NCBI GenBank assembly: GCA_014799955.1
Contig: JAAVHB010000108.1
Span: 1 to 35,035 of the forward strand
Reading direction: 5' to 3'
DNA length: 35,035 nt
DNA from: Butyrivibrio sp.
Lineage (GTDB): Bacteria > Bacillota > Clostridia > Lachnospirales > Lachnospiraceae
In this document: positions 1 through 35,035 of the stretch, one piece after another
How the letters are laid out: every line of letters begins with the position of its first letter
How positions within the stretch are numbered: the stretch's first letter is position 1
The notes under the pieces: generated by a model
What the model saw: the letters and a program-made list of their open reading frames with translations, nothing else
Told to the model about the DNA's origin: nothing
The model's database searches: none
Translations under genes and position numbers: made by a program

Positions 1-84
1 ATTTTTAGAAATTTTCAGGGTTGTTTTACTGTTTGATTGTCAAGGTTCTTCTCTGTCTCCCTTCGTTTCCTCGAGCGACAGCTT
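1..84 (-). other. Start of a leftward transcript, rRNA-leader-like
   Basis: This stretch follows a near-consensus promoter and is transcribed leftward out of the window. It contains no plausible ORF. On the minus strand it has a hairpin-capable segment with CTGTC and GACAG arms (about 54-82), then ACCTTGACAATC. That string resembles the leader or spacer sequences found ahead of rRNA genes in clostridia. Together with the two upstream tRNA genes, this suggests an rRNA operon just outside the left edge. No rRNA sequence is in the window, so this is inference. Confidence 0.35.
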
Positions 85-88
85 ATTA

Positions 89-117
89 AATATAACACAC
101 ACAAAATCATTTGTCAA
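89..117 (-). promoter_or_regulatory. Strong sigma-A promoter, leftward
   Basis: On the minus strand TTGACA (117-112) is separated by exactly 17 bp from TATATT (94-89). The start would be near position 82. It lies downstream of tRNA-Ser(GGA) and drives whatever lies left of the window, possibly an rRNA operon. Confidence 0.7.
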
Positions 118-204
118 CAAGCTTTTTACATTTTTTTAGCATTTTTTACAAATCCCGCAAAAAGCACTTTGTTCAAATTTGTAATGCTCTGACTTCGTGT
201 GTAA

Positions 205-293
205 CGCAGAAGGAGGGATTTGAACCCTCGCGCCGCTATTAACGACCTGCACCCTTTCCAGGGGTGTCCCTTCAGCCTCTTGGGTACTTCTGC
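205..293 (-). tRNA. tRNA-Ser (anticodon GGA)
   Basis: The reverse complement folds as a class II (long variable arm) tRNA. The 7-bp acceptor stem is GCAGAAG with CTTCTGC and the discriminator is G. The anticodon stem CACCC/GGGTG encloses loop CTGGAAA, giving anticodon GGA. The T-arm GAGGGTTCAAATCCCTC is canonical. It reads UCC/UCU serine codons. No CCA is encoded. It is the second of two serine tRNAs transcribed leftward. Confidence 0.95.
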
Positions 294-377
294 AAAAGCA
301 CTCTGCCTGAATAAATTCAAGTATAATCTTTTATGAACGCGAACGAACCCGAGAAAATGCTCAAGCCGTATCGCATT

Positions 378-411
378 ATTAAAACCACTTCAAATATCAA
401 GTGGTTTTAAT
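378..411 (-). terminator. Inverted repeat between the tRNA genes, possible terminator
   Basis: A perfect 13-bp inverted repeat (378-390 and 399-411) has an 8-nt loop. It begins 4 bp past the 3' end of tRNA-Ser(UGA) in the direction of transcription. The distal arm contains TTTT, so it could be an intrinsic terminator or a processing hairpin. The symmetry also allows use on the plus strand. If it terminates fully, tRNA-Ser(GGA) needs its own promoter, and only a weak TATACT -10 box is visible there. Confidence 0.55.
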
Positions 412-414
412 TAG

Positions 415-500
415 CGGAGAGGATGGGATTCGAACCCATGCGCCCGTGAAGACAAACGGTTTTCAAGACCGCCCCGTTATGACCGCTTCGGTACCTCTCC
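415..500 (-). tRNA. tRNA-Ser (anticodon UGA)
   Basis: This class II serine tRNA on the minus strand has acceptor stem GGAGAGG/CCTCTCC with discriminator G. The anticodon loop is CTTGAAA, giving anticodon TGA. A long variable arm and T-arm ATGGGTTCGAATCCCAT follow. It reads UCA and wobble UCN codons. CCA is not encoded. It lies 35 bp downstream of its own -10 box and is the first tRNA of the pair. Confidence 0.95.
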
Positions 501-534
501 ATTATTATAGCCGCCTGTTTTGGCGACATTTGTT

Positions 535-563
535 ATTCTAGCAAAAGAAAAATAATATGTCAA
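535..563 (-). promoter_or_regulatory. Promoter of the tRNA-Ser pair
   Basis: On the minus strand TTGACA (563-558) is followed after exactly 17 bp by TAGAAT (540-535). It sits directly behind the ispD stop codon and immediately ahead of tRNA-Ser(UGA). The tRNA genes are therefore probably not simple read-through of the ispD operon. Confidence 0.75.
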
Positions 564-573
564 CACAATTTTA

Positions 574-1278
574 TCAGTTTGTCGAATTTTTTTGAAGAAA
601 ATTCGCAACCGTCAAAAGGTCCTCTTTCGTAGTTACTTTTATATTAGTATATGAAGCTTCGCAAAGATGAACCTTCCGCTCTCCGTATCTTTCCATGACC
701 GAGGCATCGTCCGTAACCGCGGTTCTGTCCGCATCACGCATCATGGAGTCATAAGCCGCCTTAAGTTCCGACGCGTCAAACACCTGCGGCGTCTGTACTA
801 TCCATACCCTGCCGCGGTCCGGCGTGTCGGCGACAAAGCCTTCAGAATCGGATACCTTGACGGTGTCCTTTGATAAAACCGCCGCAACGGACGCGTCATG
901 GCATCTGACGTCATCATATAACTTTTGCAGAATTCCGGGATTTATGCAAGGTCTTGCCCCGTCGTGAACAAAAACATATCCGTCCCCGTTCAACGCCTTA
1001 AGTCCGCTGTAAACCGATGCATACCTCTCCGCGCCTCCTGCCACGATATGCTTTACCTTTGTAAAACCGTACCGCTCCGCAATTTCAACGCGGCAATAAT
1101 CCGTATCTTCGTTTCGCGTCACAAGGATAATCCCGTCAATAAAGCCGCAGTCCTGAAAAGCCTTCAGGGAATAATACAAAAGAGGATAGCCGTTGACCTC
1201 GGCATACTGCTTAGGCATATCAAGCCCCATTCTTTTACCGTTTCCTCCGGCAAGAACAATGGCATAATTAAGCTTCAT
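574..1278 (-). CDS. ispD: 2-C-methyl-D-erythritol 4-phosphate cytidylyltransferase
   Basis: IspD is the cytosolic third enzyme of the MEP isoprenoid pathway. It transfers CMP from CTP to 2-C-methyl-D-erythritol 4-phosphate. The 234-residue product has the usual family length. The N-terminal nucleotide-binding loop LAGGNGKRMG (9-18) is followed by the conserved lysine in MPKQY, and the VHDGARPC motif lies near residue 105. The C-terminus NIKVTTKEDL is also typical. It is the last gene of the leftward tsaE-tsaB-rimI-rnz-tsaD cluster, starting 1 bp after the tsaD stop, so translational coupling is likely. IspF is not present in this window. Confidence 0.95.
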   Translation of the reverse strand: MKLNYAIVLAGGNGKRMGLDMPKQYAEVNGYPLLYYSLKAFQDCGFIDGIILVTRNEDTDYCRVEIAERYGFTKVKHIVAGGAERYASVYSGLKALNGDGYVFVHDGARPCINPGILQKLYDDVRCHDASVAAVLSKDTVKVSDSEGFVADTPDRGRVWIVQTPQVFDASELKAAYDSMMRDADRTAVTDDASVMERYGERKVHLCEASYTNIKVTTKEDLLTVANFLQKNSTN

Positions 1279-1279
1279 T

Positions 1280-2299
1280 TTACCGTTCTCCCAAACGCAG
1301 ATTGGGAACCGCGTTCAAATCCCAGCCCGCAAAATTCCCCGCAAGATATTCATAGTAAGCCGCCGCGCCTATCATGGCGGCATTATCCGTGCAAAAAACC
1401 GGCGACGGATGAAAAAATTCAATTCCGCTGTCGGCGCACGCCTCAGCCATCGCGCTTCGCAGCGCCGAATTTGATGCAACGCCTCCGGCTATGGCAAACT
1501 TGCCGAATTTGTATTCCCGCACCGCCTCCGCAGCGTGCGTCACAAGCACGTCAACAACGGCGTTCTGAAAAGAAGCCGCCAAATCCGCCCTGTTAATCTC
1601 GATATTTTTCATTTCACAGTGATTTATATAATTCAGTACGGCTGACTTCAGACCGCTGAAGCTGAAATCATACCGAGCGCCGTCTATCTTGGCACGGGGG
1701 AGCTCTACCGCGTGAGGATTTCCCTCCTTTGCCAGCCTGTCAATCTTCGGACCTCCGGGATAGCCCAGACCAATCGCTCGCGCGACCTTGTCAAACGCCT
1801 CACCCGCCGCGTCATCCCGCGTGCGCCCGAGAATCTCATAGCTGCCGTAATCCTTTACATTGACAAGGTGCGTGTGGCCGCCTGACACGACAAGGCATCC
1901 GAACGGAGGCTCAAGGCCCTGATTTTCTATAAAGTTCGCACATATATGCCCCTCTATATGATGCACGCCGATTAAGGGCTTATGAGCGGCAAATGCAAGT
2001 GCCTTTGCGTGAGCCACTCCAACCAGAAGCGCGCCGACCAGACCGGGTCCGTAGGTTACCGCAACCGCGTCTATATCATTAAGCTCAATATTCGCTTCTG
2101 CAAGAGCCTGCTCAACCACCTGGTTAATTTGCTCCATATGCTTTCTTGAAGCAAGCTCCGGCACAACTCCGCCGTAAAGCGTGTGCAAATCTATCTGCGA
2201 CGAAATAATATTGGACAAAACAGTGCGGCCGTTTCGCACAACCGCGGCGGCCGTTTCGTCACACGAGCTTTCTATGGCAAGTATCGTTACATCTTCCAT
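1280..2299 (-). CDS. tsaD: tRNA N6-threonylcarbamoyladenosine transferase subunit TsaD
   Basis: TsaD works with TsaB and TsaE to transfer the threonylcarbamoyl group from threonylcarbamoyl-AMP to A37 of ANN-decoding tRNAs. The N-terminus [13 protein letters not shown] is diagnostic of the ASKHA-fold family. The metal-binding histidines H114 and H118 are visible in [18 protein letters not shown] and the C-terminal CTDNAAMIG are also conserved. The 339-residue length is normal. tsaB and tsaE lie upstream in the same operon, so only TsaC/YwlC of the pathway is missing here. The start lies 3 bp after the preceding gene's stop. Confidence 0.96.
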
Positions 2300-2302
2300 T
2301 TA

Positions 2303-2896
2303 TCAATTCATTTCGACTCCGTCTGAAATCTCCCAGTACAGAATCTTCCAGCGGGAATCCGCATCCTTTCTCAAGGTATATTTTTGATATGTAATAACCA
2401 GATTTTTGCCTTTACGCACATAAAATTTTACCGTGACCATGGCATAACGGTCTCCCTGAAAAGTAACCGTATTAATCGTACTTCTTTTCTGGACTTCATA
2501 ATCGTTGATATATCTGCCCTCTTTTCTGTAGGCTTCTATTTCGCTGTTTAGATTGAGAAGATATGTTTCATAATCGTTTCCCGGTTTTGAAAGAAACTCC
2601 TCGTCATACAGCTCCCTTATATGCTGCGCAAGTCCCACTATCTGGTCCTTTGTCAGTTCTTCTTTGTACCAGAGCTTATTTATTTCGGCAAAATACTTCA
2701 TAACCTCGTAATAATCCGAGGGATAATTCAAATCCATATCACGGTTCAGCAATTCCGAAACAACCGAGCCGTCAGCCATTTTGTCGGTATTATCCACCGT
2801 TCTGTGGGACAGATACATATAATATGAAATCGCCAATACCGCCAATACCGTAAATATAAGCGGAGTTCTGAATTTGCCAAACCCTTTTGCTTTCAT
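2303..2896 (-). CDS. Membrane-anchored protein of unknown function
   Basis: This 197-residue protein has a basic N-terminus (KAKGFGKFR), then one hydrophobic segment at about residues 13-28 that would act as an uncleaved signal anchor. The rest, rich in charged residues and tyrosine, would face the cell exterior. The C-terminal half (DRYAMVTVKFYVRK, YQKYTLRKD, WKILYWEIS) looks like a small beta-rich domain. I do not recognise a function. Similar short anchored proteins occur at this position in Lachnospiraceae, but I cannot confirm a family name. It sits between rnz and tsaD in the operon and is preceded by a 36-nt dispersed hairpin element. Confidence 0.8.
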   Translation of the reverse strand: MKAKGFGKFRTPLIFTVLAVLAISYYMYLSHRTVDNTDKMADGSVVSELLNRDMDLNYPSDYYEVMKYFAEINKLWYKEELTKDQIVGLAQHIRELYDEEFLSKPGNDYETYLLNLNSEIEAYRKEGRYINDYEVQKRSTINTVTFQGDRYAMVTVKFYVRKGKNLVITYQKYTLRKDADSRWKILYWEISDGVEMN

Positions 2897-2917
2897 TCTC
2901 CTGTTCCTTTCATTGAT

Positions 2918-2953
2918 GCTGCGTTGTTTTTCAACGCATCAAGGTATACCCGA
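2918..2953 (-). repeat. 36-nt dispersed hairpin element, copy 1
   Basis: Reading leftward the element starts TCGGGTATACC and continues into a stem-loop. The arms are TGCGTTG and CAACGCA (2920-2926, 2932-2938) with a 5-nt loop. It lies between the rnz stop and the next gene's ribosome binding site. A second copy of identical length lies at 24705-24740. One stem position differs by a compensatory change, which suggests RNA-level function. Confidence 0.7.
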
Positions 2954-2955
2954 TT

Positions 2956-3864
2956 CTAATCCGTAAAGTCTATGGTTTTAACCCAGCCGTCTCTCGGCAT
3001 TTTTGTCCGGGGAAAAACCGCCCTCGCCCTGTCAAGATATTCGTCGGGCTTTACCATGGAGGGGCTGTAATGTGTAAGCCACAGCTCCTGCGCGTCCGCA
3101 TCCCTCGCCAAAGCCGCCGCCTCATATACGGTCATGTGTTTATATTCCCTTGCCTTACCTTCCTTGCCGTCCTCGCCGTACATACCCTCGCAGATAAACA
3201 AATCCGAACCCGCGGCATTTTCGGCAATCACCGGAACCGGACGCGAGTCCGTGCAGTAAGTGACCTTGATTCCCTTACGGGGCGGTCCAAGAACCATTTC
3301 GGGAGTGTACACATTGCCCCCGTCGGATACCGTTTCGCCCTTCTGAAGCCTGTTCCAGAACGGAAGCGGGATTCCGAGCCTTTTTGCCTCTTCTGCGTCA
3401 AATCTTCCCTGACGGCGTATTGATATGCTGTATCCGTAGCAGGTCACCTTGTGCTGCACCTTGAAGGCGTCGATAACGTATCCGTTCACCTCCACCGTTT
3501 CACGGCTCTCGGTCAGTTCCCGGAATTTTATTTTAAACGGAAGGTCCGGCGCAATAACGCGCAGCGAATTTACAACGCTCTCTACCCCCCTGGGTCCGAT
3601 TATCAGCAAATCCTCGGTGCGCTCAGCGTTTCCCATTGTAAGAAGAAATCCCGGCAGTCCAGCTATATGGTCCGCATGAAAATGCGTAAAGCAGATAATA
3701 TCCACGGGCTTAAAGCTCCAGCCCGCCTTTTTCATGGCTACCTGCGTGCCCTCACCGCAGTCGATAAGCAGCGAGCTTCCGTTGTATCTTGTTATCAGTG
3801 ATGTGGTCCACCTGCCGGGAAGCGGCATCATACCTCCGGTCCCAAGCAAACATAAATCAAGCAT
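2956..3864 (-). CDS. rnz: Ribonuclease Z (tRNA 3' endonuclease)
   Basis: RNase Z is a zinc-dependent metallo-beta-lactamase-fold endonuclease. It removes 3' trailers from tRNA precursors. The hallmark HxHxDH motif is seen as THFHADHIAGLPG at residues 60-70, and later conserved residues include CTDSRP and the C-terminal LTHYSPSM histidine. The 302-residue length fits the short bacterial form. The tRNA-Ser genes at the end of this operon lack encoded CCA, so their 3' ends need this type of processing. It starts 11 bp after the preceding small gene. Confidence 0.95.
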   Translation of the reverse strand: MLDLCLLGTGGMMPLPGRWTTSLITRYNGSSLLIDCGEGTQVAMKKAGWSFKPVDIICFTHFHADHIAGLPGFLLTMGNAERTEDLLIIGPRGVESVVNSLRVIAPDLPFKIKFRELTESRETVEVNGYVIDAFKVQHKVTCYGYSISIRRQGRFDAEEAKRLGIPLPFWNRLQKGETVSDGGNVYTPEMVLGPPRKGIKVTYCTDSRPVPVIAENAAGSDLFICEGMYGEDGKEGKAREYKHMTVYEAAALARDADAQELWLTHYSPSMVKPDEYLDRARAVFPRTKMPRDGWVKTIDFTD

Positions 3865-3875
3865 TCTGTCCTCTT

Positions 3876-4118
3876 TCAGACGAGCTCAGTTCTCTCCTCA
3901 ATCTCGACAGGAATCCTGAAGTTTTCCACTATCCTGTCGTAGCACTGCTCACACAAGTCAAAGGTGTGCTGCTCGCCGTCCTTATTTGAAAAGTACCCCC
4001 AGTCCGCGCGAAAGCTCAGCGCCCCTGAGGTAATTATATTGCCCGAATGGGCGATTCTGCGTCCGCAGCCGTTGCACAGCACAGCCTTAAGCTGTCCGTT
4101 GTTATCATACTGTTTCAT
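3876..4118 (-). CDS. Small protein with two CxxC pairs
   Basis: This 80-residue protein of unknown function has two cysteine pairs (CNGC near residue 15 and CEQC near residue 58). The arrangement suggests a zinc ribbon. I chose the ATG at 4118 because AGAGGA sits 6 bp upstream. That motif abuts the alternative ATG at 4124 with no spacing. The C-terminus is acidic (EIEERTE). It lies between rimI and rnz in the same leftward operon. Confidence 0.7.
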   Translation of the reverse strand: MKQYDNNGQLKAVLCNGCGRRIAHSGNIITSGALSFRADWGYFSNKDGEQHTFDLCEQCYDRIVENFRIPVEIEERTELV

Positions 4119-4187
4119 ATACATTCCTCTTTTCGTTGAAGTCCCTACTTAATTATAAATTTCTCCGAACGTATATGATAGTGGATT

Positions 4188-4646
4188 TTACTGTAATTTT
4201 TTTGCCATTAAAAGGGCATCCTCAGACGGTTTTTGATAAAAATTTTTTCTGAGTCCGATTTTTTCAAATCCGTTCCGCTCATAAAGCCTTTGCGCTCCGA
4301 CATTGCTCTGCCTTACCTCAAGATAAAGCGTGCCGACACCGCGCCGCGCAAGAAGCAGAAAAACCTGTTTCATCATCTCATTGGCTATCCCCAACCGCCT
4401 GTAGTCCGGCTCCACCGCTATATTCGTTATATCGGCACCGTCCAGCGAAACTATACAGCCTATATATCCGACTATACGGCCGTCATGCTCCGCCACTATA
4501 AATATGTAATCGTCATTGTCTACCGTATCTCTGAACGCTTTCTCGCTCCACGGCTGAGAAAAAACCCTTTTTTCAAGCTCCGCCGCAGGAGCCGTGTCCC
4601 GATTCTCCATAAGTCTGATTGTAACGGTAAAATCCTGCCTACTCAT
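4188..4646 (-). CDS. rimI: Ribosomal-protein-alanine N-acetyltransferase
   Basis: This GNAT-fold enzyme uses acetyl-CoA to acetylate protein N-termini, classically ribosomal protein S18. The acetyl-CoA loop is visible as RRLGIANEMM, and SNVGAQRLYERNGFEKIG is the typical C-terminal motif. I start it at the ATG at 4646, giving 152 residues. GGAAAGG lies at correct spacing and the gene overlaps the tsaB stop by 8 bp. A GTG at 4670 in the same frame would give a longer overlap and has a poorer site. The tsaE-tsaB-rimI order is a common Firmicutes arrangement. Substrate assignment rests on context. Confidence 0.88.
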   Translation of the reverse strand: MSRQDFTVTIRLMENRDTAPAAELEKRVFSQPWSEKAFRDTVDNDDYIFIVAEHDGRIVGYIGCIVSLDGADITNIAVEPDYRRLGIANEMMKQVFLLLARRGVGTLYLEVRQSNVGAQRLYERNGFEKIGLRKNFYQKPSEDALLMAKKLQ

Positions 4647-5346
4647 GCGCAAGCCTTTCCGCGCGCTCACGCTCCGCCTGCGATACCCTGAGATAATCCG
4701 GCAGATGTTCCGCCGCCGTTACGGTTTTACCCGACGCAAAATATTCCGCGCCCAGCAACGCCACGCTTGATGCCCTCTGCCTGTTTATTCCCGCGGGAGC
4801 AAATTCATGCAAAAAACCCGCTTTTTTGTCTATAAACTCTCTGAAAACAGGAATCCCGTCCCCGATAAAAACGGTGCGCCTGCGGATTCCTTCAAGCTTC
4901 TCAATAAGCTCCTCTATAGCCATTGCGGATGAGGGCATATGAACCGAAAGCTTTCCCTCATCAAAAGAATAAATTCCCGTGTACACCTGAGAGCGCCTCG
5001 CGTCCATAATCGGACATATCAGCATATCGGTGCCGTACATATTATACGCCATCGCGTCAAGCGTAGGCACATGAATAAGCGGTATTTTAAGCGCCTGCCC
5101 AAGTCCTTTAGCGGTAGCCGAGCCGATACGCAGCCCCGTAAAGGAACCCGGCCCTCCCGAAACCGCTATCGCGTCAAAGCTCTCCGGCTCCGCCTCCGCC
5201 ATTTTGCACACCTCGTCTATCATAGGCAGCAAGGTCTGCGAATGTGTTTTTTTATGATTCACGGTATACTCCGCGGTTATAATATCGTCCGTCAGTATCG
5301 CCACAGACGCCACTAACGACGACGCCTCTATAGCCAAAATTCTCAT
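4639..5346 (-). CDS. tsaB: tRNA t6A biosynthesis protein TsaB
   Basis: TsaB is the non-catalytic partner that dimerises with TsaD in the t6A37 tRNA-modification complex. The N-terminus RILAIEASS and the motif SGGPGSFTGLRIG are characteristic of this ASKHA-fold family. The metal-binding histidines of TsaD are absent, as expected. I use the ATG at 5346 (235 residues) because GGAG is about 10 bp upstream. The in-frame TTG at 5355 almost touches that site. The gene follows tsaE by one base and overlaps rimI, indicating tight translational coupling. Confidence 0.93.
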   Translation of the reverse strand: MRILAIEASSLVASVAILTDDIITAEYTVNHKKTHSQTLLPMIDEVCKMAEAEPESFDAIAVSGGPGSFTGLRIGSATAKGLGQALKIPLIHVPTLDAMAYNMYGTDMLICPIMDARRSQVYTGIYSFDEGKLSVHMPSSAMAIEELIEKLEGIRRRTVFIGDGIPVFREFIDKKAGFLHEFAPAGINRQRASSVALLGAEYFASGKTVTAAEHLPDYLRVSQAERERAERLAHE

Positions 5347-5347
5347 T

Positions 5348-5782
5348 TCACTCAAGCTCCAAACCCCGTATGCTTATCCGCCTGTAGTCAAATCCCTTGG
5401 AATTGTCCTTTGCGATATTTACATAAATTGTATTTTCCGGCAGCAGCTCCTCTATCAGACTGCCCCACTCGACAAGGCATACGCCGTCGCCGTAGAAATA
5501 TTCCTCATATCCCAAATCGTCCATATCCCATGGTTCATCAATACGGTACACGTCAAAATGATACAGCATAAGCCTGCCGCCGCCGTACTCCTGTATAAGC
5601 GTGAAGGTCGGACTGCATACCGGCTCGTCGATTCCGAGTCCATCCGCGATTCCCTGTGCGAAAACCGTCTTTCCGGCTCCCAAATCCCCGACAAGGCAGA
5701 TAACCGCTCCCGGCTCAAGATCCTGTGCCACCCGCCGTCCCGCGGCGTGTGTTTCCTCAGGCGAAAAAGTATCTATTTCCAT
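5348..5782 (-). CDS. tsaE: tRNA t6A biosynthesis ATPase TsaE
   Basis: TsaE is a small P-loop ATPase that binds the TsaB-TsaD complex and permits multiple turnover of t6A synthesis. The Walker A loop GDLGAGKT is at residues 32-39. SPTFTLIQEY and HFDVYRI are the usual downstream signatures. The 144-residue length is typical. Its ATG directly abuts the stop codon of the upstream YcxB-like gene, and no strong ribosome binding site is visible, so it may depend on coupling. Confidence 0.95.
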   Translation of the reverse strand: MEIDTFSPEETHAAGRRVAQDLEPGAVICLVGDLGAGKTVFAQGIADGLGIDEPVCSPTFTLIQEYGGGRLMLYHFDVYRIDEPWDMDDLGYEEYFYGDGVCLVEWGSLIEELLPENTIYVNIAKDNSKGFDYRRISIRGLELE

Positions 5783-6286
5783 TTACTCTGTCTTCTTTCT
5801 TACATGGCATCTCTCACCCATATGCTCACGCATTATATCCACAAGGGCATCGTAATTTTTGATGCAACGAACCGGCCATATAAAAGCGTTCACGGCGTTT
5901 GCGTACAGGACAATCTGACTGCCGTACCTTACCGCCTTCCACATATCCTCCCATGCCGCCTCGGCGTTTGCCTCACCCTGAGAAATTTTTATGCCTTCGC
6001 TGTCAACGGTATAATGCAGGGTATTTTTGAAGGCGTCGGTTCTTTTAATCTGCTTGCGCGCTTTAAAATAAAGCATCACGGGATTTATAACCGTATACAG
6101 AGCCGCCAGAAGTATCATAAGCGCCGAATAGGCGTACTCCACATCGCCCCATGTGTATACGGTAACTCCTATTACCACAAAGCTGAATATAACCCAGATT
6201 ATGCCTGTGACCTTTCTGTATATATTGTTCAAAAGAAATTTGTACATATCCTTAACTTCTATATCTACGTCAAAACTTACTTCCAT
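5783..6286 (-). CDS. YcxB-like membrane protein
   Basis: This 167-residue protein has a short cytoplasmic start, two closely spaced hydrophobic helices (about 28-44 and 51-70), and a C-terminal soluble domain. That domain includes YTVDSEGIKISQGEANAE and AWEDMWKAVRYGSQIVLY, which match the YcxB-like pattern of a PH-type fold. The family's function is unknown. It is the first gene of the leftward operon and has a good promoter (TTGATT-17-TATAAT) and an AAGGAGAG ribosome binding site. Its link to t6A synthesis appears to be position only. Confidence 0.8.
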   Translation of the reverse strand: MEVSFDVDIEVKDMYKFLLNNIYRKVTGIIWVIFSFVVIGVTVYTWGDVEYAYSALMILLAALYTVINPVMLYFKARKQIKRTDAFKNTLHYTVDSEGIKISQGEANAEAAWEDMWKAVRYGSQIVLYANAVNAFIWPVRCIKNYDALVDIMREHMGERCHVRKKTE

Positions 6287-6344
6287 AATGCTCTCCTTAG
6301 TGCGTCCCTTGGCATATCAAAAGCGGACAAATTATTACTTTTAA

Positions 6345-6373
6345 ATTATAATCTATAATCCGCAACTAATCAA
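6345..6373 (-). promoter_or_regulatory. Promoter of the ycxB-like/tsaE-to-ispD operon
   Basis: On the minus strand TTGATT (6373-6368) is followed after 17 bp by TATAAT (6350-6345), about 60 bp ahead of the YcxB-like start. No terminator was seen between here and ispD, so it probably drives nine genes. Confidence 0.7.
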
Positions 6374-6428
6374 GGCATAAAAAATTTTTGAGATAAAACG
6401 GATTTTACTATCCTTTTCAAAAAAAATA

Positions 6429-6478
6429 TGGTAGAATATTAAAAATTAACGAGGTTTTTCACGAACCTTAATTTTTTT
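6429..6478 (+). promoter_or_regulatory. Extended -10 promoter followed by leader hairpin
   Basis: TGG-TAGAAT (6429-6437) is an extended -10 element without a clear -35. Starting about 5 bp later, AAAATTA (6442-6448) can pair with TAATTTT (6469-6475) and AGGTT (6452-6456) with AACCT (6464-6468). The 12-bp hairpin is followed by T residues and then the GGAGGAA ribosome binding site. It could attenuate or stabilise the mRNA of the downstream repeat protein. Confidence 0.5.
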
Positions 6479-6490
6479 CGGAGGAAGCAT

Positions 6491-7234
6491 ATGGATAACA
6501 ATAACCAGAATAACGACTACGGCAGTTACAGCGGCAAGAGCTATGACGCTCCCGATATTTCCGATAGGGGCGAAAACCAAAATAACGGCAGATACAATAA
6601 CGGCTACGACAGCAATCCAAACGGCGGCTATAACAGCGGCCACGATAACGGTCAGAACGGCGGCTATAACAACGGCTACGATAACGGTCAGAACGGCGGC
6701 TATAGCAACGGCTACGGCACCAGCCAGAACGGCGGCTATGACAACGGCTACGGAAATAACCAGAACGGCGGCTATGACAACGGCTACGGAAATAACCAGA
6801 ACGGCAGCTATGACAACGACTACGGAAATAACCAGAACAGCGGCTATAATGACGGCTATAACAATTATACATATAACAATAATGGGTACAACAACGGTTA
6901 TAATATGAACGGCAGCTATAACAACGGCTACAACAGTCAGCCGCAGGGCAACAAGGGAATGGCTATTGCCTCCCTCGTTATGGGCATCCTCGCTCTCCCG
7001 TTAGGCTACTGTACCGGATTTATGGGAATAATTCTCGGGCTTGCCGCGATTCTGCTCGGCGCCTTCAGCAAGGGCAAAGCGGCGCGCCGTCCCGGACTGT
7101 CAATCGGCGGAATCATTACCGGAGCTATCGGTCTTGTTATAGGTATAATTATGCTCTCGCTCGCAATCTACCTCATGACCAATCCCGATTTCATGGAACA
7201 GTACAAGGACCTTTTGGAGTTTTATAGCAAATAA
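6491..7234 (+). CDS. Asn/Gly/Tyr-repeat protein with DUF4190-like membrane domain
   Basis: The 247-residue product has two parts. Residues 1 to about 150 are low complexity, almost only N, G, Y, D, Q and S, including six copies of a 12-residue unit like NGQNGGYDNGYG. Residues about 156-230 contain two hydrophobic helices separated by a short basic stretch (SKGKAARRPG), the layout of DUF4190. The hydrophilic part is probably an unstructured, aromatic-rich cytoplasmic domain, but topology is uncertain. A strong GGAGGAA site lies 6 bp upstream. Its function is unknown. It is flanked by its own promoter and terminator, so it is monocistronic. Confidence 0.85.
   Translation: MDNNNQNNDYGSYSGKSYDAPDISDRGENQNNGRYNNGYDSNPNGGYNSGHDNGQNGGYNNGYDNGQNGGYSNGYGTSQNGGYDNGYGNNQNGGYDNGYGNNQNGSYDNDYGNNQNSGYNDGYNNYTYNNNGYNNGYNMNGSYNNGYNSQPQGNKGMAIASLVMGILALPLGYCTGFMGIILGLAAILLGAFSKGKAARRPGLSIGGIITGAIGLVIGIIMLSLAIYLMTNPDFMEQYKDLLEFYSK
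6647..6862 (+). repeat. Six tandem 36-bp coding repeats
   Basis: Six in-frame copies of a 36-bp unit encode 12-residue repeats with consensus (N/T)(G/N)QNGGY(D/N)NGY(G/D). Copies differ by a few bases, and the last two are the most diverged (QNGSYDNDYG, QNSGYNDGYN). Copy number may vary between strains through slippage. Confidence 0.85.
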
Positions 7235-7279
7235 ACCGTAACCGGGCATCTGTCAGAAGTTATGTACAATTATAAAATG

Positions 7280-7309
7280 AAGGCGGCATCAGTCGATGCC
7301 GCCTTTTTT
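7280..7309 (+). terminator. Terminator of the DUF4190-like gene
   Basis: GGCGGCATC (7282-7290) pairs perfectly with GATGCCGCC (7295-7303) around a 4-nt loop, with flanking A-T pairs and a run of T to 7309. It lies about 45 bp after the stop codon. Confidence 0.9.
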
Positions 7310-7423
7310 GCGTTCGCAAACCGTTACTCCCTCTATAAAATCCGAATCACTGCCGAATATTCTGCACTTAAAAAACGCCGTCAGCCATCCGTGTCCTCAA
7401 ATCAACCGACCGTCGCAAAACCG

Positions 7424-7452
7424 TTGAAACAGCCCATCATTTTTCATATAAT
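7424..7452 (+). promoter_or_regulatory. Near-consensus sigma-A promoter
   Basis: TTGAAA (7424-7429) is separated by exactly 17 bp from TATAAT (7447-7452). GGGAGG (7463-7468) and an ATG at 7475 follow at ideal spacing. This is one of the best promoters in the window, yet only a seven-codon ORF and a small broken membrane ORF lie downstream before a terminator. Confidence 0.75.
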
Positions 7453-7474
7453 AACCTCATCAGGGAGGTAAATT

Positions 7475-7613
7475 ATGCAAGTTGAAATCGAAAATTGAAG
7501 TATCGGAATTTTCGCCCTGATTTTTGTCATAATATGGATTGTACAGTTCATAATAGGCAAACACAATGTAAGCAGAATGAACAGGGGCTTATTTAAGATT
7601 AAAAAGACTGAAC
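7475..7613 (+). pseudogene. Small membrane ORF interrupted by an early UGA
   Basis: ATG at 7475 has a perfect ribosome binding site. It encodes MQVEIEN and then meets TGA (7496-7498). The same frame continues as SIGIFALIFVIIWIVQFIIG, a convincing transmembrane helix, then a basic tail (KHNVSRMNRGLFKIKK). No further stop codon occurs before the terminator at 7616-7663. It could be a decayed small membrane-protein gene, a short leader peptide or the 5' part of a small RNA. UGA recoding is a remote possibility, since no selenocysteine machinery is in the window. A TGG-to-TGA change would explain the codon. Confidence 0.4.
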
Positions 7614-7615
7614 AA

Positions 7616-7663
7616 AAAACGGCGGCCCTTGGGCGGCTTCTAAGCCGGGCGGGACGCCGTTTT
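7616..7663 (-). terminator. Bidirectional terminator after the aspartate kinase gene
   Basis: Outer arms AAAACGGCG and CGCCGTTTT (7616-7624, 7655-7663) enclose an inner GGCT/AGCC hairpin. Leftward transcripts meet six T residues after the stem and rightward transcripts four. It lies 8 bp past the kinase stop codon and also closes the short plus-strand cassette from 7424. Confidence 0.85.
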
Positions 7664-7671
7664 ATAATATT

Positions 7672-8982
7672 TTATTTTACAAACGCATTGTATATAGCCC
7701 TGAACGCCGTTTCGAATTCCTCTTCAAGCACGCCTATGATGATATTCAGCTCGCTGGAGCCCTGGTCAATCATCTTTACGTTCACATTGGAATTGTACAG
7801 CGCCTCGAAAATCTTCAGTGCGGTACCCTTTACGGACTTCATTCCGCGGCCCACAACAGCGATAAGCGCAAGTCCCGCCTCTATTTCAACGGAATCGGGC
7901 GACACATTCCTGTGTATTCCCGCCAGAACCTCCTGCTCCTTTTCTACAAATTCGTCCTGATGAACGATTATCGTCATAGTATCGATACCCGACGGCATAT
8001 GCTCAAACGAAAGTCCCTGCTTCTCAAACTGCTCAAGAACCTTGCGTCCGAAACCGATTTCAGAGTTCATCATATCCTTCTCGATATTTACCGCCGAAAA
8101 GCCCTTCTTGCCCGCGATTCCGGTAATTATATGCTCAGGCTTCTTGGAGGTGCTCTCCACTATCATGGTACCGGGGTCGTCAGGTGCGTTGGTGTTTTTG
8201 ATGTTGATGGGAATTCCCTCCCTGCGCACGGGGAAAATAGCGTCCTCGTGAAGAACTGTCGCTCCCATATAAGAAAGCTCGCGAAGCTCCTTATATGTAA
8301 TCGTATTGATTGCGGCGGGATTCTCTATAATTCTGGGGTCGGCAATCATAAAGCCCGACACGTCCGTCCAGTTTTCGTACAAGTCAGCCTTTACAGCTGC
8401 GGCGACAATCGAGCCCGTTATGTCGGAGCCTCCCCTTGAAAACGTCTTTATCGTATCGTTGGGAGTTGAGCCGTAAAAGCCCGGAATAACCGCCTTTTCA
8501 ACATTGACAAGCCTGTCTCTGAGCGAAGCGTTTGTCATTTCCAGATTAAAGGTTCCGTCCTCATTGAAAAAAACAACGTCGGCGGCGTCGATAAACTCGT
8601 AGCCGATATATTTGGCGAGAATAATTCCGTTTAAGAACTCTCCCCTTGAAGCCGCGTAGTCTCGGCCTGCGCGCCCCTTAAAGCCCGCCTCTATAGCCTC
8701 GTATTCGTTTTCCAACGACATATCCAGACCAAGCTCGCTTATAATACCGTCGTATCTGTCCCTAATTTCTTTAAACTTTGATTTAAAATCACGTCCGCTG
8801 ATAGCCGCCTTATAGCAGGCATACAGCATATCCGTAACCTTTACATCCTCGGGAAATCTCTTGCCGGGAGCCGAAGGCACCACAAATTTTCTCGCGGGGT
8901 CGGCAAAAATAATGTCCGCCACCTTGCGGAACTGCTCCGCGCTGGCAAGCGAGCTTCCTCCGAATTTTGTAACTTTAACCAT
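7672..8982 (-). CDS. lysC: Aspartate kinase
   Basis: This enzyme phosphorylates aspartate in the first step of lysine, threonine and methionine synthesis. The N-terminus VTKFGGSSLA is the kinase signature. FSRGGSDITGS is the substrate loop. The C-terminal part from about residue 300 contains two ACT regulatory segments, including ALIAVVGRGMKSVKGTALKIFEAL, so feedback control by an end-product amino acid is likely. The 436-residue length is normal. It ends the hom-apgM-lysC run and starts 50 bp after apgM with GGAGG. Which end product inhibits it cannot be read from the sequence. Confidence 0.93.
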   Translation of the reverse strand: MVKVTKFGGSSLASAEQFRKVADIIFADPARKFVVPSAPGKRFPEDVKVTDMLYACYKAAISGRDFKSKFKEIRDRYDGIISELGLDMSLENEYEAIEAGFKGRAGRDYAASRGEFLNGIILAKYIGYEFIDAADVVFFNEDGTFNLEMTNASLRDRLVNVEKAVIPGFYGSTPNDTIKTFSRGGSDITGSIVAAAVKADLYENWTDVSGFMIADPRIIENPAAINTITYKELRELSYMGATVLHEDAIFPVRREGIPINIKNTNAPDDPGTMIVESTSKKPEHIITGIAGKKGFSAVNIEKDMMNSEIGFGRKVLEQFEKQGLSFEHMPSGIDTMTIIVHQDEFVEKEQEVLAGIHRNVSPDSVEIEAGLALIAVVGRGMKSVKGTALKIFEALYNSNVNVKMIDQGSSELNIIIGVLEEEFETAFRAIYNAFVK

Positions 8983-9032
8983 TTCCTCATTCCTCCGAAA
9001 TTATCCGGTAAATACCGTCAAATATAGTTTTA

Positions 9033-10238
9033 TTACTTATAAAACAATTTGTCAATAAGCTCATGACCGTTTGCAATATAATTTCCGGATTTTTCGGCTT
9101 CCTTCTCGTTATATAACGACTGTCTATCATCCGTATCGGCGCTGTCGTACAAAAGGTACGGAACAGGCTTTGCCACATGGGTTCTGAGCCTTATCGGAGT
9201 CGGATGGTCGGGAGTTACCACGAGACGGAACGGCTCGCCGCTCGCCTCCAGCCCGTCAACCACGGTTTTAACCACATATTTGTCCAGATTCTCGACAGCC
9301 TTAAGCTTTCGCTCTATGCTTCCCTGATGCCCCATCTCGTCCGGCGCCTCGACATGGATATACGCAAAATCGTATCCGTCCTTAACAAGCGCGTCAACCG
9401 CCGCCTGCGCCTTGCCTGCGTAATTGGTATTAAGCGTTCCGTTTGCGCCCTCGACCTCTATATTGGTCATGCCGGCTCCGACGGCAATTCCCTTTAACAA
9501 ATCCACCGCAGAAATCATAACGCCGCGCTTTCCTGTTTTTGCCTCAAAGGAATCCAGCGCAGGTTTGCTTCCCGCTCCCCAGAACCAGCAGGAATTGGCG
9601 GGGTTAAGTCCCTTCGCCTTGCGCTCAAGATTAATCGGATGGTTTTTCAGTATCTCATAGCTTCGCTCCATCATGTCCCTAAGCAGTTCGTCAGACGGGA
9701 GATACTGACCTATGGTCTGTCCGAGAACATCGTGGGGAGGAGTAAGCGGCGTAATCTCTCCGCCCTTCCATATCATACAATGCCTGTAGCTTGTTCCGAG
9801 ATAAAATTTATATATGTCATTTTCAAGCGCTTTCCGAAGCGCTTCAAGCAAAATCGCGCAGTCCGAGGTGGAAATCTCACCCGAACTGTGGTCAATTATC
9901 GTCTGCTCGCCATAGGCTTTGTCCTCGTCCTCGGTAAGCGTGACCAAATTGCACCGGAACGCGATATCGTCTTCCTTCATCGGAACTCCTATGCTAAGCG
10001 CCTCCAAAGGTGAGCGTCCCGAATAATATTTGCGGGGGTCGTAGCCAAGCACCGAAAGGTTGGCGGTGTCGCTGCCCGGAGCCATTCCCTCCGGCACCGT
10101 ATTCACCATGCCTATTTCGGCTTTACGCGCCAAAGCGTCCATATTCGGAGTGTCGGCGTACTCAAGTATTGTTTTGCCGCCAAGACTTTCTATCGGCTCG
10201 TCTGCCATTCCGTCGCCGAGTATAATTACATATTTCAT
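9033..10238 (-). CDS. apgM: ApgM-type phosphoglycerate mutase homologue, putative homoserine kinase
   Basis: This is a member of the alkaline-phosphatase superfamily of the archaeal-type, cofactor-independent phosphoglycerate mutases. YVIILGDGMADEP (3-15) and PGSDTANLSVLGYDP, with the likely nucleophilic S56, are the metal and phosphoryl-transfer motifs. HPTPIRLRTH near the C-terminus supplies further metal ligands. I start at the ATG at 10238 (401 residues) because GGAGG lies 7 bp upstream and the gene then follows the hom stop by 13 bp. Its place between hom and lysC fits the subgroup proposed to act as homoserine kinase in genomes lacking classical ThrB. The exact substrate is inference. 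Confidence 0.88.
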   Translation of the reverse strand: MKYVIILGDGMADEPIESLGGKTILEYADTPNMDALARKAEIGMVNTVPEGMAPGSDTANLSVLGYDPRKYYSGRSPLEALSIGVPMKEDDIAFRCNLVTLTEDEDKAYGEQTIIDHSSGEISTSDCAILLEALRKALENDIYKFYLGTSYRHCMIWKGGEITPLTPPHDVLGQTIGQYLPSDELLRDMMERSYEILKNHPINLERKAKGLNPANSCWFWGAGSKPALDSFEAKTGKRGVMISAVDLLKGIAVGAGMTNIEVEGANGTLNTNYAGKAQAAVDALVKDGYDFAYIHVEAPDEMGHQGSIERKLKAVENLDKYVVKTVVDGLEASGEPFRLVVTPDHPTPIRLRTHVAKPVPYLLYDSADTDDRQSLYNEKEAEKSGNYIANGHELIDKLFYK

Positions 10239-10251
10239 CGCGCGCCTCCGG

Positions 10252-11466
10252 TTATTTCTCATAACGAAGCATTGAAATAACTCCGTCAATACCGCTTACT
10301 GCGGTTTCGTATTCTCTCTCGGTAATAGTGCCGGTAACAAATCCGAGCTCGCCGTCAACACCGTCCAGACGCACCGCCTCGCCGCCTCCGAACGCCGTTT
10401 CAAGCCGTTTTTCGATTCCCTCGGAATTCTTTACTCTGACAAAAAATCTTGTCTCAACATCCTTTACGTCAACAAGGCACATTTTATCCGTGCTCCAGAT
10501 TGTCATAATGTTGGTTCCCATATGCTTTACCGCGTCAACAACGTCGGACACTACCGCGCTCGCCGTAGGAAGCTTTCCCGCGCCCGCGCCGTAAAACATA
10601 ACGTCGCCGAGCACATTTCCTTTTACGAAAATCGCGTTCATAACCCCGTTCACGCCGGCAAGGGGGTGCTCTGCGCTTATCATCTTCGGAGCAACCATTG
10701 CGCAGAAGCCGTTTTCGGATTTTCTGCTGGAACCGATAAGCTTAATGGCAGCACCCAGCTTATCTGCGTATTTGAAATCCATATCCGTTATTTTGGTGAT
10801 TCCCTCAGTATATATATCCTCGTAATCCACCTGATGCCCGCAGGCAAGAGAGGATAAAATTGCTATTTTGCGGCATGCGTCATAGCCCTCAACGTCGGCT
10901 TCGGGATTGCGCTCCGCATAGCCTAACTCCTGAGCTTTTTTAAGCACCGTATCAAAATCAAGACCGTCTCTGGACATACTGGTCAGAATAAAATTGGTGG
11001 TTCCGTTGAGGATTCCCGAAATTTCGATAATCTCGTCCGCCGTAAGAGACTGGTTCAGAGGGCGTATAATGGGAATACCTCCGCCCACGCTCGCCTCAAA
11101 AAGAAAATTCACGTTATTTTCCCTGGCGATTTCAATAAGTTCGGCTCCATGCTTGGCAACAAGCTCCTTGTTGGATGTACATACGCTCTTTCCCTTGAGC
11201 AGCGCGCTTTTAACAAAGCTGTATGCCGGATTCACACCGCCCATAACCTCAACGACAATTTTTACTTCATCATCGTTAAGAATAATGTCGTAGTCGTGCA
11301 CAAGAATCTTCTCCACCGTGTCTCCCGGAAAATCGCGCAAATCCAGAACATACTTGAGATTAATCTCCTGTCCCGCCCTGTTGTTGATTGATTCCCGGTT
11401 CGTTCTAAGAACCTCCGCAACGCCCGAACCTACGGTTCCGTAGCCTAATACCGCAATATTTATCAT
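10252..11466 (-). CDS. hom: Homoserine dehydrogenase
   Basis: This enzyme reduces aspartate semialdehyde to homoserine with NAD(P)H, the branch point to threonine and methionine. The Rossmann loop VLGYGTVGSG is at residues 6-15. GGGIPIIRPL and LNGTTNFILTSM are catalytic-domain signatures. The last 80 residues form an ACT-like domain (RFFVRVKNSEGI), suggesting threonine feedback. The 404-residue length is typical for the Firmicutes form. It follows cheW by 27 bp and precedes apgM and the aspartate kinase, so three steps of the aspartate pathway are clustered. Confidence 0.95.
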   Translation of the reverse strand: MINIAVLGYGTVGSGVAEVLRTNRESINNRAGQEINLKYVLDLRDFPGDTVEKILVHDYDIILNDDEVKIVVEVMGGVNPAYSFVKSALLKGKSVCTSNKELVAKHGAELIEIARENNVNFLFEASVGGGIPIIRPLNQSLTADEIIEISGILNGTTNFILTSMSRDGLDFDTVLKKAQELGYAERNPEADVEGYDACRKIAILSSLACGHQVDYEDIYTEGITKITDMDFKYADKLGAAIKLIGSSRKSENGFCAMVAPKMISAEHPLAGVNGVMNAIFVKGNVLGDVMFYGAGAGKLPTASAVVSDVVDAVKHMGTNIMTIWSTDKMCLVDVKDVETRFFVRVKNSEGIEKRLETAFGGGEAVRLDGVDGELGFVTGTITEREYETAVSGIDGVISMLRYEK

Positions 11467-11493
11467 CTTTCTTTCTCCTGTTTGAATATAGTC

Positions 11494-11973
11494 TTATCCC
11501 TTTGACGGTTTCTTATTTTCCTCCGCAAGACGCTCGACTGCCTTAATTTCCTTTTCGGACAAAAGCTCCATGGGATTTATTATAATGACAAGCTTATCGT
11601 TCACCTTGACAATGCTGTCAAAATACTCCACGCCGTCGCCCTTGGCAATAATCGGCATATCAATCACGTATTCTTCTTCGGTATTATGTATTCCTTCAAC
11701 AGTGTCCACTTCGATTGCGATTTTGTTTTTTCCCATATCAACGATTATAAATTCGCTGTCCTCGGGAAATTCGGAATCCATCAATCTGAATTTCGACCTT
11801 AAATCAACCACGGGAATTATCTCTCCCCTAAGATTGATAATTCCCTTAATGCTCCTGGCGGAATTGGGAACGCGGACTATCGACTGCGTACGCTCTATCG
11901 CGTTGACATAGGAAATATCTATTCCGTATCTCTCGTCTCCAAGCCTGAAAACCACCGGTTGAAAATCTGCCAT
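11494..11973 (-). CDS. cheW: CheW-like chemotaxis coupling protein
   Basis: CheW bridges chemoreceptors and the histidine kinase CheA in chemoreceptor arrays. The 159-residue product is a single CheW domain. VVFRLGDERYGIDI, IRVPNSARSIKGIINLRGEIIP (here split by position) and VDLRSKF are conserved motifs. No CheA, CheY or receptor gene is in the window, so this may be a stand-alone copy. It has a strong GGAGG site and lies downstream of three tandem hairpin repeats that separate it from prfB. Confidence 0.92.
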   Translation of the reverse strand: MADFQPVVFRLGDERYGIDISYVNAIERTQSIVRVPNSARSIKGIINLRGEIIPVVDLRSKFRLMDSEFPEDSEFIIVDMGKNKIAIEVDTVEGIHNTEEEYVIDMPIIAKGDGVEYFDSIVKVNDKLVIIINPMELLSEKEIKAVERLAEENKKPSKG

Positions 11974-11987
11974 AATTTATTCCTCCT

Positions 11988-12107
11988 TAACATTCCCGCG
12001 AGGCATTTATGCCGAACGGGACTTTCCTTTAACATTCCCGAAAGGCTTCTTGCCGAACGGGACTTTCCGCTAACATTCCCGCGAGGCTTATTGCCGAACG
12101 GGACTTA
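11988..12107 (-). repeat. Three tandem 41/42-bp hairpin repeats
   Basis: Units start at 11988, 12030 and 12071 with period 42 then 41. Each carries, on the minus strand, TCCCG, a small GGC/GCC stem, then CGGGAATGTTA, so every unit folds as a hairpin closed by TCCCG/CGGGA. Differences lie mostly in the inner loop. The last unit runs into the prfB stop codon and the first ends at the cheW ribosome binding site. Confidence 0.85.
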
Positions 12108-13212
12108 CATTCTGTGTGTCCATTTCAGGTATTCGCCCAAAAACATATCTATATTGCCGTCTAGGACGCTCTGGGCATTGCCCGATTCCGCGTTGGTTCT
12201 GTGGTCCTTCACCATCGTATACGGCTGAAGCACATAGCTTCGTATCTGGCTTCCCCATCCGATTTCCTTGACCTCTCCGCGTATCTCCGCCTCTCTGTCG
12301 GCATTTTCCTGCTGCTTCAGAAGATAGAGCTTTGCTTTAAGCATCTGCATCGCCTTATCCTTGTTCTGATGCTGGGAGCGCTCGTTCTGACACTGAACCA
12401 CGGTTCCTGTAGGAATGTGCGTAATTCTTATCGCGGACGAGGTTTTGTTGATATGCTGTCCGCCCGCGCCGCTTGAACGGTATGTGTCGATTCGCAAATC
12501 GTCCTCGTTTATCTCAATGTCTATATCGTCCTCAATGTCCGGCATCACGTCGCAGGACACAAAGGATGTCTGCCTTTTGCCGTTGGCGTTAAAGGGTGAA
12601 ATACGGACAAGCCTGTGCACGCCCTTTTCGGATTTGAGATACCCGTAGGCGTTTTCACCGTTTATCTGAATCGTGACGGATTTGACACCCGCCTCGTCGC
12701 CTTCAAGGAAATCCAGCGTTTCGACGCTGTAGCCCTTGCTTTCGGACCACCTCGTATACATACGCAGAAGCATCGAAGCCCAGTCGCAGCTTTCGGTTCC
12801 TCCCGCCCCGGCGTTAAGCCTCAGTATGGCGTTATTCCTGTCATACTCATCGCCGAGAAGAGTTCCGATTCTGAGTTTTTCAAAAAGCTCCTTGAAACTC
12901 TCTACCAGCTCTTCTATCTCAGGGATAAGCGAGGTATCGTTTTCCTCCTCCGCCATCTGGATAAAGGTTTCGGCGTCCTCCTTCTGTCTGCGGAGCTCCT
13001 CAAAATTTTCAAATGAATCCTTTAAGGATTTAAGCTCTTTAAGCTTGCCCTGAGACAGCTCCGGATTATCCCAGAAGCTCTGGTCCTCCATATGCATCTC
13101 TATTTCTTCAATCTGCTTAGCCTTATTTGCTAAGTCAAAGTGAATCCCTCAGTTCTTCCAATGGTCCTTCATAGCCGTTAAGCTCGTAACGGAATCTGTC
13201 TAATTCTACCAT
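12105..13212 (-). CDS. prfB: Peptide chain release factor 2, with programmed +1 frameshift
   Basis: RF2 recognises UAA and UGA stops and triggers peptide release with its GGQ loop, visible as SGAGGQHINKTSS. The SPF-type recognition motif is seen in ISPFNANGKRQTSF. The gene starts at ATG 13212. After 25 codons it meets TGA (13137-13135) in CTT-TGA-C, preceded by an AGGG Shine-Dalgarno-like sequence. A +1 slip continues into the main frame, giving about 368 residues. This is the classic RF2 autoregulation: low RF2 favours slippage. It follows secA by 35 bp. Confidence 0.95.
13134..13149 (-). promoter_or_regulatory. RF2 programmed frameshift site
   Basis: On the minus strand AGGGATTCACTTTGAC holds an SD-like AGGG, the slippery codon CTT and the in-frame UGA as codon 26. 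Downstream reading resumes at GAC in the +1 frame. Position and layout match the autoregulatory site in bacterial prfB genes. Confidence 0.93.
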
Positions 13213-13247
13213 TAAATTCACCACCATTCTGAAATATTTATTATATA

Positions 13248-15809
13248 CTATAAATTCTTGCCGCAGCAATTCTTGTATTTGAGACCGCTGCCGCAGGGAC
13301 AGGGGTCGTTGCGCTGTATCTTCTTGGTTTCTCTTTTTACGGGACCCTTGGCAACGCTGTCGTCCTTATTTGTTCCCGTAACCTTAGCAACCTGCTCGCG
13401 CTCTATTTTCTGCTCTATCTTTACATGGAGAAGGAACTTAACCGTATCCTCCTCTATCGCCGCCGTCATAGCGTCGAACATGTCAAAGCCCGCCATTTTG
13501 TACTCGACAACGGGATTTCTGTTTCCGAAAGCCTGAAGACCGATACCCTGACGCAGCTGGTCCATATCGTCGATATGCGCCATCCATTTGGCATCTATAA
13601 CCTTGAGAAGTATCACGCGCTCAATCTCACGCATCTGCTCCGGCTCGGGGAATTCGGCTTCCTTTGCCTCATAAAGCTTAACAGCCTGCTCCTTTAAGTC
13701 ATGGATAAGCTGGTCCTTTTTCTTGTATTTGCCCGCGTCGGTAACAGGCTCCACGGGAATAATCGGAAGCAGTGAATTGTTAAGCTCGGTAAGATCCCAT
13801 TCCTCCGGCGCAAGCTCGTCGCTTATGCATTTGTTGACTATGCTCTCGACTTTCTCGGAAAGCATATTCATAATTACGCCGCGCATGCTCTCGCCGTCCA
13901 GAACCCTGCGTCTTTCCTCGTAAATAATCTCGCGCTGGTCGTTGTTGACCTGGTCGTACTCAAGGAGATTTTTACGGATACCGAAGTTATTGTTCTCTAT
14001 CTTTTTCTGCGCCTTCTCTATAGCGTTTGAAAGCATCTTATGCTCTATCTGCTCGTTTTCGGGAATTCTCAACGCATTGAAAATTCCCATCAGCTTTTCG
14101 GAGCCGAAAAGACGCATGATATCGTCCTCAAGCGAGATATAAAATCTCGACTCTCCCGGGTCTCCCTGACGTCCCGAACGTCCTCTGAGCTGATTGTCGA
14201 TACGTCTCGACTCATGGCGCTCGGTTCCTATTATCTTAAGTCCGCCCGCCGCTCTTGCTTCCTCGTCAAGCTTAATATCGGTACCGCGGCCCGCCATATT
14301 TGTTGCAATCGTTACGGCACCGTGAATTCCCGCCTGCGCCACTATCTCCGCCTCGCGCTCATGGAACTTGGCGTTCAGCACATTATGCGCTATGCCGCGC
14401 TTTTTAAGCATTGCGCTTATCTCCTCGGACTGCTCTATGGTAATCGTGCCGACAAGACAGGGCTGCCCCTTGGCGTGCGCCTCGGTTATTTCATTTACAA
14501 CCGCATTAAGCTTCTCACGGCGTGTTTTGTATACGGCGTCCTGATTGTCTATACGGATAACGGGCTTGTTTGTCGGAATCTCGATAACATCCATTCCGTA
14601 AATTTCCCTGAACTCGTTTTCCTCGGTAAGAGCCGTACCGGTCATTCCCGCTTTTTTCTCATATTTATTAAAGAAATTCTGGAAGGTAATCGTGGCAAGC
14701 GTCCTGCTCTCGCGCTTAACCTTAACATGCTCCTTCGCCTCTATTGCCTGATGCAATCCGTCTGAATATCTTCTGCCCGGCATAATACGTCCGGTAAACT
14801 CGTCTACGATAAGCACCTGGTCGTCCTTCACAACGTAATCCTGGTCCCTGAACATGAGATAATTTGCTCTGAGAGCGAGTATAACATTGTGCTGTATTTC
14901 AAGGTTGTCCGCGTCCGCGAGGTTGTCTATATGGAAAAACTGCTCGACCTTTTTAACACCCGCCTCGGTCAGGTTGACGGCCTTCTCCTTCTCGTTGACA
15001 ACGAAATCTCCGGTTTCCTCGGTATCCTCCTTCATAATGGCAGCCATTTTGGTAAGCTCGGTTTCGCTTCCCTTCTCAAGCTGTCTTGCAAGCACGTCGC
15101 AAAGCTCGTAAAGCCTCGTGGACTTTCCGCTCTGTCCCGAAATTATGAGCGGCGTTCTCGCCTCGTCTATAAGAACCGAGTCAACCTCGTCCACAATTGC
15201 AAAATGAAGGCTTCTCTGAACAAGCTGCTCCTTATATATTACCATGTTGTCCCTGAGATAATCAAAGCCAAGCTCGTTGTTCGTGATATAGGTAATATCA
15301 CAGTTATAAGCCTTGCGGCGTTCGTCGCCGTCCATGCTGTTGAGTACAACGCCCACTGTCAGTCCGAGAAATTCATGAACCTGACCCATCCACTCGGCGT
15401 CACGTTTTGCAAGGTAATCGTTGACGGTAACGATATGCACGCCCTTACCCTCAAGCGCGTTGAGATAAGCGGGCAGAAGACAGGTCTGAGTCTTACCCTC
15501 TCCGGTTCTCATCTCCGCTATACGTCCCTGATGCAGAATGATACCGCCCATAAGCTGTACCCTGTAATGCTCCGTATGAAGAACGCGCCTCGCCGCTTCC
15601 CTGACAAGAGCATATGCCTCGACAAGCAAATCGTCCAGCGTTTCTCCCGCCGCGAGCCTGTTTTTGAATTCCTGAGTCATAGACTTAAGCTCCGCGTCGG
15701 ACTTCTCCATCATTGACGGACGCAGCGCTTCGATTTTATCTACCAACGGTATAATTCTTTTGATTTCCCGTTCGCTGTGTGTGCCGAATATTTTCTCTAC
15801 TAAACTCAT
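13248..15809 (-). CDS. secA: Protein translocase ATPase SecA
   Basis: SecA is the motor that drives unfolded preproteins through SecYEG. Walker A is present as MRTGEGKTQ and Walker B as [17 protein letters not shown] and [12 protein letters not shown] are the second-ATPase-domain motifs. The C-terminus [19 protein letters not shown] is the zinc-binding SEC-C tail that contacts SecB or ribosomes. I start at ATG 15809 (853 residues), because GGAAGGG lies 8 bp upstream and would be inside the gene if the TTG at 15827 were used. It has its own promoter, embedded in the hpf terminator tail. Confidence 0.96.
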
Positions 15810-15851
15810 TACTGTTATCCCTTCCAAGGTAAAAATAAACTATTCTGAAAT

Positions 15852-15880
15852 ATTCTATCACTTAAAATAAAAAAAAGCAA
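15852..15880 (-). promoter_or_regulatory. secA promoter
   Basis: On the minus strand TTGCTT (15880-15875) is followed after 17 bp by TAGAAT (15857-15852), which also has an extended TG. The -35 lies inside the T-run after the hpf terminator. Confidence 0.65.
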
Positions 15881-15884
15881 TATA

Positions 15885-15925
15885 AAGACGGCATTTTCGG
15901 AACCGCAGCCCTAAAATGCCGTCTT
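15885..15925 (-). terminator. hpf terminator
   Basis: A perfect 13-bp stem AAGACGGCATTTT/AAAATGCCGTCTT (15885-15897, 15913-15925) has a 15-nt loop. Leftward it is followed, after about eight bases, by a run of eight T. It separates hpf from secA. Confidence 0.8.
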
Positions 15926-15967
15926 ATGTCTATGTCCTGACGGACGTGTTATTCACCTGCCATACGC

Positions 15968-16498
15968 TTAATCAAGCTCGGGCTCGATAAGTCCGTATGT
16001 ACCGTTTTTACGCTTGTACACAACATTAACCTCATCGGTTTCCGAATTGGAGAACACATAGAAATTATGTCCCAGAAGCTCCATCTGAATGCATGCCTCC
16101 TCCGGATCCATTGGTTTGATGCCGAACTTCTTGCTTCTTACAATCTTAATCTCAGGCTCCTCGTCATAATCGTTGTCAACATACTGCCTGCTGAAATCAG
16201 CCGCAGCCTGCTTTGACTCGACAATCTTGTTTTTATATTTCCTGAGCTGTCTTTCGATAATCTCTTCAACAAGGTCTATAGATACATACATATCATTGCT
16301 GACTTCCTCAGCCCTGATTATATTGCCTTTGACCGGAATCGTCACCTCAATTTTCTGCCTCTCCTTCTCAACGCTGAGCGTGACCATAGCCTCTGTTTCG
16401 TTGCTGAAATACTTGTCCAGCTTACCGATTTTTTCCTCAATAGCGGAGCGTAATCCTTCTGTAACCTCAATATTCTTGCCGGTAATTGTAAACCTCAT
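15968..16498 (-). CDS. hpf: Ribosome hibernation-promoting factor, long form
   Basis: Long HPF binds the 30S subunit and its C-terminal domain dimerises to join 70S ribosomes into inactive 100S particles. The N-terminal S30AE/YfiA domain starts RFTITGKNIEVTEGL. The C-terminal domain KKFGIKPMDPEEACIQM and YRRKNGTYGLIEP-like end (here YKRKNGTYGLIEP) mark the long form. I start at ATG 16498 (176 residues), preceded by AAAGGAG. The 20 upstream in-frame residues lie in the leader. It is monocistronic with a strong promoter and a terminator. Confidence 0.95.
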   Translation of the reverse strand: MRFTITGKNIEVTEGLRSAIEEKIGKLDKYFSNETEAMVTLSVEKERQKIEVTIPVKGNIIRAEEVSNDMYVSIDLVEEIIERQLRKYKNKIVESKQAAADFSRQYVDNDYDEEPEIKIVRSKKFGIKPMDPEEACIQMELLGHNFYVFSNSETDEVNVVYKRKNGTYGLIEPELD

Positions 16499-16557
16499 AA
16501 TGCCCAACTCCTTTACTACGTGATTATAATCAAAAATTATCTGTTGATTATAAATCA

Positions 16558-16585
16558 ATTATACCATATTTCTAAATTCTATCAA
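16558..16585 (-). promoter_or_regulatory. hpf promoter
   Basis: On the minus strand TTGATA (16585-16580), a 16-bp spacer and TATAAT (16563-16558) with an extended TGG. Transcription would start near 16550, leaving a leader of about 50 nt before the hpf start codon. Confidence 0.75.
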
Positions 16586-16729
16586 CATAAAATCCGAATT
16601 TTCTAACAATTTTTTTGTCAAGCATTTTTATTAAATTTTCCGTCCGAAAATACGATTTATGAGTTTTCAACAAAACATATTTTTGTCTTGAAATTTTCCG
16701 GATTTGTGGTAGCGCCGTTATGTAAACTT

Positions 16730-16800
16730 TGGGGATAATGTGGATAACTTCGGGTATAACTCGCAAATGCCGTAAAATAAAGGCGAAAAATTGTGGATAA
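16730..16800 (-). promoter_or_regulatory. DnaA-box-like 9-mers
   Basis: Two perfect TTATCCACA 9-mers (consensus TTATNCACA) lie on the minus strand at 16739-16747 and 16792-16800. A third with one mismatch (TTATCCCCA) abuts the first at 16730-16738. All point the same way. They sit in an AT-rich gap of about 380 bp upstream of the hpf promoter. No dnaA, dnaN or gidA gene is near and flanking gene strands do not diverge, so this is not an obvious replication origin. Confidence 0.5.
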
Positions 16801-16916
16801 CTTTCGCCCGAAAAACAAAAATTTTTATCATAAAATTCAGAACCGCTGCCGTTCACCGAAATTTTCCGGAGAATTTTAGGCAAAATGCCGAAAATTTATT
16901 TTTTTATAGGTTTTTC

Positions 16917-16944
16917 TTGACATGATTCTGTGGTATAGTATGAG
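16917..16944 (+). promoter_or_regulatory. Promoter of the folded RNA
   Basis: TTGACA (16917-16922) precedes TATAGT (16934-16939), which has an extended TGG but sits at a short 11-bp spacing. Alternatively TATGAG (16939-16944) pairs with the same -35 at 16 bp. Either way transcription would begin near 16946-16952, just before the stem-loop region. Confidence 0.55.
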
Positions 16945-16945
16945 T

Positions 16946-17095
16946 GCTTAGCCATAGCAGTGCGAAAACGCTCAAGGAACAGACGGCTGCTTGCAGGCGG
17001 TTTGTGCGGTGAGAGTTTTCATAGGGCGCACGCCCGTCAGCGAAAAGACGCTCTGCGGCTTTGAGCGGGCACTGCGTCATATTTTCGTATTTTTT
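16946..17095 (+). ncRNA. Structured RNA, 6S-like or SDR leader
   Basis: About 150 nt fold into a nested structure. P1 pairs GCAGTGC (16957-16963) with GCACTGC (17069-17075). P2 pairs CGCTCAA (16969-16975) with TTGAGCG (17061-17067). Inside, GACGG (16982-16986) pairs with CCGTC (17034-17038), enclosing GTGCG/CGCAC (17004-17008, 17027-17031). A side hairpin AGCG-AAAAGA-CGCT (17039-17052) sits on the 3' side. A T-rich tail follows. The closed rod with a 3'-side bubble hairpin resembles 6S RNA, but no family signature was matched. It could equally be a riboswitch-like leader of the SDR gene 25 bp later. Confidence 0.5.
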
Positions 17096-17119
17096 CCAAA
17101 ATAATCAGGAGGTCCGGAT

Positions 17120-17848
17120 ATGAATTCCACCGTTTTAATAACAGGCTCGTCCTGCGGAATAGGCAGGGAAACCGCAAAACTTTTTGCCGCCAAGGGCTTT
17201 AACACGGTTATAAACTGCCACAGGAGCGCCGCGGCGCTTTCGGAGCTTGCAAAAGAGCTTGAGGCGTACGGAGTAAGGGTTCTGCCCATCGTGAGAGATG
17301 TGTCCGACCCTGATTCGGTTGCCGAAATGTTTGAAATAATGTCGGAAAAAAATATGCTGCCGGATGTAATAATCAACAACGCCGGAATCTCGCATATCGG
17401 TCTGCTTCAGGACATGAGCTTTGAGGAATGGAACGGCGTTATCGGCACAAACCTTTCGTCCGTTTTCAACGTATGCAAATGCGCCATTCCGCATATGCTC
17501 GCCGCGGGAGGCGGGCGCATCGTCAATATTTCCTCGATGTGGGGCAATACGGGCGCATCCTGCGAGGTCGCGTATTCCGCGTCAAAGGGCGGAGTAAACG
17601 CTTTCACAAAGGCTTTGGCAAAAGAACTGGCGCCGAGCCGCATTCAGGTGAATGCCGTGGCCTTCGGCGCCGTCGATACACGTATGAATTCTTTTTTGTC
17701 CAAGGAAGAGCTTGACGCGCTGATTGACGAAATTCCCTCCGGCAGACTTTGCACAGCCGCGGAGGCGGCTTCGATTATCTACAGGCTCGCCTTTGTGAGC
17801 GAATATGTCACGGGACAGATTTTCACTGCTGACGGAGGATTGACTTAA
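17120..17848 (+). CDS. SDR-family NAD(P)-dependent oxidoreductase
   Basis: This is a 242-residue classical short-chain dehydrogenase/reductase. The cofactor loop TGSSCGIGRETAK (7-19), NNAGISHIG, the catalytic Ser in NISSMWG and the YSASKGGVNAFTK active-site motif are all present, and it ends in TGQIFTADGGLT. FabG-like ketoacyl reductases and YmfI-type EF-P 5-aminopentanone reductases share this layout, and I cannot tell them apart here. No fatty-acid genes are near. It has a GGAGG site and follows a folded RNA element. Its 3' end overlaps the convergent esterase gene by 26 bp. Confidence 0.88.
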   Translation: MNSTVLITGSSCGIGRETAKLFAAKGFNTVINCHRSAAALSELAKELEAYGVRVLPIVRDVSDPDSVAEMFEIMSEKNMLPDVIINNAGISHIGLLQDMSFEEWNGVIGTNLSSVFNVCKCAIPHMLAAGGGRIVNISSMWGNTGASCEVAYSASKGGVNAFTKALAKELAPSRIQVNAVAFGAVDTRMNSFLSKEELDALIDEIPSGRLCTAAEAASIIYRLAFVSEYVTGQIFTADGGLT

Positions 17849-18767
17849 TCCAGGTTCCCGCAAGGCTGACCCAAGGCGTACATTCCGGTACGTCCTCCCA
17901 GAAATTATTTGCGGTCACCTCGTTGGCAAGCCCCAGACCGTGTCCGCCGCTGCCGAAAATATGCAGTTCGCAGGGCACGTCGTTTTCCATCAGTGCGTTT
18001 GCGAAAAGCATTGAATTACGCGGGAAAATAAGCCCGTCCTGCCCGCCGTGCCATATGAACGCCGGAGCGGCATCCTTTGTCACCTGATTCTGAAGGCTGT
18101 ACTTTTGTATCTGTTCGTCCGTCGCATAGCCGCCGAACATATACGCGTTCATCGCCACCTCGAAATTAATGTAGGTCTTGTTATTTTCCCTTACAAAAAT
18201 ATCCTCGCCCTTTATCGCGGGATGCCACGAGCCGAAGCCTATTTTCTCATATTCGGGATAACCCTCGATTCCTATATCCAGCTTCGTGCATGTGCTTTTA
18301 AGGTCGATTACCGGATACCCCAGAATCACTCCCGCCGGTCTTATCCTCTCCCTGTCATCCGAATATTCGGGCAGCATTTCTTCATTGTTCCAGAAAACTC
18401 CGAGAGACGCCGCAAGATGTCCGCCCGCCGAGAAGCCCGCGGCAAACACAAATTTCTCATCTACAAGCCACTCGTCGGCATGGCCCTTGATATATGCCAT
18501 TGCCGCCGCTGCCTCCTTAATCGGGCGAGGCATAACCGCATTCATATCAACGGCGTATCTCAGCACAAAAGCGTGGTAGCCCATAGCCGTGAAAGCAAGC
18601 GCAATCGGCTCAGCCTCCCTGTCCGATGTGTACTGATAGCCGCCGCCGGGGCATACCAACACCGCCGCTCTTTTTTTGCCAGGAAGCAGTTCCTTGGACT
18701 GCTCGTGAATATAGGTGTCAAACCAAGAACTTTTGTCGTCCGCCAGATAAATTCTTTCACACTTCAC
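17823..18767 (-). CDS. Alpha/beta hydrolase, acetyl-esterase-like
   Basis: A 314-residue alpha/beta hydrolase. The oxyanion HGGG-type motif appears as VCPGGGYQYTS. The nucleophile elbow is GFSAGGHLA, an acidic residue lies in WHGGQDGLI, and the catalytic histidine in GSGGHGLGLA. This pattern fits BD-FAE-like or xylan acetyl esterases acting on acetylated sugars. No signal peptide is visible, so it is probably cytoplasmic. It starts with GTG, preceded by AGGAGA at 8 bp. It lies 29 bp after the AGCS symporter, possibly co-transcribed. Its substrate is unknown. Confidence 0.85.
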   Translation of the reverse strand: MKCERIYLADDKSSWFDTYIHEQSKELLPGKKRAAVLVCPGGGYQYTSDREAEPIALAFTAMGYHAFVLRYAVDMNAVMPRPIKEAAAAMAYIKGHADEWLVDEKFVFAAGFSAGGHLAASLGVFWNNEEMLPEYSDDRERIRPAGVILGYPVIDLKSTCTKLDIGIEGYPEYEKIGFGSWHPAIKGEDIFVRENNKTYINFEVAMNAYMFGGYATDEQIQKYSLQNQVTKDAAPAFIWHGGQDGLIFPRNSMLFANALMENDVPCELHIFGSGGHGLGLANEVTANNFWEDVPECTPWVSLAGTWIKSILRQQ

Positions 18768-18796
18768 TTGTTTTTTCTCCTTTTGCCGGAAATTTT

Positions 18797-20113
18797 TTAA
18801 CGCCCGTAACCTTTGATATCGTCCGCGGCTTTTTGGGACAGCGCAAGCAGCGATACCAGATTCGGGAAAATCATCAGCGCGTTAGCCGCCTGCGAAAGCT
18901 CCCATACATGGGAGACCGCCAGCACAGCGCCGACATATACTGCAATAACAAAGCTTATACGATAAATATAGCAGTAAATCCTTTTTTTGACAAGAAATTC
19001 CAGCGCCTTTTCTCCGATATATTCCCAGCCCGGTATTGACGCGTACGCAAAAAGTACGATTCCCACCGTCACTATGTAGCCTCCCACGTTCCCGAGCACC
19101 GATTCAAAAGAGCGCGTCACAAGCTCGGCGCTCCCGATTCCCGCCTCCCGGTAAAGCCCCGCGGAAACGATTACAAGTCCCGTCACCGTACAGATTATGT
19201 GTGTGTCTATGAAGGTTGTGCACATCGACACGCAGCCCTGACTTACACCGGAATCGGTTCTGGCGGCGGACGCCGTGATTGCCGCTGAACCAAGCCCCGC
19301 CTCATTTGAAAAAACTCCCTTTGCAATCCCGTTTTGCAGTACGGTAAAAAAAGATACCGCCGTTCCGCCCGCCGCGGCCTTTACCCCGAACGCGCCTCTC
19401 CATATATCCCTAAAACCTGTCAGAAGCCCTCCTGCGTTGCCTGCGATTACGATAAGCCCGCCGCATATATATGCCGCCGCCATAACGGGAACAAGAACCC
19501 CGGATACCTTCGCTATGCTCTTTATTCCTCCAAGCAGCGTGGCGAACACCGCAGCCGCCATGACGATTCCCGTAACACGTGAATTTATTCCGAACGAAAG
19601 CGAAGCCGACTGCGCTATCGAATTCGCCTGAACCATATTCCCGATTCCGAAGGATGCCAAAACCGTGCACACCGCAAAGGCGCTCCCCAAAAAAAGCCCG
19701 AGCTTTTTGTTTTTCAGCCCGTATTTAAGCGTATACATGGGCCCACCCACATACTCGCCCTTGCTGTTTTTCTGTCTGTATCGCACGCCGAGCAGCCCTT
19801 CGGCAAACTGCGTCGATATACCCAAAAGTCCGCCGAGCCACATCCAAACAAGAACGCCCGGCCCGCCGATACTTATTGCGGCGGCAACCCCGACGATATT
19901 TCCGATTCCTACGCAGGCGGCAAGCGATGTCATCAGCACGCCCAAGGGAGAAACCTCTCCCGCGCCTTCTTTGCTTTCCCTGCCGCCCTTGATTATGCTT
20001 TTTAGTGTCGGAAAAAGTCTGCGAAGCGGATAAGCCCTGAACCTTACCGTCAGATACAGTCCGGTGCCGCACAGAAGTGCAAGCGTTACCGGCCCCCATA
20101 AAAACTGCGACAT
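18797..20113 (-). CDS. Sodium:alanine/glycine symporter (AGCS family)
   Basis: This 438-residue integral membrane protein belongs to the AGCS (DAACS-like alanine or glycine:cation symporter) family. It has about ten hydrophobic helices. Family hallmarks include GNIVGVAAAISIGGPGVLVWMW (shown here in parts), GGPMYTLKYGL near residue 125, NGIAKGVFSNEAGLGSA and GWEYIGEKA. It would import alanine or glycine with Na+ across the cytoplasmic membrane. Substrate specificity is not readable from sequence. It precedes the esterase gene and has no obvious regulator beside it. Confidence 0.92.
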   Translation of the reverse strand: MSQFLWGPVTLALLCGTGLYLTVRFRAYPLRRLFPTLKSIIKGGRESKEGAGEVSPLGVLMTSLAACVGIGNIVGVAAAISIGGPGVLVWMWLGGLLGISTQFAEGLLGVRYRQKNSKGEYVGGPMYTLKYGLKNKKLGLFLGSAFAVCTVLASFGIGNMVQANSIAQSASLSFGINSRVTGIVMAAAVFATLLGGIKSIAKVSGVLVPVMAAAYICGGLIVIAGNAGGLLTGFRDIWRGAFGVKAAAGGTAVSFFTVLQNGIAKGVFSNEAGLGSAAITASAARTDSGVSQGCVSMCTTFIDTHIICTVTGLVIVSAGLYREAGIGSAELVTRSFESVLGNVGGYIVTVGIVLFAYASIPGWEYIGEKALEFLVKKRIYCYIYRISFVIAVYVGAVLAVSHVWELSQAANALMIFPNLVSLLALSQKAADDIKGYGR

Positions 20114-20190
20114 AAATACCCCTGATTGTGCTTTGGGATATTATATGCCGCTAATATGCCGAATATTTTTGAGTATGTCTGATTCGCTGT

Positions 20191-21258
20191 TTATGATTTT
20201 CTCGCTTTAATGACAAAAACCGTGGGCAGCATCAGCGCCTTTCTGCCGAAATCATTATCCGCCGACATTGCTTTTTCCCTGTCGGTTTCTTCAATAAGCT
20301 TCTCAACAATGAATCCGCTATCGGTTAAAGCGTTAATATAAGTACTCAACATACGGTTTGACATTACAATTTCTTTATCACTCATACCGGCGCGGTACGG
20401 CTCCTCATTGAAATAAGAATTACCGAAAATAAGCTTTCCGTTCTCAACCGACACACACTTATGGATAGGATGCGACCACCCGAAAACAAATAAACCGTCC
20501 TTTTTTAAATACGAATGTATAAGCTTGAAGGTTCTGTCCAAATCGGTTGTCCAGCCGATTCCGTAAACCGAATAGACCAGGTCAAAATAATTGTCCGGCA
20601 GTCCGCAATCATCCTCCATAGGTGCGCATACAAGCTTCGCGTCGATTCCCTGTGTTTCAAGGAAGCTTCTTGTACGCTCAATCTGATTTGCGGATATATC
20701 AAGTCCCCACAAATCGTCCGCTCCCCTGTCCGCAGCATATTTCAATGAGTGTCCGTTGCCGCAGCCGATTTCAAGAACTCTTTTACCGGACAAATCCCCA
20801 AGTAAATTCAGCTTGTCTTCCGACGGAAAAAAGCCGCCCCAGTCCGGCAAAGATGTAGCGCCCAAAAATTCGCTTCCTATTGTGCTCCAAAACTCAGTAT
20901 TGGTTTTATGCGCCTCGCCAATGTCCGGCTCAGCATTATTTGCATAACCTAAAACTCTGCCGCCCACAATGTTCTTTTTAATTTTCTCCGCTTCTTTTAC
21001 AAGTGTTATCATATTTTCCTCCGCTTTCCTTTTATAGTCGGCATCGGTCAGAATTTCACCCGAAAACAGTTCGTTAAGGGAGATTTTGAGAATTTTACAA
21101 ATAGGCTGCATAAACGACAATTCGGGCATTCCTTTTCCGCATTCCCATTTGCTTACGGTTTTATCGCTAATACCAAGAAAATCGGCGAATTCACGCTGAG
21201 TTAAATTCTGCTGTTTCCTCATCTGAGCAATAAACTTTCCGATTTTAATCTGATTCAT
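20191..21258 (-). CDS. HTH (XRE) and SAM methyltransferase fusion protein
   Basis: A 355-residue two-domain protein. Residues about 8-62 are a Cro/C1-type helix-turn-helix (LTQREFADFLGISDKTVSKWE). Residues about 150-260 are a class I methyltransferase with motif I VLEIGCGNGHSLKYA and motif II-like LWGLDISANQIE. It may bind DNA in response to a methylated small molecule, or may be a self-regulated detoxifying enzyme; neither is shown. It lies 81 bp downstream of a second methyltransferase on the same strand. AAGGCGG precedes its ATG. Confidence 0.85.
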   Translation of the reverse strand: MNQIKIGKFIAQMRKQQNLTQREFADFLGISDKTVSKWECGKGMPELSFMQPICKILKISLNELFSGEILTDADYKRKAEENMITLVKEAEKIKKNIVGGRVLGYANNAEPDIGEAHKTNTEFWSTIGSEFLGATSLPDWGGFFPSEDKLNLLGDLSGKRVLEIGCGNGHSLKYAADRGADDLWGLDISANQIERTRSFLETQGIDAKLVCAPMEDDCGLPDNYFDLVYSVYGIGWTTDLDRTFKLIHSYLKKDGLFVFGWSHPIHKCVSVENGKLIFGNSYFNEEPYRAGMSDKEIVMSNRMLSTYINALTDSGFIVEKLIEETDREKAMSADNDFGRKALMLPTVFVIKARKS

Positions 21259-21339
21259 ACCAATTCCGCCTTTCTTTGAAAAATTATATAATGAAAATTG
21301 GCAAAATCACACCCACGAATCGTAGAGTTTATATTAAAA

Positions 21340-22269
21340 TCACAATTCTCCGCTTGCCAACAGGTTATCCTTTCCCATTCCGCATACGAAAGGATTGGAA
21401 TCATAACGGTAGCAAACGTCCAAAAAATCGGTGCGCTGTTCTGAATCGTTCATGATTTTCACAAGCAATTCGTTGGGAATTGTCCTCGCATACGCACCGG
21501 GACCTGCCAGCTTGATGTTTTTTACGCCGAGGCGTTTGAGTATACTCTCCAATTCATCGGGCATAAAGGTGTATGTGATGCACCACGGCGTGCCTCCGTT
21601 TTCGTATTCGGCAATTTCATCGTCGCCGCCCATAAGTCCCTGTGCCCACAGCTTCATAACGGCATCTTTGCTGAAACTGAAGGCGTTGATTGAGTTCGCT
21701 TTATTTTCAATACACCATCTGACAAATGAATCGCCGCAATTTTCGTCCAAAATAAATTGGTTCTTTTGAATCGGGTTCGACAGATACGGGAGATAACCCA
21801 GACGGCTAGACACGCTTATCATTATGCGTTTGCGGCAGATGCGGACCAGCTCACCGATGACCCGTTCCTGATTGGGATAGGTGTATGAAACGGGAGCGTC
21901 AAAGGAAATTACCATATCAAAGGATTTATCCCCGAAGTCCTTCAAATCTTCTAATGCCCCTTTCACAAAGGTTATTTTATCAAGGACTCCTTCTTTTTCC
22001 GCCAATTCCTTCGCCTTGTCTATCATGGGCTGTGAAATGTCAAAATGCGTAACCTCACAGCCGTGTTTTGCCAAAAGAACGGAAAATCTGCCGCAGCCCG
22101 CTCCGCCGTCAAATACGGTTTTTATTCCGTCCAGATTAGATAGTAATTCCTTTTCGATATGGCTCTTTTGAATAATGTAATCAATAAAGGTTTCCTCACG
22201 GCGGCTTTCAAGCTCGCCCTTATCCGGCATATTCCATAAACGCTCCGATATTTTTCTGCTGTAATCCAT
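21340..22269 (-). CDS. Class I SAM-dependent methyltransferase
   Basis: A 309-residue methyltransferase. Motif I is VFDGGAGCGRFSVLLAKHG, with VTHFDISQPMIDKAKEL as the SAM-ribose-binding segment and DMVISFDAPVSY after it. The C-terminal 150 residues carry a substrate domain I cannot assign. No rRNA- or quinone-type signature is obvious. A strong AAGGAGG lies just upstream of the ATG. It pairs with the HTH-methyltransferase gene downstream, and the two may act together. Confidence 0.85.
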   Translation of the reverse strand: MDYSRKISERLWNMPDKGELESRREETFIDYIIQKSHIEKELLSNLDGIKTVFDGGAGCGRFSVLLAKHGCEVTHFDISQPMIDKAKELAEKEGVLDKITFVKGALEDLKDFGDKSFDMVISFDAPVSYTYPNQERVIGELVRICRKRIMISVSSRLGYLPYLSNPIQKNQFILDENCGDSFVRWCIENKANSINAFSFSKDAVMKLWAQGLMGGDDEIAEYENGGTPWCITYTFMPDELESILKRLGVKNIKLAGPGAYARTIPNELLVKIMNDSEQRTDFLDVCYRYDSNPFVCGMGKDNLLASGEL

Positions 22270-22351
22270 AAATCATCCTCCTTTTTCAAACGCTCTGTTA
22301 TTAGCTTAACAAATATCCGCAATTATATATACCTTAAGTTTTCTTATAAAA

Positions 22352-22383
22352 AAAAGTGAGCCGGCATAAGCCAACTCACTTTT
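22352..22383 (-). terminator. Terminator of metY-cysK
   Basis: Arms AAAAGTGAG (22352-22360) and CTCACTTTT (22375-22383) form a 9-bp stem, with an inner TGGC/GCCG pairing. Leftward it is followed by a run of T. It lies 36 bp past the cysK stop codon. Confidence 0.88.
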
Positions 22384-22418
22384 AACATTATTTACTCATC
22401 CAATACGCGGATAATACC

Positions 22419-23351
22419 TTACTCCGCAAAAAGAGCAGTCGAATAATATCTGTCGCCGCTGTCGGGAAGAAGAACAACGATGTTCTTTCCCGCATTTTCC
22501 GGTCTTTTTGCAAGCTCGATTGCAGCCCACACAGCCGCACCCGAGGAAATTCCCACAAGCACGCCTTCTTTTTTGGCGATTTCTTTTCCTAAAGCAAAAG
22601 CGTCGTCGTTATCAACCGGGATTATTTCGTCGTAAATTTCCGTATTCAGCACCTCAGGAACAAAGCCCGCGCCGATTCCCTGAATCTTGTGCGCTCCGCT
22701 GTGCCCCTCTGAAAGCACGGGCGAGGCTGAAGGTTCAACCGCCACAATTTTTACGTCGGGATTCTTGGATTTTAGGTACTCGCCTACGCCGGTCACGGTT
22801 CCGCCCGTTCCGACGCCGGAGACGAATATATCCACCTTGCCGTCCGTATCCTCCCAGATTTCGGGTCCCGTGTGCTCCCTGTGCGCCTTCGGATTGGCAG
22901 GGTTTTCAAACTGTCCGGCGATTATGCTGCCGGGAGTCTGCTCCTGAAGCTCCTTCGCCTTTGCGATTGCGCCCGGCATACCCTTGCTGCCCTCGGTAAG
23001 CACGATTTGCGCGCCGTATGCCTTGATGATGTTGCGGCGCTCAACGCTCATGGTTTCGGGAAGCACTATTATAAGCTTGTAGCCCCTTGTTGCCGCTATG
23101 GCTGCAAGACCGATTCCGGTATTTCCCGACGTCGGCTCGATAATTGTACCGCCCGGCTTAAGTATTCCCTTTTCCTCGGCATCCTTTATAATCTCAAATG
23201 CAACCCTGTCCTTTACGCTTCCTGCCGGATTAAAATATTCCAGTTTTGCAAGAATTCTTGCATCCAAACCGTATGCCGCCTCAAGATTAGCAAACTCAAC
23301 AAGCGGCGTATTTCCTATAAGCTCAGCCGCGCTTTTATATATTTTCGCCAT
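22419..23351 (-). CDS. cysK: Cysteine synthase A (O-acetylserine sulfhydrylase)
   Basis: A PLP enzyme making cysteine from O-acetylserine and sulfide. The Schiff-base lysine is in NPAGSVKDRVA near residue 47. SGNTGIGLA binds the substrate carboxylate, and VGTGGTVTGVG and GISSGAAVWAA contact PLP. The 310-residue length is typical for CysK. It follows metY by 24 bp with GGAGG. The two genes share the metY promoter, whose -35 box carries the TTCCTA-N9-TAGGAA operator, so the cysteine supply is probably regulated together with Fe-S assembly. Confidence 0.95.
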   Translation of the reverse strand: MAKIYKSAAELIGNTPLVEFANLEAAYGLDARILAKLEYFNPAGSVKDRVAFEIIKDAEEKGILKPGGTIIEPTSGNTGIGLAAIAATRGYKLIIVLPETMSVERRNIIKAYGAQIVLTEGSKGMPGAIAKAKELQEQTPGSIIAGQFENPANPKAHREHTGPEIWEDTDGKVDIFVSGVGTGGTVTGVGEYLKSKNPDVKIVAVEPSASPVLSEGHSGAHKIQGIGAGFVPEVLNTEIYDEIIPVDNDDAFALGKEIAKKEGVLVGISSGAAVWAAIELAKRPENAGKNIVVLLPDSGDRYYSTALFAE

Positions 23352-23375
23352 ATTTACCTCCTTACATTCCCGTTT

Positions 23376-24683
23376 TTAAAGAACCGCCTTGAACGCCTCG
23401 TCAAGGTCCTCGATAATATCGTCGATATTTTCCGTTCCGATTGAAAGCCTTATTGTATTTGGCTTGATTCCCTGGTCGGCAAGCTCAGCCTCGTTAAGCT
23501 CCGCATGCGTCGTGGTGTAAGGATGTATTACAAGCGATTTTACGTCCGCCACGTTCGCAAGCAGCGAGAAAAGCTCAAGATTGTCAATGAAGTCCTGCGC
23601 CTTCTTCTGGTCGCCCTTTATCTCAAAGGTAAAAATAGAGCCTCCGCCGTTCGGGAAATATTTTGCATAAAGCTTCTGCTGTTCGGCATCTTCGGATACC
23701 GACGGATGGTGCACCGCCTCAACCTGCGGATGATTTTTCAGATAATCAACCACCTTCAGCGCATTCTCGACATGTCTTTCAACTCTTAATGAAAGAGTTT
23801 CCAATCCCTGTAAAAATATCCATGCGTGTATCGGAGAAAGCGTCGCGCCCGTATCTCTGAGAAGAATCGCCCTGATTCTTGTCACGAACGCCGCCGCGCC
23901 GGCAGCATCAACAAAGCTTATTCCGTGATAGCTCGGATTCGGCTCTGTAAGCTGAGGGAATTTGCCCGATGCCTTCCAGTCGAATTTGCCGCCGTCTATA
24001 ATAACGCCGCCTATCGTCGTTCCGTGTCCGCCGATGAATTTCGTTGCGGAATGAACAACTATGTCCGCGCCGTACTCAAGAGGTCTTACAAGGTAAGGTG
24101 TGGCAAATGTGCTGTCAACCACGAGAGGAACATTATGAGCGTGTGCGATACGCGCAATCGCCTCAATGTCCGTCACCTCCGAATTGGGATTTCCGAGCGT
24201 TTCAATGTAAACCGCCTTTGTATTTTCCTTTATAGCCTTATCAAAATTATTTACGTCAAGCGGGTCAACGAAGGTCGTTTCTATTCCGTAATCGACAAGT
24301 GTGTGCGCCAGAAGATTGTAGGTTCCGCCGTAAATGTTTTTGGCAGCCACGATATGATCCCCCGCAAGCGCAAGGTTCTGAATCGTGTATGTAACAGCTG
24401 CCGCCCCGGAGGCTACCGCCAGTGCCGCAACGCCGCCCTCGAGAGCCGCTATTCTTTTTTCAAAAACATCCTCCGTGGGATTTGTAAGTCTGCCGTAAAT
24501 ATTGCCCGCGTCCCTGAGTCCGAAACGGTCAGCGGCATGCTGTGAGTTTCTGAACACAAAAGAGGAGCTCTGATAAATCGGCACCGCTCTCGCGTCCGTC
24601 ACCGCGTCCGGCTGCTCCTGTCCTACGTGTAACTGAAGTGTTTCAAATTTTAAATTTCTTTCCGAATATGTTTTCTTTCCCAT
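23376..24683 (-). CDS. metY: O-acetylhomoserine sulfhydrylase
   Basis: A PLP-dependent enzyme of the Cys/Met metabolism family. It makes homocysteine from O-acetylhomoserine and sulfide and can also act as a cysteine synthase. LQLHVGQEQPD is the usual N-terminus. SATKFIGGHGTTIGG holds the PLP lysine. PYTTTHAELNEAE and GIKPNTIRLSIGTENIDD are C-terminal signatures. The 435-residue length is normal. It leads the metY-cysK operon, with a dispersed hairpin element in its leader and an AGGAG site. The homoserine it needs could come from the hom gene in this same window. Confidence 0.93.
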   Translation of the reverse strand: MGKKTYSERNLKFETLQLHVGQEQPDAVTDARAVPIYQSSSFVFRNSQHAADRFGLRDAGNIYGRLTNPTEDVFEKRIAALEGGVAALAVASGAAAVTYTIQNLALAGDHIVAAKNIYGGTYNLLAHTLVDYGIETTFVDPLDVNNFDKAIKENTKAVYIETLGNPNSEVTDIEAIARIAHAHNVPLVVDSTFATPYLVRPLEYGADIVVHSATKFIGGHGTTIGGVIIDGGKFDWKASGKFPQLTEPNPSYHGISFVDAAGAAAFVTRIRAILLRDTGATLSPIHAWIFLQGLETLSLRVERHVENALKVVDYLKNHPQVEAVHHPSVSEDAEQQKLYAKYFPNGGGSIFTFEIKGDQKKAQDFIDNLELFSLLANVADVKSLVIHPYTTTHAELNEAELADQGIKPNTIRLSIGTENIDDIIEDLDEAFKAVL

Positions 24684-24704
24684 ATCTTTTCTCCTTTTCT
24701 TTAG

Positions 24705-24740
24705 GCTGCGCTGATTTTCAGCGCATAATGGTATACCCGA
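24705..24740 (-). repeat. 36-nt dispersed hairpin element, copy 2
   Basis: Same layout and length as 2918-2953: TCGGGTATACC, a 3-nt spacer, then stem TGCGCTGA/TCAGCGCA (24707-24714, 24718-24725) with a 3-nt loop. Compared with copy 1, one T-A pair is replaced by C-G. It lies 21 bp ahead of the metY start codon, inside its transcribed leader. Confidence 0.7.
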
Positions 24741-24752
24741 AGGCGCTTCCGA

Positions 24753-24779
24753 TAATTCATAGTTAGTTGGTATGAATTA
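24753..24779 (-). repeat. 9-bp inverted repeat in the metY leader
   Basis: TAATTCATA (24753-24761) and TATGAATTA (24771-24779) are perfect inverted arms with a 9-bp spacer. It falls just after the likely transcription start, so it could be a second operator or an RNA hairpin near the 5' end. The spacing equals that of the operator upstream but the arm sequence differs. Confidence 0.6.
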
Positions 24780-24790
24780 ACATTGAAGCT

Positions 24791-24825
24791 ATATTAGCAC
24801 GCATTTCCTAGTATGTCAATAGGAA
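24791..24825 (-). promoter_or_regulatory. metY-cysK promoter with Rrf2-type operator
   Basis: On the minus strand TTGACA (24819-24814), 17 bp, TAATAT (24796-24791). A perfect inverted repeat TTCCTA-N9-TAGGAA (24805-24825) wraps around the -35 box. The same 21-bp operator is found at the iscS promoter (28881-28901). Binding would block RNA polymerase, so the regulator is probably a repressor. Confidence 0.8.
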
Positions 24826-24884
24826 TTTAGTAAATTTAATAAAATTTTTTTCCAAACTCGTACGCTTCCCACAGATGCCCGAGA

Positions 24885-25445
24885 TTACATGGGTTTCAGA
24901 TTTTTATTGAGCCGCTCCACCATCCAGGCGATTCGCTTTTCCCGTCCGGCATCTGTCTTTGCGTCAAAATACGCCCGCATGTAGGTTTTCTTTACCGACA
25001 AAGACATCGCGCTCCAATTCGTGAAGGCGGGCTCATATTTTTCCAGAATTGAGGACAGACAAGCGATTTGTTCCTCTGTGACCGCCACGAAATTCTGAGC
25101 GTCCCACTGTCCGTTTTCTTTGGCTTCCTCTATTTTCTTTCTGCCGAAATCGGTCATAAGTCCCCGCTCCTCAAGATTTTGAACCAATTTCTTATTTTTC
25201 TCCGACCACTTGCTTTTTTCCCTGCGCTGGGAAAAATATTTCTTATAAGTTTTATCGTCAATGCTCTGCATCAGTCCGTCAATCCATCCAAAACAGAGAG
25301 CCTCTTCAAGCGCCTCTCCCGCTTTTATTGTTTTCGGTCCCCCGGCTTTGCCAAATAAAAGCCAGACGCCGTCATCTGACAGGCAATGCTCATAAAGCCA
25401 TTTCCTGAATTCTTCTCTGTCTGCAAATTCCATTATATCGCTCAT
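24885..25445 (-). CDS. YdeI/OmpD-associated family protein
   Basis: A 186-residue protein of the YdeI family. FGWIDGLMQSIDDKTYKKYFSQRREKSKWS (shown as its start and end) and WMVERLNKNLKP at the C-terminus are typical of this group, whose function is not established. I start at ATG 25445, which has GGAGG at good spacing and overlaps the pcp stop (TGATG). A second ATG at 25448 is one codon upstream. It is the last gene of the iscS operon. No Fe-S or sulfur link is known to me, so it may be a passenger. Confidence 0.8.
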   Translation of the reverse strand: MSDIMEFADREEFRKWLYEHCLSDDGVWLLFGKAGGPKTIKAGEALEEALCFGWIDGLMQSIDDKTYKKYFSQRREKSKWSEKNKKLVQNLEERGLMTDFGRKKIEEAKENGQWDAQNFVAVTEEQIACLSSILEKYEPAFTNWSAMSLSVKKTYMRAYFDAKTDAGREKRIAWMVERLNKNLKPM

Positions 25446-26059
25446 CATGCACCTCCCGTTACCGTTACTCTTACCGCAATTTCAAGCGCTCTCACTATAA
25501 GCTCCGGCTCCATTGCCGGCGGCTTTTTATCCATACCTTCAATCTGCTTCGGAATACAGGGAACATGAATGAAGCCCGCGCGAATCGGCAGGGAATTGAC
25601 GGCAATATAATGCAGCGCCCCGTAAAGGAGACGGTTGCAGACATAAGTCCCCGCAGTATTGGAGACTTCGGCAGGAATCCCGGCTTCGCTTATGGCTTTT
25701 ACCATAGCTTTAATCGGAACCGTCGAAAAATACGCCGCAGGAGCGTCCGCCTCAATCGGAACGTCAACGGGTTTAAAGCCCTCGTTGTCCGCAATCCTCG
25801 CGTCCATAATGTTTATTGCAACCCGCTCTATTGTAATTGCCGCTCTGCCAGAAGCCTGACCTACGCATAAAACGGCGTCCGGCTTATGCTCTTTTATCGC
25901 ATCCGTAAGAAGCATTTCCGATTTGCCGAAAACCGTCGGAAGCTTGAGCTTTACAATGCTTGCCGTTTCCTCCGGAACAAAAAGAGCGTCAAGCGCCTCC
26001 GAGGACGAATTAACAGAATCGTCGCCGAAGGCGTCAAACGCCGTAACCAGTATCTTCAT
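25445..26059 (-). CDS. pcp: Pyroglutamyl-peptidase I
   Basis: A cytosolic cysteine peptidase removing N-terminal pyroglutamate (5-oxoproline) from peptides. LVTAFDAFGDDSVNSS is the N-terminal signature. The catalytic glutamate is in ITIERVAINI, the cysteine in NTAGTYVCNRLLY and the histidine in AGFIHVPCIP. The 204-residue length fits the family. It follows mnmA by 13 bp with a GGAGG site and is followed by the YdeI-like gene. Its role in an Fe-S operon is unclear. Confidence 0.93.
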   Translation of the reverse strand: MKILVTAFDAFGDDSVNSSSEALDALFVPEETASIVKLKLPTVFGKSEMLLTDAIKEHKPDAVLCVGQASGRAAITIERVAINIMDARIADNEGFKPVDVPIEADAPAAYFSTVPIKAMVKAISEAGIPAEVSNTAGTYVCNRLLYGALHYIAVNSLPIRAGFIHVPCIPKQIEGMDKKPPAMEPELIVRALEIAVRVTVTGGA

Positions 26060-26072
26060 TTCAAAAACCTCC

Positions 26073-27146
26073 TCATTCGATTACGCCGCCGCAAAGTATA
26101 CAGCCGTTGTTGTAGAACACCGCCGCCTGACCCGGCGTCGCCGCTCTCTGCGGCTCGTCAAATTCTGCAAGAATTCCGTCTTTCCCGGGACGGATTATGC
26201 AGGATGATTCCTTTTGCGAATATCTGAGCTTACCCGTGACGCGAAGCTCGCCCGACAGTCCGGCAAGCGCCATATAATTCACATCCGACACATATACCCG
26301 TCTGACCATAAGCTCCTCTTTTGTGCCGAGAACCACGGTATTTTCCTTCGGGTTGATGCGCAGCACAAAACGGGGCTCTCCGAACGCGATTCCGAGACCC
26401 TTTCGCTGTCCCACCGTATAATGCGAGATTCCCTTATGCTGTCCCAGAACATTCCCGTCCGAATCTACAAAGCTGCCGGGAACACTTTTTTGTCCCGTAT
26501 GCCGCTCTATAAAGGCGGCGTAATCACCGTCAGGCACAAAGCATATGTCCTGGCTGTCCTTTTTGGCTGCCACCGGAAGCCCCGCGTCAGCCGCCATACG
26601 GCGCACCCCGTCCTTATTGCAGCCCCCGAGCGGAAATAAGGTATGCGCCAGCTCCTCCTGCGTAAGAGAATAAAGAACATAGGACTGGTCCTTGCTTTTG
26701 TCGTCGGATTTCGCCACGCTGTAACGTCCGTTTTCCAGCGTTACGATACTGCCGTAATGCCCCGTGGCTATGTAGTCCGCCCCGATTTCCCTTGCTCGGT
26801 GCAAAAGAGCCTCCCATTTGATATAGCGGTTGCAGGCAATACACGGATTCGGAGTCCTGCCCGCATGATATTCTCCGACAAAATAATCTATGACCTTATC
26901 GCTGAATTCCTTACGGAAATTCATCACATAATGTGGGATTCCGATTATGCCTGCGACACGGCGCGCGTCCTCCACCGCCGAAAGCCCGCAGCAGCCCCCG
27001 TTTTCGGAGCTTTCCTCATAGCTTTCCTCCTGCCATATCTGCATGGTAACTCCGGTTACGTCATAACCCTGTTCCTTTAAAATAAGGGCTGCCACGGAGG
27101 AGTCAACTCCTCCGGACATCCCTACAACAACTCTGCCCTTATTCAT
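26073..27146 (-). CDS. mnmA: tRNA-specific 2-thiouridylase MnmA
   Basis: MnmA puts sulfur on U34 of Lys, Glu and Gln tRNAs, using ATP and persulfide from a cysteine desulfurase. The PP-loop is GMSGGVDSSVAA. The two catalytic cysteines are in NPCIACNRYIKW and KDSQDICFVPDGDY. The 357-residue length is normal. I start at ATG 27146, overlapping the iscU stop by one base (TGATG). The frame's TTG at 27149 is one codon earlier. Placement right after iscS and iscU suggests direct sulfur supply from IscS. Confidence 0.95.
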   Translation of the reverse strand: MNKGRVVVGMSGGVDSSVAALILKEQGYDVTGVTMQIWQEESYEESSENGGCCGLSAVEDARRVAGIIGIPHYVMNFRKEFSDKVIDYFVGEYHAGRTPNPCIACNRYIKWEALLHRAREIGADYIATGHYGSIVTLENGRYSVAKSDDKSKDQSYVLYSLTQEELAHTLFPLGGCNKDGVRRMAADAGLPVAAKKDSQDICFVPDGDYAAFIERHTGQKSVPGSFVDSDGNVLGQHKGISHYTVGQRKGLGIAFGEPRFVLRINPKENTVVLGTKEELMVRRVYVSDVNYMALAGLSGELRVTGKLRYSQKESSCIIRPGKDGILAEFDEPQRAATPGQAAVFYNNGCILCGGVIE

Positions 27147-27589
27147 CAATATTCTTCCTCCGGCGCCTCTTCCTTTTCGCCGATGTCGCTCACGGGCTTC
27201 TCAAGCCCCTCTATCTTTATTCCGTGTTTTTCGGCATAATCCCAAAGCGCCGCGTGTATTGCCTCCTCCGCAAGCAGGGAGCAATGCACCTTAACGGACG
27301 GGAGTCCGTCAAGTGCCTCCATGACCGCCTTGTTCGTGACCTGCAAAGCCTCGTTCACGGTTTTACCCTTTACAAGCTCCGTCGCCATGCTGCTTGTCGC
27401 GACGGCGGCGCCGCAGCCGAAGGTCTTGAACTTCACGTCGCGGATTACCTGATTCTCGTCAATATCCAGATACATCCTCATTATATCGCCGCATTTGGCG
27501 TTTCCGACCGTGCCTACACCCGACGCGTTATCTATCTCACCAACATTTCTGGGATTATTAAAATGGTCCATTACCTTTTCACTGTACAT
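27146..27589 (-). CDS. iscU: Fe-S cluster scaffold protein IscU/NifU-like
   Basis: A 147-residue scaffold on which Fe-S clusters are assembled. The three ligand cysteines are in GNAKCGDIM, TFGCGAAVATSS and VKVHCSLLAEEA, with the conserved Asp next to the first. MYSEKVMDHFNNPRNVGEI is the standard N-terminus. It is the NifU-N type without a Nfu domain and ends in an acidic tail (KEEAPEEEY). It lies 24 bp after iscS and overlaps mnmA, so the three are one operon. Confidence 0.95.
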   Translation of the reverse strand: MYSEKVMDHFNNPRNVGEIDNASGVGTVGNAKCGDIMRMYLDIDENQVIRDVKFKTFGCGAAVATSSMATELVKGKTVNEALQVTNKAVMEALDGLPSVKVHCSLLAEEAIHAALWDYAEKHGIKIEGLEKPVSDIGEKEEAPEEEY

Positions 27590-27613
27590 AATCTCAATTC
27601 CTCCATACCTTCA

Positions 27614-28825
27614 TTAACTGTTCTTGGGAAAAAGCCGCTCGTCCACAGCGGGCTTATCGGCGATAAAATCGGCATAAAGCGGCGACATGCTTCTGAGATA
27701 TTCGATAGTCTCAACCAGCTTATCCACCGTAAAATCAATGTCCTCCACTGTCGTTTTCTCCGAAAGCGTAAGCCTGAGAGAGCCGTGCGCTATCTCGTGC
27801 GGAAGCCCTATTGCCAGAAGAACATGGGAGGGGTCGAGTGAGCCCGACGTGCAGGCTGAGCCGCTTGAAGCGCAGATTCCGTTCTGGTCAAGCTTTATAA
27901 GCATGGATTCGCCCTCTATGAATCTGAAGCAGAAATTCGCGTTGTTCGGAAGACGCTTTACCGGGTCCCCGTTAAGTCTTGTGTACGGGATTTCCTTAAG
28001 CACCCTCTCAATAAGATGGTCGCGCAGCTTTGTTTCATACGCCATTCTTTCGTCCATATTCCGTATGGCAAGCGAAGCCGCCTTTCCGAAGCCGACGATT
28101 CCCGGAACATTATGCGTTCCCGCGCGTCTGCTTCTCTCCTGCGCACCTCCGTGCACAAAAGAACGGATTTTTATACCCTTGCGTATATACAGGAACCCGA
28201 TTCCCTTCGGACCGTTTACCTTATGACCGCTCGCGCTCAGCATATCGATGTTCTGCGCGTCTACATTGAGCGGAATATGACCGTACGCCTGAACCGCGTC
28301 GGTATGGAAAAGAGCTCCCGCCTCGCGGGCGATTCTGCCCAACTCCTCTATCGGCTCGATTGTTCCTATTTCATTATTGGCAGCCATAATTGTAACAAGT
28401 ACCGTGTCGGGACGAATCGCCGCCTTAAGCGTTTCGGGCTGTACGATACCGTTTTCGTCCACGTCAAGATATGTCACCTCAAAGCCGTGGTTCTCAAGCC
28501 ACTGACAGGTGTGAAGAACGGCGTGATGCTCTATTTTGCTCGTGATTATATGCCTTCCCTTTGACGCGTACGCCTCCGCCGCCGCCTTGATTGCCCAGTT
28601 GTCGGATTCGCTTCCGCCCCCGGTAAAATATATCTCGGACTTGGCCGCGCCGATGGACTCGGCGATTATTCCTCTCGCCTCGTCAACCGCCTTTCCGGCT
28701 TCGCCCGCAAATGAATATATGCTTGAGGGATTTCCGTAATATTCGGTAAAAAACGGCGTCATCGCCTCAAGCACCTCGGGATACACCTGAGTTGTTGCCG
28801 CATTATCCAGATAAATCGTTTTCAT
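27614..28825 (-). CDS. iscS: Cysteine desulfurase IscS/NifS-like
   Basis: A PLP enzyme turning cysteine into alanine and enzyme-bound persulfide for Fe-S clusters and tRNA thiolation. MKTIYLDNAATTQVYPEV is the N-terminal signature. The PLP lysine is in SASGHKVNGPKGIG and the persulfide cysteine in ICASSGSACTSGSLDPSHVL. The 403-residue length is typical. It heads the iscS-iscU-mnmA-pcp-ydeI-like operon. Its promoter carries the TTCCTA-N9-TAGGAA operator, next to the gene of an IscR-like Rrf2 regulator. Confidence 0.96.
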   Translation of the reverse strand: MKTIYLDNAATTQVYPEVLEAMTPFFTEYYGNPSSIYSFAGEAGKAVDEARGIIAESIGAAKSEIYFTGGGSESDNWAIKAAAEAYASKGRHIITSKIEHHAVLHTCQWLENHGFEVTYLDVDENGIVQPETLKAAIRPDTVLVTIMAANNEIGTIEPIEELGRIAREAGALFHTDAVQAYGHIPLNVDAQNIDMLSASGHKVNGPKGIGFLYIRKGIKIRSFVHGGAQERSRRAGTHNVPGIVGFGKAASLAIRNMDERMAYETKLRDHLIERVLKEIPYTRLNGDPVKRLPNNANFCFRFIEGESMLIKLDQNGICASSGSACTSGSLDPSHVLLAIGLPHEIAHGSLRLTLSEKTTVEDIDFTVDKLVETIEYLRSMSPLYADFIADKPAVDERLFPKNS

Positions 28826-28865
28826 ATTACACTTCCTTCTTGTTTTTGCTTATCTTTTCCAAATA

Positions 28866-28903
28866 AGTATAGCATATTTTTTCCTAGTGTCAAGGTAGGA
28901 AAT
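28866..28903 (-). promoter_or_regulatory. iscS promoter with Rrf2-type operator
   Basis: On the minus strand TTGACA (28893-28888), a 16-bp spacer and TATACT (28871-28866). A perfect inverted repeat TTCCTA-N9-TAGGAA (28881-28901), extended by one more T-A pair, covers the -35 box. It lies between the Rrf2-family gene stop and iscS. Both sequence and geometry match the site at 24805-24825. Confidence 0.82.
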
Positions 28904-28928
28904 CCCCGAAAGATTTTTTACTGATTTC

Positions 28929-29363
28929 TTATATACTGTAATTTTCGGAATTATTGTTCTGCCATTCAACCAAATCGGCAAGGGTTATATTGTCCACCAC
29001 GTCGGTAATCGCTTTGCCCAGCCTCGCCCAAAGCTCCGCTGTTGCGCAGTTGTCAATTTTCTGGCACGGAACGGGACACTCGTCCACACAGGGAACTGGC
29101 GCAAGAGAGCCCTCCGTCAGGCGCAGAATCATGCCGACCGTGTACTGGTCCGGTCTGCGCGTAAGGGTATATCCGCCCTGCGCGCCCCTGACGCTTCTGA
29201 CAAAGCCCGCCGAATTTAGTATTGAAATAATCTGTTCAAGATATTTGTCCGATATGTCCTGTCTTTTGGCTATATCCTTAATGCTGACGGGACGGGTCGC
29301 GCTGTTAATCGCGATATCAAGCATAAGCCTTAATGCGTAGCGCCCTCTGGTTGATACCTTCAT
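28929..29363 (-). CDS. Rrf2-family transcriptional regulator (IscR-like)
   Basis: A 144-residue winged-helix regulator of the Rrf2 family. MKVSTRGRYALRLMLDIA and the helix KDIAKRQDISDKYLEQII are the usual N-terminal features. Four cysteines lie close together in PCVDECPVPCQKIDNC, so an Fe-S cluster like that of IscR is plausible. CymR-type members lack such cysteines. It is followed by the iscS promoter-operator and preceded by DegV, 18 bp upstream with GGAGG. It is the obvious candidate to bind TTCCTA-N9-TAGGAA at iscS and metY. Confidence 0.93.
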   Translation of the reverse strand: MKVSTRGRYALRLMLDIAINSATRPVSIKDIAKRQDISDKYLEQIISILNSAGFVRSVRGAQGGYTLTRRPDQYTVGMILRLTEGSLAPVPCVDECPVPCQKIDNCATAELWARLGKAITDVVDNITLADLVEWQNNNSENYSI

Positions 29364-29381
29364 TATATATCCTCCCGAAAG

Positions 29382-30251
29382 CTACTTAGCCCTTCTGAAG
29401 CCTGCCACGGCAAGGGCGCCGGGTCCTATATGACAAGCGATGCTGAGCGAGAGCGGTCTCGCACCAATCGACCTTCCCGGAAAAGCCTCCCTCACCTCGT
29501 CAATCCAGCTTTGAAGCGTTTCGTCGTCAACATGGCTGTAAGAGATGCTGATTTTATACTCGCCGCTTTCGTCAAGCTCAGCGAAGCGCTTCTCCAAATC
29601 CTTTTTCATTGCGTCTATCATTACATGGCGCGCCTTCTTCATGCCGCGCTCCTTGGCATACGCGTCAAGCTTTTCACCCTGAATGGTAAGCACGGGCTTA
29701 AGATTGAGCACGGTTCCGATTGCCGCTGCGGCAGCCGTAACGCGTCCGCCTTTTTTGATGTAGGACAGCGTATCAACGGCTATGTATATGCTCGCGTCGT
29801 ATGCCTCCTTCTCAAGACGTTCTTTGATTTCCTTCGCGCTCATTCCCTGCTCGGCGTAAATTACGGCGTCATATACCGACTGCTCCATGGTGATTGAAAT
29901 CCTGTGATTGTCAACAACATGCACCTTGCCGTCAAACTCTTCCGCAAAAACCTTCGCGCTGTTGCAGGACTCGCTGAGTCCGCTCGACATGGGTATATAT
30001 ACTATCTCGTCGTATCCGTCGGCAAGAATTTTGTTCCACATATCTATAACGTCACCCGGAGAGGGCTGTGAGGTTGAAACCTCGGCTCCCTCGTCGAGGT
30101 ACTGATAAAACTGTTCAAAGGTCATGTCCTTCCCGTGAAAACGAAGTTCTCCGTTTACGAAAAAGGGCATCTTCATCATAAAAATACCGCGCGCCCGGGC
30201 CTCCTCCATCGGAATTCCGCTGTTCTCATCCGTCATTATGGCGATTCTCAT
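29382..30251 (-). CDS. DegV family fatty-acid-binding protein
   Basis: DegV proteins bind fatty acids, and FakB members present them to the kinase FakA. IAIMTDENSGIPMEEA at the N-terminus and IPMSSGLSESCNSAKVFAEE in the middle are the family motifs. The C-terminus has ARPLSLSIACHIGPGALAVAG with the conserved HxGPGA. I start at ATG 30251 (289 residues), with AGGAGG 6 bp upstream. The nine residues before lack a site. It shares a promoter (30314-30342) with the Rrf2 gene behind it. FakA is not in this window. Confidence 0.92.
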   Translation of the reverse strand: MRIAIMTDENSGIPMEEARARGIFMMKMPFFVNGELRFHGKDMTFEQFYQYLDEGAEVSTSQPSPGDVIDMWNKILADGYDEIVYIPMSSGLSESCNSAKVFAEEFDGKVHVVDNHRISITMEQSVYDAVIYAEQGMSAKEIKERLEKEAYDASIYIAVDTLSYIKKGGRVTAAAAAIGTVLNLKPVLTIQGEKLDAYAKERGMKKARHVMIDAMKKDLEKRFAELDESGEYKISISYSHVDDETLQSWIDEVREAFPGRSIGARPLSLSIACHIGPGALAVAGFRRAK

Positions 30252-30313
30252 AATTAACCTCCTGATTTTTATGTACATTTCTGAGCTTTACATCTTGACT
30301 GTTATTTAGACAA

Positions 30314-30342
30314 ATATTAAAATAAAAATCAAAGAAAGACAA
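30314..30342 (-). promoter_or_regulatory. degV-rrf2 promoter
   Basis: On the minus strand TTGTCT (30342-30337), 17 bp, TAATAT (30319-30314). It lies in the divergent gap with the tetR gene. No TTCCTA-N9-TAGGAA operator is present here, so the regulator gene itself may not share the regulon. Confidence 0.55.
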
Positions 30343-30402
30343 CTACAATTTCGTCTTGATTGTTTAACTAATTATACAACTGTAAGGTAAAAGTGAGAAA
30401 TT

Positions 30403-30981
30403 ATGGAAGACAAACGTATCAGGAAAACCAAAAAATATCTTAAGGATACCCTTATCAGCCTTCTCAACGAGGAATCCTTTGAGCAGATTACCGTCACGCA
30501 GCTATGTGAAAACGCCGACATAAGCAGGATTACCTTTTATTCCCATTACGCTGACAAATATGACCTGCTTGAGGACATTTTTCACGATATGATTGTGTTA
30601 GGCACCGATGGCTATCTGCAAAGAGAGGAAAGGCTCAACAAAGACGGCAATATCGTCAAGGGCTTCACCAACGTAATGGACAGCATCCTTGATTTGTTTT
30701 ACACTCACTATGACTTTTTCAAGCACACGGATCCCAACCGGAACCCCTATCTCGCTTTTTCTTTTTACAACCATGTACTTGACACCGTGGCGCACCATAC
30801 CAACAAGGAAAGCAGCCGCCACCAGCTCAAATACAGCACTGGACAGATTACCGGCTTCCTCTGCTACGGGCTTCTCGGCTTTATCAACGAAAGCAGGAGC
30901 GAAACCTACGATATAGAGAAGGTAAAGCAGGATTCCCACAAGCTTCTAGTTGACCTGCTGCAGAGCGGGATTCTTTTCTGA
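30403..30981 (+). CDS. TetR/AcrR family transcriptional regulator
   Basis: A 192-residue regulator. The helix-turn-helix is at residues about 10-55 (TKKYLKDTLISLLNEESF, ITVTQLCENADISRITFYSHY), followed by a ligand-binding C-terminal domain ending in LLVDLLQSGILF. The ligand and target are unknown. It is divergent from degV, with a 151-bp gap, but no convincing symmetric operator was found there. The ribosome binding site is weak. The 3' end overlaps the convergent SPOR-like gene by 36 bp. Confidence 0.9.
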   Translation: MEDKRIRKTKKYLKDTLISLLNEESFEQITVTQLCENADISRITFYSHYADKYDLLEDIFHDMIVLGTDGYLQREERLNKDGNIVKGFTNVMDSILDLFYTHYDFFKHTDPNRNPYLAFSFYNHVLDTVAHHTNKESSRHQLKYSTGQITGFLCYGLLGFINESRSETYDIEKVKQDSHKLLVDLLQSGILF

Positions 30982-31257
30982 ACCGCGCTTTACAATGTAC
31001 GCGAAGACATATCCGGCTCCCTTAACAGCTCCAAGCACGGTCTGCGCCTGCGCCTCCTCGTCAAACGCTCCCGCCTCCACACAGAATTTGCCTCCCTGCG
31101 GATTAATACTCGTAAACAGCCCCTTTCGTCTGGCTTCCCTGTTGACAAGCTCCGCATTGTATTCAATTCCGAATGAACCTACAATCACATTATACATAAC
31201 ACATACCAATCCGGCGGGCAGAACGCCCGCGCATACTCCGTTAAAACAGCTACGCAT
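30946..31257 (-). CDS. SPOR-domain-like small protein
   Basis: The 103-residue product has a weakly hydrophobic N-terminus (CAGVLPAGLVCV), then MYNVIVGSFGIEYNAELVN and KFCVEAGAFDEEAQAQTVL. Both GSF-type and GAF-type repeats match the SPOR peptidoglycan-binding fold. A denuded-glycan binding role at the septum or spore coat is typical for the family. No strong ribosome binding site is visible at 31257 or at the in-frame ATG 31197, so the start is uncertain. The first ATG sits in a perfect CGCATATA/TATATGCG palindrome. The gene overlaps tetR tail to tail. Confidence 0.65.
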   Translation of the reverse strand: MRSCFNGVCAGVLPAGLVCVMYNVIVGSFGIEYNAELVNREARRKGLFTSINPQGGKFCVEAGAFDEEAQAQTVLGAVKGAGYVFAYIVKRGSEKNPALQQVN

Positions 31258-31295
31258 ATAGTATATGCGGTTATTGGAAAAACTTTCATATTTTT

Positions 31296-31853
31296 TTACA
31301 GATATACCTCCTCCCTCTCAAGATGCTCCCTCAGACTCAGCTTAAGTCTCATTAACGTCATTTTAACCTTGCTCTCGGTGACATTCATTTCTCTCGCTAT
31401 CGTTTTTATCGATTCGTCCTCCCAGAATCTCCGTATAAAAATCGCGTTTTTTTCGTCGTTCAAACCGTCAAGAAAGGCGTCGATTGCCTGATTGATAACC
31501 CTGCTCTCCTGCTCCGCCTCAACGCTGTTTGCCGCCGTTACGCCGCTCATTATTTCCTCACAGAGCGGTTCCGTTTGCGCCTTTCTCTTGCCGGCATTGT
31601 TGTATTTTATCCGGCTGACCGCCGCATTGCGGCTGATTTTTGACAAATACGCCATCAGATGCTCCGGTCTTGTGGGCGGAATGCTGTTCCACGCCGAAAA
31701 ATACGTATCGTTCACGCACTCCTCTGCGTCCTGCGCATTGCTGAGTATAAAATACGCGATTTTAAATAAATATTTTCCGTATTTGTTCTGTGTTTCCGCC
31801 ACGGCGCTTTCCCTCCTGTTCCAATAAAGCTCTACTATTTCCTCATCCTCCAT
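31296..31853 (-). CDS. ECF-type RNA polymerase sigma factor
   Basis: A 185-residue sigma-70 family member. Region 2 is visible as ILSNAQDAEECVNDTYFSAWN and region 4 as FIRRFWEDESIKTIAREMNVTESKVKMTLMRLKLSLREHL (in parts). It directs RNA polymerase to a small set of stress or envelope promoters. No anti-sigma gene lies beside it, which is unusual, though the SPOR-like gene follows 38 bp later on the same strand. A GTGTGACTTTC (31926-31916) and CTATAACC upstream may be an autoregulated promoter. Confidence 0.9.
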   Translation of the reverse strand: MEDEEIVELYWNRRESAVAETQNKYGKYLFKIAYFILSNAQDAEECVNDTYFSAWNSIPPTRPEHLMAYLSKISRNAAVSRIKYNNAGKRKAQTEPLCEEIMSGVTAANSVEAEQESRVINQAIDAFLDGLNDEKNAIFIRRFWEDESIKTIAREMNVTESKVKMTLMRLKLSLREHLEREEVYL

Positions 31854-32040
31854 TTGCGGTCTCCTCCGTATTGCTGGATTCGTCCCCTCAACGGTTATAG
31901 AGAAATTTTTTCATAGAAAGTCACACTTTTGGTTAAAAAAATATGTTTTTTATTCAAAAAGGTGATATACTGTATCTGTGCGTTTTGGCAATGTTTTTTG
32001 CCGAAATAATACAAAAACAAGGACGGACTGGAATAGAATT

Positions 32041-32910
32041 ATGAAACTTGGAAGAAATGATTTGTGCTGGTGCAAAAGCGGTCTGAAATATAAAAAATGC
32101 CACGAAGCTTTTGACGAAAAGCTCGATGCTCTCAAAGCCGCGGGATATAAGATTCCCACCCACGAAATGATTAAAACCCCCGAACAGATTCAGGGGATAA
32201 AGGAGAGCGCCAAAATAAACATAGCGCTTCTGGATTACGTCGCAGAGCATATCAAGGCGGGCGTATCCACCGAGGAAATCAACACATGGATTGAAACGGA
32301 AACCCGACGCATGGGCGGAATTCCGGCTACTTTGAATTACAACGGTTTCCCGAAGAGCGTATGCACCTCCGTGAATGACGAGGTATGCCACGGAATCCCC
32401 TCGCCCGACATAATACTGACGGACGGCGATATTGTAAACGTGGACTGCTCAACGATTTATAACGGATATTTTTCGGATTCATCAAGAATGTTCTGCATAG
32501 GTGAGATTTCACCTGAAAAGAAGCGCCTCGTCGAAGTCGCAAGGGAAAGCCTCAACGTCGGTTTAAAGGCAGTAAAGCCGTGGACATGCCTCGGCGATAT
32601 GAGCGCGGCGATAAACGATTACATAAAGGAGAACGGCTACACCGTCGTCCGCGAAATCGGCGGGCACGGCTGCGGTCTTGAGTTCCACGAGGAGCCGTGG
32701 GTCGGCTACACCTTCCCCCGCGGCACCGAGGTGATTATGGCTCCCGGAATGGTTTTCACCATCGAGCCTATGATTAACATGGGAAAAGCCGATATTTTTC
32801 AGGACGAAACAAACGGCTGGACAATTTACACCGAGGACGGAAAGCCCTCGGCGCAATGGGAAATCGAGATAGCCGTCACCGAGGACGGCGCCGAAATATT
32901 ATCGTACTGA
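32041..32910 (+). CDS. map: Type I methionine aminopeptidase with SEC-C motif
   Basis: This enzyme removes the initiator methionine from new proteins. The N-terminal 25 residues hold the zinc-binding SEC-C motif (NDLCWCKSGLKYKKCHE), as in the C-terminus of SecA here. The metal ligands are in NVDCSTIYNGYFSDSSRMF, GGHGCGLEFHEEP, FTIEPMIN and WEIEIAVT. I use ATG 32041 (289 residues). The upstream GTG at 31978 lacks a site and adds unrelated residues. The ribosome binding site is weak. The stop overlaps the convergent sigma-like gene by 12 bp. Confidence 0.93.
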   Translation: MKLGRNDLCWCKSGLKYKKCHEAFDEKLDALKAAGYKIPTHEMIKTPEQIQGIKESAKINIALLDYVAEHIKAGVSTEEINTWIETETRRMGGIPATLNYNGFPKSVCTSVNDEVCHGIPSPDIILTDGDIVNVDCSTIYNGYFSDSSRMFCIGEISPEKKRLVEVARESLNVGLKAVKPWTCLGDMSAAINDYIKENGYTVVREIGGHGCGLEFHEEPWVGYTFPRGTEVIMAPGMVFTIEPMINMGKADIFQDETNGWTIYTEDGKPSAQWEIEIAVTEDGAEILSY

Positions 32911-33693
32911 GCCGTTTACAGAGCTTTTGCAGAGCGATTCTATATCCTCAAGCTCCTGTACGCTCATTCCCGTATACCCGGCAAGCTCCTGCGCGGACGG
33001 CTCGTGCCCGTTCTGTCCGCGCAGGTATTTTTTTGCCTCATTCACAAGATTAAGCTTGCCTACTACGGTGTTTTCGCTGTCTATCTCACCTTTTATATCC
33101 GAGATATACGCCCTGATTGCGTTATCCGCCGCCTCCGAAAGCTCCTCCACTACGTCGTAGCCGCAATCCGACCCCATGCCGCAAAGCTCTCCGAGCCTGA
33201 CAAAAATTCCGAGATTCCCCTCCTGAATAAGATCCTCGAGTCCCGCCTTATCCGACGCGTATTCCTGTGCAAGCACGGCGACATCCTTAAGCATACTCTC
33301 CGAAAGCTTCCCTATCGCATCTTCGCTGCCGTCAAGAAGCTCGGCGCACAGCCTTTCCCGCTCTGCGTCGCTGTATTCATGTATTTTCTCAAGCTCTTCA
33401 AGATAAAGTTTAAGGGCTTTAGACTCGTTCCCAGTCTCTTTATCCGATTTCTCAGAACTTTGTCCGGGCGTTTCGGGTTCAGACTTGTTTTCACTGTCTT
33501 CAGGCTCCGCCTTATCATGCTGCGCCTTAATAAGATATTCAAATACCATATCCTTCTGTTCGTCGGTGAGGTTAATGTCCTTAAAATATCCCATAACCTC
33601 TTCACGGTCAAGCCCGTCGGGCGAGGTTCTTACGATATCCGCAACCTCTCTGAGCGTTTCGGTAAAAATATCCCGCTGCTTGCTTTCACTCAT
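32899..33693 (-). CDS. Sigma-70-like protein lacking a recognisable region 4
   Basis: A 264-residue protein resembling a primary sigma factor without its promoter-recognition parts. The N-terminal 60 residues resemble region 1.1, followed by an acidic linker (EPEDSENKSEPETPGQ). LYLEELEKIHEYSDAERERL matches region 1.2, AGLEDLIQEGNLGIFVRL matches region 2.2, and NEAKKYLRGQNGHEPSAQELAGYTGMSVQELEDI resembles region 3. The WWIRQ-type region 2.4 and region 4 are not found. It could bind core polymerase without choosing promoters. It overlaps larE by ATGA and is the last gene of a speE-like/larE operon. Confidence 0.72.
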   Translation of the reverse strand: MSESKQRDIFTETLREVADIVRTSPDGLDREEVMGYFKDINLTDEQKDMVFEYLIKAQHDKAEPEDSENKSEPETPGQSSEKSDKETGNESKALKLYLEELEKIHEYSDAERERLCAELLDGSEDAIGKLSESMLKDVAVLAQEYASDKAGLEDLIQEGNLGIFVRLGELCGMGSDCGYDVVEELSEAADNAIRAYISDIKGEIDSENTVVGKLNLVNEAKKYLRGQNGHEPSAQELAGYTGMSVQELEDIESLCKSSVNGSVR

Positions 33694-34505
33694 TTTATAT
33701 CCTCCAGAGTCTCATTCATGCTGCCGCTTCTGTAGCCCTTAATATCCAGCGTCACATAGCTAAAGCCAAGAGCCTTAAGCGTTTTATAAACCGCCTCCCG
33801 GGTCTTTTCCTCAAGCATTACGGGAAATTCCTCCGGTAAAATCTCAATGCGCGCCGTATCTCTGCAAAGACGCACCCGAACCTGCGTGAAACCGCATTCA
33901 AGCAAAAACTTCTCCGCAAGCTCTATTTGCTTAAGCTTCTCCGCGGTGATTTCGTCACCGTAGGGGATTCTGCTTGCAAGACATGCCATGGACGGCTTTT
34001 TCCATGTGTCCAGTCCCATCTCGCGCGAAAAAACCCTTATGTCCGTCTTGGTAAGCCCCGCCTCCTTAAGCGGGCTTCTTACACCAAGCTCCTTTATCGC
34101 CCTCAGTCCCGGCCTGTAATCGCCCTCGTCGTCAAGATTGGAGCCTTCGATTACGCAAGCCGCGCCGTTTTTTGCCGCGATTTCTTTTATACCTGTAAAA
34201 AGAGCCTTTTTGCATACATAGCATCTCTCCGGCGTGTTCGCCGCAAATCCCTCTACATTAAGCATATCAAAATCAATGCAAATCTGCTTTATTCCGTATT
34301 TCAGACAAAATTCCTCCGCCTCGGAAAGCTCCTTTTCCGGCACCGCCTTCATCCTCGCCGTAACCGCAAACACTTTATCTCCCAAAATCTCATGTGCCGT
34401 TTTAAGCAAAAACGAGGAATCCGTTCCTCCCGAAAAAGCAACCGCCGCGCTGTCAAGACCGCGAAGTATGTTTTCCAGCTCCGTTTTTTTATCCGTGTTA
34501 TTCAT
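33690..34505 (-). CDS. larE: ATP-dependent sulfur transferase LarE-like
   Basis: LarE uses ATP to activate a pyridinium dinucleotide and donates sulfur, sometimes from its own cysteine, for the nickel-pincer cofactor of lactate racemase. The PP-loop AVAFSGGTDSSFLLK is at residues about 21-35. CYVCKKALF and SMACLASRIPYG hold conserved cysteines. The 271-residue length fits the family. No larA, larB or larC gene is in the window. It starts 9 bp after the spermidine-synthase-like gene and overlaps the sigma-like gene. A wider NAD-synthase-like or ATPase role cannot be excluded. Confidence 0.88.
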   Translation of the reverse strand: MNNTDKKTELENILRGLDSAAVAFSGGTDSSFLLKTAHEILGDKVFAVTARMKAVPEKELSEAEEFCLKYGIKQICIDFDMLNVEGFAANTPERCYVCKKALFTGIKEIAAKNGAACVIEGSNLDDEGDYRPGLRAIKELGVRSPLKEAGLTKTDIRVFSREMGLDTWKKPSMACLASRIPYGDEITAEKLKQIELAEKFLLECGFTQVRVRLCRDTARIEILPEEFPVMLEEKTREAVYKTLKALGFSYVTLDIKGYRSGSMNETLEDIK

Positions 34506-34514
34506 ACCCGCCTC

Positions 34515-35035
34515 CTAAAGACTGTCTATGATTCCCTGAATACCCTGTTCCTCATAAATCTTCTTGTAATAGCTTACCTCGTCCTTTATTATGTCGTCGA
34601 TTACCTGCATTCCCAGAAGCTCGACGGGCGCCTTGTCGTCGGTCATAACATGGTTTCCCGCCTCGTAATCCCTGAGTCCGGCATCGGCACGGCGCAGGCA
34701 GCTTTTAAGCTCCGCATCCTCAAGCAGCTCGATATTTGCGTCAAGATTTTCCCGAAACCCCGGATTGTCGGAGGCGAAAAGCTCCGTATTTGTGGAATAC
34801 TCCACGTCAACCGTGCATACATTGTCAAACACGCTTGATATTGTGTCGGCAAGATAGTCGTTTATATCCGCTTTTTCGTGTCCCGCTCTCCCCTTCATAT
34901 TCATATTGACGACCATAACGCCATCCTCGGTCAGATGCTCTTTTACAAGCGTAAAAAATTCCGCCGATGACATCTGGAACGGAATCGTTATATCCTGATA
35001 TGCGTCCACCATTATAACGTCGTATTTTTTATCCA
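34515..35035 (-). CDS. Spermidine synthase-like protein, C-terminal part
   Basis: This frame runs off the right edge. At least 172 residues are present. The first visible motif YDVIMVDAYQD matches the catalytic D-x-Y segment of the aminopropyltransferase fold, followed by FFTLVKEHLTEDGVMVVNMN. The enzyme would transfer an aminopropyl group to a polyamine, but fused transporter-type members also exist and the missing N-terminus would decide. It precedes larE by 9 bp in the same operon. Confidence 0.75.
   Translation of the reverse strand, partial: DKKYDVIMVDAYQDITIPFQMSSAEFFTLVKEHLTEDGVMVVNMNMKGRAGHEKADINDYLADTISSVFDNVCTVDVEYSTNTELFASDNPGFRENLDANIELLEDAELKSCLRRADAGLRDYEAGNHVMTDDKAPVELLGMQVIDDIIKDEVSYYKKIYEEQGIQGIIDSL

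Follow-up and report, generated by a model that had tools for sequence, protein, structure and literature searches.

An inverted repeat shared by the metY-cysK and iscS promoters of a Butyrivibrio species, a probable operator of an IscR-like Rrf2 protein

Genes, repeats and promoters of the locus

The DNA analysed here (the window) is a stretch of 35,035 nucleotides of contig JAAVHB010000108.1 from a Butyrivibrio species. It contains two gene sets concerned with sulfur and Fe-S metabolism and a gene for an Rrf2 regulator, with the following features.

22419..23351, minus strand: cysK, cysteine synthase A (TIGR01139, 459 bits, cut-off 351)
23376..24683, minus strand: metY, O-acetylhomoserine sulfhydrylase family (TIGR01326, 625 bits, cut-off 495)
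24756..24776, no strand: predicted operator O2 of metY-cysK, TTCATA-N9-TATGAA, immediately past the -10 box in the leader region
24791..24819, minus strand: metY promoter, TTGACA-17-TAATAT, with TG ahead of the -10 box
24805..24825, no strand: predicted operator O1 of metY-cysK, perfect palindrome TTCCTA-N9-TAGGAA covering the -35 box
26073..27149, minus strand: mnmA/trmU-like tRNA thiolase, named by eye, in the same cluster order as in the congener G001
27146..27589, minus strand: iscU/nifU-type Fe-S scaffold (TIGR03419, 208 bits, cut-off 188)
27614..28825, minus strand: iscS/nifS-type cysteine desulfurase (TIGR03402, 592 bits, cut-off 531)
28866..28893, minus strand: iscS promoter, TTGACA-16-TATACT, with TG ahead of the -10 box
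28881..28901, no strand: predicted operator of iscS-iscU-mnmA, perfect palindrome covering the -35 box
28929..29363, minus strand: rrf2, three-cysteine IscR-like regulator and proposed binder (TIGR00738 above cut-off, best PDB match 4cic)

The genes metY-cysK lie downstream of O1 and O2, and iscS-iscU-mnmA, in that order, downstream of the other perfect repeat. A preliminary description of this DNA had reported two perfect copies of TTCCTA-N9-TAGGAA in the window, one of them between rrf2 and iscS, and no others. Both copies were found where it had placed them, and there was no third; dinucleotide shuffles of the window contained on average 0.01 copies, and none of the 100 shuffles contained two. 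Both repeats overlap the -35 boxes of good promoters, as described, and these promoters are the top two among the region's promoter-like sites, both on the minus strand. The further claim that the -35 box occupies the same place in both repeats proved wrong: on the sense strand it starts at repeat position 7 at metY and at position 9 at iscS, an offset of 2 bp. The description had also missed the relaxed repeat O2, which lies 49 bp from the perfect metY copy. A profile scan of the window gave a top score of 7.4 bits beyond these three sites, and rrf2 itself lacks a site in the window. RNA control of metY or iscS was set aside, as Rfam at the gathering threshold returned only two tRNAs within the window.

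The Rrf2 protein and known regulators

The protein encoded by rrf2 belongs to the Rrf2 superfamily (TIGR00738, 136.4 bits, cut-off 73.3; Pfam PF02082, 140.9 bits, cut-off 30). It scored 126 bits against the NCBIfam IscR equivalog model (TIGR02010, cut-off 207.55) and is therefore called IscR-like here rather than IscR. The preliminary description pointed to four close cysteines. Three of them, C92, C100 and C106, are the same in all 15 aligned members and are spaced C-x7-C-x5-C; C96 was common only to one congener (G003) among these. Three loop cysteines were present in all of the best 80 of at least 570 confirmed relatives, at slightly varying positions.

The likeness to IscR (E. coli, PDB 4hf0; also 4cic, which we take to be the Thermincola potens protein) comprises the Rrf2 family, three cysteines in a loop after residue 90, a glutamate (E43) in the recognition helix, linkage of the gene to iscS-iscU and a predicted operator at the isc promoter. 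The differences lie in the model score, the spacing of the cysteines and the targets, which here include cysteine and homocysteine synthesis; the operators of E. coli IscR probably also differ in sequence from the one found here. E43 of E. coli IscR is treated in the excerpted text of PMC9338935.

CymR of B. subtilis and S. aureus (PDB 2y75, 3t8r) is also an Rrf2 protein and controls cysK and sulfur assimilation, functions that would come under the common operator here, judging by metY-cysK and by the cysK and metY sites of relatives. An alternative is that the window protein acts at the same operators but senses cysteine by forming a complex with CysK and O-acetylserine, as B. subtilis CymR does (PMC3828012, excerpts), in which case the cysteines would serve as structural residues or redox switches instead of binding a cluster. 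The NCBIfam CymR model indeed outscores the IscR model while also remaining below its cut-off (NF047409, 139.1 bits, cut-off 195), cysK is within the regulated operon, and in 31 of the best 80 relatives a cysK gene is found no more than 5 kb from rrf2. However, the solved CymR chains, like 3lwf (a putative regulator), are gapped at the very loop in which the window protein carries its three conserved cysteines. We consider CymR-like sensing unlikely. B. subtilis CymR is reported not to bind a cluster (PMC9338935, excerpts). The IscR and CymR motifs are described as similar in Clostridia (PMC3828012, excerpts).

The genome encodes a second three-cysteine Rrf2 protein, on contig C50 beside a gene for a cystine-type amino acid transporter. 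It is 51% identical to the window protein and has a similar recognition helix, and it may therefore share in the control of the sites.

Distribution of the repeat

Three perfect copies of the motif occur in the 2.78-Mb genome, two of them in the window; the third (L003, contig C129) was set aside because it is inside a 304-aa reading frame, as was a similar copy within a coding frame of G001 (L106). As the reading in the preliminary description requires, the motif is rare outside promoters in this genome: there were seven degenerate matches genome-wide, namely the three window sites, three in open reading frames and one intergenic site, which precedes a lipase/esterase-like gene. When the genome was scanned with a profile (R1), the window sites scored 26.5, 20.0 and 17.0 bits, with 11.5 bits (E 1.6) for the place listed next. 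The top listed place, O1 (26.5 bits), is in the training set of 43 sites, which includes those of the five genus genomes, and the scan scores of these genomes are therefore not independent. No convincing further regulon member was found in the own genome among the 150 of 1,629 first-look candidates that were scored.

All five genus genomes keep the O1/O2 tandem pair at metY, 49-50 bp apart, though in G003 O1 is weakened and matches at 10 of 12 positions, and all five have sites at iscS and/or rrf2; the iscS repeat is identical in G003 and G004. In G001 and G002, where we took up places of at least 18 bits plus the iscS site of G001 (below 18 bits), sites were also found at rrf2 and MetB-like genes, at a metN-like gene in G002 and at iscS in G001. 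The G002 site at this cluster precedes rrf2 only, with none before iscS. Both genomes have one Rrf2 match each, yet each keeps its two metY sites.

The last result bears on the possibility that two regulators use one motif, with the window protein acting at iscS and the C50 paralog at metY-cysK. The paralog has the three-cysteine loop and a similar helix, and excerpts of PMC3828012 describe CymR-like and IscR-like proteins with similar motifs in C. acetobutylicum. Against this division of labor, the 7.6-kb contig of the paralog has no site of at least 11 of 12 positions, and seven single-Rrf2 genomes (counted above cut-off) besides G001 and G002 carry a perfect copy upstream of a sulfur or Fe-S gene. 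These seven come from 30 chosen genomes (five of the genus and 25 mostly known to have intergenic sites) and therefore show that such genomes occur, not how often. We consider two regulators quite improbable.

The motif was conserved in relatives, again as the reading in the preliminary description requires, chiefly ahead of rrf2, iscS, metY and cysK. Because the 80 rrf2 loci examined are the best 80 of at least 570, close relatives are favored in the counts that follow. The 150 bp before rrf2 matched at least 10 of 12 positions in 52 of the 80 and had no such site in 28, compared with 44 of 710 other genes (raw counts that ignore kinship and exclude genes with a start less than 1.8 kb from rrf2), about 3 of 80 with shuffles and 5 of 80 with the reversed pattern. 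This autoregulatory placement ties the motif to the Rrf2 protein. Near-perfect intergenic sites in these best 80 loci preceded rrf2, metY, cysK or iscS in 55 of 59 cases, and one of the other four (L036, site 7905) is in fact just before rrf2. In 20 of the best 80 relatives, iscS is no more than 5 kb away from rrf2.

A survey of 150 genomes of the family found 74 perfect sites, of which 70 were examined once the three sites of the Butyrivibrio genome itself and a metY site of G002 had been set apart. Forty of the 70 were intergenic. Among these, 22 precede iscS (10), cysK (7), metY (4) or rrf2 (1), and five more precede sufC, two metN-like genes, a glutamate-cysteine-ligase-like gene and an operon with a MetB-like gene. 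Ten of the 40 have no evident link to sulfur or iron, and one lies before a formate C-acetyltransferase gene. Perfect sites were present in 52 of the 150 genomes and absent from 98, and the reversed pattern matched more (85), so raw motif counts were not used as support. A chance origin of the repeats, or an unrelated binding factor whose sites happen to overlap good promoters, would fit these raw counts. Chance is very unlikely given the shuffles, the gene context of the 27 family sites before sulfur or Fe-S genes and of the 55 near-perfect sites in the best 80 relatives, and the reversed pattern, for which 29 of 30 examined sites were inside open reading frames; an unrelated binder is improbable as well.

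Proposed joint control of sulfur and Fe-S supply

The preliminary description read the shared repeat as the mark of a sulfur/Fe-S regulon, and the target genes in relatives, the rrf2 sites and the metY sites of single-Rrf2 congeners support this reading well on comparative grounds. We propose, with a probability of roughly 0.8, that the adjacent IscR-like Rrf2 protein uses the repeat as its operator and would repress metY-cysK and iscS-iscU-mnmA according to Fe-S and cysteine supply as reported by a cluster. Judged from sequence, the protein is most likely an IscR-like repressor that joins IscR-type and CymR-type targets. Since the same switch is present at both gene sets and recurs in many relatives, one iron-sulfur-type regulator probably controls the supplies of cysteine/homocysteine and Fe-S clusters jointly.

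In the proposed mechanism, a homodimer of Rrf2 would bind the palindrome (A)TTCMTA-N9-TAKGAA(T) and mask the -35 box of both operons; at metY it would also occupy the second copy just beyond the -10 box. Bound Rrf2 would exclude RNA polymerase and thereby repress both operons. The three cysteines are probably the ligands of an Fe-S cluster, and the occupancy of that cluster would report Fe-S supply and, indirectly, cysteine supply. A shortage of cysteine, iron or Fe-S clusters would then lead to loss of the cluster and release of repression, so that cysteine/homocysteine synthesis and cluster assembly would rise together.

A broader version, towards which we lean only slightly, would extend this scheme to Lachnospiraceae and their near relatives, in which one three-cysteine Rrf2 protein would govern a merged regulon that Bacillus and E. 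coli divide between CymR and IscR, with cluster occupancy as the gauge of cysteine. One operator would set sulfur assimilation (cysK, metY, metN, MetB-like), isc/suf and, through glutamate-cysteine ligase, thiol synthesis, and the conserved tandem operator would tighten control of metY. The sufC, metN, glutamate-cysteine-ligase-like and MetB-like targets were seen in single species of the wider family.

Fe-S clusters usually draw their sulfur from cysteine, and anaerobic gut Clostridia lean heavily on Fe-S enzymes; to our knowledge, little has been described of how these bacteria couple the two supplies. With a defined operator, a defined candidate sensor and species that have a single Rrf2 protein, it becomes possible to test sharply whether cluster occupancy or CysK with O-acetylserine sets cysteine synthesis, and the operator motif would serve to predict sulfur regulons in many gut genomes. 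Among the papers listed by literature searches, none described this operator or, for Lachnospiraceae, a merged regulon. The RegPrecise IscR and CymR regulogs are regulons of the same comparative-genomics kind; according to excerpts, CAC1675 of C. acetobutylicum is listed as IscR in RegPrecise (PMC3828012), and its Clostridiaceae collection of 2013 held 7 regulogs from 20 genomes (PMC3840689).

The gene order has a parallel in C. perfringens, where the Rrf2 protein CPE1786 is encoded in the same arrangement, rrf2-iscS-iscU-trmU, and has been proposed as a candidate regulator of Fe-S biogenesis (PMC2940859, excerpts). In contrast to the locus described here, cysK in that species has a T-box, and the excerpted text mentions no common Rrf2 operator. 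The rrf2-iscS-iscU-trmU genes of C. perfringens are reported in the same excerpts to increase about 3-7-fold in cysteine limitation.

Proposed operators at the metY and iscS promoters

The preliminary description had placed two perfect copies of the inverted repeat TTCCTA-N9-TAGGAA at 24805-24825 and 28881-28901, with no third copy in the window, and our search bore out these coordinates. In 100 dinucleotide shuffles of the window, the mean number of perfect copies was 0.01 and none of the shuffles had two. The whole genome (2,779,293 bases, 137 contigs) contains three perfect copies, the third of which lies within a 304-aa reading frame. Both copies in the window had been described as lying over good promoters, and they do overlap the region's two best promoter-like sites. 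The claim that the -35 box occupies the same position in both repeats is wrong by 2 bp, because it starts at repeat position 7 in the metY copy and 9 in the iscS copy.

Promoters and additional repeat
metY promoter, minus strand: TTGACA-17-TAATAT with TG ahead of the -10, overlapping the repeat at 24805-24825 (O1)
iscS promoter, minus strand: TTGACA-16-TATACT with TG ahead of the -10, overlapping the repeat at 28881-28901
Relaxed repeat TTCATA-N9-TATGAA at 24756-24776 (O2): in the metY leader, directly 3′ of the metY -10 and 49 bp from O1

The rrf2 gene of the window had no operator of its own; beyond these three sites, no profile score in the window exceeded 7.4 bits.

Conservation of the metY promoter across five genus genomes (this one, G000, and its congeners G001-G004) was striking. 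All five had TTGACA covered by an O1-type palindrome, followed at 49-50 bp by one of the O2 type, with O1 weakened to 10 of 12 positions in G003. Tandem metY sites were also present at two loci, L019 and L029, 48 and 52 bp apart. The iscS repeat had an identical copy in G003 and G004, near-perfect sites lay ahead of both iscS and rrf2 in G001, and G002 had one site ahead of rrf2 and none ahead of iscS.

Genomes were also scanned with a site profile (R1) built from 43 sites, which themselves do not score independently. In G000, where scoring covered 150 of the 1,629 first-look candidates, three places were strong (26.5, 20.0 and 17.0 bits) and the next reached 11.5 bits (E 1.6). In both G001 and G002, places of at least 18 bits lay twice ahead of metY and once ahead of rrf2. 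G001 had two more, one at a MetB-like gene and the other at an HD-type gene with a ThiF-like gene behind it, and its iscS site scored 16.4 bits. In G002 the other two stood ahead of a metN-like gene and of an SGNH-like gene whose next neighbour is MetB-like. The labels HD, ThiF and SGNH, as well as MetB-like in G001 and metN-like in G002, were given by eye; three of these sites were not used for training, namely those at the MetB-like and HD/ThiF genes in G001 and at the metN-like gene in G002. At the HD/ThiF locus (L310, site 1505), the ThiF-like gene is by eye a possible relative of TcdA/CsdL, and the strong operator makes the two genes a possible further regulon member.

Distribution of the site in the family

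A perfect site was present in 52 of 150 family genomes (74 sites), and the reversed control pattern AAGGAT-N9-ATCCTT was matched in 85 of the 150, so the motif is not more frequent than its control. The two differ in placement, however. Among 70 motif sites whose context was examined (all but three in G000 and one in G002), 30 lay within frames of at least 100 aa and 40 were intergenic, whereas 29 of the control sites among the 30 loci listed were within frames and the remaining one was intergenic, before an unnamed gene. Of the 40 intergenic motif sites, 27 preceded sulfur or Fe-S genes: 22 were ahead of iscS (10), cysK (7), metY (4) or rrf2 (1), and five were ahead of sufC, metN-like genes (two), a glutamate-cysteine-ligase-like gene and an operon with a MetB-like second gene. 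Ten had no evident link to sulfur or iron, and one each preceded a thioredoxin-reductase-like gene (L239, 1492), a ferritin-like gene (L197, 1501) and a formate C-acetyltransferase gene (L211, 1501); the names of these added targets, sufC excepted, come from matches below the models' curated cut-offs. The last three operators hint that iron, redox and radical-enzyme genes may belong to the regulon in some species.

The best 80 of at least 570 Rrf2 relatives came mostly from Lachnospiraceae but also from Eubacteriaceae and Intestinibacter. A site with at least 10 of 12 positions (relaxed pattern) occurred in the 150 bp 5′ of rrf2 in 52 of 80 loci; for other genes of these loci the figure was 44 of 710, in a comparison whose statistics ignore kinship among the relatives. 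Controls at rrf2 gave about 3 of 80 for shuffles and 5 of 80 for the reversed pattern. At a threshold of 11 of 12, the counts were 25 of 80 versus 13 of 710, again uncorrected for kinship. The 80 loci held 59 near-perfect (11 or 12) intergenic sites, 55 of them ahead of rrf2 (22), metY (14), cysK (12) or iscS (7), and 15 other near-perfect matches within reading frames. Of the 80 loci, 31 have cysK within 5 kb of rrf2, 20 have iscS and 14 have metY, and 28 lack all the genes tested for, with some loci on short contigs. In the tree, where many forks are weak, iscS-linked and cysK/metY-linked members were intermixed.

The Rrf2 protein and its proposed action

The names previously given to Rrf2 (28929-29363), iscS, iscU, metY and cysK agree with NCBIfam. 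The Rrf2 protein exceeds the cut-off of the NCBIfam superfamily model, but with 126 bits it falls short of the IscR threshold (207.55 bits) and with 139 bits of the CymR threshold (195 bits). Its closest solved structure is 4cic, entered as a BadM/Rrf2 regulator, which we take to be T. potens IscR. C92, C100 and C106 were invariant in 15 aligned members, and three cysteines were present within that loop in all of the best 80 relatives; C96 was common only to the window protein and that of G003 among the 15. In contrast, the position of the loop is a gap in the CymR chains 2y75 and 3t8r and also in 3lwf, a putative regulator. Because the three cysteines are of the IscR type, the signal sensed is likely Fe-S cluster occupancy, through which cysteine supply would be read. 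We propose that the 21-bp palindrome over the -35 box would be bound by an Rrf2 dimer, which would repress both operons, and that the metY promoter would have a second dimer just beyond its start point.

Published work supports this reading of Rrf2 repression with an Fe-S signal. In C. perfringens, whose Rrf2 protein is the proposed regulator, cysteine limitation increases rrf2-iscS-iscU-trmU about 3-7-fold (PMC2940859), glucose raises both cysK-cysE and iscR-iscS2-iscU in C. difficile (PMC3510511), and C. acetobutylicum has one IscR and one CymR type protein with motifs described as alike (PMC3828012). A 2026 preprint links a different Lachnospiraceae Rrf2 to oxygen detoxification (PMC13404960). 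Rrf2 regulons of this kind are already known. Two things seem new: one operator that apparently unites a cluster-type sensor with CymR-type targets family-wide, and a tandem site conserved at metY. The literature covered, with RegPrecise and subscription papers outside its scope, described neither.

Which Rrf2 protein binds

Against the proposed Rrf2 action, some species are without some of the sites, and G000 has an Rrf2 paralog. This second gene above the Pfam cut-off, on the 7.6-kb contig C50, also encodes three loop cysteines. No site with at least 11 of 12 positions was found on C50, so the paralog may use another site. On the same contig (L178, 563-994 and 1214-5462), the paralog gene adjoins a LysR-type gene and an amino acid (cystine-type) ABC transporter, and an incomplete MetB-like gene lies at the contig end.

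G001 and G002 have a single Pfam match each. Counted by eye in 30 hand-picked genomes (all five genus members plus 25 others, most with known intergenic sites), a single Rrf2 above cut-off was found in 10, of which eight have a perfect site ahead of a sulfur or Fe-S gene; given the selection, this count is no rate. A second Rrf2 is therefore not needed to explain the sites.

Sites in the single-Rrf2 genomes
G001: near-perfect sites before sulfur/Fe-S genes
G002 and G064: perfect site before metY
G006: perfect site before a glutamate-cysteine-ligase-like gene
G058: perfect site before cysK
G073, G114 and G169: perfect site before iscS
G143: perfect site before sufC
G158: no perfect site ahead of a sulfur/Fe-S gene

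Two genes named by eye, a pyrrolidone-carboxylate-peptidase-like gene and a YdeI-like ORF (24885-26059), lie between mnmA and metY in the window; G001 has one run, rrf2-iscS-iscU-mnmA-metY-cysK, with mnmA adjoining metY. Elsewhere in the window, an ORF at 6491-7234 encodes a long Asn/Gly/Tyr-rich repeat stretch followed by a hydrophobic end, and Rfam identifies two tRNA genes on the minus strand (205-293 and 415-500).
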